From Planomonospora sp. ID82291 (lineage in GTDB: Bacteria; Actinomycetota; Actinomycetes; Streptosporangiales; Streptosporangiaceae), in contig NZ_JABTEX010000009.1 of NCBI RefSeq assembly GCF_015711645.1, forward strand, positions 1-64,000: a stretch of 64,000 nt of DNA. The letters are read 5' to 3'. Positions 1 to 64,000 of this stretch are shown here, piece by piece. Each line of letters begins with the position of its first letter. Position 1 is the stretch's first letter. The position numbers and the translations under genes are program-made. The notes below the pieces were generated by a model. It worked only from the letters and a program-made list of their open reading frames with translations. It ran no database searches and was not told the DNA's origin.

Positions 1-242
1 GCGGAGGCCGGGATCAGCGGTTCAGAGTGATCAGCAAGCAAACGATCACAAGCTACACATTCACCGCGTTCGTATGCAAGATCCACATAAGTAGCAGATA
101 AAGAACGGAAAGTGGTCAAATCGGAAAGATCGCCTTTCCTGATCGACCGCCGGGTGCACTGGCGGCCGGCCGGTCCTCGATCCCAGGACGCCCGGGGGGG
201 AAGGCGGGTCTCGTGAGTCGCGCCGTGCGCCGCGCCGGACGC
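1..242. other. Non-coding start of window
   Basis: No credible gene. The first 150 bases are clearly less GC-rich than the rest. A small hairpin (GGAAAG at 123-128, CTTTCC at 134-139, five-base loop) is the only structure seen. The stretch leads into the half-site array that precedes the recombinase gene, so it may be part of an element junction. Confidence 0.4.
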
Positions 243-357
243 TGTTTCATAGGCGACCGCCTATGAAACAGCGCGGCCGGGACCGGCCATCCAGGGCGGA
301 CCGTGTTTCATAGGTCGATGCAAACACCTTGCTGATTGAAACATATCCGTGAAACAG
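243..357. promoter_or_regulatory. Candidate res recombination site (array of TGTTTCA/TGAAACA half-sites)
   Basis: A 28-bp segment (243-270) begins TGTTTCATAGG and ends with its exact complement CCTATGAAACA, around a six-base centre; the perfect arms extend to 241-272. A second TGTTTCATAGG lies at 304-314, with inverted TGAAACA partners at 337-343 and 350-356. The recombinase gene starts at 365. In Tn3-family systems the res site lies next to the resolvase gene and has three subsites, the crossover site I being about 28 bp. The layout here fits that, but assignment of subsites II and III is inference, and the array may also act as an autoregulatory operator. Confidence 0.5.
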
Positions 358-364
358 TGGCGGG

Positions 365-1249
365 GTGAGCGACGACTTCCTGCGCGTCGAAGAGCGCGAC
401 TGCCCGATGTCCTCCTGCGCCGCCCCCGCGGGCTCGCCCTGCCGGACCGGCAAGGGGCGGGTGGCCGCCCAGTACCACACCGCCCGGTTCCGGCTCGTGC
501 CCGCCCTGGCCAAGGCCCTGTCCGTGCCGACCCCGCCGGTCCGCAGGCCCGGCACCGTCTGGACCGAGCTGCCCCGCCCGGCATCGGCCGCCGCCCCACC
601 GGCCGGGCGCATGCGGATCGGCTACGCCCGCGCCTCCACCGCCCGCCAGTCCCTGGACGTCCAGATCGACTCCCTGGCCGCGGCCGGGGTCGCCAAGGTC
701 TTCTCCGAGAAGATCTCCACCCGCGCCACCAGCCGCCCCGAGCTCGAGCGGGCCGTCGCCCTGGCCCGCGACATGCGCGCCGCCGGAGCCGCGGTCACCC
801 TCGTGGTGCACGAGCACAAGCGGCTGGGGCGCGGCATCGAGCTGGCCGCGCTGGCCGAACAACTGCGCGCCGCCGGCATCGGTCTGGAGTTCCTGTCCGG
901 CGAGCTGCAGGGCAGCCACGACCCCTCCGGCATCGTCTTCACCGTGCTGGCCGCCTTGAGCGGCATGGAGCGCGAGTACATCCGCGAGCGCACCCTGGAA
1001 GGCCATGAATCCGCCCGCACCCGCGGCAAGACCATCGGCGGCGCGGCCGTCACCGACGAGGCCATGCTGTCGATGGCCCTGCACCTGCGCGAGCAGGGGA
1101 TGAGCCTGCGCGACATCGCCGGTTGCCTCGTCATCACCAAGGGCAAGAAGAAGGGCCGCCACCCCTCAGCCGCGACCGTCCTGCGCCTGCTGCGCGAGCA
1201 TGACGAGACGACCGCCGCCGCGGCGGCGGAGAACGTGCCGCCCGTCTAG
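365..1249 (+). CDS. Serine recombinase (resolvase/invertase family) with N-terminal zinc-finger-like extension
   Basis: Small serine recombinase of 294 residues that should cut and rejoin DNA through a phosphoserine intermediate. The catalytic domain starts at about residue 84 with GYARASTARQSLDVQ; Ser91 is the expected nucleophile, and the EREYIRERT stretch is typical of the E helix. Before it lies an extension with Cys13, Cys18, Cys26 and His38, which looks like a small zinc-binding module known from actinobacterial recombinases. The C-terminal part (about residues 225-285) fits a helix-turn-helix. Start is GTG at 365. An array of inverted half-sites directly upstream is its likely target. 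It may resolve a transposon or plasmid, though no transposase partner or plasmid backbone is visible inside the window. Confidence 0.85.
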   Translation: MSDDFLRVEERDCPMSSCAAPAGSPCRTGKGRVAAQYHTARFRLVPALAKALSVPTPPVRRPGTVWTELPRPASAAAPPAGRMRIGYARASTARQSLDVQIDSLAAAGVAKVFSEKISTRATSRPELERAVALARDMRAAGAAVTLVVHEHKRLGRGIELAALAEQLRAAGIGLEFLSGELQGSHDPSGIVFTVLAALSGMEREYIRERTLEGHESARTRGKTIGGAAVTDEAMLSMALHLREQGMSLRDIAGCLVITKGKKKGRHPSAATVLRLLREHDETTAAAAAENVPPV

Positions 1250-1303
1250 GGAAGGCAGGCCGCTGCCCGGCCCGCTGGCGATGACCGGCTCACCTGGGAG
1301 GGG

Positions 1304-1573
1304 GTGCGCCCGGCCCCGCGCCGGCTGGAGAACGGCTACCGGGTGGCGCGGCGGTCCGGCGACGGGCGCCGCTACCTGCTGCCGTCCGGCAGCGAGACGC
1401 CGATCGGCTACGCCGAGACCGACGGTAGTCGCTGGAGTGCCCGCACGATGGACCACGAGCCGGTTGAGGTGGACGCCGTCTGCGGCTCCCACGCCCGCCA
1501 GGCCGACGCCCTGGCCGCCCTGGACCGCCACCACCGCACCCGGCCCACCACCGCCCCGCAGCCCGGCACCTGA
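1304..1573 (+). CDS. Hypothetical protein, 89 aa
   Basis: Unrecognised short protein with normal high-GC codon use. It contains a compact stretch with GYRVARRSGDGRRYLLPSG and a later Cys-Gly-Ser-His; no membrane segment. It is in the same frame as the recombinase and begins 54 bases after that stop codon. The sequence between the stop and this GTG also reads as plausible protein, so an upstream start or an ancient stop mutation is possible. A GGAGG lies only two bases before the GTG, which is too close for a normal ribosome site, so the start is uncertain. Confidence 0.45.
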   Translation: MRPAPRRLENGYRVARRSGDGRRYLLPSGSETPIGYAETDGSRWSARTMDHEPVEVDAVCGSHARQADALAALDRHHRTRPTTAPQPGT

Positions 1574-1848
1574 CCCGCCTGCCGTGCTGCGGAGACGGCT
1601 GGCCCGTGGTCATCGGCGGCCCGAGCGCCTATACCGGGCTGCGGTCGATGCCGGGAGCGATGACGAACTGATCCGTTTCATTGAGCGCCGCAGTGACGGG
1701 TCGGGGGAGAATCAGGACCTGCGGTACGGGCTGGAGCCGGACGGTACTCCGTCCGGCTCATGGTGATGGTCGCGGTCGTCGACTCCTTGCCCGTGTCTTC
1801 GCGCCGATCGGCCGGCTCGATGCTTTCTGGCTCCTGATAAAGGCGGAC
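1574..1848. other. Short gene-free stretch with a hairpin
   Basis: No convincing gene. Open frames run through it but lack recognisable domains or a ribosome site. The only clear element is the stem-loop at 1734-1759, listed separately. Confidence 0.4.
1734..1759 (+). terminator. Hairpin terminator candidate
   Basis: Perfect 11-bp arms, GAGCCGGACGG at 1734-1744 and CCGTCCGGCTC at 1749-1759, closed by the tetraloop tact. It lies between the recombinase region and the convergent membrane-protein genes and could stop transcription from both sides. No U-tract follows, as is usual in high-GC actinomycetes. Confidence 0.6.
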
Positions 1849-2373
1849 TTATTCCGGGTCAACGGAAGGCAGACGTCCTGCCTCACCGGTACCGGCGTCC
1901 TTCGCCGTGGACCTTCCCGCGGCGATCAACCCGATGGCCATGATCAGCCCGTACACCAGGAAGGGCCAGCCGTACGGCTGGCGGGGCGCCCACTGGTCGG
2001 AGACGATCGCCACTCCCGTCAGAAGAACGGCCGCCGTCAGCGCCCAGCCCACCACCTGTCCCGCCAGACGGGTGCGCCGCCACATCAGCAGGAGCGCCAG
2101 GACCAGGGCCGTGGCGATCCCCGGCCAGCCCATCTCGACGTACTCCCAGCCGTAGGCGAGGTCATCGTGCCGCTGACCGATGATCGCGTCGTATACCGAG
2201 TCCCCGACGAGGGAGAGCGGGAAGGCCATCAGGAGCATGCACAGACTCCCGTACAGGCCATCGCCGAGGTGGCCGTCTTGGGTCAGCCAGGTCAGCGTGA
2301 GCACGGCCGCCGCGTACGCGCAGACGACCAACGCCGCGGGCAGGCCGTGGAGGCGGGCGAGGACTCGAATCAT
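1849..2373 (-). CDS. Small membrane protein, tandem paralogue 1
   Basis: About 174 residues with four predicted membrane segments. I chose the ATG at 2373 because the hydrophobic protein begins there (MIRVLARLHG); a longer frame reaches 2430. It shares a common architecture with the protein encoded immediately upstream: a segment reading DGHLGDGLYGS, a following PLSLVG, and later APRQPYGWPFLVYG before the last helix. The function is not recognised. The pair looks like a recent tandem duplication that has diverged, and the genes are probably cotranscribed. Confidence 0.65.
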   Translation of the reverse strand: MIRVLARLHGLPAALVVCAYAAAVLTLTWLTQDGHLGDGLYGSLCMLLMAFPLSLVGDSVYDAIIGQRHDDLAYGWEYVEMGWPGIATALVLALLLMWRRTRLAGQVVGWALTAAVLLTGVAIVSDQWAPRQPYGWPFLVYGLIMAIGLIAAGRSTAKDAGTGEAGRLPSVDPE

Positions 2374-2426
2374 GGGATGCCTTCCAAAGATGGCCACGTC
2401 ATGGCCAAGACGGCAGCACGGTGGTC

Positions 2427-3140
2427 TCACCGGTGATCAGCGTCCGGCTGCGCTGCCGCTGCACCGCCACCGCGGCGGTGCACCGGTCCGGCTGCCCGGT
2501 CACCGGTGGCTTGGCCGTCGCGGTGGCGGCCGCCGCCTGGAGGCGGGCGCCGATCCGGGCGGGGCCGCAGTTCGCCGCAGGGATTCGATCGTGCGCGGTG
2601 GCCGATGAACAGGAGGGCGGCAAGGGCCACGAGCTGCATTATTCCGCAGGCCAGGAGGGGGGCGCCGTAGGGTTGTCGCGGCGGCCAGCCGCTGTTGGCG
2701 ATGGTCCGGCCGAAGTAGATCATGAGCGCCGCGCCGGTCACGGCCATCGACACGCCAAGACGCGTCGGTCGCCGATGGGAGGTCGTCCGCATCAGCCAGG
2801 CCATCCAGAGCGCTTGAATCACCCCGGGGCCCACCATCAGGAGAAATCCCCACGGCTCGGCCATGGATGACTCCTGTGCGGCCAGGAGTTCCGCGGCGGG
2901 GATGCCGATCGCCTTGCCGATGAGGGAGAGCGGAAGCGTCAGCACGAGGATGAGCAGGTCTCCGTACATCATGTCGCCCAGTTGGCCGCTGTGGGTCCAC
3001 CGGGCCAGCATGATCACTGCTCCCGCGTAGGGCAGGGCGGCGCAGACGGCGAGTCCGTTGAGGATGATGTGCGTCCTTGTCCGCCTCGTGGTGCGCCGCT
3101 GCGGGGCGGCGCGCGGTACGGCGGGGAGGGGTTGACCCAC
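2427..3140 (-). CDS. Small membrane protein, tandem paralogue 2
   Basis: Up to 237 residues. The first about 180 form a four-helix membrane protein with SGQLGDMMYGD, LPLSLIG and PPRQPYGAPLLACG, matching the downstream neighbour at the same relative positions. The last about 55 residues are Arg/Pro/Gly-rich and have no counterpart in the paralogue, so the true C terminus may have been lost or frame-shifted. Start GTG 3140 lacks a clear ribosome site. Function unknown. Confidence 0.6.
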   Translation of the reverse strand: MGQPLPAVPRAAPQRRTTRRTRTHIILNGLAVCAALPYAGAVIMLARWTHSGQLGDMMYGDLLILVLTLPLSLIGKAIGIPAAELLAAQESSMAEPWGFLLMVGPGVIQALWMAWLMRTTSHRRPTRLGVSMAVTGAALMIYFGRTIANSGWPPRQPYGAPLLACGIMQLVALAALLFIGHRARSNPCGELRPRPDRRPPPGGGRHRDGQATGDRAAGPVHRRGGGAAAAQPDADHR

Positions 3141-3548
3141 GACATGCTCGCAAGCTGGTAGGAGGAAGTGGAGTAACCGTACGGACGCCGTCCGGGTGCG
3201 TGATGCCGGCGTTATGCCCGGCGACCGCGATCTACGCCCGCTTGACGCGGGTGGCGCGGGTCACCCTCGCGGGCAGGTGCGGCCGGGCCGTCGTGCGGGT
3301 GCGGCGTGGTTGCGGGGCGAAAGCGTGCCTCGGCGGGCCGCTGATCGGGTGCCCTGGGCATGCTCGCGGGTGAGGTGCGTCATAGGCGGGCCGGTGTGGC
3401 CGGGGTGGTGGAGATCGGTGAAGCTTTGCCTGGCTTTACCTTGTTTGCTGTTTGCCGCCCCACCTATTTGCCCTTTTTCCTTCTCTCGCTCACTCTGAAT
3501 GGGCCTTTGATCCTTTGGGTTGCGTCTTGCGTGGTTTCAGGCGTTTCG
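3141..3548. other. Gene-free stretch, AT-richer pocket next to IS remnant
   Basis: No gene supported. A hairpin-like pair (GGTGAAGC 3417-3424, GCTTTACC 3433-3440, with one G-T pair) is followed by a T-rich run, so it may be an intrinsic terminator or part of an insertion-sequence end. Composition from 3420 to 3540 is unusually AT-rich for this window, consistent with foreign DNA. Confidence 0.35.
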
Positions 3549-3640
3549 TCAGGTTGGGGTGGATTCTTTGGTGAGGCGGCGGCTCATGATGTCGATCATC
3601 GCGAGGTGGATCATGGCTTCGGAGCGGTCGGGCCGCGGGC
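3549..3640 (-). pseudogene. IS5-like transposase, C-terminal fragment
   Basis: Reverse-strand translation gives RSEAMIHLAMIDIMSRR followed by LTKESTPT and a TGA at 3551-3549. This closely resembles the C-terminal end of IS5-family (DDE) transposases of actinobacteria. Nothing of the catalytic core remains. It is joined directly to the truncated MFS gene in a different frame, so the insertion or a later deletion most likely removed the end of that gene. No terminal inverted repeat could be fixed by eye. Confidence 0.6.
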
Positions 3641-4334
3641 ATGGCCATGGTCAGTCCGGCACTGCCGATGACCAGCGCGGGCAGGATTTCGAGATAGCCC
3701 GTGTCGGTGTCGGCGACCACGGCGATCCAGCCCATGCCCAGTGTCTGCAGCAGCAGCCCTCCGACCACGAACGTCCGCTCGCCGACCTTGTCGGCCAACC
3801 GGCCGGCGATCGGCGCGCACACCATCAGCGTCCCGGTCCACGGCATCAGCCGCAGGCCGGCGCCGAGCGGCCCTTCACCGTGCACGGTCTGGAAATACTG
3901 CGCGAGGAAGAACATCGTGCCGTACAGCGAAGCGAACACGCAGAAGTTCGCCGGGTTGGCCGTGGCGAAGCACTGATCAGGGTGAGCGACAGCGGCAGCA
4001 CCATCGCGGCACCGGCGCCCTGCAACGCCCGGGCCGCGACCAGAGCGGCGATGGTCGGGGACAGCGCGCAGGCCGCCGATGCGACGGTGAACACCGCCAG
4101 CCCGGCGGCGAACATGCGGCGGCGGCCGAACCGGTCACCCAGGGCCGCTCCGGTCGGCAGCAGCACCGCGAACGTCAGATTGTACGCGTTGACGGTCCAC
4201 TCGAGCGATTCGAGCGACGCCGCCAGATCCTGCCGGATCGTGCCGAGAGCCGTCGTCACGACCAAGCTGTCCAGGGCCATCATGAACGACGCCACTGAGG
4301 TTATACCCAGTACCCACGCCTGATCGGACGTCAT
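3638..4334 (-). pseudogene. MFS drug-efflux transporter (DHA2/EmrB type), internally deleted and truncated
   Basis: Starts normally at ATG 4334 behind GGAGG. The first about 125 residues carry the first helices of a 14-helix proton-driven exporter, with LDSLVVTTAL, GDRFGRRR and ALQGAGAAMVLPLSLTLISA. At about 3975 the frame changes and the sequence jumps to a later part of the family (ANPANFCVFASLYG, PLGAGLRLMPW, PIAGRLADKVGER), so roughly 130-140 residues are missing. It breaks off after GLTMAMPAA, where an IS5-like fragment begins. An internal deletion, a frameshift and a lost C terminus make it non-functional. Confidence 0.75.
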
Positions 4335-4939
4335 CCGTCCTCCGTCACCGCTCACCGCTTCTTCTTTCTGCTCGGACCTTCTCCGGACACGCGGTCGGAC
4401 GCCGTTCGCCGGAATCCTGCGGGTCCGCCGTCTGTTTCTGTGCATGGCTTTCTGCACGTGCTCCGCGGGCACGCCGCCGGATACACGCGTCGGGCCTCCG
4501 GCCTCCGCGCGACCGGTCAAGTGCGCAGCGATCGCGGGAGATGGCCGGTCCGGTTCCCCGCCCGAGTGCCGTAGTCGCTCGGCCCGCCCGCGCGATGCGG
4601 CCCCGGCGATACACGCGTCCACCGACCCTTGGAACACCCCGGCCTCGGCTCAGCCGCTGAACCGGGAGTAGAGCGCGGACCAGGGCCCGTAGCGTTCGGG
4701 GACATCACGCCGACCGGACCCGGTGCGCAACCGCCGCTGAGAACCCGCCGACGGGTCGGCGGCCCGCGCCCGTTCGTGGCGGCGTGCCTGTGACGGACCT
4801 CCCGGGCCGAAGCCCGCGCCAGGCGGACGGAACCCGCGCTGAGCGGATGGCCCGCCCGGCGGCGCCCGCCGTACCGTTCTCATCAGGCGCCGATCGACCA
4901 TCCACCAAAGAGAAGACCCTGGAGAAGGGACATCCCACC
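4335..4939. other. Gene-poor stretch upstream of the monooxygenase
   Basis: Several overlapping frames are open because of the base composition, but none shows a domain. A short reverse-strand piece at 4650-4736 looks like an IS5-type transposase fragment and is listed separately. The last about 100 bases should hold the promoter of the monooxygenase operon, but no convincing -35/-10 pair was found. Confidence 0.4.
4650..4736 (-). pseudogene. IS5-like transposase, N-terminal-region fragment
   Basis: Reads RRLRTGSGRRDVPERYGPW and then SALYSRFSG before a stop. This matches the conserved early motif of IS5-family transposases (RLRTG..WRDLPERYGPW...). It is on the same strand as the C-terminal fragment at 3549-3640, with the broken MFS gene in between, as though the two ends of one element flank foreign DNA. 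It is too short to say whether both pieces come from the same copy. Confidence 0.5.
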
Positions 4940-6172
4940 ATGCGCAGAATCCTCATCGTCGGCGCCGGGCAGGCGGGCCTCCACCTGGCCCTCGGCCTGC
5001 TCCGCAACGGCTACGACGTCACCGTCGTCTCCAACCGGACCCCGCAGGACATCCGGAACGGCCGGGTCATGTCCGGCCAGGCCATGTTCGGCACGGCCCT
5101 CGGGCTCGAACGCGACCTCGGCCTGGACCTGTGGGCGGGCGAGTGCCCGCCGATCGACGGGATCCAGCTCACCGTCCCCGGCCCGGACGGCGGCCGGGCG
5201 ATCCACTGGGCGGCCCGGCTCGACACGCCCGCCCGCTCGGTCGACCAGCGGCTGAAGATGCCCGCCTGGATGGCCGAGGTCGAGCGGCTCGGCGGCAAAC
5301 TCGTCATCCACGACGCCGGGGTCGGCGACCTGGAGGAGTACGCCGCCGAGTACGACCTCGTCATGGTCGCCGCGGGCAAGGGGCCGATCGCCTCGCTGTT
5401 CGAGCGGGACGCCGCCCGCTCGCCGTACGACGCCCCGCAGCGGGCCCTGGCCGTGACCTACGTCACCGGCCTGACGCCGCGGCCGGAGCACTCCGCGGTC
5501 TGCTTCAACCTGATCCCGGGCGTCGGCGAGTACTTCGTCTTCCCGGCCCTCACCGCCGCGGGCCCCTGCGAGATCATGGTCTTCGAGGGGGTGCCCGGCG
5601 GGCCGATGGACTGCTGGGGCGACGTGCGCACCCCCGCCGAGCACCTGGCCCGGAGCCGGCGGATCCTGGAGACCTTCCTGCCGTGGGAGGCCGAGCGCTG
5701 CGCCGACGCGGCGCTCACCGACGACGGCGGCGTACTGACCGGCCGCTTCGCCCCGGTCGTGCGCCGACCGGTCGCGACGCTGCCCTCGGGCGCGCCGGTC
5801 CTGGGGGTCGCCGACGTCGTCGTGCTCAACGACCCCATCACCGGCCAGGGGTCCAACAACGCCGCCAGGTGCGCCGCCTCCTACCTGGCGGGCATCCTGG
5901 AGCACGGCGGGCGGCCGTTCGACGCGGCCTGGATGGAGGAGACCTTCGAGCGCTACTGGGAGGGGGCCCGGCACGTCACCGCCTGGACGAACGCGCTGCT
6001 CGCGCCCCCGCCGCCGCACGTCCTGGAGATCCTGCAGGCCGCCGGCCGGGTGCCGGAGGTGGCCTCGCGCTTCGTCAACGGCTTCGACGACCCGGCGGAC
6101 TTCTCCGAGTGGTTCATGGACCCCGTCTCGGCGGGCGGCTACCTGGCGCGCACCGGCGCCCGAGGGGAGTGA
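4940..6172 (+). CDS. FAD-dependent styrene/indole-type monooxygenase, oxygenase component
   Basis: A 410-residue single-component-oxygenase subunit of the StyA/indole monooxygenase group. Members use FADH2 delivered by a separate reductase to epoxidise vinyl-aromatic or indole substrates. The N terminus is a dinucleotide-binding fold (VGAGQAGLHLALGL, residues about 7-20), and the late DPITGQGSNNA motif is the FAD-contacting region of this flavoprotein class. Start ATG 4940 was chosen because GGAGAAGGGA lies nine bases before it and the Rossmann fold begins at once; an upstream in-frame extension has no support. The flavin reductase follows after six bases, so the two form an operon. No styrene-oxide isomerase or phenylacetaldehyde dehydrogenase is nearby, so the substrate is open. 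Confidence 0.85.
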   Translation: MRRILIVGAGQAGLHLALGLLRNGYDVTVVSNRTPQDIRNGRVMSGQAMFGTALGLERDLGLDLWAGECPPIDGIQLTVPGPDGGRAIHWAARLDTPARSVDQRLKMPAWMAEVERLGGKLVIHDAGVGDLEEYAAEYDLVMVAAGKGPIASLFERDAARSPYDAPQRALAVTYVTGLTPRPEHSAVCFNLIPGVGEYFVFPALTAAGPCEIMVFEGVPGGPMDCWGDVRTPAEHLARSRRILETFLPWEAERCADAALTDDGGVLTGRFAPVVRRPVATLPSGAPVLGVADVVVLNDPITGQGSNNAARCAASYLAGILEHGGRPFDAAWMEETFERYWEGARHVTAWTNALLAPPPPHVLEILQAAGRVPEVASRFVNGFDDPADFSEWFMDPVSAGGYLARTGARGE

Positions 6173-6178
6173 GCGGCC

Positions 6179-6676
6179 GTGCGATCCCTGCGCGAGGCCC
6201 TCGGGCAGTACGCGACCGGGGTGGCGGTGGTCACCGCCGCCGCCCCGGGCGGCGACCTGGCCGGGGTCACCGTCAACTCCTTCACCTCGGTCTCGCTCGA
6301 CCCGCCCCTGGTGCTGTGGTGCCTGGCCCGGAGCTCTCCCAGCGCGCCCGTCTTCCTGCGGGCCGGGCGGTTCGCGGTCAACGTCCTGGCCGAGGACCAG
6401 GACCACCTGTCACGGCGGTTCGCCACGCCGCTGCCCGACAAGTTCGCCGGGGTGGAGACACTGCCCGGTCCCGGCGGCGCACCGCTGCTCGCCGGGACGC
6501 TGGCGTCCTTCGCCTGCCGTACGGCGACCGTGCACGAGGGCGGCGACCACCTCATCCTCGTCGGGGAGGTCGAGCGCTTCCACCGCGCGGAGGGCGCGCC
6601 GCTGGTCTTCCACGCGGGGCGCTACCGCTCCGCGGCGCCCCTCGGCCTCGTCCCGGCTCCGGCGCGCTGCGCCTAG
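6179..6676 (+). CDS. Flavin reductase (StyB/HpaC-like)
   Basis: A 165-residue NAD(P)H:flavin oxidoreductase of the FMN-binding split-barrel family that should supply reduced flavin to the oxygenase next door. It begins with LREALGQYATGVAVVTA and has GVTVNSFTSVSLDPPLVLWCL, both standard for this family. Start GTG 6179 lies six bases after the oxygenase stop, which points to translational coupling. Length is normal for the family. Confidence 0.88.
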   Translation: MRSLREALGQYATGVAVVTAAAPGGDLAGVTVNSFTSVSLDPPLVLWCLARSSPSAPVFLRAGRFAVNVLAEDQDHLSRRFATPLPDKFAGVETLPGPGGAPLLAGTLASFACRTATVHEGGDHLILVGEVERFHRAEGAPLVFHAGRYRSAAPLGLVPAPARCA

Positions 6677-6701
6677 CGCACCGGCGGGCATGCGTCACCG
6701 G

Positions 6702-6776
6702 CCCGCTCCGGCGGGTGCCGCACCCCGGGGCGCCGGCGTCACGTCACCGACGCGCCGGGGCGGGCCGGACGGCCCG
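6702..6776. terminator. Paired small hairpins between convergent genes
   Basis: CCCGC-tccg-GCGGG at 6702-6715 and CGGGCC-ggac-GGCCCG at 6761-6776 lie in the 118-base gap between the flavin reductase and the convergent CHAP gene. Position and tight loops suggest a bidirectional terminator; stems are short. Confidence 0.35.
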
Positions 6777-6794
6777 CGACGGCGGACGGGGACG

Positions 6795-7532
6795 TCACCA
6801 GCCCGCTCCGGCGGCCCGCGCGGGGGCGCCGGAGCGGGGCCCCCAGATCGCGGGGTAGTCCGGGTAGCCGTATCCGACGACCTCGCCCTCGGACCGGATG
6901 CGCCGCTCGACCCGGCCGTTGTCGGTGTTGCCCTCGACCGTGGTGATCGTGCCGTCGCCGTTGTCCCGCTTCACCAGGCCCATGTGGTCGATCCGGTAGA
7001 CGCCCTCGCCGCCGTCCCCGTCGATGTCGAAGAAGACGACGGCACCGGGGGCGGGGGCGTTGCCCCAGCGCCCGTCGAGCTGGAACCGCCTGGCCCAGGT
7101 GACGACGTAGACGTCCGAGCCGACCGTGGACCGCAGTCCCGCCTGCTCGCCGACCCAGGCGACGAACATCGCGCACCAGGGGGCGTTGGCGTAGGCCCGG
7201 ATGCTGTGGCCGTCGCGGGCCGCGGTCTCCCAGGCCCGGGAGGTCTCCATGTACCAGGCGTGGAACTTCGTGCCGCCGCCGTCGGCGTCCTCCCGGATGC
7301 CGACCTGCTGCTCGGCCACGCTGAGCATCCGGGCCACCGCCGCCTGCGGAGCCCGGCCCGCGGGCCAGTACGGCACGGCCTGGGCGAGCGGGCCGGTCCG
7401 GGAGCCCGGCGGGACGCCGGAGGTCAGGGCGGGGACGCCGACGAGGGCCGCCCCCGCGACGAGCACCGCGCTGAGGGCCAGCCGGGGAAGGAGGGAGGGG
7501 GGGAGGGAACAGGGAAAACGATCATGGATCAT
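6795..7532 (-). CDS. Secreted CHAP-domain protein (cysteine amidohydrolase-like)
   Basis: A 245-residue exported protein. A hydrophobic segment at residues about 15-38 is the signal peptide. The rest is a CHAP/NlpC-P60-like domain: Cys120 in APWCAMFVAW, His183 in RIDHMGLV and Glu200 in TTVEGN fit the catalytic Cys-His-polar set, and GAVVFFDIDGDG is the usual strand before the histidine. Members cut peptide bonds in peptidoglycan or act on small peptides. Start ATG 7532 is preceded by AAGGAG. A paralogue with the same three motifs lies at 12765-13682. Confidence 0.8.
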   Translation of the reverse strand: MIHDRFPCSLPPSLLPRLALSAVLVAGAALVGVPALTSGVPPGSRTGPLAQAVPYWPAGRAPQAAVARMLSVAEQQVGIREDADGGGTKFHAWYMETSRAWETAARDGHSIRAYANAPWCAMFVAWVGEQAGLRSTVGSDVYVVTWARRFQLDGRWGNAPAPGAVVFFDIDGDGGEGVYRIDHMGLVKRDNGDGTITTVEGNTDNGRVERRIRSEGEVVGYGYPDYPAIWGPRSGAPARAAGAGW

Positions 7533-7672
7533 CCCGGGTTCGCTCCTTGTCTCCGCGCCGCCTGCCGGGTCGGCCGGCGGATGAGAGAATCGTCGAGAAC
7601 TCCGAGGTCAGTCTAGCATCCGCCCGCTTTGATGATCATCGGGCGAGCCCGGGGCCGGTCCGGCGGACCGGG

Positions 7673-7984
7673 TCAGCCGGTCGTCCGGGCCGGCTCGCGG
7701 CGGGGTTCCTGCTCCGTCGCGGCCGGGGCGGGACGCGGCGTCTCCCGGGTGGGCGCGTCCCGCTCGGGAGACGCCTGCGGGGGAACGCCGTCCTCGATGC
7801 GCCGGACCGTCCGCTCCAGTTCCTCGGCCGTCTCCGCCTCGGCGTGCGACGCGCCGGCCCGCCCCTTCGCGCGGGAGAGGGCCCAGAAGCGACGGGTGTG
7901 CTCGCCGTACCAGACCGTCCACCCGGGCAGTCGCGCGGCCAGCGCCCGCGCCGCGGCGGCGCCTTCGGTGTGCTCTTTCGCCAT
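7673..7984 (-). CDS. Hypothetical small protein, 103 aa
   Basis: Not recognised. Residues 1-65 look folded (LPGWTVWYGEHTRRFWALSR, then an Ala/Glu-rich helix); the remaining third is Pro/Arg/Glu-rich and probably disordered. No membrane segment or metal motif. Start ATG 7984 is preceded by GAGGG; an upstream in-frame ATG at 8065 has poorer context. Confidence 0.6.
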   Translation of the reverse strand: MAKEHTEGAAAARALAARLPGWTVWYGEHTRRFWALSRAKGRAGASHAEAETAEELERTVRRIEDGVPPQASPERDAPTRETPRPAPAATEQEPRREPARTTG

Positions 7985-8169
7985 CGTGACCCTCTTCCGT
8001 GGTGCGCTCCGTCGTGCATCGGCCGGGACGAGTGCCTTACCCGGGAACACCCGTCCCATCCGCACCGGGGGTCGTCGCGGGCCGATTCTTTACCGAAGCA
8101 TCGCGCATCAGGGGGCGTCGTCGCGTGATAACACGCGGAAAGTCAGGAAGCAGTAGTCGTCGGGCCACG

Positions 8170-8280
8170 GCCGCCGCGCACCGGACCGGGTGGCGCGGCG
8201 GCCGCCGCGCACCGGACCGGGTGGCGCGGCGGTCTCCGGCTCAGTCCGGGTGGCGCGGCGGTCTCCGGCTCAGTCCGGGC
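8170..8280. repeat. Short tandem repeats at the 3' end of the glycosylase gene
   Basis: A 31-bp unit (8170-8200) is repeated perfectly at 8201-8231, then a related 29-bp unit (8232-8260) begins to repeat again to 8280. All copies share GTGGCGCGGCGG. The last partial copy runs into the stop codon and final codons of the AlkZ-like gene, so the array may have arisen by slippage and duplicated the gene's tail. No gene is seen from 7985 to 8269. Confidence 0.7.
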
Positions 8281-9349
8281 CGGAGGCCAGGAAGCGGGCG
8301 ACGTCCGCCGCCTCTTCGGCGATCCCGGCCTCGACCTCCGGCGGCAGGGGGGCGAACGGTGTGACGGCGACGGTCCCCTCCCGGCGCGTCCAGGTGGCGA
8401 CCGCCAGCCCGTCCGCCAGGACGACCGGGCGGATCTGGCCGCCGCCGGGCCACACGCGCCGGGCGTGGGCGGCCGGCACCGACAGGTCCCTCGTACGGTG
8501 GCCCACGAGGTAGCCGTCGTAGGCGGGCAGCAGCCGTACGTCGGGAGGGCCCTCCCGCTCGGGTTCCGCCGGCCGGGTCCGGGGCACGAGGTGCGCACCG
8601 CCCCCGATCCCGGCCTCGGCGACGTCGTCGAGGGCGCGCCATCCCCGCCGGGCCAGGCCCGCAGGAAGGCCCGACCAGGTGATGAAGTCCTCGGCCGAGG
8701 CGGGGGCGTGCGCGGCGAGGTACCGGCGGGCCAGCTCGGCCGCGGCCTCGTGCGCGGGAGGTCGGGGACCGCCGGGCGGGACCAGGTCGTCGAGCAGGGC
8801 GAACGTCGCCTCGCCCCGGCGGTCCGGGCCGTGGCAGATCCACCCGCGCAGCGCGGTGCGGCGGATGAGGTGGAAGGCGGACTGGCCGGTCGGGGGCACC
8901 CCCAGAGCGGCCGCCAGCCGGGCCGTGAGCTCGGCGCGGGTGAGCGGCCCGTCCGTGCCCACGGCCTCGGCGACCAGGTGTTCGGCGCGTTCCTGAAGCC
9001 GCTCGTCCAAGCCGAGTTCGGCGCACCGGCGACGGCCCGCCGCCAGGAAGACCGGCCCGAGCAGCCCGATCAGCCACCTGGCGTCGGGCGCGGCCACCGT
9101 GTGCAGCGTGCCGCGCATGAACCAGCCGCGGACGAGGGCGGGGCCGGCGGTGTACGCGGCGCAGACGTCCCGGCGGGTGATCCCTGTGCCGCGGACCCGC
9201 AGGCCGAGGGCGGCGGCTCCGGCGTCCTGGGCCTGGATCGCGAAGGCGCGGCCGATGACCTCCGGCACGCCGCGGCCTCTGACGCCGCCGGCCAGCCCCT
9301 GCGCCCGGGCGCGCATCAGCCGGGCACGCTCCGGGGTGATGATCGGCAT
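8270..9349 (-). CDS. AlkZ-like winged-helix DNA glycosylase family protein
   Basis: A 359-residue member of the HTH_42/AlkZ family. AlkZ-type enzymes unhook DNA interstrand crosslinks, and many actinomycetes carry paralogues of unknown role. The family hallmark Gln-x-Gln/Asp motif is present as IQAQD near residue 39; RGTLHTVAAPDARWLIGLL and DRRGEATFALLDDLVP are further family blocks. ATG 9349 fits the usual family N terminus; an upstream in-frame start at 9439 would add an unconserved tail. Near a biosynthetic cluster such proteins give self-resistance, but no genotoxin cluster is visible here. Confidence 0.75.
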   Translation of the reverse strand: MPIITPERARLMRARAQGLAGGVRGRGVPEVIGRAFAIQAQDAGAAALGLRVRGTGITRRDVCAAYTAGPALVRGWFMRGTLHTVAAPDARWLIGLLGPVFLAAGRRRCAELGLDERLQERAEHLVAEAVGTDGPLTRAELTARLAAALGVPPTGQSAFHLIRRTALRGWICHGPDRRGEATFALLDDLVPPGGPRPPAHEAAAELARRYLAAHAPASAEDFITWSGLPAGLARRGWRALDDVAEAGIGGGAHLVPRTRPAEPEREGPPDVRLLPAYDGYLVGHRTRDLSVPAAHARRVWPGGGQIRPVVLADGLAVATWTRREGTVAVTPFAPLPPEVEAGIAEEAADVARFLASGPD

Positions 9350-9476
9350 GGGTGCCCACCCTAGTGGCGCGGTCCCCGCCCGGCGCTGAGACCGCATTCG
9401 GTCATCAATCCTGAAATTCCTTGATCTGGGGTACGGCACCCGGGAGACTGCGGCCTACCCGATCACAGGAGGACGC

Positions 9477-10805
9477 ATGGGGAAGTGGCGGGCCGCGGCC
9501 GTCGCGATGCTGGCGGTGCTCGCGCTGGGCGGGGCGGGGACGACCGGAGCGGCGGCGGCGCCGCCGGAGCCGTACGAGGTGTGGCTGGTCGACCAGTCCG
9601 ACAGCGCCGGGCGGTCGTCCGGCGGGACCATCCGCGTGTACGCGGGGGACGACGTCACCCGTGACCTGTCCCAGGCGGAGCCCGTGCAGGTGATCGACCT
9701 GGGCGGCGCGGCCTCGTCCCTGTGCGCGGCGAGCACGGGCGCGCTCCCGGTGCGCCCCCACATGATCGTGTTCAACCGGGCCGAGACCCATGCGGCGCTC
9801 TCCTTCGTCGCCAGCGGCCATGTGGTCGTCTTCGACGCCGCGACCCGGAGGCCGCTCGCCTGCCTGCGCACCGAGGCCGGGGCGGGAGGGGCCCGGCAGG
9901 CCCACGCCCTCTGGCCCACCGAGGACGACAGGTATCTGATCATCGCCAACCAGAACGGCAAGAAGCTGGAGCGGATCAGCACCGACTACGCCGCCGGACG
10001 CTTCGTCCAGGAGCCGGCGGCGACGCTCGACCTGGCGGGCTGCACCACTCCGAACGAGGCGCCGTGCCAGGCCCCGGGGCTGCGTCCCGACAACGCGCCG
10101 ATCTGCCCGTTCATCGCCTCCGACAACGGCCCGGTCTTCGTCAGCCTCCGCGGCGGCGGGATGCTGGTGGCCGACTGGCGGACGACACCGATGTCGATCG
10201 TGGGCGAGTACGACGACGCGCACATCCCCGCCAACGGCTGCGGGTTCATCGAGGCCGAGGGCTTCGTCTTCGGCGACGGGGGCGGCGGTACGCCCGCCAA
10301 CCTCGACCAGTTCAGCGTCTTCCGGCTGCCGATGGGCGGTTACTCCCCGGCGAACCCGCCGAACACGCCCGCCGTCGAGCGGCTCTACGACGACGAGGCG
10401 GCCGACCGCGACGCCCACGGGACGGCGGTCTCCACCCGGGAGCGCCACATCTGGGTCGGCGACCGCGACGGCAACGTCGCCGAGGTCTTCGACGGCGTGA
10501 CCGGCGCCCACGAGGGCACGGTCGACCTGGTCTCGCCGTTCAGCGCGGACCCGACGGTCGATCTCTTCGCCAGTTCGCCCGACCACAAGTGGATATTCGC
10601 CTCGACGCGGGGACCGCACCCGCTCTCCGGCGACCCGCACTCCTCGCACGGCAGCGATCCCGGGATGCTCGTCATCCGGGTGACCGCCGACGGGAAGTCG
10701 GGCCAGGTGCGCGGCCTGATCCGGGTCTCCAACCCGGACGCGGCCGGCCTGGAGCGTGCCGACCCGCACGGCATCCGGGTGCGGGTCGTGCCGGCGACCG
10801 GCTGA
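9477..10805 (+). CDS. Secreted beta-propeller-like protein
   Basis: A 442-residue exported protein with an obvious signal peptide (residues 1-28, ending GAAAAP). The mature part has repeated strand patterns of the YVTN/lactonase propeller kind (GHVVVFDAATRRPLACL, DDRYLIIANQNGKKLERIS, HIWVGDRDGNVAEVFDG, DHKWIFASTRGPHP). Several Cys residues lie in the middle region, possibly forming disulfides. Start ATG 9477 is preceded by AGGAGG. No enzyme residues could be assigned; a scaffold or binding role is as likely as catalysis. Confidence 0.65.
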   Translation: MGKWRAAAVAMLAVLALGGAGTTGAAAAPPEPYEVWLVDQSDSAGRSSGGTIRVYAGDDVTRDLSQAEPVQVIDLGGAASSLCAASTGALPVRPHMIVFNRAETHAALSFVASGHVVVFDAATRRPLACLRTEAGAGGARQAHALWPTEDDRYLIIANQNGKKLERISTDYAAGRFVQEPAATLDLAGCTTPNEAPCQAPGLRPDNAPICPFIASDNGPVFVSLRGGGMLVADWRTTPMSIVGEYDDAHIPANGCGFIEAEGFVFGDGGGGTPANLDQFSVFRLPMGGYSPANPPNTPAVERLYDDEAADRDAHGTAVSTRERHIWVGDRDGNVAEVFDGVTGAHEGTVDLVSPFSADPTVDLFASSPDHKWIFASTRGPHPLSGDPHSSHGSDPGMLVIRVTADGKSGQVRGLIRVSNPDAAGLERADPHGIRVRVVPATG

Positions 10806-11163
10806 CGGCGGAACGCGGCGTGGCCGGGGGAGCGTCGGGGAGACGGTCCGTGCTCACGGGGGAGCGTCGGGGAGGCGGTCCGTGCTCAGGGGGAACGAGG
10901 TGCGGAGAGCGTATGGTGGGGAAGCCGGTCGTCCGGCCCCCGCAGGCCGATGCGGATCGCCGGCGCTCAGGGGGTCCCGGCGTACGGCTCCCCTCGGATC
11001 CGGTGTCCTTCCCGTGTGGCGCACCCGATTCCGGGCTCCGGGAAGCGCCTCGCAAGGGCCAGGAGAAGGCGTCAAATTCGTGCAAAGCGCCTGAGAGCGG
11101 TATGAATGTCAGTGGTCAGGGCAATGTCCCTACCGGGGATGTGCTTTGTCGGGGGGTGGGTGC
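10806..11163. other. Gene-free stretch with a two-copy repeat
   Basis: A 31-bp unit at 10826-10856 is repeated at 10858-10888 with one mismatch. No protein or RNA gene is supported. The last part should contain the promoter of the response-regulator gene; a G-rich run just before 11164 can serve as its ribosome site. Confidence 0.45.
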
Positions 11164-11547
11164 ATGGCCAGGGTTCTGACGGTCGAGGACGACGCGGACA
11201 TCCAGTTCGTGATCAGTTTCGCGCTGAAGAAGGCCGGACACGAAGTGAAGATGGCCGGTGATGGTCTGGCGGCCATGGACGCTCTGGCCGAGAAGCTGCC
11301 CGATGTTGTGATCTTGGACTGGATGATGCCGGGGCTGTCCGGCCCCGAGGTGTGCCGCAGGCTGCGGGAGATGCCCGGAGGGCAGAACGTGGCGGTGCTC
11401 ATGCTGTCGGCCAAGTCGGAGCAGGACGACGTGACGCAGGCGTTCGAGGCGGGCGTCGACGACTACATGACCAAGCCGTTCAGCCCCAAGGATCTGGCCA
11501 CGCGCGTGCAGGACCTGCTGGCCCGGGTGGCGGGGACCCACCTGTGA
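11164..11547 (+). CDS. Single-domain response regulator (CheY-like)
   Basis: A 127-residue receiver domain with no output domain. The acidic pair (VEDD) near residue 7, the phospho-acceptor Asp in VILDWMMPGLSG, a conserved Ser in MLSAKSE and the Lys in MTKPFSP are all present, so it should be phosphorylated by a histidine kinase and act by protein contact. No kinase is adjacent; the soluble hybrid kinase at 35402-39649 is the only one in the window, and pairing with it is guesswork. Start ATG 11164 agrees with the first beta strand. Confidence 0.88.
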   Translation: MARVLTVEDDADIQFVISFALKKAGHEVKMAGDGLAAMDALAEKLPDVVILDWMMPGLSGPEVCRRLREMPGGQNVAVLMLSAKSEQDDVTQAFEAGVDDYMTKPFSPKDLATRVQDLLARVAGTHL

Positions 11548-11559
11548 CGTGCCGGCGCG

Positions 11560-11586
11560 GTCCCGGGCCCGCGCCGCGCCCGGGAC
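11560..11586. terminator. Stem-loop terminator candidate
   Basis: Perfect 9-bp arms GTCCCGGGC (11560-11568) and GCCCGGGAC (11578-11586) with a nine-base loop, starting 12 bases after the response-regulator stop and pointing toward the convergent endonuclease V gene. No U-tract. Confidence 0.5.
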
Positions 11587-11705
11587 GCCCGCCCGGCCTC
11601 CCGGACGTTCCGGGTCCTTCGGCGTCTCGGCCGTCCTGACGGCGCCCCGGGTGCACGGACGCCCGGGCATCGGGGCACCCGAGTGCGGTCCGGCCTCCCG
11701 GGTTC

Positions 11706-12398
11706 TCAGACGCTCCGGGCCTCGCCCCGGGACTCGCGCAGGGCGGCCCGGGAGAGCCGGTCGGACGCCCGCGTCGTCTCCGGTAGCCGGTGGCGAGGGC
11801 TGAGCGCCAGCACGTGCCGGCAGGCCGTTTCCAGATCGATCCGGTGCCCGGGAGAGACGAAGACCGGTTTGACCCCGTCCTGAGTGCGCAGCACGCGCCC
11901 CACGACGTCGCCGTCCAGCACCAGATCACTCCACGCCCCCCGTTCCCGGCCCGGCTCCCGGTGGGTGCCGACGAACGCGGTCTTGCCCACGCCCACGGTG
12001 GGCAGGCCGGTCAGCACGCCCAGATGGCAGGCCAGGCCGAAGCGGCGCGGATGCGCCAGGCCGTACCCGTCGCAGACGATCAGGTCGGGGACGACGGTGA
12101 GCCGTTCCAGCGCCTCGGTGAGGGAGGGCAGCTCGCGGAAGGCGAGCAGCCCGGGGACGTACGCGAAGGCCGTCCGGCCGGTCACGGTCACCTGCTCGAC
12201 GACCCGGTGGGTCGCCGCGTCGAGGACGACGACCGCGGCGGCCAGCCGGTCGCCGGAATAGGCCACGTCCACGCCCGCGACCGTCGCCGGGTGGCGGGGG
12301 CCGGGGCCCGTGAGGTCGAGTGAGGCGCGCAGGGCGTCCTGCAGGCGCTCGGCCTCGGCGGCGGTCTCCGGCCAGGGGTGGGAACGCTGAATCTTCAC
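11706..12398 (-). CDS. nfi: Endonuclease V
   Basis: A 230-residue Mg-dependent DNA repair endonuclease that nicks DNA one base 3' of deaminated adenine (hypoxanthine). Diagnostic blocks: GVDVAYSGD with the catalytic Asp, YVPGLLAFRELPSL, VCDGYGLAHPRRFGLACHLG with the second Asp, and GVKPVFVSPGHRIDL. Length is normal. Start is GTG 12398 without a strong ribosome site. It stands alone and converges on the response-regulator gene. Confidence 0.93.
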   Translation of the reverse strand: MKIQRSHPWPETAAEAERLQDALRASLDLTGPGPRHPATVAGVDVAYSGDRLAAAVVVLDAATHRVVEQVTVTGRTAFAYVPGLLAFRELPSLTEALERLTVVPDLIVCDGYGLAHPRRFGLACHLGVLTGLPTVGVGKTAFVGTHREPGRERGAWSDLVLDGDVVGRVLRTQDGVKPVFVSPGHRIDLETACRHVLALSPRHRLPETTRASDRLSRAALRESRGEARSV

Positions 12399-12764
12399 AC
12401 CGCGTGACGATATCTCCCCTCATCTCCCTTCACGCGCGGAAGCATGCGCGGAAGCGCGCCCGGAAGCACACGCGGAAGCACGCCCGGAAGCGCGCCCGGA
12501 AGCACGCCCGGAAGCACGCCCGGAAGCGCGCCCGGAAGCACGCGCGGTGAGTGACGGAGCGTCACCGTCGCATTTTCCTCAGTAACCGGTCGCGGCGGCC
12601 GAACAGGGAGGCGACACCAGGCTGCGCGCCGGTCGCCGCTCGCCCGCGGACCGGAGCCGAGTCCCGCCGGGGGCGCTGCTTCCGGCCCGGGAGGCCTTCC
12701 ACCGGACCCCGCCCGTCGCGGCGCGGGTCCCCTCCCCGGCGGGCGGCAGAAAGGGAACGCGTCC
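12399..12764. other. Gene-free stretch containing a minisatellite
   Basis: Holds the nine-unit 12-bp repeat at 12438-12545 and then about 220 bases with no recognisable gene. AAGGGA at 12751-12756 is the ribosome site of the following TTG-started gene. Confidence 0.5.
12438..12545. repeat. 12-bp minisatellite, nine units
   Basis: Nine head-to-tail copies of GGAAGCRYGCSC. A unit of 12 bases keeps every frame open, so the plus strand would read Lys-His/Arg-Ala-Arg repeats and the minus strand Leu-Pro-Gly-Val/Ala repeats. Neither frame has a ribosome site or conserved flanks, so I treat it as non-coding. It lies between the start of the endonuclease V gene and the CHAP gene. Confidence 0.8.
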
Positions 12765-13682
12765 TTGTCCGCCCTGTCGCGCGTCTTCTCCCGTGGTGTC
12801 CTCGCCACGGGCCTGGCCCTCACCACCGCCGCCGGTTTCGCGGTCCTGCCCGCCGGGGAGGCCGCCGCCGCGGCTCTGCCGGCCGCCGACGACCAACCGG
12901 GCGGGGCCCCCTTCGCGGAGATGCAGTCCCGGATCGCCGAGATCGAGTCCAGGATCGAGATCCTCCGGCGGCGGACTCCGGGGACGCTCGAGGGGGAGAC
13001 GGAGCCTCAGGCGGCGTCCGGCTCCGGGTCCGGGTCCGGCTCCGCGGGGATCGGGACGCAGGACGGGGAGCTCCGGCTGCCGGGAGAGGCCAGGCTGGAG
13101 GAGACCCGGGCGCGGTTGGAGAACGGCGGGCCGAGCCTGCCCGATCAGCTCGTGCCCGGCGGGCTCCGGCTGCCGGCGCGGTCCCAGGCGGGCGGGACGC
13201 CGGCGCAGGCCGCGTCGCTCGCGGGCGCCGCCCGGGTGCGGCAGGTCGTCACGACCGCGCTCGGCAAGGTCGGCGAGGGCGAGCGGAAGGACGGCACGAC
13301 CTCCTACGGCGCCTGGTACGACGACTACACCGGGCAGAAGGGCTTCGCCGGGGCGGCCTGGTGCGACATGTTCCTGTCGTGGGTGGCCGTCCAGCACGGC
13401 CTGGAGAAGCAGATGGGAATCTTCGCCTACACCCCCTGGCACGCCGAATGGTTCAAGAAACAGGGCCGGTTCGACCGCAGGCCGCAGGTCGGCGACCTCG
13501 TCTTCTTCGACTGGGCGGGCTCGCGCAGCGTCTCGGCGATCGACCACGTCGGCCTGGTGACCGGCGTCAACCCCGACGGCACGGTCTCCACCGTCGAGGG
13601 GAACATCAGCGACCGGGTCGTGACCCGCACCCGGACCATGGACACCATCGTCGGGTTCGGCCACCCCGCCTACGGAGGCTGA
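12765..13682 (+). CDS. Secreted CHAP-domain protein, paralogue 2
   Basis: A 305-residue exported protein. Residues 1-38 form a signal peptide, followed by a short coiled coil (about residues 50-70), a long Gly/Ser-rich linker, and a C-terminal CHAP-like domain with Cys200 (AAWCDMFLSW), His261 (AIDHVGLV) and Glu278 (STVEGN). The same motifs occur in the protein at 6795-7532, which lacks the coiled coil and linker. The start is TTG 12765, chosen because the signal peptide begins there and AAGGGA stands nine bases before. Likely role: cell-wall peptide hydrolysis outside the membrane. Confidence 0.75.
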   Translation: MSALSRVFSRGVLATGLALTTAAGFAVLPAGEAAAAALPAADDQPGGAPFAEMQSRIAEIESRIEILRRRTPGTLEGETEPQAASGSGSGSGSAGIGTQDGELRLPGEARLEETRARLENGGPSLPDQLVPGGLRLPARSQAGGTPAQAASLAGAARVRQVVTTALGKVGEGERKDGTTSYGAWYDDYTGQKGFAGAAWCDMFLSWVAVQHGLEKQMGIFAYTPWHAEWFKKQGRFDRRPQVGDLVFFDWAGSRSVSAIDHVGLVTGVNPDGTVSTVEGNISDRVVTRTRTMDTIVGFGHPAYGG

Positions 13683-13751
13683 CCGGGCGCCCGCCACGAC
13701 CCCGCCGGCCGGGGACGCTCCGCGCCGTGCCGCCGGCCGGGGCTCCCCGCG

Positions 13752-13792
13752 GAGCCGGTCCGGAGCCTTCCATGCCGGCTCCGGACCGGCTC
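13752..13792 (+). terminator. Strong stem-loop terminator
   Basis: Perfect 16-bp arms, GAGCCGGTCCGGAGCC at 13752-13767 and its complement at 13777-13792, with a nine-base loop. It sits 70 bases after the CHAP stop and insulates the arabinose locus from it. No U-tract, as is common in actinomycetes. Confidence 0.75.
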
Positions 13793-13910
13793 TCGCGCGT
13801 CCCGCCCGACCCGGCGGCACGGCGCGGCTCCCCGCGCCGGCCGCTCCCCGCGGATCACGCGGGAAGGGGCGGTGCGGACCGCGTCCGCCGCGGGTGGGCG
13901 GGCGCGAAAT

Positions 13911-13925
13911 GTGAGCGTTAACAAC
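13911..13925 (+). promoter_or_regulatory. Putative LacI-family operator A
   Basis: GTGAGCGTTAACAAC, an imperfect palindrome centred on CGTTAAC. It matches three other sites in this locus and fits the LacI-family operator style of sugar regulons in actinomycetes. It lies 131 bp upstream of operator B, a spacing that could support looping. Confidence 0.6.
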
Positions 13926-14041
13926 ACGAGCTCCCAACATTTAAGAGCGTGTGGACCTTTACGTCAAGAGTGGGTTAACCACGTATTTCGGGCGGCTGCG
14001 ATGTGATGTGAACGTAATCCGGGGAGTGCTTGACGCGGCGC

Positions 14042-14056
14042 GTTGTTAGCGTTCAC
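14042..14056 (-). promoter_or_regulatory. Putative LacI-family operator B
   Basis: GTTGTTAGCGTTCAC, whose complement GTGAACGCTAACAAC matches the other sites. It starts seven bases after TTGACG (14030-14035), so a bound repressor would cover the core promoter of the regulator gene, implying autorepression. Confidence 0.65.
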
Positions 14057-14097
14057 AGTCGGTCCCAGGTCATCCGGGACGAGTGGAGGGAGCCGCC

Positions 14098-15111
14098 ATG
14101 ACGCCGAGCAAGGAGCGTCTGCCGGTGATGGCGGACGTGGCCCGGCTCGCCGGAGTCTCCCACCAGACGGTCTCCCGGGTGCTCAACGAGCATCCCAACG
14201 TCCGTGCCGAGACCCGCACCCGGGTCATGGACGCGATCGACCAGCTGGGCTACCGGCGCAACCTCGTGGCCCGCGCCCTCGTCACCCGGCACTCGCGCAC
14301 GCTCGGCGTCGTCAGCTTCGACACGACCCTGTACGGCCCGGCGAGCACCGTCTACGGCATCGAGCAGGCGGCCAGGGCGGCGGGGTACTTCATCAGCATC
14401 GTCAGCCTCAAGTCCATCGACCGGGCGGGCGTGCGCGACGCGCTCGGCTACCTCGCCGAGCAGGCCGTCGACGGCATCGTCGTGGTCGCCCCGCAGCGGT
14501 CGGCGGCCCGTGCGCTGGCCGATCTGCCGGCGGGCATCCCCGTGGTGGCCGTCGAGTGCGGTGAGGCCGGGGAGGTCTCCACGGTCAGCGTCGACCAGAT
14601 CGAGGGCGCCCGGCTGGTCGTCGAGCACCTGCTCGGACTCGGCCACGAGACGGTCTGGCACGTGAGCGGCCCGTCGGGCTGGCTGGAGGCCGAGGGGCGG
14701 ATCCACGGGTGGCGGGCGGCGCTGTCCGATGCCGGCCGCAAGGTGCCCGAGCTGCTCTCCGGCGACTGGAGTCCGCGTTCGGGATACGAGGCCGGGCGGC
14801 GCCTGGCCGGGATGGAGGACGTCACGGCGGTGTTCGTGGCCAACGACCAGATGGCGCTCGGCGTGCTGAGGGCGTTCGCCGAGGAGGGGGTGCGCGTGCC
14901 CGGCCGGATCAGTGTGGCCGGCTTCGACGACATCCCCGAATCGGAGTTCTTCTCGCCGCCGCTCACCACGGTCAGGCAGGACTTCGCCGCGGTGGGCCGG
15001 CGCAGCATCGAGGTGCTGCTCCGGCAGATAGAGACGCGCGAGCAGCGGGTCCGCGAAGCGTTCGTGGTCCCGCCGGAGCTCGTGATCAGAGCCAGCACCT
15101 CGCCGGCCTGA
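14098..15111 (+). CDS. LacI-family transcriptional regulator of the arabinose locus
   Basis: A 337-residue repressor. Residues 7-55 are the LacI helix-turn-helix (ADVARLAGVSHQTVSRVLNEHPNV) with hinge; the rest is a periplasmic-binding-protein-like sensor domain ending in the usual AGFDDIPESEFF and PPLTTVRQDF blocks. Start ATG 14098 has GGAGGGA eight bases before; an in-frame GTG at 14083 is less likely. Four matching palindromic sites around this gene, the transporter and araB suggest it controls the whole locus in response to arabinose or an arabinoside; the ligand is inferred from context. Confidence 0.88.
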   Translation: MTPSKERLPVMADVARLAGVSHQTVSRVLNEHPNVRAETRTRVMDAIDQLGYRRNLVARALVTRHSRTLGVVSFDTTLYGPASTVYGIEQAARAAGYFISIVSLKSIDRAGVRDALGYLAEQAVDGIVVVAPQRSAARALADLPAGIPVVAVECGEAGEVSTVSVDQIEGARLVVEHLLGLGHETVWHVSGPSGWLEAEGRIHGWRAALSDAGRKVPELLSGDWSPRSGYEAGRRLAGMEDVTAVFVANDQMALGVLRAFAEEGVRVPGRISVAGFDDIPESEFFSPPLTTVRQDFAAVGRRSIEVLLRQIETREQRVREAFVVPPELVIRASTSPA

Positions 15112-15152
15112 GAAAACCCGTCGCGAAGAGATCGGGGGTGACGTCGCGACGT

Positions 15153-15167
15153 GATGTTAACGCTCAC
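15153..15167 (-). promoter_or_regulatory. Putative LacI-family operator C
   Basis: GATGTTAACGCTCAC, complement GTGAGCGTTAACATC. It lies 37 bases before the binding-protein start codon, in the only gap long enough for a transporter promoter. A second element, CTCACG and CGTGAG around four bases (15177-15192), sits just before the ribosome site. Confidence 0.6.
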
Positions 15168-15204
15168 GGAAACACGCTCACGAAATCGTGAGAAGAAGGG
15201 AACG

Positions 15205-16191
15205 ATGACCGTGTTCAAGAAGATGTCAGCGCTGCTGCTGGCCGGTGTCACCATCATGGCCGCGGCGGGATGCGGCGGCGGCGGCGAGGCCGCCGGCGGC
15301 GGCTCGGGCGACGGGAAGATCACCATGGGCTTCGCCCAGGTGGGCGCGGAGAGCGGCTGGCGCACGGCCAACACCAAGTCCATCCAGGAGTCGGCCAAGA
15401 CCGCCGGGATCGAGCTGAAGTTCTCCGACGCCCAGCAGAAGCAGGAGAACCAGATCAAGGCGATCCGCTCCTACATCCAGCAGAAGGTGGACGTCATCGC
15501 CTTCTCGCCGGTGGTGGAGTCCGGCTGGGACAACGTGCTCAAGGAGGCCCAGGCCGCCAAGATCCCGGTGATCCTCACCGACCGCGCGGTGGACTCGGCC
15601 GACACCAGCCTCTACAAGACCTTCCTCGGCTCCGACTTCGTCGAGGAGGGCCGCAAGGCCGGCAAGTGGCTGGTGGAGGAGTACAAGGACTCCACCGACA
15701 CGGTGAACATCGTCGAACTGCAGGGCACCACCGGCTCCGCGCCCGCCAACGACCGCAAGGCCGGGTTCGCCGAGGTCATCGGCGCCGAGTCCAAGTTCAA
15801 GGTGGTCGCCTCGCAGACCGGCGACTTCACCCGGGCCAAGGGCAAGGAGGTCATGGAGGCCTTCCTGAAGTCCAACCCGGACATCGACGTGCTCTACGCG
15901 CACAACGACGACATGGGCCTGGGCGCCATCGAGGCGATCGAGGGCGCCGGCAAGGTCCCGGGCAAGGACATCAAGATCATCACGGTCGACGCGGTCAAGG
16001 ACGGCATGCAGGCGCTCGCCGACGGGAAGATCAACTTCATCGTCGAGTGCAGCCCCATCCTCGGCCCGCAGCTGATGGACCTGGCCAAGAAGGTCGTCGC
16101 CGGTGAGCAGGTGCCCGCGCGCGTGCTGACCGAGGAGACGACGTTCACCCCCGAGCAGGCGAAGGCCGCCCTGCCCACCCGCCCGTACTGA
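15205..16191 (+). CDS. ytfQ: Sugar ABC transporter substrate-binding lipoprotein (YtfQ-like)
   Basis: A 328-residue lipoprotein that captures sugar outside the membrane. The signal peptide ends in a lipobox (MAAAGC), followed by a Gly-rich linker. The mature domain has the YtfQ pattern: MGFAQVGAESGWR, ENQIKAIRSYIQQKVDVIAFSPVVESGWD, and a C-terminal PILGPQLMDLAKKVV. YtfQ binds galactofuranose and arabinofuranose; with araBAD next to it, arabinofuranose or arabino-oligosaccharide is the probable ligand. Start ATG 15205 follows AGAAGAAGGG. A strong hairpin lies after the gene. Confidence 0.88.
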   Translation: MTVFKKMSALLLAGVTIMAAAGCGGGGEAAGGGSGDGKITMGFAQVGAESGWRTANTKSIQESAKTAGIELKFSDAQQKQENQIKAIRSYIQQKVDVIAFSPVVESGWDNVLKEAQAAKIPVILTDRAVDSADTSLYKTFLGSDFVEEGRKAGKWLVEEYKDSTDTVNIVELQGTTGSAPANDRKAGFAEVIGAESKFKVVASQTGDFTRAKGKEVMEAFLKSNPDIDVLYAHNDDMGLGAIEAIEGAGKVPGKDIKIITVDAVKDGMQALADGKINFIVECSPILGPQLMDLAKKVVAGEQVPARVLTEETTFTPEQAKAALPTRPY

Positions 16192-16198
16192 CCGGACC

Positions 16199-16233
16199 GG
16201 GCCGCTTGCGGACTCGCACTCCGCGAGCGGCCC
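16199..16233 (+). promoter_or_regulatory. Intercistronic stem-loop after the binding-protein gene
   Basis: Fourteen-base arms at 16199-16212 and 16220-16233 pair with only one G-T position, around a seven-base loop. It lies eight bases after the binding-protein stop and before the ATPase gene. Such hairpins commonly protect the upstream message or reduce readthrough, giving excess binding protein over the membrane components. Confidence 0.65.
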
Positions 16234-16260
16234 ACTTCCCCGAGAGGAAGGGACGCCGCA

Positions 16261-17772
16261 ATGGCACCCCCCGCCCCGATCCTGCAGATGAGCGGGATCT
16301 GCAAGGAGTTTCCCGGCGTGAAGGCGCTGTCCGGCGTCGACTTCCGGCTCCTCCCCGGAGAGGTGCACGCGCTGATGGGAGAGAACGGCGCAGGCAAGTC
16401 GACCCTGATCAAGGTGCTCACCGGCGTCTACGCCATCGACGGCGGCCGGATCACCCTGGAAGGCGAGGACGTCGCCTTCACCGGCCCCCTCCAGTCGCAG
16501 CAGGCCGGGATCAGCACGGTCTACCAGGAGGTCAACCTCTGCGCGAACCTCTCGGTCGCGGAGAACATCTTCATCGGCCGTGAGCCGCGCCGGCTGGGCC
16601 GGATCCAGTGGAAGCGGATGCGGCGGCGCGCCACCGAACTGCTCGCCGGACTCGACCTCGACATCGACGTCTCGGCGCCGCTGTCCTCCTACTCCCTGGC
16701 CGTCCAGCAGATGGTGGCCATCGCCCGCGCGGTCGACATCTCCGCCCGGGTGCTCATCCTCGACGAACCGACCTCCAGCCTCGACAGCGGCGAGGTCGAG
16801 CAGCTCTTCCGGGTGATGCGCCGCCTCAAGGCCGAGGGCATCGCCATCCTGTTCGTCTCCCACTTCCTCGACCAGATCTACGAGATCTCCGACCGGATGA
16901 CGATCCTGCGCAACGGCAGCCTGGTGGGGGAGTACCTCACCAGCGAGCTCGGCCAGGTCGAACTGGTCGGCAAGATGATCGGCCGGGAGCTGGCCGACCT
17001 GGAGAAGCTGGAGGACAGGCCGCCCGCGCGGACGAGCGAGCCGCTGGTGGAGGCCGAGGCGCTGGGCCGCGGCGGAGCCATCGAGCCGTTCACGCTGACC
17101 GTGCACAAGGGCGAGGTGGTCGGCCTGGCCGGCCTGCTCGGCTCGGGCCGTACCGAGATCGCCCGGCTGCTGTTCGGCGCCGACCACGCGAGCACCGGCG
17201 CGCTGCGGATCGACGGCGAACCCGTCACCCTGCGCACCCCGCGCCTGGCGATGAACCGCGGGATCGCGTTCTGCTCGGAGAACCGCCGGGCCGAGGGACT
17301 CGTCCCCGACCTCACCGTCCGGGAGAACATCGTCCTGGCGCTGCAGGCGATGCGCGGCTGGAGCCGGCCGATCCCCCGGCGCACCCAGGACGAACTGGTC
17401 GACAAGTACGTCGCCGCGCTGAACATCCGCCCGGCCGACCCCGACCAACTGGTCAGGAACCTCAGCGGCGGCAACCAGCAGAAGGTGCTGCTGGCCCGCT
17501 GGCTCATCCTCGAACCCCGCCTGCTCATCCTGGACGAACCCACCCGCGGCATCGACGTCGGCGCGAAGGCGGAGATCCAGCGCCTGGTCGCCGAACTGTC
17601 CGACGGCGGCATGGCCGTGCTGTTCGTCTCCGCGGAGCTGGAGGAGGTCCTGCGCCTCAGCCACAAGGTCGCCGTGCTGCGGGACCGGAGGCTGGTGGCC
17701 GAACTGCCCAACGACGACGGCCTCACCACCGGAGTGATCATGGAGACCATCGCGAGCGGAGGCCGCTCATGA
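16261..17772 (+). CDS. ytfR: Sugar ABC transporter ATPase, duplicated (YtfR-like)
   Basis: A 503-residue protein with two ABC ATPase halves, as in ribose/arabinose-type importers. Half one has Walker A GENGAGKST, a Q-loop in VYQEV and Walker B LILDEPTSSLD. Half two has a weaker Walker A (GLLGSGRTE), signature LSGGNQQK and Walker B LILDEPTRGID. Only the first half keeps a normal Lys/Ser P-loop, as usual for this class. Start ATG 16261 follows GAGAGGAAGGG; the stop overlaps the next start by four bases. Confidence 0.92.
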   Translation: MAPPAPILQMSGICKEFPGVKALSGVDFRLLPGEVHALMGENGAGKSTLIKVLTGVYAIDGGRITLEGEDVAFTGPLQSQQAGISTVYQEVNLCANLSVAENIFIGREPRRLGRIQWKRMRRRATELLAGLDLDIDVSAPLSSYSLAVQQMVAIARAVDISARVLILDEPTSSLDSGEVEQLFRVMRRLKAEGIAILFVSHFLDQIYEISDRMTILRNGSLVGEYLTSELGQVELVGKMIGRELADLEKLEDRPPARTSEPLVEAEALGRGGAIEPFTLTVHKGEVVGLAGLLGSGRTEIARLLFGADHASTGALRIDGEPVTLRTPRLAMNRGIAFCSENRRAEGLVPDLTVRENIVLALQAMRGWSRPIPRRTQDELVDKYVAALNIRPADPDQLVRNLSGGNQQKVLLARWLILEPRLLILDEPTRGIDVGAKAEIQRLVAELSDGGMAVLFVSAELEEVLRLSHKVAVLRDRRLVAELPNDDGLTTGVIMETIASGGRS

Positions 17773-18821
17773 CGGCGCTCGTCCGGCACCGGCTCTTCTG
17801 GCCGGCCGCCGTCCTGGTCCTGCTGCTGGCGGCCAACGTGGCCTTCACGCCGGGCTTCCTGTCCATCGAGATGAAGGACGGCCACCTCTACGGCAGCCTC
17901 ATCGACATCTTCCGCTTCGGCGCGCCGCTGATCCTGGTGGCGATCGGCATGACGCTCGTCATCGCCACCGGCGGCATCGACCTGTCGGTCGGCTCGGTGG
18001 TGGCCATCTCCGGCGCCCTGGCCTGCCTGCACATCAGCGGCCTGCCCGACCAGAACGACGTGGGCGGCGTGCTGGCCGCCGTCGGGCTGGCCCTGGGCCT
18101 GGCGCTGGTGCTGGGCGCGTGGAACGGGTTCCTGGTCGCCGGCGTCGGCATCCAGCCGATCATCGCGACGCTGATCATCATGGTCGCCGGGCGCGGCCTC
18201 GCCCAGCTGATCACCGACGGGCAGATCGTCACCGTCAACAGCGACTCCTACAAGCTCATCGGCGGCGGCTACTGGCTGACGCTCCCGTTCGGCATCCTCA
18301 TCGTGCTGGCCGTCCTGGCGCTCACCGCGTTCCTCACCCGCCGCCTGGCCCTGGGGCTGCTGGTGGAGTCCATCGGCGGCAACGCCACGGCGAGCCGGCT
18401 GGCGGGCATCCGCTCGCGCGGGCTGACGGTGGCGGTCTACGCCTTCTGCGCCCTGTGCGCGGGCATCGCCGGGCTGATGATCAGCTCCAACGTCTCCAGC
18501 GCCGACGGCAACAACGCGGGCCTGTGGATCGAGCTCGACGCCATCCTCGCCGTGGTGATCGGCGGCACCTCCCTGATGGGCGGCCGGTTCTCCCTCGGCG
18601 GCACCGTGCTCGGCGCGCTGGTCATCCAGACGCTGACCACCACGATCTACTCCATCGGCATCCCACCGGAGACCACGCTGCTGTTCAAGGCGCTCGTCGT
18701 GACCGTGGTGTGCCTGGTGCAGTCCTCCGCCTTCCGCGAGAAGGTCTTCCAGCGCCGCGGGCGCCGCCGACCGGCCGCGCCCCGGGCCACCGACGACGAG
18801 AAGGTGGAGGTGCCGGCATGA
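17769..18821 (+). CDS. ytfT: Sugar ABC transporter permease (YtfT-like)
   Basis: A 350-residue membrane protein of the BPD_transp_2 family with about nine to ten helices. The conserved ATGGIDLSVGSVVAISGA loop and LDAILAVVIGGTSLMGG motif identify the family. ATG 17769 overlaps the ATPase stop (ATGA) and its own stop overlaps the next permease, so the three genes are translationally coupled. Forms a heterodimeric channel with the following protein. Confidence 0.9.
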   Translation: MTALVRHRLFWPAAVLVLLLAANVAFTPGFLSIEMKDGHLYGSLIDIFRFGAPLILVAIGMTLVIATGGIDLSVGSVVAISGALACLHISGLPDQNDVGGVLAAVGLALGLALVLGAWNGFLVAGVGIQPIIATLIIMVAGRGLAQLITDGQIVTVNSDSYKLIGGGYWLTLPFGILIVLAVLALTAFLTRRLALGLLVESIGGNATASRLAGIRSRGLTVAVYAFCALCAGIAGLMISSNVSSADGNNAGLWIELDAILAVVIGGTSLMGGRFSLGGTVLGALVIQTLTTTIYSIGIPPETTLLFKALVVTVVCLVQSSAFREKVFQRRGRRRPAAPRATDDEKVEVPA

Positions 18822-19816
18822 GCTCGGACATCCTGACCTCCGCCCGGCTGCGGCTGCCCGGCCGCCTCCGGAGCGCGTACATCCCCGTCCTGGCGACGGC
18901 CGGCCTGCTGGCGGCGATGTTCGTCGCCGGAGGCGTGCGCTACGAGGGGTTCGCCAGCGGGCAGGTCGTGCTCAACGTCTTCATCGACAACGCCTTCCTG
19001 CTCGTGGTCGCCGTCGGCATGACCTTCGTGATCCTCACCGGCGGCATCGACCTGTCGGTCGGCGCGGTCGTGGCCCTGTCCACGATGGTCTCGGCGAGCC
19101 TCATGACCGACCACGGCTGGCCGCCGCTGCTGGTGGTCCCGCTCGTGCTGCTCATCGGCTCGGTGCTCGGCCTGGCGATGGGCTGCATCATCCACTACTT
19201 CGAGATCCAGCCGTTCATCGTCACGCTGGCCGGCATGTTCCTGGCCCGGGGCCTGTGCTATGTGATCGGCACCGAATCGATCTCGATCACCGACCCGGAC
19301 TACACGGCCGTCGCCCAGGCGCGGATCGCGCTGCCGGGGGAGATGTCCGTCTCGGTGAGCGTGCTGATCGCCGTGGCGGTGGCCGGCGCCGCGGCGTACG
19401 TGCTGCACTACACCCGTCTGGGGCGCAACGTCTACGCGATCGGCGGCAGCGAGCAGTCGGCGCTGCTCATGGGCCTGCCGGTGGCCAGGACGAAGATCGC
19501 GGTCTACACGATCAGCGGCTTCTGCTCCGCGCTCGGCGGCGTGCTGTTCTCGCTCTACACGCTCTCCGGTTACGGTCTCAACGCGCTGGGTATGGAACTG
19601 GACGCGATCGCCGCGGTCGTCATCGGCGGCACCCTGCTGACCGGCGGGTCCGGTTACCTCGCGGGCACCGTTCTCGGGGTGCTGGTGCTCGGTCTGATTC
19701 AGACGATCATCAGTTTCGAGGGCACCCTCAGCTCCTGGTGGACCAAGATCTTCATCGGGCTGCTGCTCTTCGCCTTCATCCTGCTCCAGCGCCTCATCTC
19801 CGCGCGCCGGGCGTGA
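18818..19816 (+). CDS. yjfF: Sugar ABC transporter permease (YjfF-like)
   Basis: A 332-residue partner permease with the same family signatures (LTGGIDLSVGAVVALSTM; MELDAIAAVVIGGTLLTGG). Start ATG 18818 overlaps the preceding stop. Last gene of the transporter block; 52 bases separate it from araB. Confidence 0.9.
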   Translation: MSSDILTSARLRLPGRLRSAYIPVLATAGLLAAMFVAGGVRYEGFASGQVVLNVFIDNAFLLVVAVGMTFVILTGGIDLSVGAVVALSTMVSASLMTDHGWPPLLVVPLVLLIGSVLGLAMGCIIHYFEIQPFIVTLAGMFLARGLCYVIGTESISITDPDYTAVAQARIALPGEMSVSVSVLIAVAVAGAAAYVLHYTRLGRNVYAIGGSEQSALLMGLPVARTKIAVYTISGFCSALGGVLFSLYTLSGYGLNALGMELDAIAAVVIGGTLLTGGSGYLAGTVLGVLVLGLIQTIISFEGTLSSWWTKIFIGLLLFAFILLQRLISARRA

Positions 19817-19868
19817 TCCGTCCGCTGCGGAGCCGTGCCTCGTGAACCCTCTGAACAGGAGAGACATT

Positions 19869-19883
19869 GTGAACGTTAACAAC
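19869..19883 (+). promoter_or_regulatory. Putative LacI-family operator D, covering the araB start codon
   Basis: GTGAACGTTAACAAC is the best match to the shared operator. It coincides exactly with the first five codons of araB (Met-Asn-Val-Asn-Asn). A repressor here could block transcription from an upstream promoter or act as a roadblock within the operon. Confidence 0.55.
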
Positions 19884-21563
19884 GATCAATACGTCGTCGG
19901 GGTCGACTTCGGCACCCTGTCCGGCCGTGCCGTGGTGGTCCGGGTCGCCGACGGTGCCGAGATGGGCAGCGCGGTGCACGAGTACCCGCACCGGGTGATC
20001 GAGGACCGGTTGCCCGGCACGGACGTGCGGCTGGGACCGGCCTGGGCGCTGCAGTCGCCCGAGGACTGGCGCGAGGTCCTGCGCACCGCCGTGCCGGAGG
20101 CGATCATCGTTTCGGGGATCTCCCCGGCGCAGGTCGTCGGCATCGGCACCGACTTCACCGCCTGCACGGTGCTGCCGGCCACCGCCGACGGCACCCCCCT
20201 GTGCGAGACCGAGGGACTGGCGGCCCGGCCGCACGCCTGGCCGAAACTCTGGAAGCACCACGCCGCCCAGCCGCACGCCGACCGGATCAACGCCGTCGCC
20301 GCCAAGCGGGGCGAGACCTGGCTGCCCCGCTACGGCGGGAAGATCTCCTCGGAGTGGCACTTCGCCAAGGCGCTGCAGGCGCTGGAGGAGGACCCCGAGG
20401 TCTACGCCGCCGCCGACCACTGGATCGAGGCCGCCGACTGGATCGTCTGGCAGCTGACCGGCGTGCAGACCCGCAACGTCTGCACGGCCGGCTACAAGGC
20501 GATCCGCCAGGACGGGGCCTACCCGTCCGACGACTTCCTGGCCGAGCTCAATCCCGCCCTGGCCGGTCACACCGGCAAGCTCGGCCCGGAACCGGTGCCG
20601 CTCGGCGGCCTCGCGGGCACGCTGTCCGCGACGGCCGCCGGGTGGACCGGACTCCCCGAGGGCATCGCGGTCGCCGTCGGCAACGTCGACGCGCACGTCA
20701 CCGCCGCCGCCGCCGACGCCGTGCGGCCCGGCCAGATGGTCGCGATCATGGGCACCTCGACCTGCCACATCATGCCCTCCGACAGCCTCGCCGAGGTTTC
20801 CGGCATGTGCGGCGTGGTCCGCGACGGGATCGTGCCGGGGCTGTGGGGCTACGAGGCGGGCCAGTCCGCCGTCGGCGACATCTTCGGCTGGTTCGTCGAC
20901 ACCTGCGTGCCCGGGTCCTACGAGCGGGAGGCCGAGCGCAAGGGCGTCTCGGTGCACGAGCACCTGACCGCCCTCGCCGCCGAGCAGGCGGTCGGACAGC
21001 ACGGCCTGGTGGTGCTGGACTGGCACAACGGCAACCGGTCGGTGCTCGTCGACCACGACCTGTCGGCGGTGGTCGTGGGCCAGACGCTCGCCACCCGCCC
21101 CGAGGACACCTACCGGGCGCTCATCGAGGCCACCGCCTTCGGCGCCCGCACGATCGTGGAGGCGTTCGAGTCCTCCGGCGTGCCGGTGCGGGAGTTCGTG
21201 GTCGCCGGCGGCCTGCTGAAGAACCGCTTCCTCATGCAGGTCTACGCCGACGTGCTGCGCCGCCCGCTGTCGGTGATCGGTTCCGAGCAGGGCTGCGCGC
21301 TCGGCTCGGCGATCCACGCGGCCGTCGCCGCCGGGGCCTACCCCGACATCACCGCCGCCGCCGCGGCGATGGGCAAGCGCACCGAGGCCGCCTACCTGCC
21401 CGACCCCGGCCGGGCCGACGCCTACGACCGGCTGTACGCCGAGTACCGCCGCCTGCACGACCACTTCGGCCGGGGCGAGGAGCCCGCCGGCGGTACCGCC
21501 GGCAACGACGTCCTGCACCGGCTGCGGGCCCTGCGCAACGAGGCCGGCGGGGCGAGCGCGTGA
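19869..21563 (+). CDS. araB: L-ribulokinase
   Basis: A 564-residue FGGY-family sugar kinase that phosphorylates L-ribulose at O5. The N-terminal phosphate loop is VGVDFGTLSGRAVVV; the domain-two signature is VAGGLLKNRFLMQVYADVL and the MGTSTCHIMPS block is typical of AraB. I chose GTG 19869 because AGGAGA lies seven bases upstream and the kinase fold begins within ten residues; an in-frame GTG at 19842 would place the ribosome site inside the gene. It heads the araB-araD-araA catabolic block. Confidence 0.95.
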   Translation: MNVNNDQYVVGVDFGTLSGRAVVVRVADGAEMGSAVHEYPHRVIEDRLPGTDVRLGPAWALQSPEDWREVLRTAVPEAIIVSGISPAQVVGIGTDFTACTVLPATADGTPLCETEGLAARPHAWPKLWKHHAAQPHADRINAVAAKRGETWLPRYGGKISSEWHFAKALQALEEDPEVYAAADHWIEAADWIVWQLTGVQTRNVCTAGYKAIRQDGAYPSDDFLAELNPALAGHTGKLGPEPVPLGGLAGTLSATAAGWTGLPEGIAVAVGNVDAHVTAAAADAVRPGQMVAIMGTSTCHIMPSDSLAEVSGMCGVVRDGIVPGLWGYEAGQSAVGDIFGWFVDTCVPGSYEREAERKGVSVHEHLTALAAEQAVGQHGLVVLDWHNGNRSVLVDHDLSAVVVGQTLATRPEDTYRALIEATAFGARTIVEAFESSGVPVREFVVAGGLLKNRFLMQVYADVLRRPLSVIGSEQGCALGSAIHAAVAAGAYPDITAAAAAMGKRTEAAYLPDPGRADAYDRLYAEYRRLHDHFGRGEEPAGGTAGNDVLHRLRALRNEAGGASA

Positions 21564-21636
21564 CCCCCGTCCGGCACCCCGACCTCCGATCCACCGAGTC
21601 ACGCCGGTCCCCGCGGCCGGCCAGGGAGAACCCATC

Positions 21637-22320
21637 ATGACCTCCGCCACCACCGGCAGCGCCGCCAGTGCCGTCAAGGCCCTGCGGGAGACCGTCTGCC
21701 GCCTCCACTCCGAGCTGGTCCGCTACAACCTCGTCGCCTGGACCGCCGGGAACGTCTCCGGCCGGGTGCCCGGCGAGGACCTGTTCGTCATCAAGCCCAG
21801 CGGCATCTCCTACGACGACCTGACGCCCGAGTCGATCGTGGTGTGCGACCTCGACGGCAACCTGGTCGAGGGCGAGCTCGCCCCGTCCAGCGACACGGCC
21901 GCGCACGCCTACGTCTACCGCGCCATGCCGCACGTCGGCGGCGTCGTGCACACCCACTCGACCTACGCCTCGGCCTGGGCGGCCCGCGGCGAGGCGATCC
22001 CGTGCGTGCTCACCGCGATGGCCGACGAGTTCGGCGGGGAGATCCCCGTGGGGCCGTTCGCGCTGATCGGCAACGACGACATCGGCAAGGGCATCGTCGC
22101 CACGCTGGAGGGCCACCGCTCTCCGGCGGTGCTCATGCAGAACCACGGGGTGTTCACCATCGGCAAGGACGCCCGCGCCGCGGTGAAGGCCGCCGTCATG
22201 TGCGAGGACGTCGCCCGGACCGTGCACGTCGCCCGCCAGATCGGCGAGCCGCTGCCGATCGCCCAGGCCGACATCGACCGCCTCCACGACCGCTACCAGA
22301 ACGTGTACGGCCAGCGCTGA
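21637..22320 (+). CDS. araD: L-ribulose-5-phosphate 4-epimerase
   Basis: A 227-residue class II aldolase-fold metalloenzyme that converts L-ribulose 5-phosphate to D-xylulose 5-phosphate. Zinc-binding HTHSTYASAWAARG and the later QNHGVFTIGKDA motif are intact, as is the phosphate-binding GNVSGR near the N terminus. Start ATG 21637 follows GGGAGA. Lies 73 bases after araB and 25 before araA. Confidence 0.93.
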   Translation: MTSATTGSAASAVKALRETVCRLHSELVRYNLVAWTAGNVSGRVPGEDLFVIKPSGISYDDLTPESIVVCDLDGNLVEGELAPSSDTAAHAYVYRAMPHVGGVVHTHSTYASAWAARGEAIPCVLTAMADEFGGEIPVGPFALIGNDDIGKGIVATLEGHRSPAVLMQNHGVFTIGKDARAAVKAAVMCEDVARTVHVARQIGEPLPIAQADIDRLHDRYQNVYGQR

Positions 22321-22345
22321 ACCGCACGGACAAGGAGTCTGAACA

Positions 22346-23851
22346 ATGAAGTCCCTCAACGGCCGCGAGATCTGGTTCCTCACCGGGAGCCAGGGCCTGT
22401 ACGGCGAGGACACGCTGCGCCAGGTGGCCGAGCAGTCCCGGCGGATCGCCGAGGCGCTGAACGACGCCGAGACCGTGCCGTTCCGCGTGGAGTGGAAGCC
22501 GGTGCTCACCGACGCCGACGCGATCCGGCGCATCTGCCTGGAGGCGAACGCCGACGACGCCTGCATCGGCGTCATCGCCTGGATGCACACGTTCTCCCCG
22601 GCCAAGATGTGGATCGCCGGGCTGGACGCGCTGCGCACCCCGCTGCTGCACCTGCACACCCAGGCCAACATGGCGCTGCCCTGGGACTCCATCGACATGG
22701 ACTTCATGAACCTGAACCAGGCCGCCCACGGCGACCGTGAGTTCGGGTACATCCAGTCGCGGCTCGGGGTGCCCCGCAAGACCGTCGCCGGGCACGTCAG
22801 CGACCCGTCGGTCGCGGCCCGGATCGGCGCCTGGGCCCGCGCCGCGGCCGGCCGCGCCGAGGTCGGCTCGCTCCGGCTGGCCCGCTTCGGCGACAACATG
22901 CGGGACGTGGCCGTCACCGAGGGCGACAAGGTCGAGGCGCAGCGGCGCTTCGGCGTGTCGGTCAACACCTACGGGGTCAACGACCTGGTCGCCGCCGTCG
23001 ACGCCGCCTCCGACGCCGAGATCGACACGCTCGTCGCCGAGTACCAGGACGCCTACACGGTCGCGCCCGAACTGCGCTCCGGCGGCGAGCGGCATGACTC
23101 GCTGCGCTACGCCGCCCGCATCGAGCTGGGCCTGCGCGGCTTCCTGGAGGCGGGCCGGTTCGGCGCGTTCACCACCAACTTCGAGGACCTCGGCGGCCTG
23201 CGGCAGCTGCCCGGCCTGGCCGTGCAGCGGCTGATGGCCGACGGGTACGGCTTCGGCGGCGAGGGCGACTGGAAGACCTCGGTGCTGCTGCGCACGCTCA
23301 AGACGATGGCGGCGGGCCTGCCCGGCGGCACCTCGTTCATGGAGGACTACACCTACCACCTGAACCCGGGCCAGGAGCTCATCCTCGGCGCGCACATGCT
23401 GGAGGTCTGCCCGACGATCGCCTCCGGCACGCCGTCGTGCGAGATCCACCCGCTGAGCATCGGCGGCCGGGAGGACCCGGTCCGACTCGTCTTCGACGCC
23501 GAGCCCGGCCCCGCGGTGGTGGTGGGCCTGGCCGACATGGGCGACCGGTTCCGGCTGGTCGCCAACGAGATCGACGTCGTCGAGCCCGCCGCGCCGCTGC
23601 CCAACCTGCCGGTGGCCCGCGCGGTGTGGCGGCCCCGCCCCGACCTGCGCACCTCCGCCGAGGCCTGGCTCACCGCCGGAGCCCCGCACCACACCGTGCT
23701 GTCGGCCGCCGTCGGAGCCGAGGAGCTCACCGACTTCGCCGACATGCTCGGCGTCGAGCTGCTCGTCATCGACGCCGAGACGACCTCCCGGCAGTTCGCC
23801 AAGGAGCTGCGCTGGAACCAGGCCTACCACCGCCTGGCCCAGGGGTTCTGA
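22346..23851 (+). CDS. araA: L-arabinose isomerase
   Basis: A 501-residue Mn-dependent isomerase converting L-arabinose to L-ribulose, the first step of the pathway. It starts with the family hallmark [17 protein letters not shown] and carries [37 protein letters not shown]-type substrate residues and the metal-site region [13 protein letters not shown]. Start ATG 22346 follows AAGGAG. Last gene of the operon. Confidence 0.96.
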
Positions 23852-23874
23852 CCGCCGCGTCGCGACCGGTCCCG

Positions 23875-23913
23875 CCCGCCCCGGCCCCGGGGGGATTCGG
23901 GGGGAGGGGCGGG
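23875..23913 (+). terminator. GC-rich hairpin after araA
   Basis: CCCGCCCC (23875-23882) can pair with GGGGCGGG (23906-23913) across a G-rich loop. It lies between the araA stop and the next gene. Pairing in several registers is possible, so the exact structure is uncertain. Confidence 0.4.
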
Positions 23914-23925
23914 TAGGAGCCGGGC

Positions 23926-24891
23926 ATGACGCGAATCGGATACACGATGATGGGCGAGCAGACGCCCGCCCGGCAGCTGGTGGACGACGTGGTCGCGGCC
24001 GAGCGGGCCGGGTTCGACTACGCGGTCGCCTCCGACCACTACTTCCCGTGGCTGGAGGAGATGGGGCACTCGCCGTACGCCTGGTCGGTGCTCGGCGCGG
24101 CGGCGTACGCCACGGAGAACCTGCCGCTGATGACCTACGTGACCTGCCCGATCATGCGCTACCACCCGGCGGTGGTGGCGCAGAAGGCGGCCACGGTGGG
24201 GGTGCTGTCCGGCGGCCGGTTCACGCTCGGGCTGGGCGCGGGGGAGAACCTCAACGAGCACGTGATCGGCCAGGGCTGGCCGCCCGTCAACACCCGGCAC
24301 GAGATGTTCCGGGAGGCCATCGAGATCATCAAGGGCCTCTTCGAGGGCGGCTACTTCACCTACCGGGGCGAGTACTTCGACGTCGACTCGGCCAAGCTGT
24401 TCGACCTGCCCGAGCAGCCGGTACCGCTCGCCATCGCCGCCTCCGGCACGCAGTCCGGGGACATCGCCGCCCGGTACGGCGACGCGCTCGTCGCGGTGGA
24501 CCCGGACACCGACCTGGTGCGCTGGTTCAACGACTCGCGCGGCCAGGGCAGGCCGGTCTACGGCCAGCTGGCGATCAGCTACGACCCCGACCGCGACGCG
24601 GCGGTGGAGCGCGCGCACCGGCTCTGGCGCTGGGCCCTGCCCGGCTGGAAGGTCATGGCCGAGCTGCCCGCGCCGGTCAACTTCGCCGCCGCCGCCGCGA
24701 CCGTGCGCCCGGAGGACGTCGCGGAGAAGATCCCGTGCGGCGCCGACGTGGAGGCGGTCGTCGAGGCCGTTCGCGCCTACACCGACGCCGGGTTCACCCA
24801 CGTCGCGCTGGTCCAGATCGGCGCCGAGCACCAGCGCGCGTTCATCGAGTGGTCGGAGAAGGAGCTGCTGCCCGCCCTGCGGCGGGGGTGA
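23926..24891 (+). CDS. F420-dependent LLM-class oxidoreductase (TIGR03557-like)
   Basis: A 321-residue luciferase-like TIM-barrel flavoprotein of the F420-dependent group related to glucose-6-phosphate dehydrogenase Fgd. Motifs: ASDHYFPWLEE, YHPAVVAQKAATVGVLSGGRF, LGLGAGENLNEHV and the substrate-side IAASGTQSGD. The substrate is unknown. Start ATG 23926 follows AGGAG. It is a single gene after the arabinose block and its link to sugar use is unproven. Confidence 0.85.
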   Translation: MTRIGYTMMGEQTPARQLVDDVVAAERAGFDYAVASDHYFPWLEEMGHSPYAWSVLGAAAYATENLPLMTYVTCPIMRYHPAVVAQKAATVGVLSGGRFTLGLGAGENLNEHVIGQGWPPVNTRHEMFREAIEIIKGLFEGGYFTYRGEYFDVDSAKLFDLPEQPVPLAIAASGTQSGDIAARYGDALVAVDPDTDLVRWFNDSRGQGRPVYGQLAISYDPDRDAAVERAHRLWRWALPGWKVMAELPAPVNFAAAAATVRPEDVAEKIPCGADVEAVVEAVRAYTDAGFTHVALVQIGAEHQRAFIEWSEKELLPALRRG

Positions 24892-24909
24892 GGGGCCGTA
24901 CAGGGCAGC

Positions 24910-25003
24910 CGTAGGCACGCCGGGCGCCGTCGGGAATCACGTGCAGGATGCGGGGGCGGTAGTGGATGTCGTGGTTCCACCGCTTGCCGTCGTCCACCGC
25001 CAT
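24910..25003 (-). pseudogene. SAM-methyltransferase, N-terminal remnant
   Basis: Reverse-strand ATG 25003 opens with MAVDDGKRWNHDIHYRP and RILHVIPDGARRAYGC, resembling the start of class I methyltransferases (WNHNxHYxPxILxxxPxGxxRALDVGCG). The match stops at the point where the SAM-binding glycine motif should begin, and the frame then runs into the end of the oxidoreductase gene. It is a deletion remnant. Confidence 0.45.
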
Positions 25004-25143
25004 GTGATCATCTTGCCGGATGCGGTGGTGTCATCGGAATCCGCCGGGAAAACATCGCGGTGGGATGTCGAGAATCCGAGCGCGGCTCCGTCCCCGCAGT
25101 GAACACGGCCACAACGGGCCGCACCGGCACCAAGGAGAACACG

Positions 25144-25551
25144 ATGGCCAAGTACCTGTTGCTCAAGCACTACCGCGGCGCCCCGGCTCCGGTCAACGAC
25201 GTGCCGATGGACCAGTGGACGCCGGAGGAGATCTCGGCCCACCTGCGGTACATGCACGACTTCGCCGCCCGGCTGGAGGCCACCGGCGAGTTCGTCGGCG
25301 GCCAGGCGCTCTCCCCGGAGGGCACGTTCGTCCGCTACGACGGCGAGGGACGGCCGCCGGTCACCGACGGCCCGTTCGCCGAGACCAAGGACCTGATCGC
25401 CGGCTGGATGGTGATCGACGTCGAGACCTACGAGCGGGCGCTCGAACTGGCCGGCGAGCTGTCCGCGGCTCCGGGGGCGGGCGGGAAGCCGATCCACGAG
25501 TGGCTCGAGGTGCGCCCGTTCCTGGCCGCGCCCCCGACCATCACGGAGTGA
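25144..25551 (+). CDS. YCII/DGPF-domain protein
   Basis: A 135-residue YCII-related protein with the eponymous DGPFAETKDLIAGW motif. Such proteins have a ferredoxin-like fold of uncertain enzymatic activity and are the standard genomic partners of ECF42-type sigma factors, which follow here six bases after the stop. Start ATG 25144 follows AAGGAG. Confidence 0.88.
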   Translation: MAKYLLLKHYRGAPAPVNDVPMDQWTPEEISAHLRYMHDFAARLEATGEFVGGQALSPEGTFVRYDGEGRPPVTDGPFAETKDLIAGWMVIDVETYERALELAGELSAAPGAGGKPIHEWLEVRPFLAAPPTITE

Positions 25552-25557
25552 CGCACG

Positions 25558-26703
<1,146 letters not shown>

Positions 26704-26743
26704 GCGGCGCGGCACGATCGTTCGAGCAGGCCGCCGCGGCGGG

Positions 26744-26780
26744 GAGCGCGCCGTCCCGGTTCCAGTGGGACGGCGCGCTC
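26744..26780. terminator. Bidirectional terminator hairpin
   Basis: Perfect 14-bp arms, GAGCGCGCCGTCCC (26744-26757) and GGGACGGCGCGCTC (26767-26780), with a nine-base loop, between the convergent sigma-factor and ABC-exporter genes. Confidence 0.75.
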
Positions 26781-26795
26781 AGCGGGACGGCGCCC

Positions 26796-28736
26796 TCAGC
26801 CGGACGGGCGCGGCAGGTCCGAGATGCTGTCCAGCCAGGCCCGGTGCAGCCCGGCGAAGCGGCCGGCCCGCGCGATGAGCGCCTCCGGCGGGCCGTCCTC
26901 CACGATCGTCCCGCCGTCCATCACGAGGACCCGGTCGGCGGTCTCGACGGTCGAGAGCCGGTGGGCGATGACCAGGGCGGTCCGGCCCGACAGGATCGTC
27001 CGCATGGCCCGCTGCACCAGCCGCTCGCCGGGGACGTCCAGGCTGGAGGTCGCCTCGTCCAGGACCAGCACGGCGGGATCGGCGAGGAAGGCGCGGGCGA
27101 ACGCCACCAGTTGCCGCTGCCCCGCCGACAGCCGCCCGCCCTGCTTGCCGACGGGCGTGTCGTAGCCCTGCGGGAGCGCCGCGATGAAGTCGTGGGCGCC
27201 GACGGAGCGGGCCGCCTCGACGACCTCGTCCATGGCGGCGTCCGGCCGGCCGAACCGGACGTTGTCCGCGACCGTGCCGCTGAACAGGAAGTTCTCCTGC
27301 GTCACCACGACCACCGCGGCGCGCAGCGCGTCCTCGCCGAGGTCGCGCAGGTCGACCCCGTCGAGCAGCACGCGGCCGGCGACCGGGTCGTAGAACCGGG
27401 CGACCAGCTTGGCCAGCGTGGTCTTGCCGGCCCCGGTCGCGCCGACCAGCGCCACGACCTGGCCCGCCGGGATCTCCAGGTCCATCCGGGACAGTACCGG
27501 GGTGCCGTCCCGGTAGGAGAACTCCACCCCCTCGAACCGGATCGCGCCCGCCGGACGCTCCAGCGGGACCGGCTCGCGCGGCTCGGCCACCGCGGGCCGC
27601 TCCTCCAGCACGCCGGAGAGCTTCTCCAGCGCCGCCCCGGCCGACTGGAAGGTGTTGTAGAACTGGCTGATCTCCTGCATCGGCTCGTAGAACTGGCGCA
27701 GGTAGAGCAGGAACGCGGCGAGCACGCCCACCGTCACCGAGCCGCCGGAGGCCAGCAGGCCGCCGTAGAAGAGCACGGCGGCGGTCGTCACGTTCCCGAT
27801 GAGCTTGACGCCGGGCATGAAGACCGCGATCAGGTGCATGCTCCGCACGTTGGCGTCCCGGTAGTCGGCGTTGAGCCGGGAGAAGATCTCCTGGTTGCGC
27901 GGCTCGCCGCGGAACGCCTGGACCGCCCGGATTCCGGTCATCGACTCCACGAAGTGGACGATCACCAGCGCCACGGTCTCCCGGGTCCGGCGGTAGGCGA
28001 GGCTCGACTGCCGCCGGAACCAGCGGGTGAACAGCAGCAGGACCGGCAGCGGGAGGAGGGCGACCAGTCCGAGGCGCACGTCCAGGAAGAGCAGCACGGC
28101 CGCGGTGCCGACGAGGGTCAGCACGGCCGTGACGAGGCCGTCGAAGCCCGACTGCAGCATCTCGGAGATGGCGTCGATGTCGGAGGTCAGCCGGGACACC
28201 ACCCGCCCGGAGGTGTAGTCGTCGTGGAACGACAGCGACAGCCGCTGGAAGTGGCGGAAGACCCGCCGCCGCAGTTCCAGGATGATGCGCTGGCCGATCC
28301 GGCCGGACATCCCGAGGAACGCCCGCCGGGTCGCCGCCTGCACGACCGCCGCGGTCAGCAGCGCCGCCACGACCGTCACCAGCGCGGCCGGCCCCTCGCC
28401 CGCGGCCATGGGCGGGATGCCGGCGTCGATGCCCACCTTGACGAGGTAGGGGATGGCGAGCGCGGCCACGTTGCTGACCACGATGAGCGCGACCAGCACC
28501 GCGATCCGCCTGCGGTACGGCCGGAGCAGGTCGCCCAGCAGCCGCCGGGAGCGGTCCCGCAGCAGGAGCGACACCTGCTCCGGGATCTCGTCCCGGTCCT
28601 CCGCGGCGACGCCGCGCCAGTCCCGCACCATGCCCGCGGTGCCCGCGGTGCCCGCCGTACTCGTCGCGCGGGCCGGGTCCGTCGCGCGGGCCGGGTCCGC
28701 CGTGCCTGCCGGATCCGCCGTGTCCTGTCCGCTCAC
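26796..28736 (-). CDS. ABC exporter half-transporter B (canonical ATPase site residues)
   Basis: A 646-residue fused membrane-ATPase half-transporter. After an Ala/Thr/Asp-rich N-terminal tail, six helices (about residues 70-360) precede the ATPase with VGATGAGKTT, LSAGQRQ and VLVLDEATSSLD. Its GTG start overlaps the upstream half-transporter stop by four bases, so the two are coupled and should form a heterodimer. The catalytic Glu is present here, unlike in the partner. Substrate unknown; multidrug or lipid export is usual for the type. Confidence 0.85.
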   Translation of the reverse strand: MSGQDTADPAGTADPARATDPARATSTAGTAGTAGMVRDWRGVAAEDRDEIPEQVSLLLRDRSRRLLGDLLRPYRRRIAVLVALIVVSNVAALAIPYLVKVGIDAGIPPMAAGEGPAALVTVVAALLTAAVVQAATRRAFLGMSGRIGQRIILELRRRVFRHFQRLSLSFHDDYTSGRVVSRLTSDIDAISEMLQSGFDGLVTAVLTLVGTAAVLLFLDVRLGLVALLPLPVLLLFTRWFRRQSSLAYRRTRETVALVIVHFVESMTGIRAVQAFRGEPRNQEIFSRLNADYRDANVRSMHLIAVFMPGVKLIGNVTTAAVLFYGGLLASGGSVTVGVLAAFLLYLRQFYEPMQEISQFYNTFQSAGAALEKLSGVLEERPAVAEPREPVPLERPAGAIRFEGVEFSYRDGTPVLSRMDLEIPAGQVVALVGATGAGKTTLAKLVARFYDPVAGRVLLDGVDLRDLGEDALRAAVVVVTQENFLFSGTVADNVRFGRPDAAMDEVVEAARSVGAHDFIAALPQGYDTPVGKQGGRLSAGQRQLVAFARAFLADPAVLVLDEATSSLDVPGERLVQRAMRTILSGRTALVIAHRLSTVETADRVLVMDGGTIVEDGPPEALIARAGRFAGLHRAWLDSISDLPRPSG

Positions 28737-30604
28737 CGCAGTGCCCCCTCTGCGTCCACGTCGTCGTCGAAGTCGTCATCCAGGCCGCCGCGGTCGTCCG
28801 GGTCCTCCTCCAGACCGGCGGAGAGCAGCGCGCGGTACTCCGGCACGCTCGCCATCAGCTCCTGGTGGCGGCCGACGTGCGCGATCGTGCCGCCGGACAG
28901 CAGGGCGACCCGGTCGGCGATCAGCACGGTGGAGGCGCGGTGCGCGACCACGATCCCCGTGGTGTCCCGCAGAACGTGCCGCAGGGCCTCCTCCACCAGG
29001 GCCTCGGTCTCGACGTCGAGCGCCGAGAGGGTGTCGTCCAGCACCAGGACCCTGGGCCGGGACAGGACCGCGCGGGCCAGCGCCAGGCGCTGGCGCTGGC
29101 CGCCGGACAGGGACATGCCCTGCTCGCCGATCCGGGTCTCCAGCCCCCACGGCAGCCGGTGCACGAACTCCGCCTGGGCGACCCGCAGCGCCGCCTCGAT
29201 CTCCTCCTCGGCGGCGTCCGGCCGGCCCAGCGTGAGGTTCTCCCTGACGCTCATGGAGAACAGGGTCGGCTCCTCGAAGGCCGTGGCGACCATCGAGCGC
29301 AGCGCGGGCAGCGACAGGTCGCGCACGTCGTGGCCGTCGATCGTGACCCGGCCCGCGGTGACGTCGTGCAGCCGGGGGACCAGGGCGGTCAGCGTGGTCT
29401 TGCCCGAACCCGTCGCGCCCACGACCGCGACCGTCTCGCCCGGCCGAACCTCCAGCCAGACGTCGCGCAGCACCGGCTCCGCGGCGCCGGGGAAGCGGAA
29501 CTCCGCGCCCTCGAAGCGCAGGTGCCCGCTCGGCCGCCCGACCGTCCGGGCGCCTCCGACGATGGTGGGCTCGACGTCCATCACCTCCATCACCCGGTCC
29601 GCCGCGGTCATCGCCTCCTGCGCCATCGCCAGGATGAAGCCGAGGGCCGAGATGGGCCAGACCAGCTGGAGCATGAGCGTGGTGAAGGCCACCAGCGTGC
29701 CCAGCGACAGCGTGCCCGAGCCCACCGCCAGCGCGCCGAGCAGCAGTACGGCGGCCAGCGTGACGTTCGGGATCACCTCCAGGAAGGTGAAGAACCTGGC
29801 CGAGAGCCGCACCTTCTCCATCGCGGTGCGGTAGACCTCGCGGGCCCCGGCGTCGAAGGCGTCGTAGACGTGCCGGCCGCGGCCGAAGGCCTTGATCGTG
29901 CGGATGCCGGCCGCCGACTCCTCGACGACGGTGGCCAGGTCGCCCTGCTGGTCCTGCACCCGGCGCGAGACGTCGATGTAGCGGCGCTCGAAGCGCAGCG
30001 AGGTGACCACCACCGGGACCGCCGACGCGGCGACCAGCAGGCCGAGCGGCCAGTGCATCTGCAGCAGCAGGACGGTCACCGTGAGGATCTGCACGGTGAT
30101 CAGCACGAGGAAGAGCATGCCGAAGCCGAGGAACCGCCGGATCGTCGACAGGTCCGTCGTCGCGCGCGACAGCAGCTGGCCGGACTGCCAGGCGTTGTGG
30201 AAGGCCATCGGCAGCCGCTGCAGGTGCCGGTAGAGGTCGTCGCGGATCCGGGTCTCCAGGCCGATGACGGCGTCGGCCAGCAGCCGGCGGCGCACCAGGA
30301 CGAGCAGCGCCTCGACCGCGCCCAGCGCCAGGGCGAGCAGCGCCAGGGGGAGCAGGCCCGCCGTGTCGCCCCGGGCGACGGGGCCGTCGACGACCTCCCG
30401 GCCGACGAGCGGGATGACGATCCCGATCCCGGTTCCCAGGAAGGAGGCCGCCCAGATGACGGCCAGGCGGGTGGAGTAGGGGCGGAGGTAGGTCTTCATC
30501 CGCCACAGCGAGCGCATCCCGGCCAGAGGCCGGCTGCGGGGTCGTGGTCGCCGGGTCGCTCGTTCCGGCTCGGTGGCGACGGTATCCGGAGGTTCGGGGG
30601 ACAT
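28733..30604 (-). CDS. ABC exporter half-transporter A (degenerate Walker B)
   Basis: A 623-residue half-transporter with six helices, then an ATPase with VGATGSGKTT and LSGGQRQRLALARA, but Walker B reads VLVLDDTLSALD: the catalytic Glu is replaced by Asp. This is the known signature of the degenerate ATP site of asymmetric heterodimeric exporters. First gene of the two-gene operon, starting at ATG 30604; divergent from the ATP-grasp gene. Confidence 0.85.
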   Translation of the reverse strand: MSPEPPDTVATEPERATRRPRPRSRPLAGMRSLWRMKTYLRPYSTRLAVIWAASFLGTGIGIVIPLVGREVVDGPVARGDTAGLLPLALLALALGAVEALLVLVRRRLLADAVIGLETRIRDDLYRHLQRLPMAFHNAWQSGQLLSRATTDLSTIRRFLGFGMLFLVLITVQILTVTVLLLQMHWPLGLLVAASAVPVVVTSLRFERRYIDVSRRVQDQQGDLATVVEESAAGIRTIKAFGRGRHVYDAFDAGAREVYRTAMEKVRLSARFFTFLEVIPNVTLAAVLLLGALAVGSGTLSLGTLVAFTTLMLQLVWPISALGFILAMAQEAMTAADRVMEVMDVEPTIVGGARTVGRPSGHLRFEGAEFRFPGAAEPVLRDVWLEVRPGETVAVVGATGSGKTTLTALVPRLHDVTAGRVTIDGHDVRDLSLPALRSMVATAFEEPTLFSMSVRENLTLGRPDAAEEEIEAALRVAQAEFVHRLPWGLETRIGEQGMSLSGGQRQRLALARAVLSRPRVLVLDDTLSALDVETEALVEEALRHVLRDTTGIVVAHRASTVLIADRVALLSGGTIAHVGRHQELMASVPEYRALLSAGLEEDPDDRGGLDDDFDDDVDAEGALR

Positions 30605-30717
30605 CGTCAGGCGGCACGCTCCTCACGGGTCTCGGTTGACGGCCGGTCACCACGGGCGGTGAAGGGCCCGTTCAGGCTAAGCAGCCCGTCAACCGGTTTT
30701 CCGCGGGAGAGAAGCGT

Positions 30718-30746
30718 TCATATCAGACAATGAGTGACTCTATGTA
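30718..30746 (+). promoter_or_regulatory. Possible promoter of the ATP-grasp gene
   Basis: TTCATA at 30718-30723 and TATGTA at 30741-30746 are 17 bases apart. The second hexamer lies inside the left arm of the inverted repeat, so a bound regulator would block it. Weak match; alternatives were not seen in this unusually AT-rich spot. Confidence 0.35.
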
Positions 30747-30765
30747 ATCAGGGCAGTACATAGAG
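30738..30765. promoter_or_regulatory. Perfect inverted repeat before ATP-grasp start codon
   Basis: CTCTATGTA (30738-30746) and TACATAGAG (30757-30765) are exact complements separated by ten bases, ending one base before the ATG at 30767. It may be a dimeric repressor operator or an RNA hairpin that hides the translation start; there is no purine-rich ribosome site between it and the ATG. Confidence 0.6.
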
Positions 30766-30766
30766 T

Positions 30767-31765
30767 ATGAAAAACGGAGTGAACGGTTCGGGGCTCCGAT
30801 TGTTGATCATAATTGGCGACGGTCCCGCGAATGATGACATCACGTATCTGGAAGAGGGGGCGCGGCGGCGCGGGCACCTGCCGCTCGTCGTCTCCTGGAG
30901 CGAACTGAGCGTGGCCCTCGACGAGCGGGGACCGAGGCTCTGCGCCGACGGGCTCCCGCTCGCGGTGGACGGGATCATCCACCAGATGTCCACCGACGCC
31001 CTGCCGGGGCTCACCGTCCTCGGCGCGGTGGAGGACCGGATCGCGCACCTGAACTCCACCGCCGCCGTGCTGCGGTCGGCCGACAAGTTCGCCACGCACG
31101 TGCGTCTGGCCGCGTACGGCGTCCCGACGCCCGCCACCGCCTTCTGCCCGGGCGACCGCGAGCTCAGGATCTTCGCCCGGACCTACGGCTACCCCGTCGT
31201 GCTCAAGCAGCCGGACGGAGCGCGCGGCGCGGAGGTCGCCCTCGCGCGCGGGGAGGACGAGCTGATCGCCAAGGCGGAGTCGATCCGGGGCCGGGGGAGG
31301 CCGCTGCTCGTCCAGCGGTTCGTCGCCGAGGCGGCCGGGCGCAACCACCGGGTGGTCGTCGTCGGCGGCCGGTTCGTCGCCGCGGTCGAGCAGACGGGCC
31401 GGCCGGGCGACTTCCGGTCCAACGGGCCGGGGGACGTGTGCCGCCCGGCCGCCCTCACCGCCGACGAGGTGTCCGTCGTGGAGCGCACGGCCCGCGCGGC
31501 GGGGCTCGACCTGATGAGCGCCGACCTGCTGCGCGGACGCGACGGCCCGGTCATCCTGGAGACCAACTCCTTCCCCGCCTTCGGCGGGTTCGGCCACGTG
31601 GACCTGCGGGACCCCGTCCTGGACCTGATCGAGCGCAAGGCCGCCGCCCACCGGACCGGCACGGCCGTCCCGGTCGCGCTGCCGGGCCGCCGGCCGTTCC
31701 CCCGGGAGGAGCGCGTGCCCTCCGCGCCCCTCACGGGGGAGGAACCCGTCACCGCGCCGGCCTGA
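30767..31765 (+). CDS. ATP-grasp protein (RimK-like ligase family)
   Basis: A 332-residue ATP-grasp enzyme of the RimK/glutathione-synthase-like type. Such enzymes ligate a carboxylate to an amine through an acyl phosphate. Visible blocks: NSTAAVLRSADKFATHVRLA (N-terminal lid), GYPVVLKQPDGARGAEVAL, VQRFVAEAAGRNHRVVVVGG, and the metal-binding ADLLRGRDGPVILETNSFPAFGGF. The last 45 residues are a Pro/Arg-rich tail. It stands alone; no obvious acceptor peptide is adjacent. Expression is probably governed by the inverted repeat just upstream. Confidence 0.75.
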   Translation: MKNGVNGSGLRLLIIIGDGPANDDITYLEEGARRRGHLPLVVSWSELSVALDERGPRLCADGLPLAVDGIIHQMSTDALPGLTVLGAVEDRIAHLNSTAAVLRSADKFATHVRLAAYGVPTPATAFCPGDRELRIFARTYGYPVVLKQPDGARGAEVALARGEDELIAKAESIRGRGRPLLVQRFVAEAAGRNHRVVVVGGRFVAAVEQTGRPGDFRSNGPGDVCRPAALTADEVSVVERTARAAGLDLMSADLLRGRDGPVILETNSFPAFGGFGHVDLRDPVLDLIERKAAAHRTGTAVPVALPGRRPFPREERVPSAPLTGEEPVTAPA

Positions 31766-31798
31766 TCCGCCGCCCGCCGGGCGGGTAGACAGCGCTAC

Positions 31799-33253
31799 AT
31801 GGACCCCCAGGCGGTGACCACGAGCGGACGGGTGCGCGGGCGCTGGAGCGGCGGGGTGGCCGAGTTCCTCGGCGTGCCCTACGCCGCGCCCCCCGTCGGC
31901 GCGCTGCGCTTCGCAGCCCCGGTCCCGCCGCCGCGCTGGGACGGGGTGCGGTGCTGCCGCAGCCACGGGCCCACCGCGCCCCAGCCGCGGGGCGGCGCCG
32001 GGGACGTGCCCGAGCCGCTCGTCGCGGGCGACGGCTTCCTCAACCTCAACGTCCGCACGCCCGACCCGGGCGCCGCCGGGCTGCCGGTGCTGGTGTGGAT
32101 CCACGGCGGGGCCTTCGCCACGGGCGGCAACACCGGCCCGTGGTGCCGCGGCGCCTCCTTCGCCCGCGCGGGGGTGGTGTTCGTCGCGATCAACTACCGC
32201 CTGGGCGTGGAGGGGTTCCTGCCCCTGGACGACGCCCCGGCCAACCTCGGCGTGCTCGACTGGATCCGGGCGCTCACCTGGGTCCGCGACAACATCGCGG
32301 CCTTCGGCGGCGATCCCGGCAACGTGACCGTCGGCGGGCAGTCCGCCGGCGGCCAGGCGAGCGTGACCCTGCTCGCGGCGCCCGCCGCCGCCGGGCTCCT
32401 GCACCGCGTGATCGACATGAGCGGCGGATCGGTGACCTGGGAACCGGCCGGACCCGCCCGGGAGGCGGCCCGCGCGCTCGCCCGCCGCCTGGGCGTGCCG
32501 CCCGTACGGGAGGCGTTCGCGGCGTTCACCCCGGCGGAGCTGGTCGCGGCGTACGGCTCGCTCGGCTCGGGCGAACCGGACCCCGGGCCCCTCGGCGCGG
32601 TCTTCGGGCCGGGCCCCACGGGCTTCAACCCGGTCAACGACGGCGAGGTCGTGGCGCGCAGCCCGTACGCCATGATCCAGGACGGCTCGGCCCACCCGGC
32701 CGCGCTGCTCGTCGGCACCACCCGGGAGGAGTTCAACGCGCTGGTGCGCTCGCGGTCCGCCCCGCCCGGCGAACGGGAGTACGGCGACGCCCTGCGCGCG
32801 CTCGGCGCCGGGCCCGAGGCGCGGCGGTTCTACGAGGAGCGGCTGCCCGCCGGCCCGGAGGTGCTCGGGCAGATCCTGACCGACCGGCTCTTCCGGGTGC
32901 CGGCCCTGCGCCTGGTCCGGGCCTGCGCGGCCGCCGGGCGGTCCGTCCACGCCTACGAGTTCCGCTGGCGCTCGCCGGTGCGCGGCGGCGTCGTGGGAGC
33001 CGGCCACTGCGTCGAGCTGCCGTTCGCCTTCGACGACCTGGGCGCGGAGGGGGTGGACCGGGTGTGCGGCCCCCGGCCCCCGGCCGACCTGGCCCGCGCC
33101 ATGCACACGGCCTGGACGGGGTTCGCGGCCACCGGTGATCCCGGCTGGCCACCGTACGGCGGGCCCGGCGGAGCGGTCCGGATCTTCGACGACCCCGGCT
33201 GTCTGGCCCGCGACCCGCTCGCCGCCGAGGGCCGCCTGTGGCGGGACCTGTGA
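31799..33253 (+). CDS. Carboxylesterase/type B esterase
   Basis: A 484-residue alpha/beta hydrolase of the carboxylesterase type B family, probably cytoplasmic since no signal peptide is seen. The oxyanion-hole HGGAF (residues 102-106), nucleophile Ser182 in GGQSAGG and the His in GAGHCVELPF are present. Start ATG 31799; it begins 33 bases after the ATP-grasp stop and could be cotranscribed. Length is slightly short for the family. Confidence 0.85.
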   Translation: MDPQAVTTSGRVRGRWSGGVAEFLGVPYAAPPVGALRFAAPVPPPRWDGVRCCRSHGPTAPQPRGGAGDVPEPLVAGDGFLNLNVRTPDPGAAGLPVLVWIHGGAFATGGNTGPWCRGASFARAGVVFVAINYRLGVEGFLPLDDAPANLGVLDWIRALTWVRDNIAAFGGDPGNVTVGGQSAGGQASVTLLAAPAAAGLLHRVIDMSGGSVTWEPAGPAREAARALARRLGVPPVREAFAAFTPAELVAAYGSLGSGEPDPGPLGAVFGPGPTGFNPVNDGEVVARSPYAMIQDGSAHPAALLVGTTREEFNALVRSRSAPPGEREYGDALRALGAGPEARRFYEERLPAGPEVLGQILTDRLFRVPALRLVRACAAAGRSVHAYEFRWRSPVRGGVVGAGHCVELPFAFDDLGAEGVDRVCGPRPPADLARAMHTAWTGFAATGDPGWPPYGGPGGAVRIFDDPGCLARDPLAAEGRLWRDL

Positions 33254-33335
33254 GTGCGCCGCGCAGGTTCCGGCCCCGTCGCCGCGGCGCCCGGACGCGG
33301 TCGGCGACCTCGCGCTCCGCCCCGGGGCCGCGGCC

Positions 33336-34130
33336 TCAGGGCTTGCGGCCGAGCCCGCCCACGATGCGCAGCCCCGTGTCGGGCTCGTCGAACTCGGGAC
33401 GCCAGTGCTGCACGGGCACCAGACCGGGCTCGACCAGGTCGAACCCCTCGAACAGGGCCAGCACCTGCTCGTGCGTGCGGAAGGTCGGCTGCGCGGGTGA
33501 GCCCGCGGTGGCGGCCTTCAGCTGCTCGATCGCCTCCGGCGTGCTCTCGGCCGTTCCCGCGGAGAGCAGCAGATGGCTGCCCGGCGCCATGCGGTCGCGG
33601 AAGGCCCGGACGACGCCGGGCGCGTCCTCCTCCTCGGCGATGAAGTGCACCACTCCGACCAGCAGGACGCCGACGGGCCGGGAGAAGTCGATGAGGCCGG
33701 TGATCCGCGGGTCGCCGAGCACGCTCTCCGGGTCGCGGACGTCGGCCTCCACGCTGACCAGGCCGTCCTCCACGGCGAGGATCACCTCGTTGTGCAGGGT
33801 GACCACCGGGTCGTGGTCGACGTAGGCGACGCGGGCGTCGGGATGCGTCTCCCGGGCGATCTCGTGCACGCTGGGGGAGGCGGGGATGCCCGCCCCCAGG
33901 TCGAGGAACTGCCGGATCCCCTGCGCGGCCATGAGGCGGACGGCGCCGGCGATGAAGCGCCGCTGCGCCTGGGCCAGGAGCCTGCTGTCGGGGGCGACCG
34001 CCAGCAGGCGGGCGGCCACGTTCCGGTCGATCTCGAAGTGGTCCTTGCCGTCCAGCAGGTAGTTGTAGACCCGGGCGGCGCTCGGCACGCCGGGGTCGAC
34101 ACCGGTGGGAACGCGGGACGGCTCGACCAC
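33336..34130 (-). CDS. SAM-dependent methyltransferase, DUF574 type
   Basis: A 264-residue member of the actinobacterial methyltransferase family PF04672. Blocks seen: PSAARVYNYLLDGKDHFEIDR, FLDLGAGIPASPSVHEIAR (SAM-binding), VAYVDHDPVV and a VVHFIAEEEDAPGVV helix. Substrate unknown; many copies occur per genome. Start is GTG 34130. It converges on the esterase gene. Confidence 0.85.
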   Translation of the reverse strand: MVEPSRVPTGVDPGVPSAARVYNYLLDGKDHFEIDRNVAARLLAVAPDSRLLAQAQRRFIAGAVRLMAAQGIRQFLDLGAGIPASPSVHEIARETHPDARVAYVDHDPVVTLHNEVILAVEDGLVSVEADVRDPESVLGDPRITGLIDFSRPVGVLLVGVVHFIAEEEDAPGVVRAFRDRMAPGSHLLLSAGTAESTPEAIEQLKAATAGSPAQPTFRTHEQVLALFEGFDLVEPGLVPVQHWRPEFDEPDTGLRIVGGLGRKP

Positions 34131-34244
34131 GGAATCGGGCTCCTTCGGGAACGACGGATGGAAGGCGATCGTACCGGGCGCCGCCCGGAGGATGAAGATC
34201 TTCGGGCGCCGGACCCCCGCGCGGTCGCCGACCGCGCCGCGGCG

Positions 34245-39649
<5,405 letters not shown>

Positions 39650-39672
39650 CGCTTGTCTCGACGGGCAAGAGG

Positions 39673-40476
39673 TCAGGCAATGGTAAGGCCGGAACGGTCC
39701 CGGCGGGATTCCGCCCCGGCCTCCCGCGCCCGTTCCCCGGCCCGTTCCCCGGCCCGTTCCGCGGCTTTTCCCGCCCGTTCCCCGGTCCGTTCCCCGGATC
39801 GGGCGCGCCCCCGCCGCGAACCGGCGTAGGCCGCCTCGCGCACCCGCAGGAGCAGGGCGGGGAAGCGCAGCGCCGGGTGGCGGTTCAGCATCGGGTCGAA
39901 CGCGGCGAACTCCTCGTCCGGGAGCACGGTGTGCAGGCTCAGCCGGGCGAACGGCCGCCGGCGGCCCTCGACGCCGAGGACGAAGTCCAGCGGGGCCGCC
40001 GCGACGGTCTCGGCGATCGCGCCGGGGTCGGCGGAGCGCGCACGGGTGCGGTCGGCCGTCACGGCCAGGAACCGGATCCGCCCGGACCCGTGCCGGTAGG
40101 GGATCAGCGTGGAGAAGACACCGGAGCCGAACCCGGTGCTCGGGAAGGGCAGCCACCGGGGCCGGCCCCTCGTGGCCAGCAGCAGGTCGAGGACGCCGCC
40201 GGGCGCCTGCTCGCACGGGAGCCGTACGGCCAGGCCGAGCACGTCGGGCAGGCCGCCGGGCAGGGAGGCCCCCTTGGAGAGCCGTACCAGGGCCTGCCGC
40301 TCCCCGGGCTCGTCGAGGACGGGGACGCCGAGGCGGGGGCCGGCGTGGTCGAGGACGCGGAAGGCGGCGCGGAAGAACCGCCCCCGGGTGTGGACCGCGC
40401 GGCCGCCGCGCAGCGCCGCCACGCGGCGGAACAGCGAGGGGACGACACCGGTCTGGTCAGGTGAGCAAGAGGTCAT
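39673..40476 (-). CDS. Hypothetical protein with faint catalase-like motif
   Basis: About 267 residues. The core has [20 protein letters not shown], resembling the VRFSxxxG...PDVRGMA block of catalase-fold proteins, but heme and catalytic residues could not be identified. The C-terminal about 45 residues are Arg/Ala/Gly/Glu repeats from a 12-bp-like DNA repeat (about 39729-39797, CCCGTTCCCCGG units). Start ATG 40476 is preceded by GGTGGGGG. Same direction as the kinase, 23 bases upstream of its start, so possibly cotranscribed. Confidence 0.55.
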
Positions 40477-40628
40477 GCCCCCCACCTACCCCGGCGACCG
40501 GATCACAGCGGGCCGTGCCGGAATCGGTGCTGGAATCCGTGCCGGGGCCGCGCGGGGCGGTGCCGTGCGGGGCCGGGTGGATCCCGTGGCGCGCGGGACC
40601 GCACCGCGGGAGAGCCGGGATCAGGCCC

Positions 40629-40712
40629 GCAGCGGCCGTGGATCTTCAGGACGAGCCGGCGGAACGGAGCCGGCCGCCGGCCTCCGGCCATCGGTTCCCC
40701 GGCATCGAGGGT
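40629..40712 (-). pseudogene. Relic of a second FxsB-type radical SAM gene (N-terminal end)
   Basis: Reverse strand reads TLDAGEPMAGGRRPAPFRRL then VLKIHGRC. It aligns with the N-terminal block of the intact maturase on the plus strand (MLDVDGLLASGWRPSAFQQF, ILKIHSRC): LD, A-G, RP, F, LKIH and RC coincide. Homology stops at the first Cys of the radical SAM motif, after which the frame reads Pro/Arg-rich sequence. It therefore looks like the start of a divergently oriented homologue that has otherwise been lost. Confidence 0.55.
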
Positions 40713-40849
40713 CGACGGCCCCGCGCGCACCGCTGATCGGCCTCCGTGTTGAGACCACGTCATGCAGCCGCAGGACAGGGGAGCCGTCCCGGCGGCGCAG
40801 GATGTTGTCGTAACGGTGCGTGATGGTTCGAACGCGGCCGGTCTGAATC

Positions 40850-40879
40850 TTGACTATCGACACGAATTCAGGCGAAATA
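40850..40879 (+). promoter_or_regulatory. Possible promoter of the radical SAM gene
   Basis: TTGACT at 40850-40855 with GAAATA at 40874-40879 (18-base spacer) in an AT-rich island. If used, translation must start downstream, supporting the GTG at 40900 or ATG at 40951 over the ATG at 40762. Confidence 0.35.
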
Positions 40880-40899
40880 GAAAATGGCGCAAGAGAGGT

Positions 40900-42147
40900 G
40901 TGCCGCGGTTGCCAAAAGAACCCGAAACCGAAAATCTGCCACCCGAAAACATGTTTCCGGCAATGCTCGACGTGGACGGATTGCTGGCCTCGGGATGGCG
41001 GCCGTCGGCCTTCCAGCAGTTCATCCTGAAGATCCACAGCCGCTGCGACCTGGCCTGCGCGTACTGCTACATGTACGAGATGGCGGACCAGTCGTGGAGG
41101 GCCCAGCCGCGCCGCATGTCGGAGGCGATCGCCGACCGGGTGGCGCGGCGGATCGCCGAGCACGCGCTGGGCCACGACCTCGCCGAGGTGGAGGTGATCC
41201 TCCACGGCGGGGAGCCGCTCCTGGCGGGACCGGAGTTCATCTCCCACGCCGTGCATGCGATCAGGGCGGCGGCCGCCGACGTCGGGACGCGGGTGCACCT
41301 GGCGGTGCAGACCAACGGGGTCCGGCTCGACGAGACCTTCCTGCGGCTGTTCGACGCCCTGGAGGTCCGTGTGGGCGTGAGCCTGGACGGTGACGAGGAG
41401 GCCCAGGACCGCCACCGGCGCTTCGCCGGCGGGCGGGGGAGCCACGCGGCGGTCTCCCGCTCCCTCCGCAGGCTTGCCTTCGGCCGCTTTCACCACCTCT
41501 TCAGCGGCCTGCTCTGCACGATCGACGTCCGGAACGACCCCCTGGCCACCTATGAGGCGCTGCTCGCCTTCGACCCGCCCGCCGTTGACTTCCTGCTCCC
41601 GCACGGCAACTGGTCCTCGCCGCCGCCCTTCCGCGACCCGGAGTCGATCGCCACTCCGTACGCCGACTGGCTGATCCCGATCTTCGACCGCTGGTACGGC
41701 GCCCCCGCCGAGGAGACGGAGATCCGGCTGTTCACCGAGATCATGCGCCTGCTGACCGGGCGACCCTCGCGGACGGAGACGGTCGGGCTGTCACCGGTGC
41801 GGATGGCCGTCGTCGAGACGGACGGCAGCATCGAGCAGTCGGACATCCTCAAGTCCAGCTATCACGGAGCCACCGCGACCCGCATGCACGTCCTGCGCAA
41901 CTCCTTCGACGAGGTGCTCGCCCACCCGGCGATAGCGGCCCGGCAGATCGGCGAGCTCGCGCTGGCGCGAACCTGCCTCGAATGCGACCTCGTCCGGGTC
42001 TGCGGCGGCGGGCTCTACGCCCACCGCTACAACACCGGCACCGGGTTCCTGGCGCCCTCGGTCTACTGCCCCGACCTCTACCGGCTCATCACCCACATCC
42101 ACGCCACCCTCGCCCGGGACGTCGCCCTGCTGAAGGGAAGCCGATGA
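40900..42147 (+). CDS. fxsB: FxsB-type radical SAM/SPASM cyclophane peptide maturase
   Basis: A 415-residue radical SAM enzyme (from GTG 40900). Cys49, Cys53 and Cys56 (CDLACAYCY) bind the SAM-cleaving iron-sulfur cluster; the following MYEMADQSW is highly characteristic of FxsB-type maturases. The C-terminal SPASM region has CLECDLVRVCGGG and a later YC for auxiliary clusters. Family members link the Phe ring to the Ser beta-carbon of an FxS motif in the precursor. An upstream ATG at 40762 would give 461 residues but spans an AT-rich, promoter-like stretch; ATG 40951 is another option. The stop overlaps the HExxH gene (ATGA). The matching precursor is encoded at 46224-46400. Confidence 0.88.
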   Translation: MPRLPKEPETENLPPENMFPAMLDVDGLLASGWRPSAFQQFILKIHSRCDLACAYCYMYEMADQSWRAQPRRMSEAIADRVARRIAEHALGHDLAEVEVILHGGEPLLAGPEFISHAVHAIRAAAADVGTRVHLAVQTNGVRLDETFLRLFDALEVRVGVSLDGDEEAQDRHRRFAGGRGSHAAVSRSLRRLAFGRFHHLFSGLLCTIDVRNDPLATYEALLAFDPPAVDFLLPHGNWSSPPPFRDPESIATPYADWLIPIFDRWYGAPAEETEIRLFTEIMRLLTGRPSRTETVGLSPVRMAVVETDGSIEQSDILKSSYHGATATRMHVLRNSFDEVLAHPAIAARQIGELALARTCLECDLVRVCGGGLYAHRYNTGTGFLAPSVYCPDLYRLITHIHATLARDVALLKGSR

Positions 42148-43463
42148 GACTCTTCACCCGGCCGCTCTCCGGGACGGTCCTGGCGGAACTGGCGGCAGGA
42201 GGGGGCGGTGCCGCGGCCGTACGCGAACTGGCGGCGGCGCAGCACCTGAAGAACCTGCTACTGCTGCGCGGGGTCGTCGAGGAGGCGGCGGCGGCCCGGC
42301 ACCCCCGTGCCGAGCTGGCGGCCGAGGCCTACGGGCTCCTGTCGGACATGGAGAACCGCGCGGCGGACCGGGTCGGGCGGGTGCTGCGCCATCCGGCGGC
42401 CGGGGCGTGGGCGTGGCGGACCTACCGGTCGCTGAGCCGGCGGACCGGTGAGGAGGATCCCGGGAGGCTGGGCGCGCTGGCGCTCTCGGCCGCGATCGGC
42501 TCGCGGACCGCGTGCGAGCTCCGGCTGCCCGTCGCGGGCGGGGACGTCATGCTGCCGTCCCTGGGCCTGCTCACCCTGCCCGCCGAGCTCGGGGCGGTGG
42601 CCGACGTCGCCGTACGGCCGGACGGCACCGGGGACGGCGACGGCGACGGAGCCGAACTCCGCTTCGGCCGGTTCACGGTCCGGGTCGACCCCCACCGGGA
42701 CGGGCCGGGCTGGCAGGCGCTGCACCGGCTGGCGGTGAGGCCGGGATTCAGCCTGGTCGTCGACGACCTGGACCCGTACCGGTGGGCGGTGGCCGACGTC
42801 GTCGAGCCGAGGCTGAGCGCGGAGCGGCGCGGTTGGTGGCAGTCGTGCCTGCGGGACGCCTGGCGCATCCTGACGGCCCACCACGGTACCGTCGCCGAGG
42901 AGGTCGCCGCGGCGACCCGCGTCCTCACCCCGATCCAGGCGCCCGCCTGCGGCCAGAACAGCGCGACGTCCCGGGAGACGTTCGGGACCATGGCGCTCTC
43001 GGAGCCCCGCCACGGGCTCGGATTCGCGGAGACCTTCGCCCATGAGGTCCAGCACGCCAAGCTGACCGCCCTGACCGACATGGTCGATCTCACGCTGCCG
43101 GACGACGGTCGGCGTCACTACGCACCCTGGCGGCCCGACCCGCGGCCTGTCTACGGACTGCTGCAGGGCGCTTACGCCTACCTCGGCGTGGCAGGGTTCT
43201 GGCAGCGGCAGCGGCGGTTCGAGAGCGGGGAGGAGGGCTTCCGGGCCGAGGTGGGGTTCGCGCGCTGGCGGGAGGGCGCCCATCTCGTCACCGGCACGCT
43301 CCAGGCCAGCGGGTGCCTGACCGAGCGGGGACAGGAGTTCGTCGCCGTGATGAGGGGGACGCTGGAGCGGCTGCTCGCGGAACCGGTGGACCCCGCGGCG
43401 GCGGCGCAGGCACGACGTGAGGCCGACCGGCACCGCGAGGAGTGGACCAGGCGGAACGCCTGA
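42144..43463 (+). CDS. HExxH-motif putative peptide-modification protein
   Basis: A 439-residue protein of the family annotated as HExxH motif-containing putative peptide modification protein, which accompanies FxsB enzymes or is fused to them in an inactivated form. Here the zinc motif is intact: His300-Glu301-Val-Gln-His304 within AETFAHEVQHAKL. A metalloprotease role, for example leader removal, is plausible but unproven. ATG 42144 overlaps the radical SAM stop and GAAGGGAAG stands just before it. Ends 13 bases from the convergent FxsT gene. Confidence 0.82.
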   Translation: MRLFTRPLSGTVLAELAAGGGGAAAVRELAAAQHLKNLLLLRGVVEEAAAARHPRAELAAEAYGLLSDMENRAADRVGRVLRHPAAGAWAWRTYRSLSRRTGEEDPGRLGALALSAAIGSRTACELRLPVAGGDVMLPSLGLLTLPAELGAVADVAVRPDGTGDGDGDGAELRFGRFTVRVDPHRDGPGWQALHRLAVRPGFSLVVDDLDPYRWAVADVVEPRLSAERRGWWQSCLRDAWRILTAHHGTVAEEVAAATRVLTPIQAPACGQNSATSRETFGTMALSEPRHGLGFAETFAHEVQHAKLTALTDMVDLTLPDDGRRHYAPWRPDPRPVYGLLQGAYAYLGVAGFWQRQRRFESGEEGFRAEVGFARWREGAHLVTGTLQASGCLTERGQEFVAVMRGTLERLLAEPVDPAAAAQARREADRHREEWTRRNA

Positions 43464-43476
43464 CCGCGGTGCCCGG

Positions 43477-46077
43477 TCAGATCGGCGGCGGGTCGAAGTC
43501 GGTGTCGATGCGCAGGCCGGCGACCGCCGCGAGGATGTCGGGCTGGACCGACGCCAGCGGGCTGTACTCGTAGCGCTCCAGGGTCTCGGTCCGGAGCCGC
43601 TCCGCCTCCTTCTCCGCACCGGCGGCCCGCAGGTCGAGCGAGAGGTTGGCGGCGCACAGCAGTGAGAGGTAGTGCTCCTCGCCGAAGAGCCCGTGGAGTC
43701 GTCGGAGGGTGTCCTCGCCGAGCTCCCGCGCCCTGGCGGTCTCGCCCAGGAGCGCGAGGTCCGTCGCGAGGTTGACGGCGCAGGCCAGTGAGTAGTTGTG
43801 CGTCCGGCCGACCGTGGCGGTCAGCCTCTCCAGGGCCGCCTCGTCGATGGCCCTGGCGGTCTCGGTGTCTCCGCGCAGCCGGCACAGGATCGCGAGGTTG
43901 CTCCGGCAGGCCTGGGTGTACGGGTGGTCCTCGCTGTAGACCCGGGGATAGCGGAGCACGGTCTCCTGCGCGATGGCGAACGCCTCGTCGAGTTCGCCGG
44001 TCGTGCGCAGGGCGTTGGAGAGGTTGACCGCGGCGGCCATGGTGTCGGGATGCTCGTTACCGAAGAGCCGCTGGAACCGCGCGTGCGCGTCGCGGGCCAT
44101 GGCCAGCGCCTCGGGGAGATCGCCGGCCCTGCGCCGGGCGATGGACAGGTCCTTGGCGGTGAGCAGGGTGACGGGATGGTCGGGACCCAGTTCCTGGACG
44201 CCGTAGGCATGCGCCTCGTCGCCCAGGTCGCATGCCTCGGCGTAGTCTCCGCAGAGCCGCACGACGCGGGCCAGGCCGTTCCACGACAGCAGGAAGGAGG
44301 ACTTGCTGATCCCCTGGGTCGCGTCGCTCTGCTCCAGGTAGGTCTCCTGCTGCAGCGTCCGGGCGAGCATGTAGTCGCTGGTGAGGCCGTAGTCGAGGGC
44401 GAGGTTGTTCATCACGCGCAGGGTGGACGGGTGGGTCGGTCCCAAGGTCTGCTCGTGGGCCTGCCGGGACTCCTCGTCGAGTTCGCGGGCCCTCATGAAC
44501 TCCCCTCGGGCGCGCAGGGAGGCGCCGAAGGCGTTGGTCATCGACAGGGTCTCGGGATGCCGCGGTCCGAAGACCTCGTGCATGAGTTCCAGGGTCTCCC
44601 TGCCGAGGTCGTAGTCCTCGGCGTACCTACCGAGTCCGCGCAGCACGTTGCCCAGGTGCTTGCGCGCGATCAGCACGTCGGGGTGCCGGGGCCCGCTGCT
44701 CTCGGACCACCTGCCGATGAAGTCCTCCGCGAAGGTGAGGGCCGACTGGTAGTTGCCCGCCTGGTACAGGTAGCGGACGATGTTCAAAGCGAACCTGCGC
44801 ACCACGGGCTCGGTGCTCTCGGCGAGCTCCGAAGGGGCGACGTGGCCCACCAGCTCCTCGAACTGGCGCCATCTCGTGCTGTCGTCCGGGTCGGGCGGTG
44901 CGCTGCCGGCCAGCAGCAGGTGGACCTCCCGCCGCGCCGTCCGCTGCTCCTCACCGGACAGGCCGTCGCGCAGGAGCGCCTGAACGAGGCGGTGGACCTG
45001 GATGGTGCGTGTCTCGGGCTCGATCCTGGCGAGGGCGAAACGCCGCAGCTCGCTCAGGGCCTTGGCCAGCAGGATGGGATCGGACAGGATCGAGCTCAGC
45101 AGCGGGTCGGCCTTCTCCCCGGCACCGCGGCCGATGGTCCGCCCGCCCCGGCGGAAGATGTCACGCGGGATGGGCTCGGGACCGAAGAACGCGCAGCACC
45201 GCAGGATCCTGACGGCCTCGGGGAGCCGGTCCTGCAGCATGGAGACCGAGACCTGCCAGGCGGCCGTCATCGACAGGGGGTAGCCCGACGCCTTGTTCGC
45301 GCCGAGCAGCCGGCCGGTCTGCTCGTCGAGCTGCTCGATGTACTCGTCGACCGACATGCCGGTCTCGTACTGGAGCGCTCCGGCCTGCTCCAGCGCGAGG
45401 GGCAGGTCGCCGAGCTTCTCCGCGAGCCGGGAGGCGTCCTCGTCCGAGATCTCCCTCCGCAGCCGCCTGCGGAGGAACTCCACGCTCTCCTCGCGCTCGA
45501 ACACGTCGACCTGGAGCGTCTCGAAACGGTCCTCCCAGTCGGGGTTGCGCGAAGTGATCAGTACGTGCCCGGGCCCGAGCGGGATGAACTCCTCGATCCT
45601 GGCGGGGTCCTCGGCGTTGTCGAAGATCAGCAGCCAGCGGCGGTACGGCTCGCCGCTCTGCAGCGCCCTGCGCACCGCCTCGGCCGTCTCCTCCACACCG
45701 GTGGTCGCGGCGCTCGGCAGGCCGAGGTGGGGCGCCATCATGGCCAGCGCCGACGGCACCAGGACGCGTTGGTCGGCGGGGATCCACCAGACCAGGTCGT
45801 AGTGGGACCGGTAGCGCCAGGCGTACTCGATGGCCAGGTGGGTCTTGCCGACGCCGCCCAGGCCCTGGAGCGCCTGGGGCTGGGGGACGACGGCGGTCAC
45901 GGTGCTGATGCCCCGGCGGAGCCGGGTGAGGAGCTCCTCGCGGCCGGTGAAGTTCCTGTTGCGCGGCGGCACTTTCTCCCAGACCTCGGGCGACCGCTCA
46001 GGCACCGCGTTCACCGTGTGAGAAAGCTCCGCCACCTGAGGCCTCCACCCTGTGAGCCGAAACGATCCTTCGGCCAT
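43477..46077 (-). CDS. fxsT: FxsT-type NB-ARC/TPR protein of the FxSxx-COOH system
   Basis: An 866-residue STAND-class ATPase. The N terminus carries VPPRNRNFTGREELLTRL and the P-loop GLGGVGKTH (residues 72-80), then the NB-ARC block DLVWWIPADQ, LLIFDNAEDP and LPLALEQAGAL. From about residue 400 there are many tetratricopeptide repeats (A.E.LGPDHP.TL-type units of about 42 residues). This matches the FxSxx-COOH system tetratricopeptide repeat protein, thought to sense or relay a signal. It is divergent from the precursor gene with a 146-base shared control region and convergent with the HExxH gene. Confidence 0.85.
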   Translation of the reverse strand: MAEGSFRLTGWRPQVAELSHTVNAVPERSPEVWEKVPPRNRNFTGREELLTRLRRGISTVTAVVPQPQALQGLGGVGKTHLAIEYAWRYRSHYDLVWWIPADQRVLVPSALAMMAPHLGLPSAATTGVEETAEAVRRALQSGEPYRRWLLIFDNAEDPARIEEFIPLGPGHVLITSRNPDWEDRFETLQVDVFEREESVEFLRRRLRREISDEDASRLAEKLGDLPLALEQAGALQYETGMSVDEYIEQLDEQTGRLLGANKASGYPLSMTAAWQVSVSMLQDRLPEAVRILRCCAFFGPEPIPRDIFRRGGRTIGRGAGEKADPLLSSILSDPILLAKALSELRRFALARIEPETRTIQVHRLVQALLRDGLSGEEQRTARREVHLLLAGSAPPDPDDSTRWRQFEELVGHVAPSELAESTEPVVRRFALNIVRYLYQAGNYQSALTFAEDFIGRWSESSGPRHPDVLIARKHLGNVLRGLGRYAEDYDLGRETLELMHEVFGPRHPETLSMTNAFGASLRARGEFMRARELDEESRQAHEQTLGPTHPSTLRVMNNLALDYGLTSDYMLARTLQQETYLEQSDATQGISKSSFLLSWNGLARVVRLCGDYAEACDLGDEAHAYGVQELGPDHPVTLLTAKDLSIARRRAGDLPEALAMARDAHARFQRLFGNEHPDTMAAAVNLSNALRTTGELDEAFAIAQETVLRYPRVYSEDHPYTQACRSNLAILCRLRGDTETARAIDEAALERLTATVGRTHNYSLACAVNLATDLALLGETARARELGEDTLRRLHGLFGEEHYLSLLCAANLSLDLRAAGAEKEAERLRTETLERYEYSPLASVQPDILAAVAGLRIDTDFDPPPI

Positions 46078-46089
46078 CCTAAAGGTTGA

Positions 46090-46119
46090 TTGACGAAGGG
46101 GAGTGTCACAGAATGATTT
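46090..46119 (+). promoter_or_regulatory. Possible fxsA promoter
   Basis: TTGACG (46090-46095) and TGATTT (46114-46119) with an 18-base spacer, in the divergent gap. The message would have a leader of roughly 100 bases before the precursor ATG. Confidence 0.4.
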
Positions 46120-46223
46120 AAACCCCGGTGGCAGGATCCCGGAGCGATCGGAGGACGGGGTGGCCGCATTGTTTTCGGGCCGGCCGTAACGACGGGACGG
46201 TCCGAGAAAGTGGAGGAGTGATC

Positions 46224-46400
46224 ATGCGTGAAAATGAGACAGGATGCAAGCCTGCAGAAGTCCTCGTCGGTCGCGACAGGCTGCCCCTGCTGTCCCTGGA
46301 AGACATCCAGGGAATCGACAATCCCGTCTTGGGCAGGATGCTGCAGTCGCTCCTCCAGGATGATCGACCTCCACTGGCGGGGTTCAATTCCGTCATATGA
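46224..46400 (+). CDS. fxsA: FxSxx-COOH cyclophane RiPP precursor
   Basis: A 58-residue peptide. The leader contains PAEVLVGRDRLPLLSLEDI, and the C terminus is Phe54-Asn55-Ser56-Val57-Ile58 followed directly by TGA, an exact match to the FxSxx-COOH definition. Start ATG 46224 was chosen because GGAGG lies seven bases before it; a longer frame from 46128 has no ribosome site. FxsB encoded 4 kb away on the same strand should crosslink Phe54 to Ser56. The gene is AT-richer than its neighbours. It is followed by the SIR2/STAND pair on the same strand, probably in one transcript. Confidence 0.85.
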   Translation: MRENETGCKPAEVLVGRDRLPLLSLEDIQGIDNPVLGRMLQSLLQDDRPPLAGFNSVI

Positions 46401-46496
46401 TCCCGCCGGGCATTGACCGGGCCAATAGAGTCGTACGGCATCGGCCCGTGGTCCGCCGGGCCCGCGGTCGACGAGGTGGTGCCGTGCGTGTACGAC

Positions 46497-47387
46497 ATGG
46501 GTGACGCCGAATGGGAGCGTTTGATCTACCAGCTGAGAAGCGGGGACTGCACGCCTTTCCTGGGGTCGGGGGCGTGCGTGGGCACCCTGCCGACCGGAAC
46601 GGCGCTCAGCCGGAAAATGGCCCGCCGCTGGGGATATCCCTACGGGGACGACCACGACCTCCCCCGGGTGGCGCAGTTCGGAGCGATCAAATACGGCGAC
46701 GCCGTCCATGTCAAAAGACTGGTCTGCGACGAGCTGGACGCGGCGGATCCCCCGGATTTCCTCCATCCGCTGGAACCGCACGGGCTGCTGGCGGAGTTCC
46801 CGCTCCCGGTGTACCTGACGACCAACTACGACGACTTCATCTTCCGCTCCCTGAAAGCGGTGGGGAAACGCCCGAACACGGCCGTCTGCCCGTGGAACAA
46901 GGACATCGCCTACGCCGAGAAGCTGTTCAGCAACGAGGCCGGGTGGAACCCCCAGCCGGACACGCCGCTCATCTACCACCTGCACGGCAACCTGCAGGAC
47001 CCGACGTCGATCGTGCTGGCCGAGGACGACTACCTGGAGTTCCTCACCAGCCTCGCGGCCGAGGGCGTCGCGGGCAGCCAGCGGATGCTGCCCACCTCGA
47101 TCCTCGCGGCGCTGACCCGGCGCCCCCTGTTGTTCATCGGCTACAGCCTGCAGGACTGGACGTTCCGCGTCCTGTTCCGCGGGCTGCTGCGGGCGGTCCC
47201 CGGCATCAACCGGCGCAGGCACATCAGCGTGCAGCTCGCCCCCTCGCTCGACACCAGCAAGGCGGACGTGAAGGACGTGCAGCGGCAACTGGCGAGATAC
47301 TACGAGGACTGGCGGATCTCCATCTTCTGGGGGACCGCCGAGGAGTTCTGCATGGAGCTGCGGCGGCGGATGGGGGCGATGTCGTGA
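46497..47387 (+). CDS. SIR2-like domain protein
   Basis: A 296-residue protein of the SIR2_2 type found in bacterial conflict systems, where such domains degrade NAD. FLGSGAC (residues 21-27) fits the NAD-binding glycine loop, TTNYDD (108-113) the Asn/Asp pair, HLHG (161-164) the catalytic His, and FIGYSLQDWTFR the C-terminal block. Start ATG 46497; an in-frame TTG at 46413 would start 13 bases after the precursor stop but has no ribosome site. The stop overlaps the STAND ATPase start as GTGA, so the two proteins are coupled. Role as toxin or signalling effector is inference. Confidence 0.8.
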   Translation: MGDAEWERLIYQLRSGDCTPFLGSGACVGTLPTGTALSRKMARRWGYPYGDDHDLPRVAQFGAIKYGDAVHVKRLVCDELDAADPPDFLHPLEPHGLLAEFPLPVYLTTNYDDFIFRSLKAVGKRPNTAVCPWNKDIAYAEKLFSNEAGWNPQPDTPLIYHLHGNLQDPTSIVLAEDDYLEFLTSLAAEGVAGSQRMLPTSILAALTRRPLLFIGYSLQDWTFRVLFRGLLRAVPGINRRRHISVQLAPSLDTSKADVKDVQRQLARYYEDWRISIFWGTAEEFCMELRRRMGAMS

Positions 47388-49393
47388 GCCCGGGTGACGT
47401 CCGCCCGGCGCAGGCGGTCGAACCGTACGTGGGGTTGCGGGCGTTCCGGCGGGAGGACGGCGCCCGGTTCTTCGGGCGGGCCAGGGAGTCGCACGAGATC
47501 GCCGACCTCTGGCAGGCCAACCGCCTGACCATCCTCTACGGCCCTTCGGGGGTGGGCAAGACCTCGCTCATCCAGGCCGGCGTGCTCCCGCTGATGGATC
47601 CGACCACGGTCGACATCCTGCCGATCGGCCGCGTGTCGCACGGCTCCCCCTTCCCCTCCGCCGCGCTCTCGCAGCACAACCCGCACGTCTTCGCCCTGCT
47701 GTCGTCGTGGTCCCCGGAGGAGACGCCCACGCGGCTGGCCGGCCTGACGCTCCGCGGGTTCCTGCGGCGCAGGCCGTCCCGGCAGGACCCGTACGGGGAT
47801 CCGGTGCTGACCCTGGCCGCGATCGACCAGGCGGAGGAGCTGTTCGGCGACCTCGCCCACCGCCAGCCGTACCGGGAATGGTTCATCGACCAGCTCGTGG
47901 AGGCGCTGGACGAGGATCCGCACCTGCGCCTGCTCGTGTCGATCCGCGAGGACTACCTGGCCGCGATCCTTCCCTACGAGCCCAAACTGGCCGGCATGCC
48001 CCGGGGCCGCTTCCCGCTCGCCGCGCTCGACACGGCGGCGGCGGTGCGGGCGACGGAGGGTCCGCTGGAGGGCACCGGCCGGTCCTTCGCGCCGGGAGCC
48101 GCCGAAGGGCTGGTGGAGGACCTGCGCAGGATCCGGGTGGGAACGGCGCTCGGGGAGGAGGTCGTGGCCGACGCGAAGGTGGTCGAGCCCGTCCAGCTCC
48201 AGGTCGTCTGCTCCGCCATGTGGCGCTCCCTTCCCGCCGACGTACGGGTCATCACCGCCGAGCACGTGCGCCGCTTCGCCGACGCCGACCGGTCGCTCAC
48301 CGGCTTCTTCGAACGGATGATCGCCGAGGTGGCCCGCGACCACCTCGGCGGGGACACCGACCGCCTGCGGACCTGGCTGCGCCGCAACTTCATCACGGAG
48401 CACGGCAGGCGCGAGATCGTCTACCAGGGCGAGACCCTCACGGCCGGGGAGCCGAACCGCGTGGTCAGGGCGCTGGTGGAGCGCCACATCCTGCGGGAGG
48501 ACCTCCGGGCGGGCGCGCGCTGGTGCGAGCTCTCGCACGAGCGGCTCATCCAGCCCATCCTCCAGCACGGCCGCGCCGCCGAGCCGGTCGAGAGCCGGGC
48601 CACACCGGACGAGTACCTGCGCGCCGCCGAGCTGGCCTTCCGCGACGGCGAGTTCGGGCTGGCCGCGAAACAGGCGGAGGAGGCGCTGAGCAGGTGCGGG
48701 GACGACACGTGGCTCCGCGCGGAGATCGAGTCCTTCCTCGGCAACGTCGCGCACCGGCGCGAGGACTTCGAGAAGGCGGTCGCGCACTACCGCACGGCCG
48801 CGGTCCTGTTCGAGACGCTGGGCGCGACCACCGCGGTGGGCCGGCTGCTCGCCGGGATCGGGCGGCTCCGACTGGCGCAGGGGCGGCCCGCGGTCGCCGT
48901 GCAGGAGCTGTACTCCGCGATCCGCCGGGTCCCCGGCGACACCGCCATCCAGACCGAACTCGCCTGGGCGCTGTGGTACGGCGGGCACCCCGACGCGGCG
49001 AGGGACGTCCTCAACGACGCCCTCGCCCGGGAGGGGGACGCCGCGGAGGCGCTGCGCGCGCGGGGGGAGATCCTGGCCGATCTCGGCCGGACGGCGGAGG
49101 CCCTGCACGACCTCGAACGGGTCCGGCCGCTGCAGTGGCCGTCCACCCGGGCCGCCTACGCCCTCGCGCTCGCCTCCGGAGGGCGGGCCGCCGAGGCGGA
49201 CCGGGAGATCACGGCCGTGCTGGCCGAAGCGGGCGACCACGGCCCCGTCCTGCTGTACGCGGCCAGGGTCAGGGAACTGGCCGGTGACGCCCCCTCAGCG
49301 GCCGGTCTGGCTCGGCGTGCGAAGGCCGCGGTGGCTCCGCGGCTTCCTCCGCACCTGACCGCAGAGGCGGACCGCCTGGCGGAACAGGTCTGA
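47384..49393 (+). CDS. STAND-family NTPase with C-terminal TPR repeats
   Basis: A 669-residue nSTAND1-like protein. It opens with the typical EPYVGLRAFRREDGARFFGR, then Walker A GPSGVGKTS (53-61), Walker B AAIDQAEELF (about 145-154), and a winged-helix-like region ending WCELSHERLIQPI. From about residue 405 TPR-type helices follow (DEYLRAAELAFRDGEFGLA). Such proteins oligomerise on sensing a trigger and activate an attached or separate effector; here the coupled SIR2 protein is the obvious effector. Start GTG 47384. Its 3' end overlaps the convergent MFS gene by 99 bases. Confidence 0.82.
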   Translation: MSPGDVRPAQAVEPYVGLRAFRREDGARFFGRARESHEIADLWQANRLTILYGPSGVGKTSLIQAGVLPLMDPTTVDILPIGRVSHGSPFPSAALSQHNPHVFALLSSWSPEETPTRLAGLTLRGFLRRRPSRQDPYGDPVLTLAAIDQAEELFGDLAHRQPYREWFIDQLVEALDEDPHLRLLVSIREDYLAAILPYEPKLAGMPRGRFPLAALDTAAAVRATEGPLEGTGRSFAPGAAEGLVEDLRRIRVGTALGEEVVADAKVVEPVQLQVVCSAMWRSLPADVRVITAEHVRRFADADRSLTGFFERMIAEVARDHLGGDTDRLRTWLRRNFITEHGRREIVYQGETLTAGEPNRVVRALVERHILREDLRAGARWCELSHERLIQPILQHGRAAEPVESRATPDEYLRAAELAFRDGEFGLAAKQAEEALSRCGDDTWLRAEIESFLGNVAHRREDFEKAVAHYRTAAVLFETLGATTAVGRLLAGIGRLRLAQGRPAVAVQELYSAIRRVPGDTAIQTELAWALWYGGHPDAARDVLNDALAREGDAAEALRARGEILADLGRTAEALHDLERVRPLQWPSTRAAYALALASGGRAAEADREITAVLAEAGDHGPVLLYAARVRELAGDAPSAAGLARRAKAAVAPRLPPHLTAEADRLAEQV

Positions 49394-50836
49394 CCGGCGG
49401 CAGGCCGGTTCGGGGGCGGGTGGGACCCGGCCCTCCGGCCGGCTGCGGATCCGTCCGGGGGCGGGTGGCCCGGCGGAGGCGGACCGCCTCCGCCGGACCT
49501 TCCGGAGCGCGACCGCCGCGGACACGAGCAGGGTGGTGCCGGACATGGCGAGGAACAGGCTCGTCGTCGCCGCCGCCACCCCCACCGCGGAGACGAGGAA
49601 CCCGCCGAGCGGTGCCGCCAGGCACACGGCGCCGTGCGTGGTGAACCGGTGCACGCTGACCACCCGGGCGAGCTTGCCCTCGGCGACCCGATCGATCTCG
49701 AAGGCCCTGACGGACATGTTGCTGAGCGCTCCGGCGCACCCCATCAGGAACAGCGCGGCGCCGAAGAAGACGGGGGACCCGCCCCCGACCGGGATGAGGA
49801 GGGCGAACGTCCATATCCACATGTGGGCGAAGAGCAGGATCTCCCGGGGACGCCCGAGCGGCGCCAGACGCGGTGCCAGTAGCCGATGCCGGAGCAGGCG
49901 CCGCAGCGGAGGCGCCAGAGCCGACCCGAACACCCCGCCCAGACCGCTGGCGGCGAGGATCAGGCCGACCTTCAGAGGAGAGCGGGTCACCGTGCCGGCG
50001 ACGAAGATGATGATCAGCATATTGCTCATCAGGTTCGTGAACGTGGTCAGCACCATGGCGTCGCGCAGGAAGCGGTGGCTTCTCAGCTCCCCGACGCCGG
50101 CTGTCATCTCCTGGAGGAACGGCAGTCTCCCGCCCGTGGGGACCGCCGTCCGCGGGGCACGGCGTTCCTTCCCTCCCGACAGGGTGAGCACGGCGATGAG
50201 CGAGGCGAAGAAAAGTAGGGCGTTCATCACGAACGGCACGTAGTGGCCGAGTCCGAACAGGAACCCTCCCACAGGCCTGGCGGTCATCACCGCGATGTGG
50301 GAGTTCGTCTCGCTCGTGGCCAGCATGCCGACGAGGCTCGCCCGGGGGACGGCGGACCGGATCAGAGCCGTCTCCGCCAGCGAGTAGACGACCCAGAAGG
50401 CGCCCTCCACGAAAGCGGCTGCCAGCAGGTGGGGGAGGGTCGTCCTCCCGAAGAGCACGGCCAGGAACACGCTCGTCACCGCCAGCAGACGGGCCGCCTC
50501 GGTGGCCACCATGACGGCGCGCGCGGTCATCCGATCGACGAGGAGGCCGGCCGGGATATAGAAGAGCAGGGTCGGAAGGGTCAGGGCGAAACCGACCCAG
50601 CCGACGTGCACCGGTGACTTCGTCAGCGACAGGGCCAGCAGCGGGTAGGTGACCCCCAGGGTCCGGAACCCCACCGTCGAGGACATCGAACCCGCGCAGA
50701 TGCGGAGCAGGTCCCACCGCGACCGGATCTCCGCCTCTCGGAGCCCGCCGGAGGGCGGCGGTCCCTCCGATGGGCGGGGCTCATCGGACCGCGGGGTGCC
50801 CGGAGCCGCGAGGGGCGTCCCAGGCTCCGTTCCCAC
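49295..50836 (-). CDS. MFS exporter (MFS_3/enterobactin-exporter type)
   Basis: About 513 residues with twelve helices after a cytoplasmic Pro-rich N terminus of about 45 residues. Motifs of the family: FYIPAGLLVDRMTARAVMV, VEGAFWVVYSLAETALI and GLILAASGLGGVFGSALAP. GTG 50836 is chosen because sequence upstream is unlike protein; an open frame continues to 51016. The last about 65 residues are Arg/Pro-rich and overlap the STAND gene tail, so the true end may have been extended by mutation. Adjacent to the cyclophane locus, it could export the mature peptide, but this is inference. Confidence 0.75.
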   Translation of the reverse strand: MGTEPGTPLAAPGTPRSDEPRPSEGPPPSGGLREAEIRSRWDLLRICAGSMSSTVGFRTLGVTYPLLALSLTKSPVHVGWVGFALTLPTLLFYIPAGLLVDRMTARAVMVATEAARLLAVTSVFLAVLFGRTTLPHLLAAAFVEGAFWVVYSLAETALIRSAVPRASLVGMLATSETNSHIAVMTARPVGGFLFGLGHYVPFVMNALLFFASLIAVLTLSGGKERRAPRTAVPTGGRLPFLQEMTAGVGELRSHRFLRDAMVLTTFTNLMSNMLIIIFVAGTVTRSPLKVGLILAASGLGGVFGSALAPPLRRLLRHRLLAPRLAPLGRPREILLFAHMWIWTFALLIPVGGGSPVFFGAALFLMGCAGALSNMSVRAFEIDRVAEGKLARVVSVHRFTTHGAVCLAAPLGGFLVSAVGVAAATTSLFLAMSGTTLLVSAAVALRKVRRRRSASAGPPAPGRIRSRPEGRVPPAPEPACRRSDLFRQAVRLCGQVRRKPRSHRGLRTPSQTGR

Positions 50837-51113
50837 GATCCGTTCGTCCCCTCTGCTCCTGCCGGCGTCGTCGGGAACAGCCCATCGTGAAGAACGGAGG
50901 GGAGAGCTGTAGCGACCCTCGTTGCCGGAGGGAAAATGGTGGCTCTTTGGGCAGCCGACTACCAGGGGGAAGCCGTGCCCCGACGATCGCTCCGGGTCGC
51001 CCGCGGGCAGCAGCATAGCGCTGGTCGTGGTCTTCCGCGACGCCGTCGGCGACTCCCCTCCTGCGGTGCTCCCCGGGAAGGGGAAGGGGCGGCATGCCGT
51101 ATCGGCCGGGAGG

Positions 51114-52526
51114 TCACAGGCCGTAGGCCTCCAGCAGGCGCAGCCAGATCTCGCTGACCGTCGGGAACGACGGCACCGCGTGCCAGAGCCGCTCCAGCGG
51201 CACCTCGGCGGTGACCGCGATCGTGGCGGCGTGCAGCAGCTCGGCCGCGCCGGGACCGGCGAAGGTCACGCCCAGCAGCACCCGCCGCTCGGTGTCCACC
51301 ACCGCCTTGGCGCGGCCCCGGTAACCGTCGCCGAGCAGGTAGGCGCCGCTCACCGCGCCCAGGTCGTACTCGACCGCGCGGACCGGGAATCCCTCCGCGC
51401 GGGCGCGGGCCTCGGTCCGGCCGACCGCGCAGACCTGCGGGTCGGTGAAGACGACCTGCGGCGCGCCGTAGCCGCCCGCCAGGTCCCGCAGCGCCGGCAG
51501 GTCGTCGGGCTCGCCCTTGGCCCGCGCGGCGATGACGTCGCCGCAGATCCGGGCCTGGTACTTGCCCATGTGGGTGAGCAGGTCGCGGCCGTTGACGTCG
51601 CCCACGGCGTACAGCCAGCCGCCGTCGACACCGGTGGCGCGCATGCCGTCGTCGACGGCCACGGGCCGGTCGCCGGCCAGCCCCACGCTCTCCAGGCCGA
51701 GGCCGGCGACGGCGGGCCGGCGGCCGGTGGCCACCAGCAGCTCGTCGGCCTCGACCGGCGGGCCCGACGACAGGTGCACGGTCACCGGCCCGCCCGGCAC
51801 GGGCCGCTCCACCCGCGTCACCTCCGCGCCGGTCCGCACGGTGATGCCGGAGGCGGCGAACGACTCGGCCACCAGCCCGGAGGCGAACGGCTCCAGCCGT
51901 TCCAGCAGCCGGCCCCCGCGCACCAGCACGGTGGTCTCGGCCGCGCCGAGCCCGTGCATCGCCTGCGCCATCTCGCAGGCGACCACGCCACCGCCGATCA
52001 CGGCCAGCCGTTCCGGGACCGCCTCGGCGGCGGTGACCTCGTGGCTGGTCCACGGCCGCGCCTCGGCCAGGCCCGGCACCGGCGGGACCACGGCGCGGCT
52101 CCCGGTGGCCAGCACGACCGCGTGCCGGGCGGTCAGCGACCGCGAGGTCCCGTCGGGCAGGTCCACCCGGACCCGCCGGGGGCCGTCCAGCCGTCCCCGC
52201 CCCCGCACGAACTCCGCCGGCACACCCGCGATCCACTCGACCTGACCGGCGTCGCTGTAGTGGGAGACGGCCTCGTCCCGGCGTGCCAGCACGGCCGCGG
52301 CGTCGATCGGGCCGACCTCCAGGCCGGGCACCCGGCGGGCCTCGGCGGCCAGCTCGACCGGGCGGAGCAGGGCCTTGCTGGGGATGCACGCCCAGTAGGA
52401 GCACTCGCCGCCGGCCAGGTTCTCCTCCACGATCGCGGCGCTCAGCCCGCCCCGCACGGCCCTGTCCGCGACGTTCTCACCGGCCGGTCCGGCACCGATC
52501 ACGATCACGTCGAACTCGTCCGCCAC
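51114..52526 (-). CDS. Pyridine nucleotide-disulfide oxidoreductase (Lpd-like)
   Basis: A 470-residue FAD enzyme of the dihydrolipoamide dehydrogenase/mercuric reductase class. FAD site IVIGAGPAGENVA; redox-active Cys42 and Cys47 in GGECSYWACIPSK (the usual LNVG is replaced by SYWA); NAD(P) site VIGGGVVACEMA; second FAD block LYAVGDVNG; C-terminal His in WHAVPSFPTVSE. GTG 52526 was chosen because GGAGG lies five bases before it. Substrate disulfide unknown; not with a 2-oxoacid dehydrogenase cluster. Confidence 0.88.
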   Translation of the reverse strand: MADEFDVIVIGAGPAGENVADRAVRGGLSAAIVEENLAGGECSYWACIPSKALLRPVELAAEARRVPGLEVGPIDAAAVLARRDEAVSHYSDAGQVEWIAGVPAEFVRGRGRLDGPRRVRVDLPDGTSRSLTARHAVVLATGSRAVVPPVPGLAEARPWTSHEVTAAEAVPERLAVIGGGVVACEMAQAMHGLGAAETTVLVRGGRLLERLEPFASGLVAESFAASGITVRTGAEVTRVERPVPGGPVTVHLSSGPPVEADELLVATGRRPAVAGLGLESVGLAGDRPVAVDDGMRATGVDGGWLYAVGDVNGRDLLTHMGKYQARICGDVIAARAKGEPDDLPALRDLAGGYGAPQVVFTDPQVCAVGRTEARARAEGFPVRAVEYDLGAVSGAYLLGDGYRGRAKAVVDTERRVLLGVTFAGPGAAELLHAATIAVTAEVPLERLWHAVPSFPTVSEIWLRLLEAYGL

Positions 52527-52697
52527 CACTGCCTCCTGTCGGGAACGCGCGCCGGAGATCCGTGTCGCCGGTGCCGGTTCCATCGTCCCCGTAATCTTCC
52601 CCAGTCGCAGGAGGCCATCGCAACGCGGGGCGCCGGAGGACGCGGACCGGGGCGGCGGGCAGGCGGCGGCCTGCGCTCGGGGACCGCGCCGGGGCCG

Positions 52698-53837
52698 CTA
52701 GCCGGCCGTGCAGGAGACGGCGGGGGCGGCGGAGGGGGTCCCGGAGGCGAGGAAGCCGAAGGACGTGCCCGCCCCGGGCGCCAGGGAGCCGTTCCAGGAG
52801 GCGTGCTTCGCGGTGACGGCCGAACCGGACTGGGTGACCGAGGCGTTCCAGGCCTGACTGACCCGTTCGCCTGCCGCGGTCCAGCTCACGGTCCAGCCGG
52901 TGATCGCGGAGGTTCCGGCGTTCCGCACGGTCACCTCGCCCTGGAAGCCGCCGGCCCACTGGTTCACGACCCTGTAGGCGGCCGTGCAGCCGTTCCCGGC
53001 GGTGGGGGTCACCGTAGGAGTGGCCGTAGGAGTGGCCGTGGGGGTCACGGTCGGAGTCACTGTGGGAGTCGCGGTCGGGGTCGCCGTGGGCGTGACGGTC
53101 GGGGTGGCGGTCGGTCCGGCGCCGAGCAGGGCGGTCAGCGCGGGGAACCACCGGTCGGCGATCTTCCGGTCGCCGGCCGCGTTGGGGTGCACGCCGTCGC
53201 CCGTGTCGACGGCGGTGTCGAAGCCCGTCCACTGGTCGACCACCACGACGGGGGAGCGCGCGGTCGTCCTGCCCGCCGCCCAGCCGGGGATCGCCGCGTT
53301 GAGCGCCGCGACCCGCCGGCCGCACTCGCCGCACGAACTCGGATTCATCGGGATGATCTGGGCGACCAGGATCTTCATGTCGGGATTGCTCTGGCGCATC
53401 TGGTCGACCAGTTTGCCGTAGGCGGCCAGGATGGTCGCGGTGGAGCGGTTGCTCCACGCGTCGTTGGTGCCGAAGTGCATCATCACGATGTCGGGGCGGG
53501 TGGCCGAGAGCCAGGCCGGGAGCTGGTCCTGGTCGGCCACGTTGGTCGCCAGGAAGCCGCCGTGCCCCTCGTTCTCGCCGTCGTAGGCGAAGCCGCAGCC
53601 CTGCGGCGGCAGCGTCCCGACGAAGTCCACCGACGAGGCCAGGCCGGCCTCCTGGAGGCGCTGCCAGAGCAGGGCCCGCCAGCAGCCGGGGGAGCCGGTG
53701 ATCGAGTCCCCGAGGGCCATGACCCTGACCGGTTCGGCGCGTGCCGACGATGCGGCGCCCGCCGTACCCGCCAGCACGAACCCCAGGACGGCGGCCGTCG
53801 CCGCCAGTGCCGCCAGAACCGCCTTGCCTTCGCGCAT
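52698..53837 (-). CDS. Secreted SGNH hydrolase with CBM2 domain
   Basis: A 379-residue exported esterase. Signal peptide residues 1-30; SGNH core with Ser45 in ALGDSITGSPG, HFGTNDAW and DGVHPN, of the CE3 acetyl-xylan-esterase type. A Pro-Thr linker of repeated PTVTPTATP units follows (DNA repeat about 53005-53115), then a C-terminal CBM2 cellulose/xylan-binding domain (CTAAYRVVNQWAGGFQGEVTV, TGWTVSW, ending VSCTAG). It probably deacetylates plant polysaccharide outside the cell, which fits the arabinose locus of this organism. Confidence 0.9.
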   Translation of the reverse strand: MREGKAVLAALAATAAVLGFVLAGTAGAASSARAEPVRVMALGDSITGSPGCWRALLWQRLQEAGLASSVDFVGTLPPQGCGFAYDGENEGHGGFLATNVADQDQLPAWLSATRPDIVMMHFGTNDAWSNRSTATILAAYGKLVDQMRQSNPDMKILVAQIIPMNPSSCGECGRRVAALNAAIPGWAAGRTTARSPVVVVDQWTGFDTAVDTGDGVHPNAAGDRKIADRWFPALTALLGAGPTATPTVTPTATPTATPTVTPTVTPTATPTATPTVTPTAGNGCTAAYRVVNQWAGGFQGEVTVRNAGTSAITGWTVSWTAAGERVSQAWNASVTQSGSAVTAKHASWNGSLAPGAGTSFGFLASGTPSAAPAVSCTAG

Positions 53838-54016
53838 CGCCCGCTCCCGTCGTCGCCCGGCGCGATGCTAGGCATCCACGCCGGGAGACGGGAAGCGGAC
53901 CGCTCCCCGGCACTGCGCCGACCTGCGGCGCCACCGGTGCCGGGGATGTAACTTTCAGTCCGCGGCCGGGTCTCCGGCTCGGTCCGCGGCCCGGTCTCCG
54001 GCCGGGTCGGGGCGGC

Positions 54017-54613
54017 TCAGCCCTCGGCCGGGTTGAGGCGGACGATCGCGGTGTTGAGGGCGGTCGCGAACAGCGTCCACGCGCCGTAGGGGAGCAGCAC
54101 CGCCCCGGCGGTCCGGTCGGTCGCCCACGCCCGCCTGATCAGGTCCGCGTTCGAGGCGTTGAGCGCGGTGATCTCGGCCAGGGCGAGCCTGGGCGAGCGT
54201 CCGCGGAAGAAGGCGAGGCTCCAGCCGGCGTTGAGGACGAGGTTGGCCGCGAAGCGGGCGGCGAACGCGGTGCGCTCGTCCCCCTCCCGGCGGTCGAGGA
54301 CGCGGGCCGCCCCGACGGCGATCAGCCCGTACAGCGGTGTCCACACCAGGCCGAACGTCTGCGGCGGCGGCTGCCAGGACGGCTTGCGCAGCCGCCGGTA
54401 CCACAGGGAGGCGGGCCGGGTCGCCAGGCTCCCGACGGCGGCCGTCGCGCTCACCGCGAGCAGCGTCCTGGCCAGGGTGCGGGCGCGGGCGCCCGCGCGC
54501 GTCCGCACGATCTCCTCCGTACGGCGTCGCGCCCGGCCCGGGGCGCCGTCCCCCGCCCGGCGTTCCGGGGCCGTCCGCGCGAGGGGCGAGGTGGTGGGTG
54601 ATGTCGTCTTCAT
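54017..54613 (-). CDS. tspO: TspO/MBR family protein
   Basis: A 198-residue five-helix membrane protein. Family motifs: LRKPSWQPPPQTFGLVWTPL, ANLVLNAGWSLAFF and LLPYGAWTLFATALNTAI. The first about 45 residues are a basic, Pro/Thr-rich tail outside the conserved domain; a start further in is possible. TspO homologues bind porphyrins and affect stress responses. Confidence 0.85.
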   Translation of the reverse strand: MKTTSPTTSPLARTAPERRAGDGAPGRARRRTEEIVRTRAGARARTLARTLLAVSATAAVGSLATRPASLWYRRLRKPSWQPPPQTFGLVWTPLYGLIAVGAARVLDRREGDERTAFAARFAANLVLNAGWSLAFFRGRSPRLALAEITALNASNADLIRRAWATDRTAGAVLLPYGAWTLFATALNTAIVRLNPAEG

Positions 54614-54705
54614 AGGCGGGCTCCTACCCCGGTCGCCGGTGATATGCCGCGCCCGGGTCGCCCCGCGCCCGCCGTCGCGGGAGGAGGGCGGCGCGGCGGA
54701 GATGC

Positions 54706-54717
54706 AACAGGGCTGTT
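54706..54717. promoter_or_regulatory. Putative MarR operator
   Basis: AACAG-gg-CTGTT, a perfect 5+2+5 palindrome, part of a longer CAACA...TGTTG arrangement. It lies 11 bases before the ATG of the MarR gene, where TATGTT could be the -10 of a leaderless message. Autorepression would be typical. Confidence 0.45.
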
Positions 54718-54728
54718 ATGTTGGCGGG

Positions 54729-55295
54729 ATGCCTCCCCTCGACTCCGGGCCGGGTCTGCTCGGGACCCGGCTGCGGCACCTGCTCGACCTGCTGGACGCG
54801 GATGTCGCCGCCGTCTACGCCGAGCTGGGGGAGGCCGGGTTCCGCCCCCGGTTCGCCCCCGTCCTGCGGGTGCTGGCGGCGTCCGGTCCCTGCGCCATCC
54901 GCGACCTGGCGGAGGCGATCGGGGTGACCCACTCGGCGGCGAGCCAGACGGTGGCCCAGATGGCCGGTGAGGGGCTCGTCGTCCTGACGCCGGGGGCGGA
55001 CGCGCGCCGCCGGATCGTCCGTCCCACCGCGAAGGCCGAGGCGCTGCTCCCGGTGCTGGAGGCGGAACGGGCGGCCACCGCCGCCGCGGCGGCCGGACTC
55101 GAGGCCGAGCTGTCGTTCCCGCTGAGCCGCCTCGTCGAGGAGGCGCTGGACGCCCTGGACCGGCGGCCGATGAGACAGCGGATCGCCGACGCGGCGCCGG
55201 ATCCGGCCGCCTGGGCCCGTCCCGGGCGGCCGGAGAGGGCGGGGCGGTCAGCGGCGGAGGAGGCGGAGGAGGCGGAAGAGGAGGATCGGCGCTGA
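54729..55295 (+). CDS. MarR-family transcriptional regulator
   Basis: A 188-residue winged-helix regulator. The DNA-binding part (about residues 50-110) reads RVLAASGPCAIRDLAEAIGV, THSAASQTVAQMAGEGLV and the basic wing GADARRRIV. The tail is Glu/Ala-rich. ATG 54729 is preferred; an in-frame ATG at 54702 would put the palindrome inside the coding region. It may control the FMN reductase downstream or TspO upstream (divergent). Confidence 0.82.
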   Translation: MPPLDSGPGLLGTRLRHLLDLLDADVAAVYAELGEAGFRPRFAPVLRVLAASGPCAIRDLAEAIGVTHSAASQTVAQMAGEGLVVLTPGADARRRIVRPTAKAEALLPVLEAERAATAAAAAGLEAELSFPLSRLVEEALDALDRRPMRQRIADAAPDPAAWARPGRPERAGRSAAEEAEEAEEEDRR

Positions 55296-55457
55296 CGGCC
55301 GGTCTGCGGTTCACCGGCCACAGTGGGCGACATATGCCTCATGTCTATCTTTACGGCGAAATAGCAACTTCATGCACTATTAGTACTCTGATCATGTTCA
55401 TCGCCCCCCTTCTCGGGCACAAGCGCCGTGACGTCGCTCGGGAGAAGGGGTTCGGGG
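55296..55457. other. AT-rich promoter region of the FMN reductase gene
   Basis: AT-rich from 55325 to 55400, in sharp contrast to the surroundings. Contains AGTACT and TGATCA palindromes; GGAGAAGGGG at 55441-55450 is the ribosome site. No gene. Confidence 0.45.
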
Positions 55458-56177
55458 ATGAGGATCGTGGGGATCGCGGGAAGCCTGCGGCCGGCGGCAC
55501 ACGTCGGGAGACTGCTGGAGGCGGTGGCGCGGGAACTGCCCGTCTCCGCGGATTTCACGGTCTGGGAAGGGCTCGCGGAGATCCCCCCCTTCACCGGCGG
55601 CCCGCTCCCGAGCCCCGCGGAGGAGTTCTGCGACCTGCTGTCCGGCGCGGACGGCCTGCTGATCACCGCTCCCGAGCACAGCGTCCTGCCGGTCCAGCTG
55701 CTCCACGCGCTGGAGTGGGCCTCCCGGCCCGGAGCGGGCGCCGTCCTGCTGGGCAAGCCCGCCGCCGTGGTCACGGCCTGCGTCCGCCCGCACGAGGCGA
55801 TGTGGGCGCAGACCGCGCTGCGGCGCCCGCTCGTCCTCGCCGGCGCCGTCGTGTACGGGGTCGACCTGCCCGCCTCTCCGGCTCCGGGGCGGTTCGACGC
55901 CGCCGGCGGCCTCGCCGATCCGGCGGTGCGCGACCGGCTCGGCGGCGTGGTGGAGGTGCTGTGCGCGCGGGCGCGGTCGCACCCGCGGGAGGCCGTGCCC
56001 GGAAAGCTGCCGGAAGGTGCGCCGGGGAAGGCGCTGGAGACTCTGCCCGGCGGGGTTCCGGGCAGGATCTCGCTGGACAGGGTCTCGGGAACGGCCCCGG
56101 TGGCGCTTCAGGGCAAGGCCCAGGCGGCCGTGCCGGTGATGATCCCGGAGAAGGCCGCGGAGCGGATCCCCGTGTGA
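55458..56177 (+). CDS. NADPH-dependent FMN reductase-like flavoprotein
   Basis: A 239-residue protein. Residues 1-180 form a flavodoxin-like FMN reductase domain (MRIVGIAGSLRP, LITAPEHSVLPVQLLHALEW where PEY/PEH binds flavin, GKPAAVVTACVRP). The last about 60 residues are an unusual tail of imperfect Pro/Gly units (PGKLPEGAPGKALETLPGG) with no counterpart in the family. Start ATG 55458 lies behind GGAGAAGGGG. Confidence 0.8.
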   Translation: MRIVGIAGSLRPAAHVGRLLEAVARELPVSADFTVWEGLAEIPPFTGGPLPSPAEEFCDLLSGADGLLITAPEHSVLPVQLLHALEWASRPGAGAVLLGKPAAVVTACVRPHEAMWAQTALRRPLVLAGAVVYGVDLPASPAPGRFDAAGGLADPAVRDRLGGVVEVLCARARSHPREAVPGKLPEGAPGKALETLPGGVPGRISLDRVSGTAPVALQGKAQAAVPVMIPEKAAERIPV

Positions 56178-56547
56178 GCGTGCGCCCCCGGATCCCGGCC
56201 CCGGCGCACCCGGCCGGACGCTGTCGCGGCTGGGCCGCGCCCGTCCTGCGACGGACGCGCCTCAGGGCCGGGCCCGCCGGCCGGCACGCACGGCCGGACC
56301 CGCTTCCGGCTTCGGGGGCTGCTCGGCCACGGCCTGTCCCGTGGATCTTCATCAAGGAGTCCGCCCTGGTCATCGGCCCATCATGAGTGATCCCAGTGCT
56401 CGCTGACCAAGATTTCCCAGGAGTCGGCGGGCGCGAGCCGCCCTCATCGGCGTGCTCGGTCCGGTGCCGGACCAAGGTGGACGTCGGCCGCGACCGCAAG
56501 ACCGAAATCGTTGGACAACGCGTACGTCCGCTGCCACCGTTGCCAGA
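56178..56547. other. Gene-free stretch before the methyltransferase
   Basis: No gene supported. Possible debris of mobile elements, but no motif could be confirmed. A TTGGACA at about 56512 may be part of the promoter of the following gene. Confidence 0.35.
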
Positions 56548-57291
56548 ATGCGACAGGATGAGATCTGGGACGCCGAAACCGCCCAGCGTTACGACACGCC
56601 GGGCACCGGCATGTTCGCGCCCGAGGTCCTCGGACCGGTCGTGGACCGCCTCGCCGGACTCGCGGGCGACGGACGGGCGCTCGAGTTCGCCATCGGAACC
56701 GGTCGCGTCGCCGTGCCGCTCCGCGAGAGAGGGGTACCCGTCGCGGGCATCGAGCTGTCGCAGCCGATGGTCGATCGACTACGCACGAAAGTGGACGAAA
56801 CGACGATCCCCGTGGTCATCGGCGACATGGCCGCGGCCACCGCCCCGGGAGAGTACGCGCTCGTCTACCTCGTCTACAACACGATCTCCAACCTGCTCAC
56901 TCAGGCCGAGCAGATCGAATGCTTCCGCAATGCCGCCCGTCACCTCACATCCGGTGGCCGGTTCGTGATCGAGCTCTGGGTGCCCGAGCTACGCAGGCTC
57001 CCCCCCGGCCAGCAGGCCACGGTCTGGCATTGCGAGCCCGGCTACATCGGCCTGGACACCTACGACGTCCTGCGCCAGCACGTCATATCGCACCACTTCA
57101 GGTTCGACGAGAGCAGGCAGGCCCGGCTGTCCCGCAGCCCGCACCGCTACATCTGGCCGGCCGAGCTCGACCTCATGGCCCGACTGGCCGGATTCGAGCT
57201 GGAGAGCAGGCACGCCGATTGGGCCGGAGCCGCCTTCACCGCCGAGTCGCGCTCCCACGTGTCCGTCTACCGCATCCCGCCGAGCGGCTGA
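56548..57291 (+). CDS. Class I SAM-dependent methyltransferase
   Basis: A 247-residue methyltransferase. SAM-binding block ALEFAIGTGRVAVPLRERG, then IELSQPMVDRLR, VVIGDMA and YLVYNTISNLLTQAEQIECF, followed by FVIELWVPELR. Start ATG 56548; codon use is slightly less GC-rich than in neighbours. Immediately followed by an insertion-sequence remnant, so it may be part of a transferred segment. Substrate unknown. Confidence 0.85.
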   Translation: MRQDEIWDAETAQRYDTPGTGMFAPEVLGPVVDRLAGLAGDGRALEFAIGTGRVAVPLRERGVPVAGIELSQPMVDRLRTKVDETTIPVVIGDMAAATAPGEYALVYLVYNTISNLLTQAEQIECFRNAARHLTSGGRFVIELWVPELRRLPPGQQATVWHCEPGYIGLDTYDVLRQHVISHHFRFDESRQARLSRSPHRYIWPAELDLMARLAGFELESRHADWAGAAFTAESRSHVSVYRIPPSG

Positions 57292-57515
57292 AGACCATCC
57301 CGTGTCGGGAGAGCCGGTCCAAGGCCGCGACCGGCGAGATTCGCGGGGCGGCCGGCCGTACGCCTTCGATCCGGAGATCTGTAAGCGGCGCAACGCGGTC
57401 GAGCACGCGATCGCGTGCCTGAAGCGGTACCGCGCGCCGGTCGCCCGGTACGCCGCGCGCGGTCGTCCACCGCTGCCAGATCCTGCTGGTCGCGACCTCG
57501 GACTGGCTCTCGTGA
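57292..57515 (+). pseudogene. IS5-like transposase, C-terminal remnant
   Basis: Pieces in different frames read TIPCRESRSKAATGEIRG, then GRPYAFDPEICKRRNAVEHA and LKRYRAPVARYA, then VVHRCQILLVATSDWLS and a stop. The middle block matches the catalytic-Glu region (FDPEIYKRRNAVER) of IS5-family transposases. At least two frameshifts and loss of the 5' part make it non-functional. Confidence 0.7.
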
Positions 57516-57586
57516 TTTACCGGACAGGCCTTAGCACTGCGACGGCACTTGCGCAGTCCTGTCCTCCTTGTGATCATCCATGTTTC

Positions 57587-57897
57587 GTGACCGCGGTAGA
57601 TCCTGAGGTGTGGGCGGCTGGGTTGGAGGAACTGCATCAGCGGATCGCCCGGCGGTTCGCCCGCGCCGAACCGCGTGAGCGGGTGCCGGCCTACGTACGG
57701 GGCCTGCTGGCAGGGCGGGAGCGCAAGAACGGCTGGACCCTGGCGGAGTCCGCCGGGCAGATCAGCCCGGACGGGATGCAGCGCCTGGTGCGGACCGCGA
57801 CCTGGGACGCCGACGCGGTCCGCGACGACCTGCGCCAGTACGTCACCGACCACCTCGGTGACGCCGAGGCCGTCCTGATCGCCGATGACACCGGGTC
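57587..57897 (+). pseudogene. IS701-like transposase, N-terminal remnant
   Basis: Reads VWAAGLEELHQRIARRFARA, RVPAYVRGLLAGRERKNGWTL, and DGMQRLVRTATWDADAVRDD, ending IADDTGS. This is the standard N-terminal third of IS701-family transposases and stops at the first catalytic Asp region. The break at about 57897 coincides with the truncated end of the hemerythrin gene, so the element probably inserted there and later lost its other half. Confidence 0.75.
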
Positions 57898-58120
57898 AGG
57901 GCCTCGGCCAGTTCCGGGTGCTCGCGCTCCAGGTGGGGGAGAGCGCGTTGTCCGCGCCCTCGTGGTGGGCGTGGAGGGCCTCGCAGAACGCCAGGCAGTG
58001 TGTGCGCAGGTCCGCCGCGCCCGTCCGGGACGACCGCAGGGCCGCCAGGTCCCTGCGGAAGCCGTCGTGCAGTTTGATGAGCTCGTCACCCCAGGCGACG
58101 AGGCGCCGTTCGTCGGTCAT
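57898..58120 (-). pseudogene. Hemerythrin-domain protein, truncated and frameshifted
   Basis: Starts at ATG 58120 with LVAWGDELIKLHDGFRRDL and HCLAFCEALHAHHEGADNAL. The His residues of the di-iron site are recognisable. One base is missing in the codon after ADNAL (a T of the expected TTC), which turns PHLEREHPELAEALT into an unrelated frame, and the gene ends against the IS701 remnant. Its start overlaps the upstream transporter remnant stop (ATGA). Confidence 0.65.
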
Positions 58121-58600
58121 GCCGGTGTCTTCCGGGAGAGGTTTCCGTACGCGGCGGTGAAGAGAGCCGCCAGCAGGGCCGCCCCGGCCGCGGTGCCGAA
58201 GGCCCATCCGGCGCCCCCGCCGGACAGCACCGCCATCCCCATCGCTCCGGCCACGATCCTGACCAGCGCGTTCACCCCGCCGGCGCCGACACCGTCGTGA
58301 TGGCGGCGAACAGGGCGAACCTCAGCAGGAACGAGGCCACGGTCGCTCCCACCGTCCCGCGGTGCAGCAGCATGGGGATCTCGATCAGCGGTGACGCGGT
58401 GCGGCGGGCGGTCGCCACCCACACCGCTGCCACCGCCGCCGCGATGAACAGGCCCAGCGTCGTCGGTGGGGTCCAGCCCCAGACGGTGCCCTTGCTGACG
58501 GCCGGCAGCAGGCAGACGAGCCATCCCGCGACCAGCACCGCCCCCGTCAGGTCGGGCCGGGATCGGCCGGCGCGGAGGATGGGAGTACCGACCGGCCTGA
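58117..58600 (-). pseudogene. MFS drug-efflux transporter remnant (DHA2 type)
   Basis: Middle and terminal parts of a 14-helix exporter in two frames: PDLTGAVLVAGWLVCLLPA with VSKGTVWGWTPPTTLGLF and LIEIPMLLHR, then, after a deletion near 58275, GVNALVRIVAGAMGMAV to the stop. The N-terminal half is missing. A different, complementary-looking broken DHA2 gene lies at 3638-4334, but the two cannot be halves of one copy from this evidence. Confidence 0.65.
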
Positions 58601-58811
58601 CGGACGACCGGCTGCAACCGTCGGGGCGGTGCCGAGACCCGGCGGCACGACCCGGGGCGTATCAGCACCGGTGTCGGCCCTGGCCTGCAAACGGTGTCGT
58701 GAACCGCGTACGGAACCACGGGCGGAACCGATCCTCAGCCGACTTCTGAAACAGGCCGCGGTCTGTCACCCAACTCACCTGTCCAGGGCGTAGTCCCGAT
58801 GAAAGCGGTTC

Positions 58812-59327
58812 ATGCGAAAGGACGGGATGGTGGATGGGTTCACCGAATACGCCAGGTACGGCCATGAGCGATTGTGTCGCACGGCGTACCTGCTCACCCG
58901 GGACTGGGCGGCGGCCGAGGACCTGGTGCAGACCGCGCTGGTCAAGGCGTGGATCGTGTGGCGCAGGATCGAAGGCGACCCCGATCGGTACGTGTACCGG
59001 ATCATCGTCAACACGCACGCCTCCTGGTGGCGACGGCGCTGGCGGGGAGAGGTGCCCACGGCGGCGGTGCCGGAAAGCCTCGCGGAGCGGGACATCGCCA
59101 GGGCGGTGACCGACCGTGAGGCCCTGTGGGCGGCGACCGGGGCCCTGCCCGGGCAGCAGCGTGCGGTGCTCGTCCTGCACTATTTCGCTGACCTGACGCA
59201 CCAGCAGGTGGCCGACGTCCTCGGATGCTTGCTCGGAACGGTGAAGAAGCAGCTCAGCCGGGCGCTGGCACGGCTGCGGGTGGACTCGGCGCTGCACGAC
59301 CTGGGGATGGAGGAAGCGGTCAGATGA
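58812..59327 (+). CDS. SigE-family ECF sigma factor
   Basis: A 171-residue sigma factor of the SigE/ECF group common in Streptomyces relatives. Sigma2: YGHERLCRTAYLLTRDWAAAEDLVQTALVKAW; sigma4: LPGQQRAVLVLHYFADLTHQQVADVLGC and GTVKKQLSRALARLR. Start ATG 58812; ATG 58827 is possible. The stop overlaps the next gene (ATGA), so the two are coupled. Confidence 0.88.
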   Translation: MRKDGMVDGFTEYARYGHERLCRTAYLLTRDWAAAEDLVQTALVKAWIVWRRIEGDPDRYVYRIIVNTHASWWRRRWRGEVPTAAVPESLAERDIARAVTDREALWAATGALPGQQRAVLVLHYFADLTHQQVADVLGCLLGTVKKQLSRALARLRVDSALHDLGMEEAVR

Positions 59328-60118
59328 CCCGGTACACCGAGAACGATCTGCGGACGGTGTTCGCCGACTACAGTGAGGACGGTCCTGCGCGGCCTCCGCA
59401 CCTGGAGACGATCGTGCGGAGGGGGCGCAGAGCGCGGCTGCGCCGCAGGACGGCGATCGGCGTGGCGGCGGGAGCCGTCGTGGCGGCCGTCGGCGTAGGC
59501 GGGGCCCTCCTGCCCGGCCTGAGCGGGAACGCGGCCGATCCGGCCTCGGGGCCCTCGACGTGGGCGACGATCAGCGCCGAACCGCCCGGGACGGTGAGGG
59601 GCATGCGCGGGGAGGCGCTGTCGGTGATCCACTCCGAGACTCATCGGACCATGGGCGCACCGGTGACGGTGGTCTACCGGCCGACCAGCGTCAACACCGG
59701 CCACTCCATCCGGTGCGCCGACCCGAAGGCGTGGGTGGTGGTGCAGCACGTGGGTACGAGCGGTGCCGACTTCGGCCGCTGCGGCGGATCGAAAGACGGT
59801 CCCGACTCCCAGCATGACCAGTTATCAGTCCCACCGGGGTGGCTCGACAAGCCGCAGTCCCTGAAGATCTGGGTGTTCCCGGCCGACGCGCCGATCGCCG
59901 ATGGGCCGTGGAAGGACGACGGCACTCCCAATCCCGATGTCCCGACGGACGATCCGTACGCCGCCTGCAAGAAGGCCGACCGCAAGCAGGGCACCTGCGA
60001 CGGCAGGTTCATCCAGGACGTGGTCCACGCCAGGCCGGAACGGCTCGCGGCCGTAGTCGGGCGCCAGCGGGGTGAGCCGTGGACGATCAAGATCTACGAC
60101 AAGCTCGCCGGTTCCTGA
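59324..60118 (+). CDS. Membrane-anchored protein coupled to the SigE-family factor
   Basis: A 264-residue protein with a short cytoplasmic N terminus (TENDLRTVFADYSEDG, about 40 residues), one membrane helix (about 42-65) and an extracytoplasmic domain with Cys residues in IRCADPKAW, GRCGG, YAACKK and GTCDG that may form disulfides. Size and topology fit an anti-sigma or sensor partner, but the classical zinc anti-sigma motif is absent. The start overlaps the sigma-factor stop. Confidence 0.7.
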   Translation: MTRYTENDLRTVFADYSEDGPARPPHLETIVRRGRRARLRRRTAIGVAAGAVVAAVGVGGALLPGLSGNAADPASGPSTWATISAEPPGTVRGMRGEALSVIHSETHRTMGAPVTVVYRPTSVNTGHSIRCADPKAWVVVQHVGTSGADFGRCGGSKDGPDSQHDQLSVPPGWLDKPQSLKIWVFPADAPIADGPWKDDGTPNPDVPTDDPYAACKKADRKQGTCDGRFIQDVVHARPERLAAVVGRQRGEPWTIKIYDKLAGS

Positions 60119-60173
60119 ATCCGGGCCGGCTGAATCCGGGCCGGTCGGCGAGGAAGTCGCCGGTGGCCTCCCT

Positions 60174-60204
60174 GACGCGGTCGGTCGGACCGTCCGACCG
60201 CGTC
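60174..60204. terminator. Bidirectional terminator hairpin
   Basis: Perfect 11-bp arms, GACGCGGTCGG (60174-60184) and CCGACCGCGTC (60194-60204), nine-base loop, in the 133-base gap between convergent genes. Confidence 0.7.
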
Positions 60205-60251
60205 ACGTTCCCGGCGGAGGCCGGCTTTCGGCTGCCTTCTGGACAGAACAC

Positions 60252-61889
<1,638 letters not shown>

Positions 61890-62281
61890 CGAAGTCTCCT
61901 CAATATCGTCACCGACAACGCTACATACCCGTCATGTGGGGGTTTCGTCGGACGCGCCGTCACCGCCGCGCGGATCTTCCCTGCCGCGGGGCGGGATCCG
62001 GCGGTACGGCTCCCGCCCGCCGGGGCGGGTTCCGGTGGGCGGGAACCGTACCCGGAGGACCGGGAGGAGACTGCGAGGACCGGGAGGAGACAGCGAGGAC
62101 CGGGAGGAGACCGCGGGGTCCGGGGCCGTGGGTCCGAAAGGTCCGGGGCCGGGAGGACGGCGAGGACCGGGAGGACGATGAGGACCGGGGGAGGGCGTGA
62201 CCGCGGCTCTGCGGGGCAGGGTCCGGCCCGGGCGCCGGTCGGCCGGAGGAGCCGCCGCCGGGCCGAGGCGGAGGGACGGGA
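61890..62281. other. Gene-free stretch with 20-bp tandem repeats
   Basis: Holds the three-unit repeat at 62055-62114 and related GAGGACCGGGAGGA copies to about 62190. Purine-rich on the plus strand. No gene; GGAGGGACGGG just before 62282 is the ribosome site of the next gene. Confidence 0.5.
62055..62114. repeat. Three 20-bp tandem repeats
   Basis: Units at 62055-62074, 62075-62094 and 62095-62114 share GAGGACCGGGAGGAGAC and differ at one base near the end. The 20-bp period is not a codon multiple, which argues against coding. Confidence 0.75.
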
Positions 62282-63265
62282 ATGGCCGAGCTGCTGGCGA
62301 TCTGCAACAGGAGGGCGGGCGGTGCGGGCGAGGACGCGCTGGAGGCGGCCCTCGGCACGCTGCGCGAGGGGGCCGACGTGGTGGAGACGGAGGCCGGCGA
62401 CGGGCTGGACGAGGCACTCGACGCCCACCCCGGCCGGGACACGGTCGTGCTCGGCGGGGACGGCTCGCTGCACGCGGCGGTCGCCGCCCTGCACCGCCGG
62501 GGCGAGCTCGGCGTCCGCACCGTGGGCCTGGTCCCACTGGGCACCGGCAACGACTTCGCCCGCGCGCTCGGGCTCCCGTCCGCCCCCGGGGCCGCGGCCC
62601 GCGTGGTGCTCGCCGGGCGCCGCCGCCCGATGGACCTGCTGGTGGACGACGACGGGGGGATCGTCGTCAACGCCGTCCACCTCGGCGCGGGCGCGGAGGC
62701 CTCGGAACGGGCGGCGCCGCTCAAGCCGGTGCTCGGGAGGCTGGCCTATCCGCTCGGCGGGCTGCTGGCGGGGGTGCGGGGCCGGGGATGGCGGCTGCGG
62801 GTGACGGTGGACGGGCGGCCGCTCGCGCACGGGCGCCGGGTCCTGATGGTCGCCGTCGGCAACGGCGTCACGATCGGCGGCGGCACGCCCCTCACCCCTC
62901 GCGCCCGGCCCGACGACGGGAAGGTGGACGTGGTGGTCGCCGCGACGACCGGCCCGCTGGCCCGGCTGGCCTACGCCCTGCGGCTGCGCCGGGGGACGCA
63001 CCTGGGCCTGCGCGACGTGGTCGCCGACCGGGGCGGGGAGGTGACCGTGTCGGGCGACGCCGTCCCGGTGAACGCCGACGGCGAGCTGACCGGCCCCGTC
63101 ACCGGCCGCCGCTGGACGGTCCTGCCCGCGGCCTGGCGGATCTACGCGGGCGACGCGCCGCCCGTCGTGCCCGGGTCATCCGGGCCGCCCGTCGTGCCCG
63201 GGCCGTCCGGGTCGTCCGGGCCGCCCGTGCCCGGGCCGTCCGGGCCGCCCGTCGCGCCCGGGTGA
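62282..63265 (+). CDS. Diacylglycerol kinase-like lipid kinase
   Basis: A 327-residue member of the DagK/YegS family. Nucleotide-binding GGDGSLHAAVAAL and PLGTGNDFARALG are intact, and the C-terminal beta-sandwich ends with NADGELTGP. The last about 30 residues are repeats of Pro-Gly-Pro-Ser-Gly type. Those repeats overlap, on the other strand, the repetitive tail of the next gene. Start ATG 62282 follows GGAGGGA. Confidence 0.88.
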   Translation: MAELLAICNRRAGGAGEDALEAALGTLREGADVVETEAGDGLDEALDAHPGRDTVVLGGDGSLHAAVAALHRRGELGVRTVGLVPLGTGNDFARALGLPSAPGAAARVVLAGRRRPMDLLVDDDGGIVVNAVHLGAGAEASERAAPLKPVLGRLAYPLGGLLAGVRGRGWRLRVTVDGRPLAHGRRVLMVAVGNGVTIGGGTPLTPRARPDDGKVDVVVAATTGPLARLAYALRLRRGTHLGLRDVVADRGGEVTVSGDAVPVNADGELTGPVTGRRWTVLPAAWRIYAGDAPPVVPGSSGPPVVPGPSGSSGPPVPGPSGPPVAPG

Positions 63266-63510
63266 CCGGCGCCGGATCCGCCGGAGGCCGCCCGGCCGGA
63301 GCGGACCCGGCCGGAGAGGCGTTCCCCCTCCGCGTCGGCCTCCCGCCCGGCGGGCCGTTCCGCCGAGGCCTCCTCCAGGCGGGCGCGGAGCCGCGTGCGG
63401 ATCTCATCGGGGGTGTAGGCGCGGCGGCGCCGTTCCGCGCGGGCGACCACCGCTCCGGTCGCCGCGACGCCCGCGATCCCCGCAAGGCCGAGTATCTTCC
63501 ACCAGCGCAT
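63142..63510 (-). CDS. Small membrane-anchored protein, 122 aa
   Basis: Unrecognised. An N-terminal membrane helix (MRWWKILGLAGIAGVAATGA), a basic stretch, a helix (TPDEIRTRLRARLEEA), then a Gly/Pro/Asp-rich disordered tail (GGPDDPGTTGG units). The tail is antisense to the repetitive end of the lipid-kinase gene over 124 bases. Start ATG 63510. Confidence 0.65.
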   Translation of the reverse strand: MRWWKILGLAGIAGVAATGAVVARAERRRRAYTPDEIRTRLRARLEEASAERPAGREADAEGERLSGRVRSGRAASGGSGAGHPGATGGPDGPGTGGPDDPDGPGTTGGPDDPGTTGGASPA

Positions 63511-63527
63511 GTACTTAGAGTAGGGGA

Positions 63528-64000
63528 ATGTCCGCTACGAGCATCAGCCTCGACGAGGCACTGGATCTGACGCGAACCGGCGACGTGTGGCTGTTCCGCG
63601 GGCGCTCGGTGCCGGACCGGGCCATCCAGACCGTGACCAACAGCCCGGTCAACCACGTCGGGATGTCCGTCGTCATCGACGACATGCCGCCGCTGATGTG
63701 GCACGCCGAGCTCGGCAGGTCGCTGCCCGACCTGTGGTCGGGCACCCACCAGCGCGGGGTCCAGCTGCACGACCTGCGCGAGGCCGTGCAGGTCTGGGCC
63801 ACCCGGTACGGCCAGCGCGGCTGGCTGCGCCAGCTCCATCCGGAGACGACCGCCGCGATGGAGGAGGCCGTCCTGCGCACGATCGCCCGCCTGGACGGCA
63901 CGCCGTTCCCCTCCACGGCCCGGCTGGCCGGGCGGTGGGCCCGCGGACGCCTGCCGAGGATCCTCAAGCGCGGCGGTGAGCAGAGCGCCCTGGAGAGCGC
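63528..64000 (+). CDS. Permuted papain-like (YiiX/NlpC-P60-type) hydrolase, partial
   Basis: Runs off the window edge. Begins MSATSISLDEALDLTRTGD with the typical DVWLFRGRSVPDRAIQTV and the His motif SPVNHVGMSVV; in this fold the catalytic Cys comes later, around or after the visible end. At least 157 residues. The start ATG 63528 lies 17 bases from the divergent small membrane gene start and has AGGGGA in front of it. Confidence 0.65.
   Translation, partial: MSATSISLDEALDLTRTGDVWLFRGRSVPDRAIQTVTNSPVNHVGMSVVIDDMPPLMWHAELGRSLPDLWSGTHQRGVQLHDLREAVQVWATRYGQRGWLRQLHPETTAAMEEAVLRTIARLDGTPFPSTARLAGRWARGRLPRILKRGGEQSALES

Follow-up and report, generated by a model that had tools for sequence, protein, structure and literature searches.

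Does a reading frame of fewer than 60 codons, lying between two divergent genes, encode a modified peptide, and what could such a peptide do beside a SIR2-like protein and two STAND NTPases? The frame was found in the window, the 64,000-nucleotide stretch of Planomonospora sp. ID82291 that was analysed (contig NZ_JABTEX010000009.1, positions 1 to 64,000). The putative features of the surrounding cassette are collected in Table 1.

Precursor gene and its translation

The frame, here called fxsA, begins with ATG at 46224-46226 and ends with TGA at 46398-46400. It encodes the 58-residue peptide MRENETGCKPAEVLVGRDRLPLLSLEDIQGIDNPVLGRMLQSLLQDDRPPLAGFNSVI, which terminates in FNSVI directly before the stop and thus carries the FxSxx motif at its C-terminus. 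The sequence-only reading of this DNA had proposed a precursor of this length ending exactly in the motif, with a well-spaced GGAGG and with Phe54 and Ser56 as the linked residues. The frame, the spacing of 7 nt ahead of the ATG, and the numbering of both residues were all borne out. It had also expected that gene callers could miss so small a gene and would tend to choose a longer frame without a ribosome site. A longer frame is indeed present, starting at GTG 46128 and encoding 90 aa, and its Shine-Dalgarno (SD) match extends to just 3 bases. The short form is favoured because SD-preceded starts in the relatives yield peptides of similar length (MREDESG..., MREEETG..., and MHENEFG...). Most homologues that have an SD-preceded start of their own measure 47-60 residues. 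The fxsA frame has a dN/dS of 0.36 against the copy in Planomonospora parontospora, which is consistent with translation.

Membership in the FxsA family over both leader and core was found with two profiles. TIGR04268 matches fxsA at 26.5 bits (E 5.6e-6, profile positions 5-44 of 44), which is 1.5 bits below the curated cut-off of 28 bits, a threshold for naming in the database and not a biological feature. The same profile matches 31 of 39 cassette peptides at E 0.01. A second profile, made from the relatives without fxsA and its P. parontospora sister, finds fxsA at E 5.8e-11. This is the sole significant match among 922 frames of the window, the next having an E of 0.12. When the source genome was searched for the family, a clear score was obtained at the fxsA locus only. 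A gene for an FxsB maturase lies 4.1 kb away.

It is extremely improbable that 46224-46400 is a chance frame without translation. Such an explanation could draw on the TIGR04268 score slightly under the cut-off and on the terminal motif, which by itself is weak evidence because about 0.6% of ORFs of at least 30 aa end in F.S.. (window and related loci pooled, most of these being homologues). Within the window, fxsA is the only ORF of that size with this ending. Against chance stand the first place of fxsA among all frames with the relatives' profile, the position and SD sequence kept across genera, and the dN/dS value. Taken together, position, profile match and neighbours lift fxsA far above what chance would give, and it is near certain that the ORF encodes an FxsA-type (FxSxx-COOH) RiPP precursor. 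The FxsA peptide, the FxsB maturase and FxsT are already named NCBI families, and the peptide is not new in kind.

Genes of the cassette

Table 1. Putative features of the FxSxx cassette and its borders in the window.
Feature	Coordinates	Strand	Evidence
Decayed 5' stub of a second, divergent fxsB	40628..40763	-	Breakpoint relative to P. parontospora
fxsB, radical SAM/SPASM cyclophane-forming maturase	40762..42147	+	TIGR04269, 481.5 bits (cut-off 370); CDLACAYC motif
aKG-HExxH-type peptide beta-hydroxylase, HEVQH intact	42144..43463	+	TIGR04267, 169.3 bits (cut-off 40)
fxsT, NB-ARC (AP-ATPase) + TPR protein, divergent from fxsA	43477..46077	-	NF040586, 1034 bits (cut-off 300); Pfam NB-ARC, TPR
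GGAGG ribosome-binding site, 7 nt 5' of ATG	46212..46216	+	SD-preceded starts in relatives
fxsA, 58-aa FxSxx-COOH precursor peptide	46224..46400	+	TIGR04268; relatives' profile; dN/dS
Core FNSVI, predicted Phe54-Ser56 cyclophane, Asn55 candidate hydroxylation site	46383..46397	+	Sequence; chemistry by analogy (PMC11002830, PMC12636437)
SIR2-like protein, predicted NADase	46479..47387	+	PF13289, 94 bits
nSTAND1 NTPase + TPR protein	47384..49393	+	PF20703, 121.8 bits; found in 42/42 loci
MFS transporter at cassette end	49295..51016	-	PF07690 and PF05977

The radical SAM gene named as partner in the sequence-only reading is a cognate FxsB encoded in the same cassette. Its closest match in the PDB is the ChlB structure 9gm3 (E 3e-79). 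The listed FxsB has an N-terminal extension that is not shared with the P. parontospora sister, and the true start of fxsB is probably downstream of 40762. The dN/dS obtained for FxsB was set aside as an artefact of this misplaced start. The start of the HExxH gene overlaps the fxsB stop (ATGA). Its product matches a solved HExxH domain (PDB 22nu, E 4.6e-42), and a hydroxylase function is predicted from the aKG-HExxH family score and the intact motif, which is also intact in all copies recovered from the cassettes. This second enzyme had been overlooked in the earlier reading.

Downstream of fxsA, the start codon of the SIR2 gene lies somewhere within 46413-46497, and the start of the nSTAND1-TPR gene overlaps the SIR2 stop. 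A leader peptidase could not be recognised in the cassette, and the annotated neighbours of fxsA showed no vWA, MoxR, FxsC or TIR gene. FxsC was found neither in the source genome nor in that of P. parontospora. The window and P. parontospora also have in common a gene outside the cassette (35402-39709, - strand), which encodes a hybrid histidine kinase containing an extended tandem array of HAMP domains.

Predicted peptide modification

Residues 1 to about 50 of FxsA would serve as the leader that is recognised by the maturases. MscB links C4 of Phe to Cbeta of Ser (PMC11002830). By analogy with such characterised relatives, FxsB would very likely couple the Phe54 ring (C4) to Cbeta of Ser56 and produce a three-residue cyclophane at the C-terminus. 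HExxH enzymes are known to hydroxylate Asp, His, Gln and Asn, and one of these enzymes requires a preformed cyclophane (PMC12636437). The separate aKG-HExxH enzyme would then probably beta-hydroxylate a residue within the ring, Asn55 being the likeliest. The earlier reading expected a loss of 2 Da. With Asn55 hydroxylation the predicted net shift would be about +14 Da instead and, since an intact hydroxylase is encoded in the cassette, a pure -2 Da product would be expected only with FxsB alone.

Conservation across related loci

A total of 299 genomes of the same family were searched; apart from the source strain, P. parontospora alone represented the genus in the results. FxsB is present in 200 of these genomes and a relative of the SIR2 protein in 61. 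Forty-one related loci were fetched. The first large batch was chosen by SIR2 score and was thus not selected for FxsB; the second was chosen partly for a nearby FxsB. Genes for FxsT, SIR2 and nSTAND are retained in all 41, with FxsT upstream of SIR2 in the opposite orientation and nSTAND downstream. FxsB and the HExxH enzyme are encoded beyond FxsT in most loci; in a few they lie elsewhere or are not contained in the fetched stretch. An FxsA-like ORF occupies the gap between FxsT and SIR2 in 40 of 42 loci, the window included. These peptides share LID..GLSL.DL.......L..AL..L, followed by a spacer and AGFxSSI. The SIR2 motifs TTNYD and HLHG are kept in all 42 copies.

Comparison with known systems

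The described family of TIGR04268 peptides, FxsB (TIGR04269) and FxsT (NF040586) resembles the present cassette in its C-terminal FxSxx, its conserved leader, and the presence of FxsB and FxsT. It differs in that fxsA here lies beyond a divergent fxsT and not beside fxsB, and in that SIR2 and nSTAND1 are present here without FxsC. The entry IPR026335 is equivalent to TIGR04269, which places the MscB-type maturase in the same family as FxsB. In MscB-type triceptides (IPR026335 maturase) the substrate is likewise F-x-S (PMC11002830), whereas here a separate, intact HExxH hydroxylase gene overlaps fxsB, and the product here is a predicted one. Both catalytic domains of ChlB/ChlBH (PDB 9gm3 and 22nu) match by sequence, but there they form one fused protein and here two separate overlapping genes, and the precursor motif differs.

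The SIR2-like protein has its best matches among defence NADases. It belongs to the same SIR2 family as ThsA, with which it aligns at E 2.5e-10, including the catalytic Asn and His of ThsA, and the PADLOC ThsA models match it. A Thoeris system consists of a SIR2-SLOG ThsA and a TIR ThsB. In the window only the SIR2 part matches, and the cassette contains no SLOG domain or TIR partner; the SIR2 protein is instead paired with nSTAND1-TPR and the RiPP module.

The vWA-MoxR modules that contain FxSxx peptides also share a radical SAM-SPASM enzyme, an HExxH protein and an AP-ATPase with TPRs (PMC7159879). No vWA or MoxR was seen here, and in those modules the zincin-like HExxH protein was read as a peptidase (PMC7159879). 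Kaur et al. (2020) discussed the FxSxx peptides in the context of conflict systems that include AP-ATPase and TIR (PMC7159879); SIR2 is not mentioned in that work and the pairing of SIR2 with nSTAND was not found there. A literature search for the names FxsA, FxsB, FxsC and FxsT returned unrelated abbreviations only, among the matches listed. The novelty of a SIR2 + nSTAND FxSxx cassette is provisional.

There is a second type of cassette in which fxsA is followed directly by a fused FxsB-HExxH, then by FxsC (TIR) and FxsT (L162, 10121-15357; similar in L156-L167). FxsT there has added ParA-like and TIR domains, and FxsC is present in place of SIR2 and nSTAND. Since FxsC elsewhere in the family is a TIR protein, FxSxx systems contain two distinct NAD-linked folds.

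Possible functions of the cassette

The SIR2 and nSTAND pairing is the interesting part of the locus because the function of FxSxx peptides is not established, nor is the biological role of triceptides (PMC12257519). These neighbours resemble bacterial immune proteins that destroy NAD, and they hint at the purpose of the peptides. An FxSxx peptide is encoded in one conserved block with two STAND NTPases and a SIR2 protein whose catalytic motifs are intact, which gives a concrete function that can be tested. It raises the question of whether the modified peptide sets the NAD level or triggers cell death. The modified tail would work intracellularly, as a ligand or signal of FxsT and nSTAND1-TPR, the two STAND proteins. 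They in turn would control the SIR2 NADase, forming a switch that is immunity-like or decides cell fate. This signalling step is speculative, and we would put it at somewhat under an even chance. As a whole, the combination of FxsA precursor, cyclophane, hydroxylation and STAND/SIR2 signalling is, with moderate confidence, the best explanation of the locus. It is possible, if rather doubtful, that the cassette is an undescribed intracellular alarm, in which the hydroxylated cyclophane would be a STAND ligand or a guarded self-token that switches on the SIR2 NADase. A parallel between such an alarm and the FxSxx systems that use the TIR protein FxsC instead of SIR2 is similarly tentative.

Export of the peptide has to be taken seriously as a rival: in 24 of 43 cassettes an MFS homologue, in either orientation, lies no more than about 4 kb from nSTAND; among 20 other loci selected for FxsB, for which the fetched stretches were somewhat different, only one has it. 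A frequent transporter neighbour suits export no less than an intracellular role. The modified peptide would then be a secreted antibiotic or signal, FxsT and nSTAND would be regulators, and SIR2 would be accessory. The small cyclophane RiPPs of known activity, darobactin and dynobactin, are antibiotics (PMC12257519). However, 19 of the 43 cassettes have no such MFS neighbour, whereas FxsT, SIR2 and nSTAND are constant; no leader protease was seen in the cassette, and the affinity of SIR2 is with defence NADases. Export thus appears unlikely, though it deserves weight. The peptide may also be the toxin itself, with the STAND and SIR2 proteins holding it in check or setting it free. A role of this kind has been proposed for FxSxx peptides in vWA-MoxR systems, for which Kaur et al. 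(2020) predicted a processed peptide toxin or a signal amplifying the core system (PMC7159879). The peptide does diverge faster than its neighbours in many locus pairs, but L098/L099 and L091/L097, the most closely related pairs, show no such increase, and the vWA and MoxR genes of those systems are missing from the annotated neighbours. A toxic peptide is accordingly judged improbable, and intracellular signalling through the STAND and SIR2 proteins is preferred over both.

Variants of the terminal motif

An exact FxSxx-COOH end is not universal in the orthologues. Among 40 peptides, 27 end in exact FxSxx, three have FxS followed by 1-16 extra residues, five have FxA, three FxQ, one FxN and one HxS. 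The middle residue of the three-residue motif is polar (Q, D, N, S, T or E) in all 40. A residue other than Ser tends to occur with a tail, in six of nine extended peptides against three of 31 unextended ones (Fisher p 0.0014, a value that ignores shared ancestry). Peptides with FxN, FxQ, FxA or His for Phe occupy the same slot in L083, L089, L093, L095, L101, L103, L108, L110, L111 and L173. His replaces Phe in L108 (HDSMI) and L173 (HQSSV), and in several variants the tail starts with Asp. From such natural variants (FxA, FxN, FxQ, HxS and extended tails), a single enzyme family would be expected to make new types of crosslink.

The P. parontospora orthologue (L071, 7930-8094, - strand) ends in GFSASI-KAQSGAA, that is, FxA with a 7-residue tail. 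It follows that the system does not strictly depend on Ser56 or on a free C-terminus at this position. A frameshift was ruled out as the source of this tail, the difference being 21 nt in-frame.

Divergence and deletion relative to P. parontospora

The region from 46081 to 46400, which covers fxsA and its upstream sequence, is 67-87% identical to the sister, against a median of 95%; other stretches of low identity occur near fxsA. The dS of fxsA is 0.77, compared with about 0.11 in the neighbouring genes, a difference that points to local replacement or multiple hits. The dN/dS of 0.36, together with this elevated dS, led to the rejection of positive selection on fxsA.

In P. parontospora, a second, divergent cassette stands back to back with the first. 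The junction 40627/40628 of the window matches P. parontospora at L072:6075 and L071:13711. In this comparison the window lacks the second cassette through a clean deletion, about 8.4 kb in size, with the decayed stub of its fxsB left behind.
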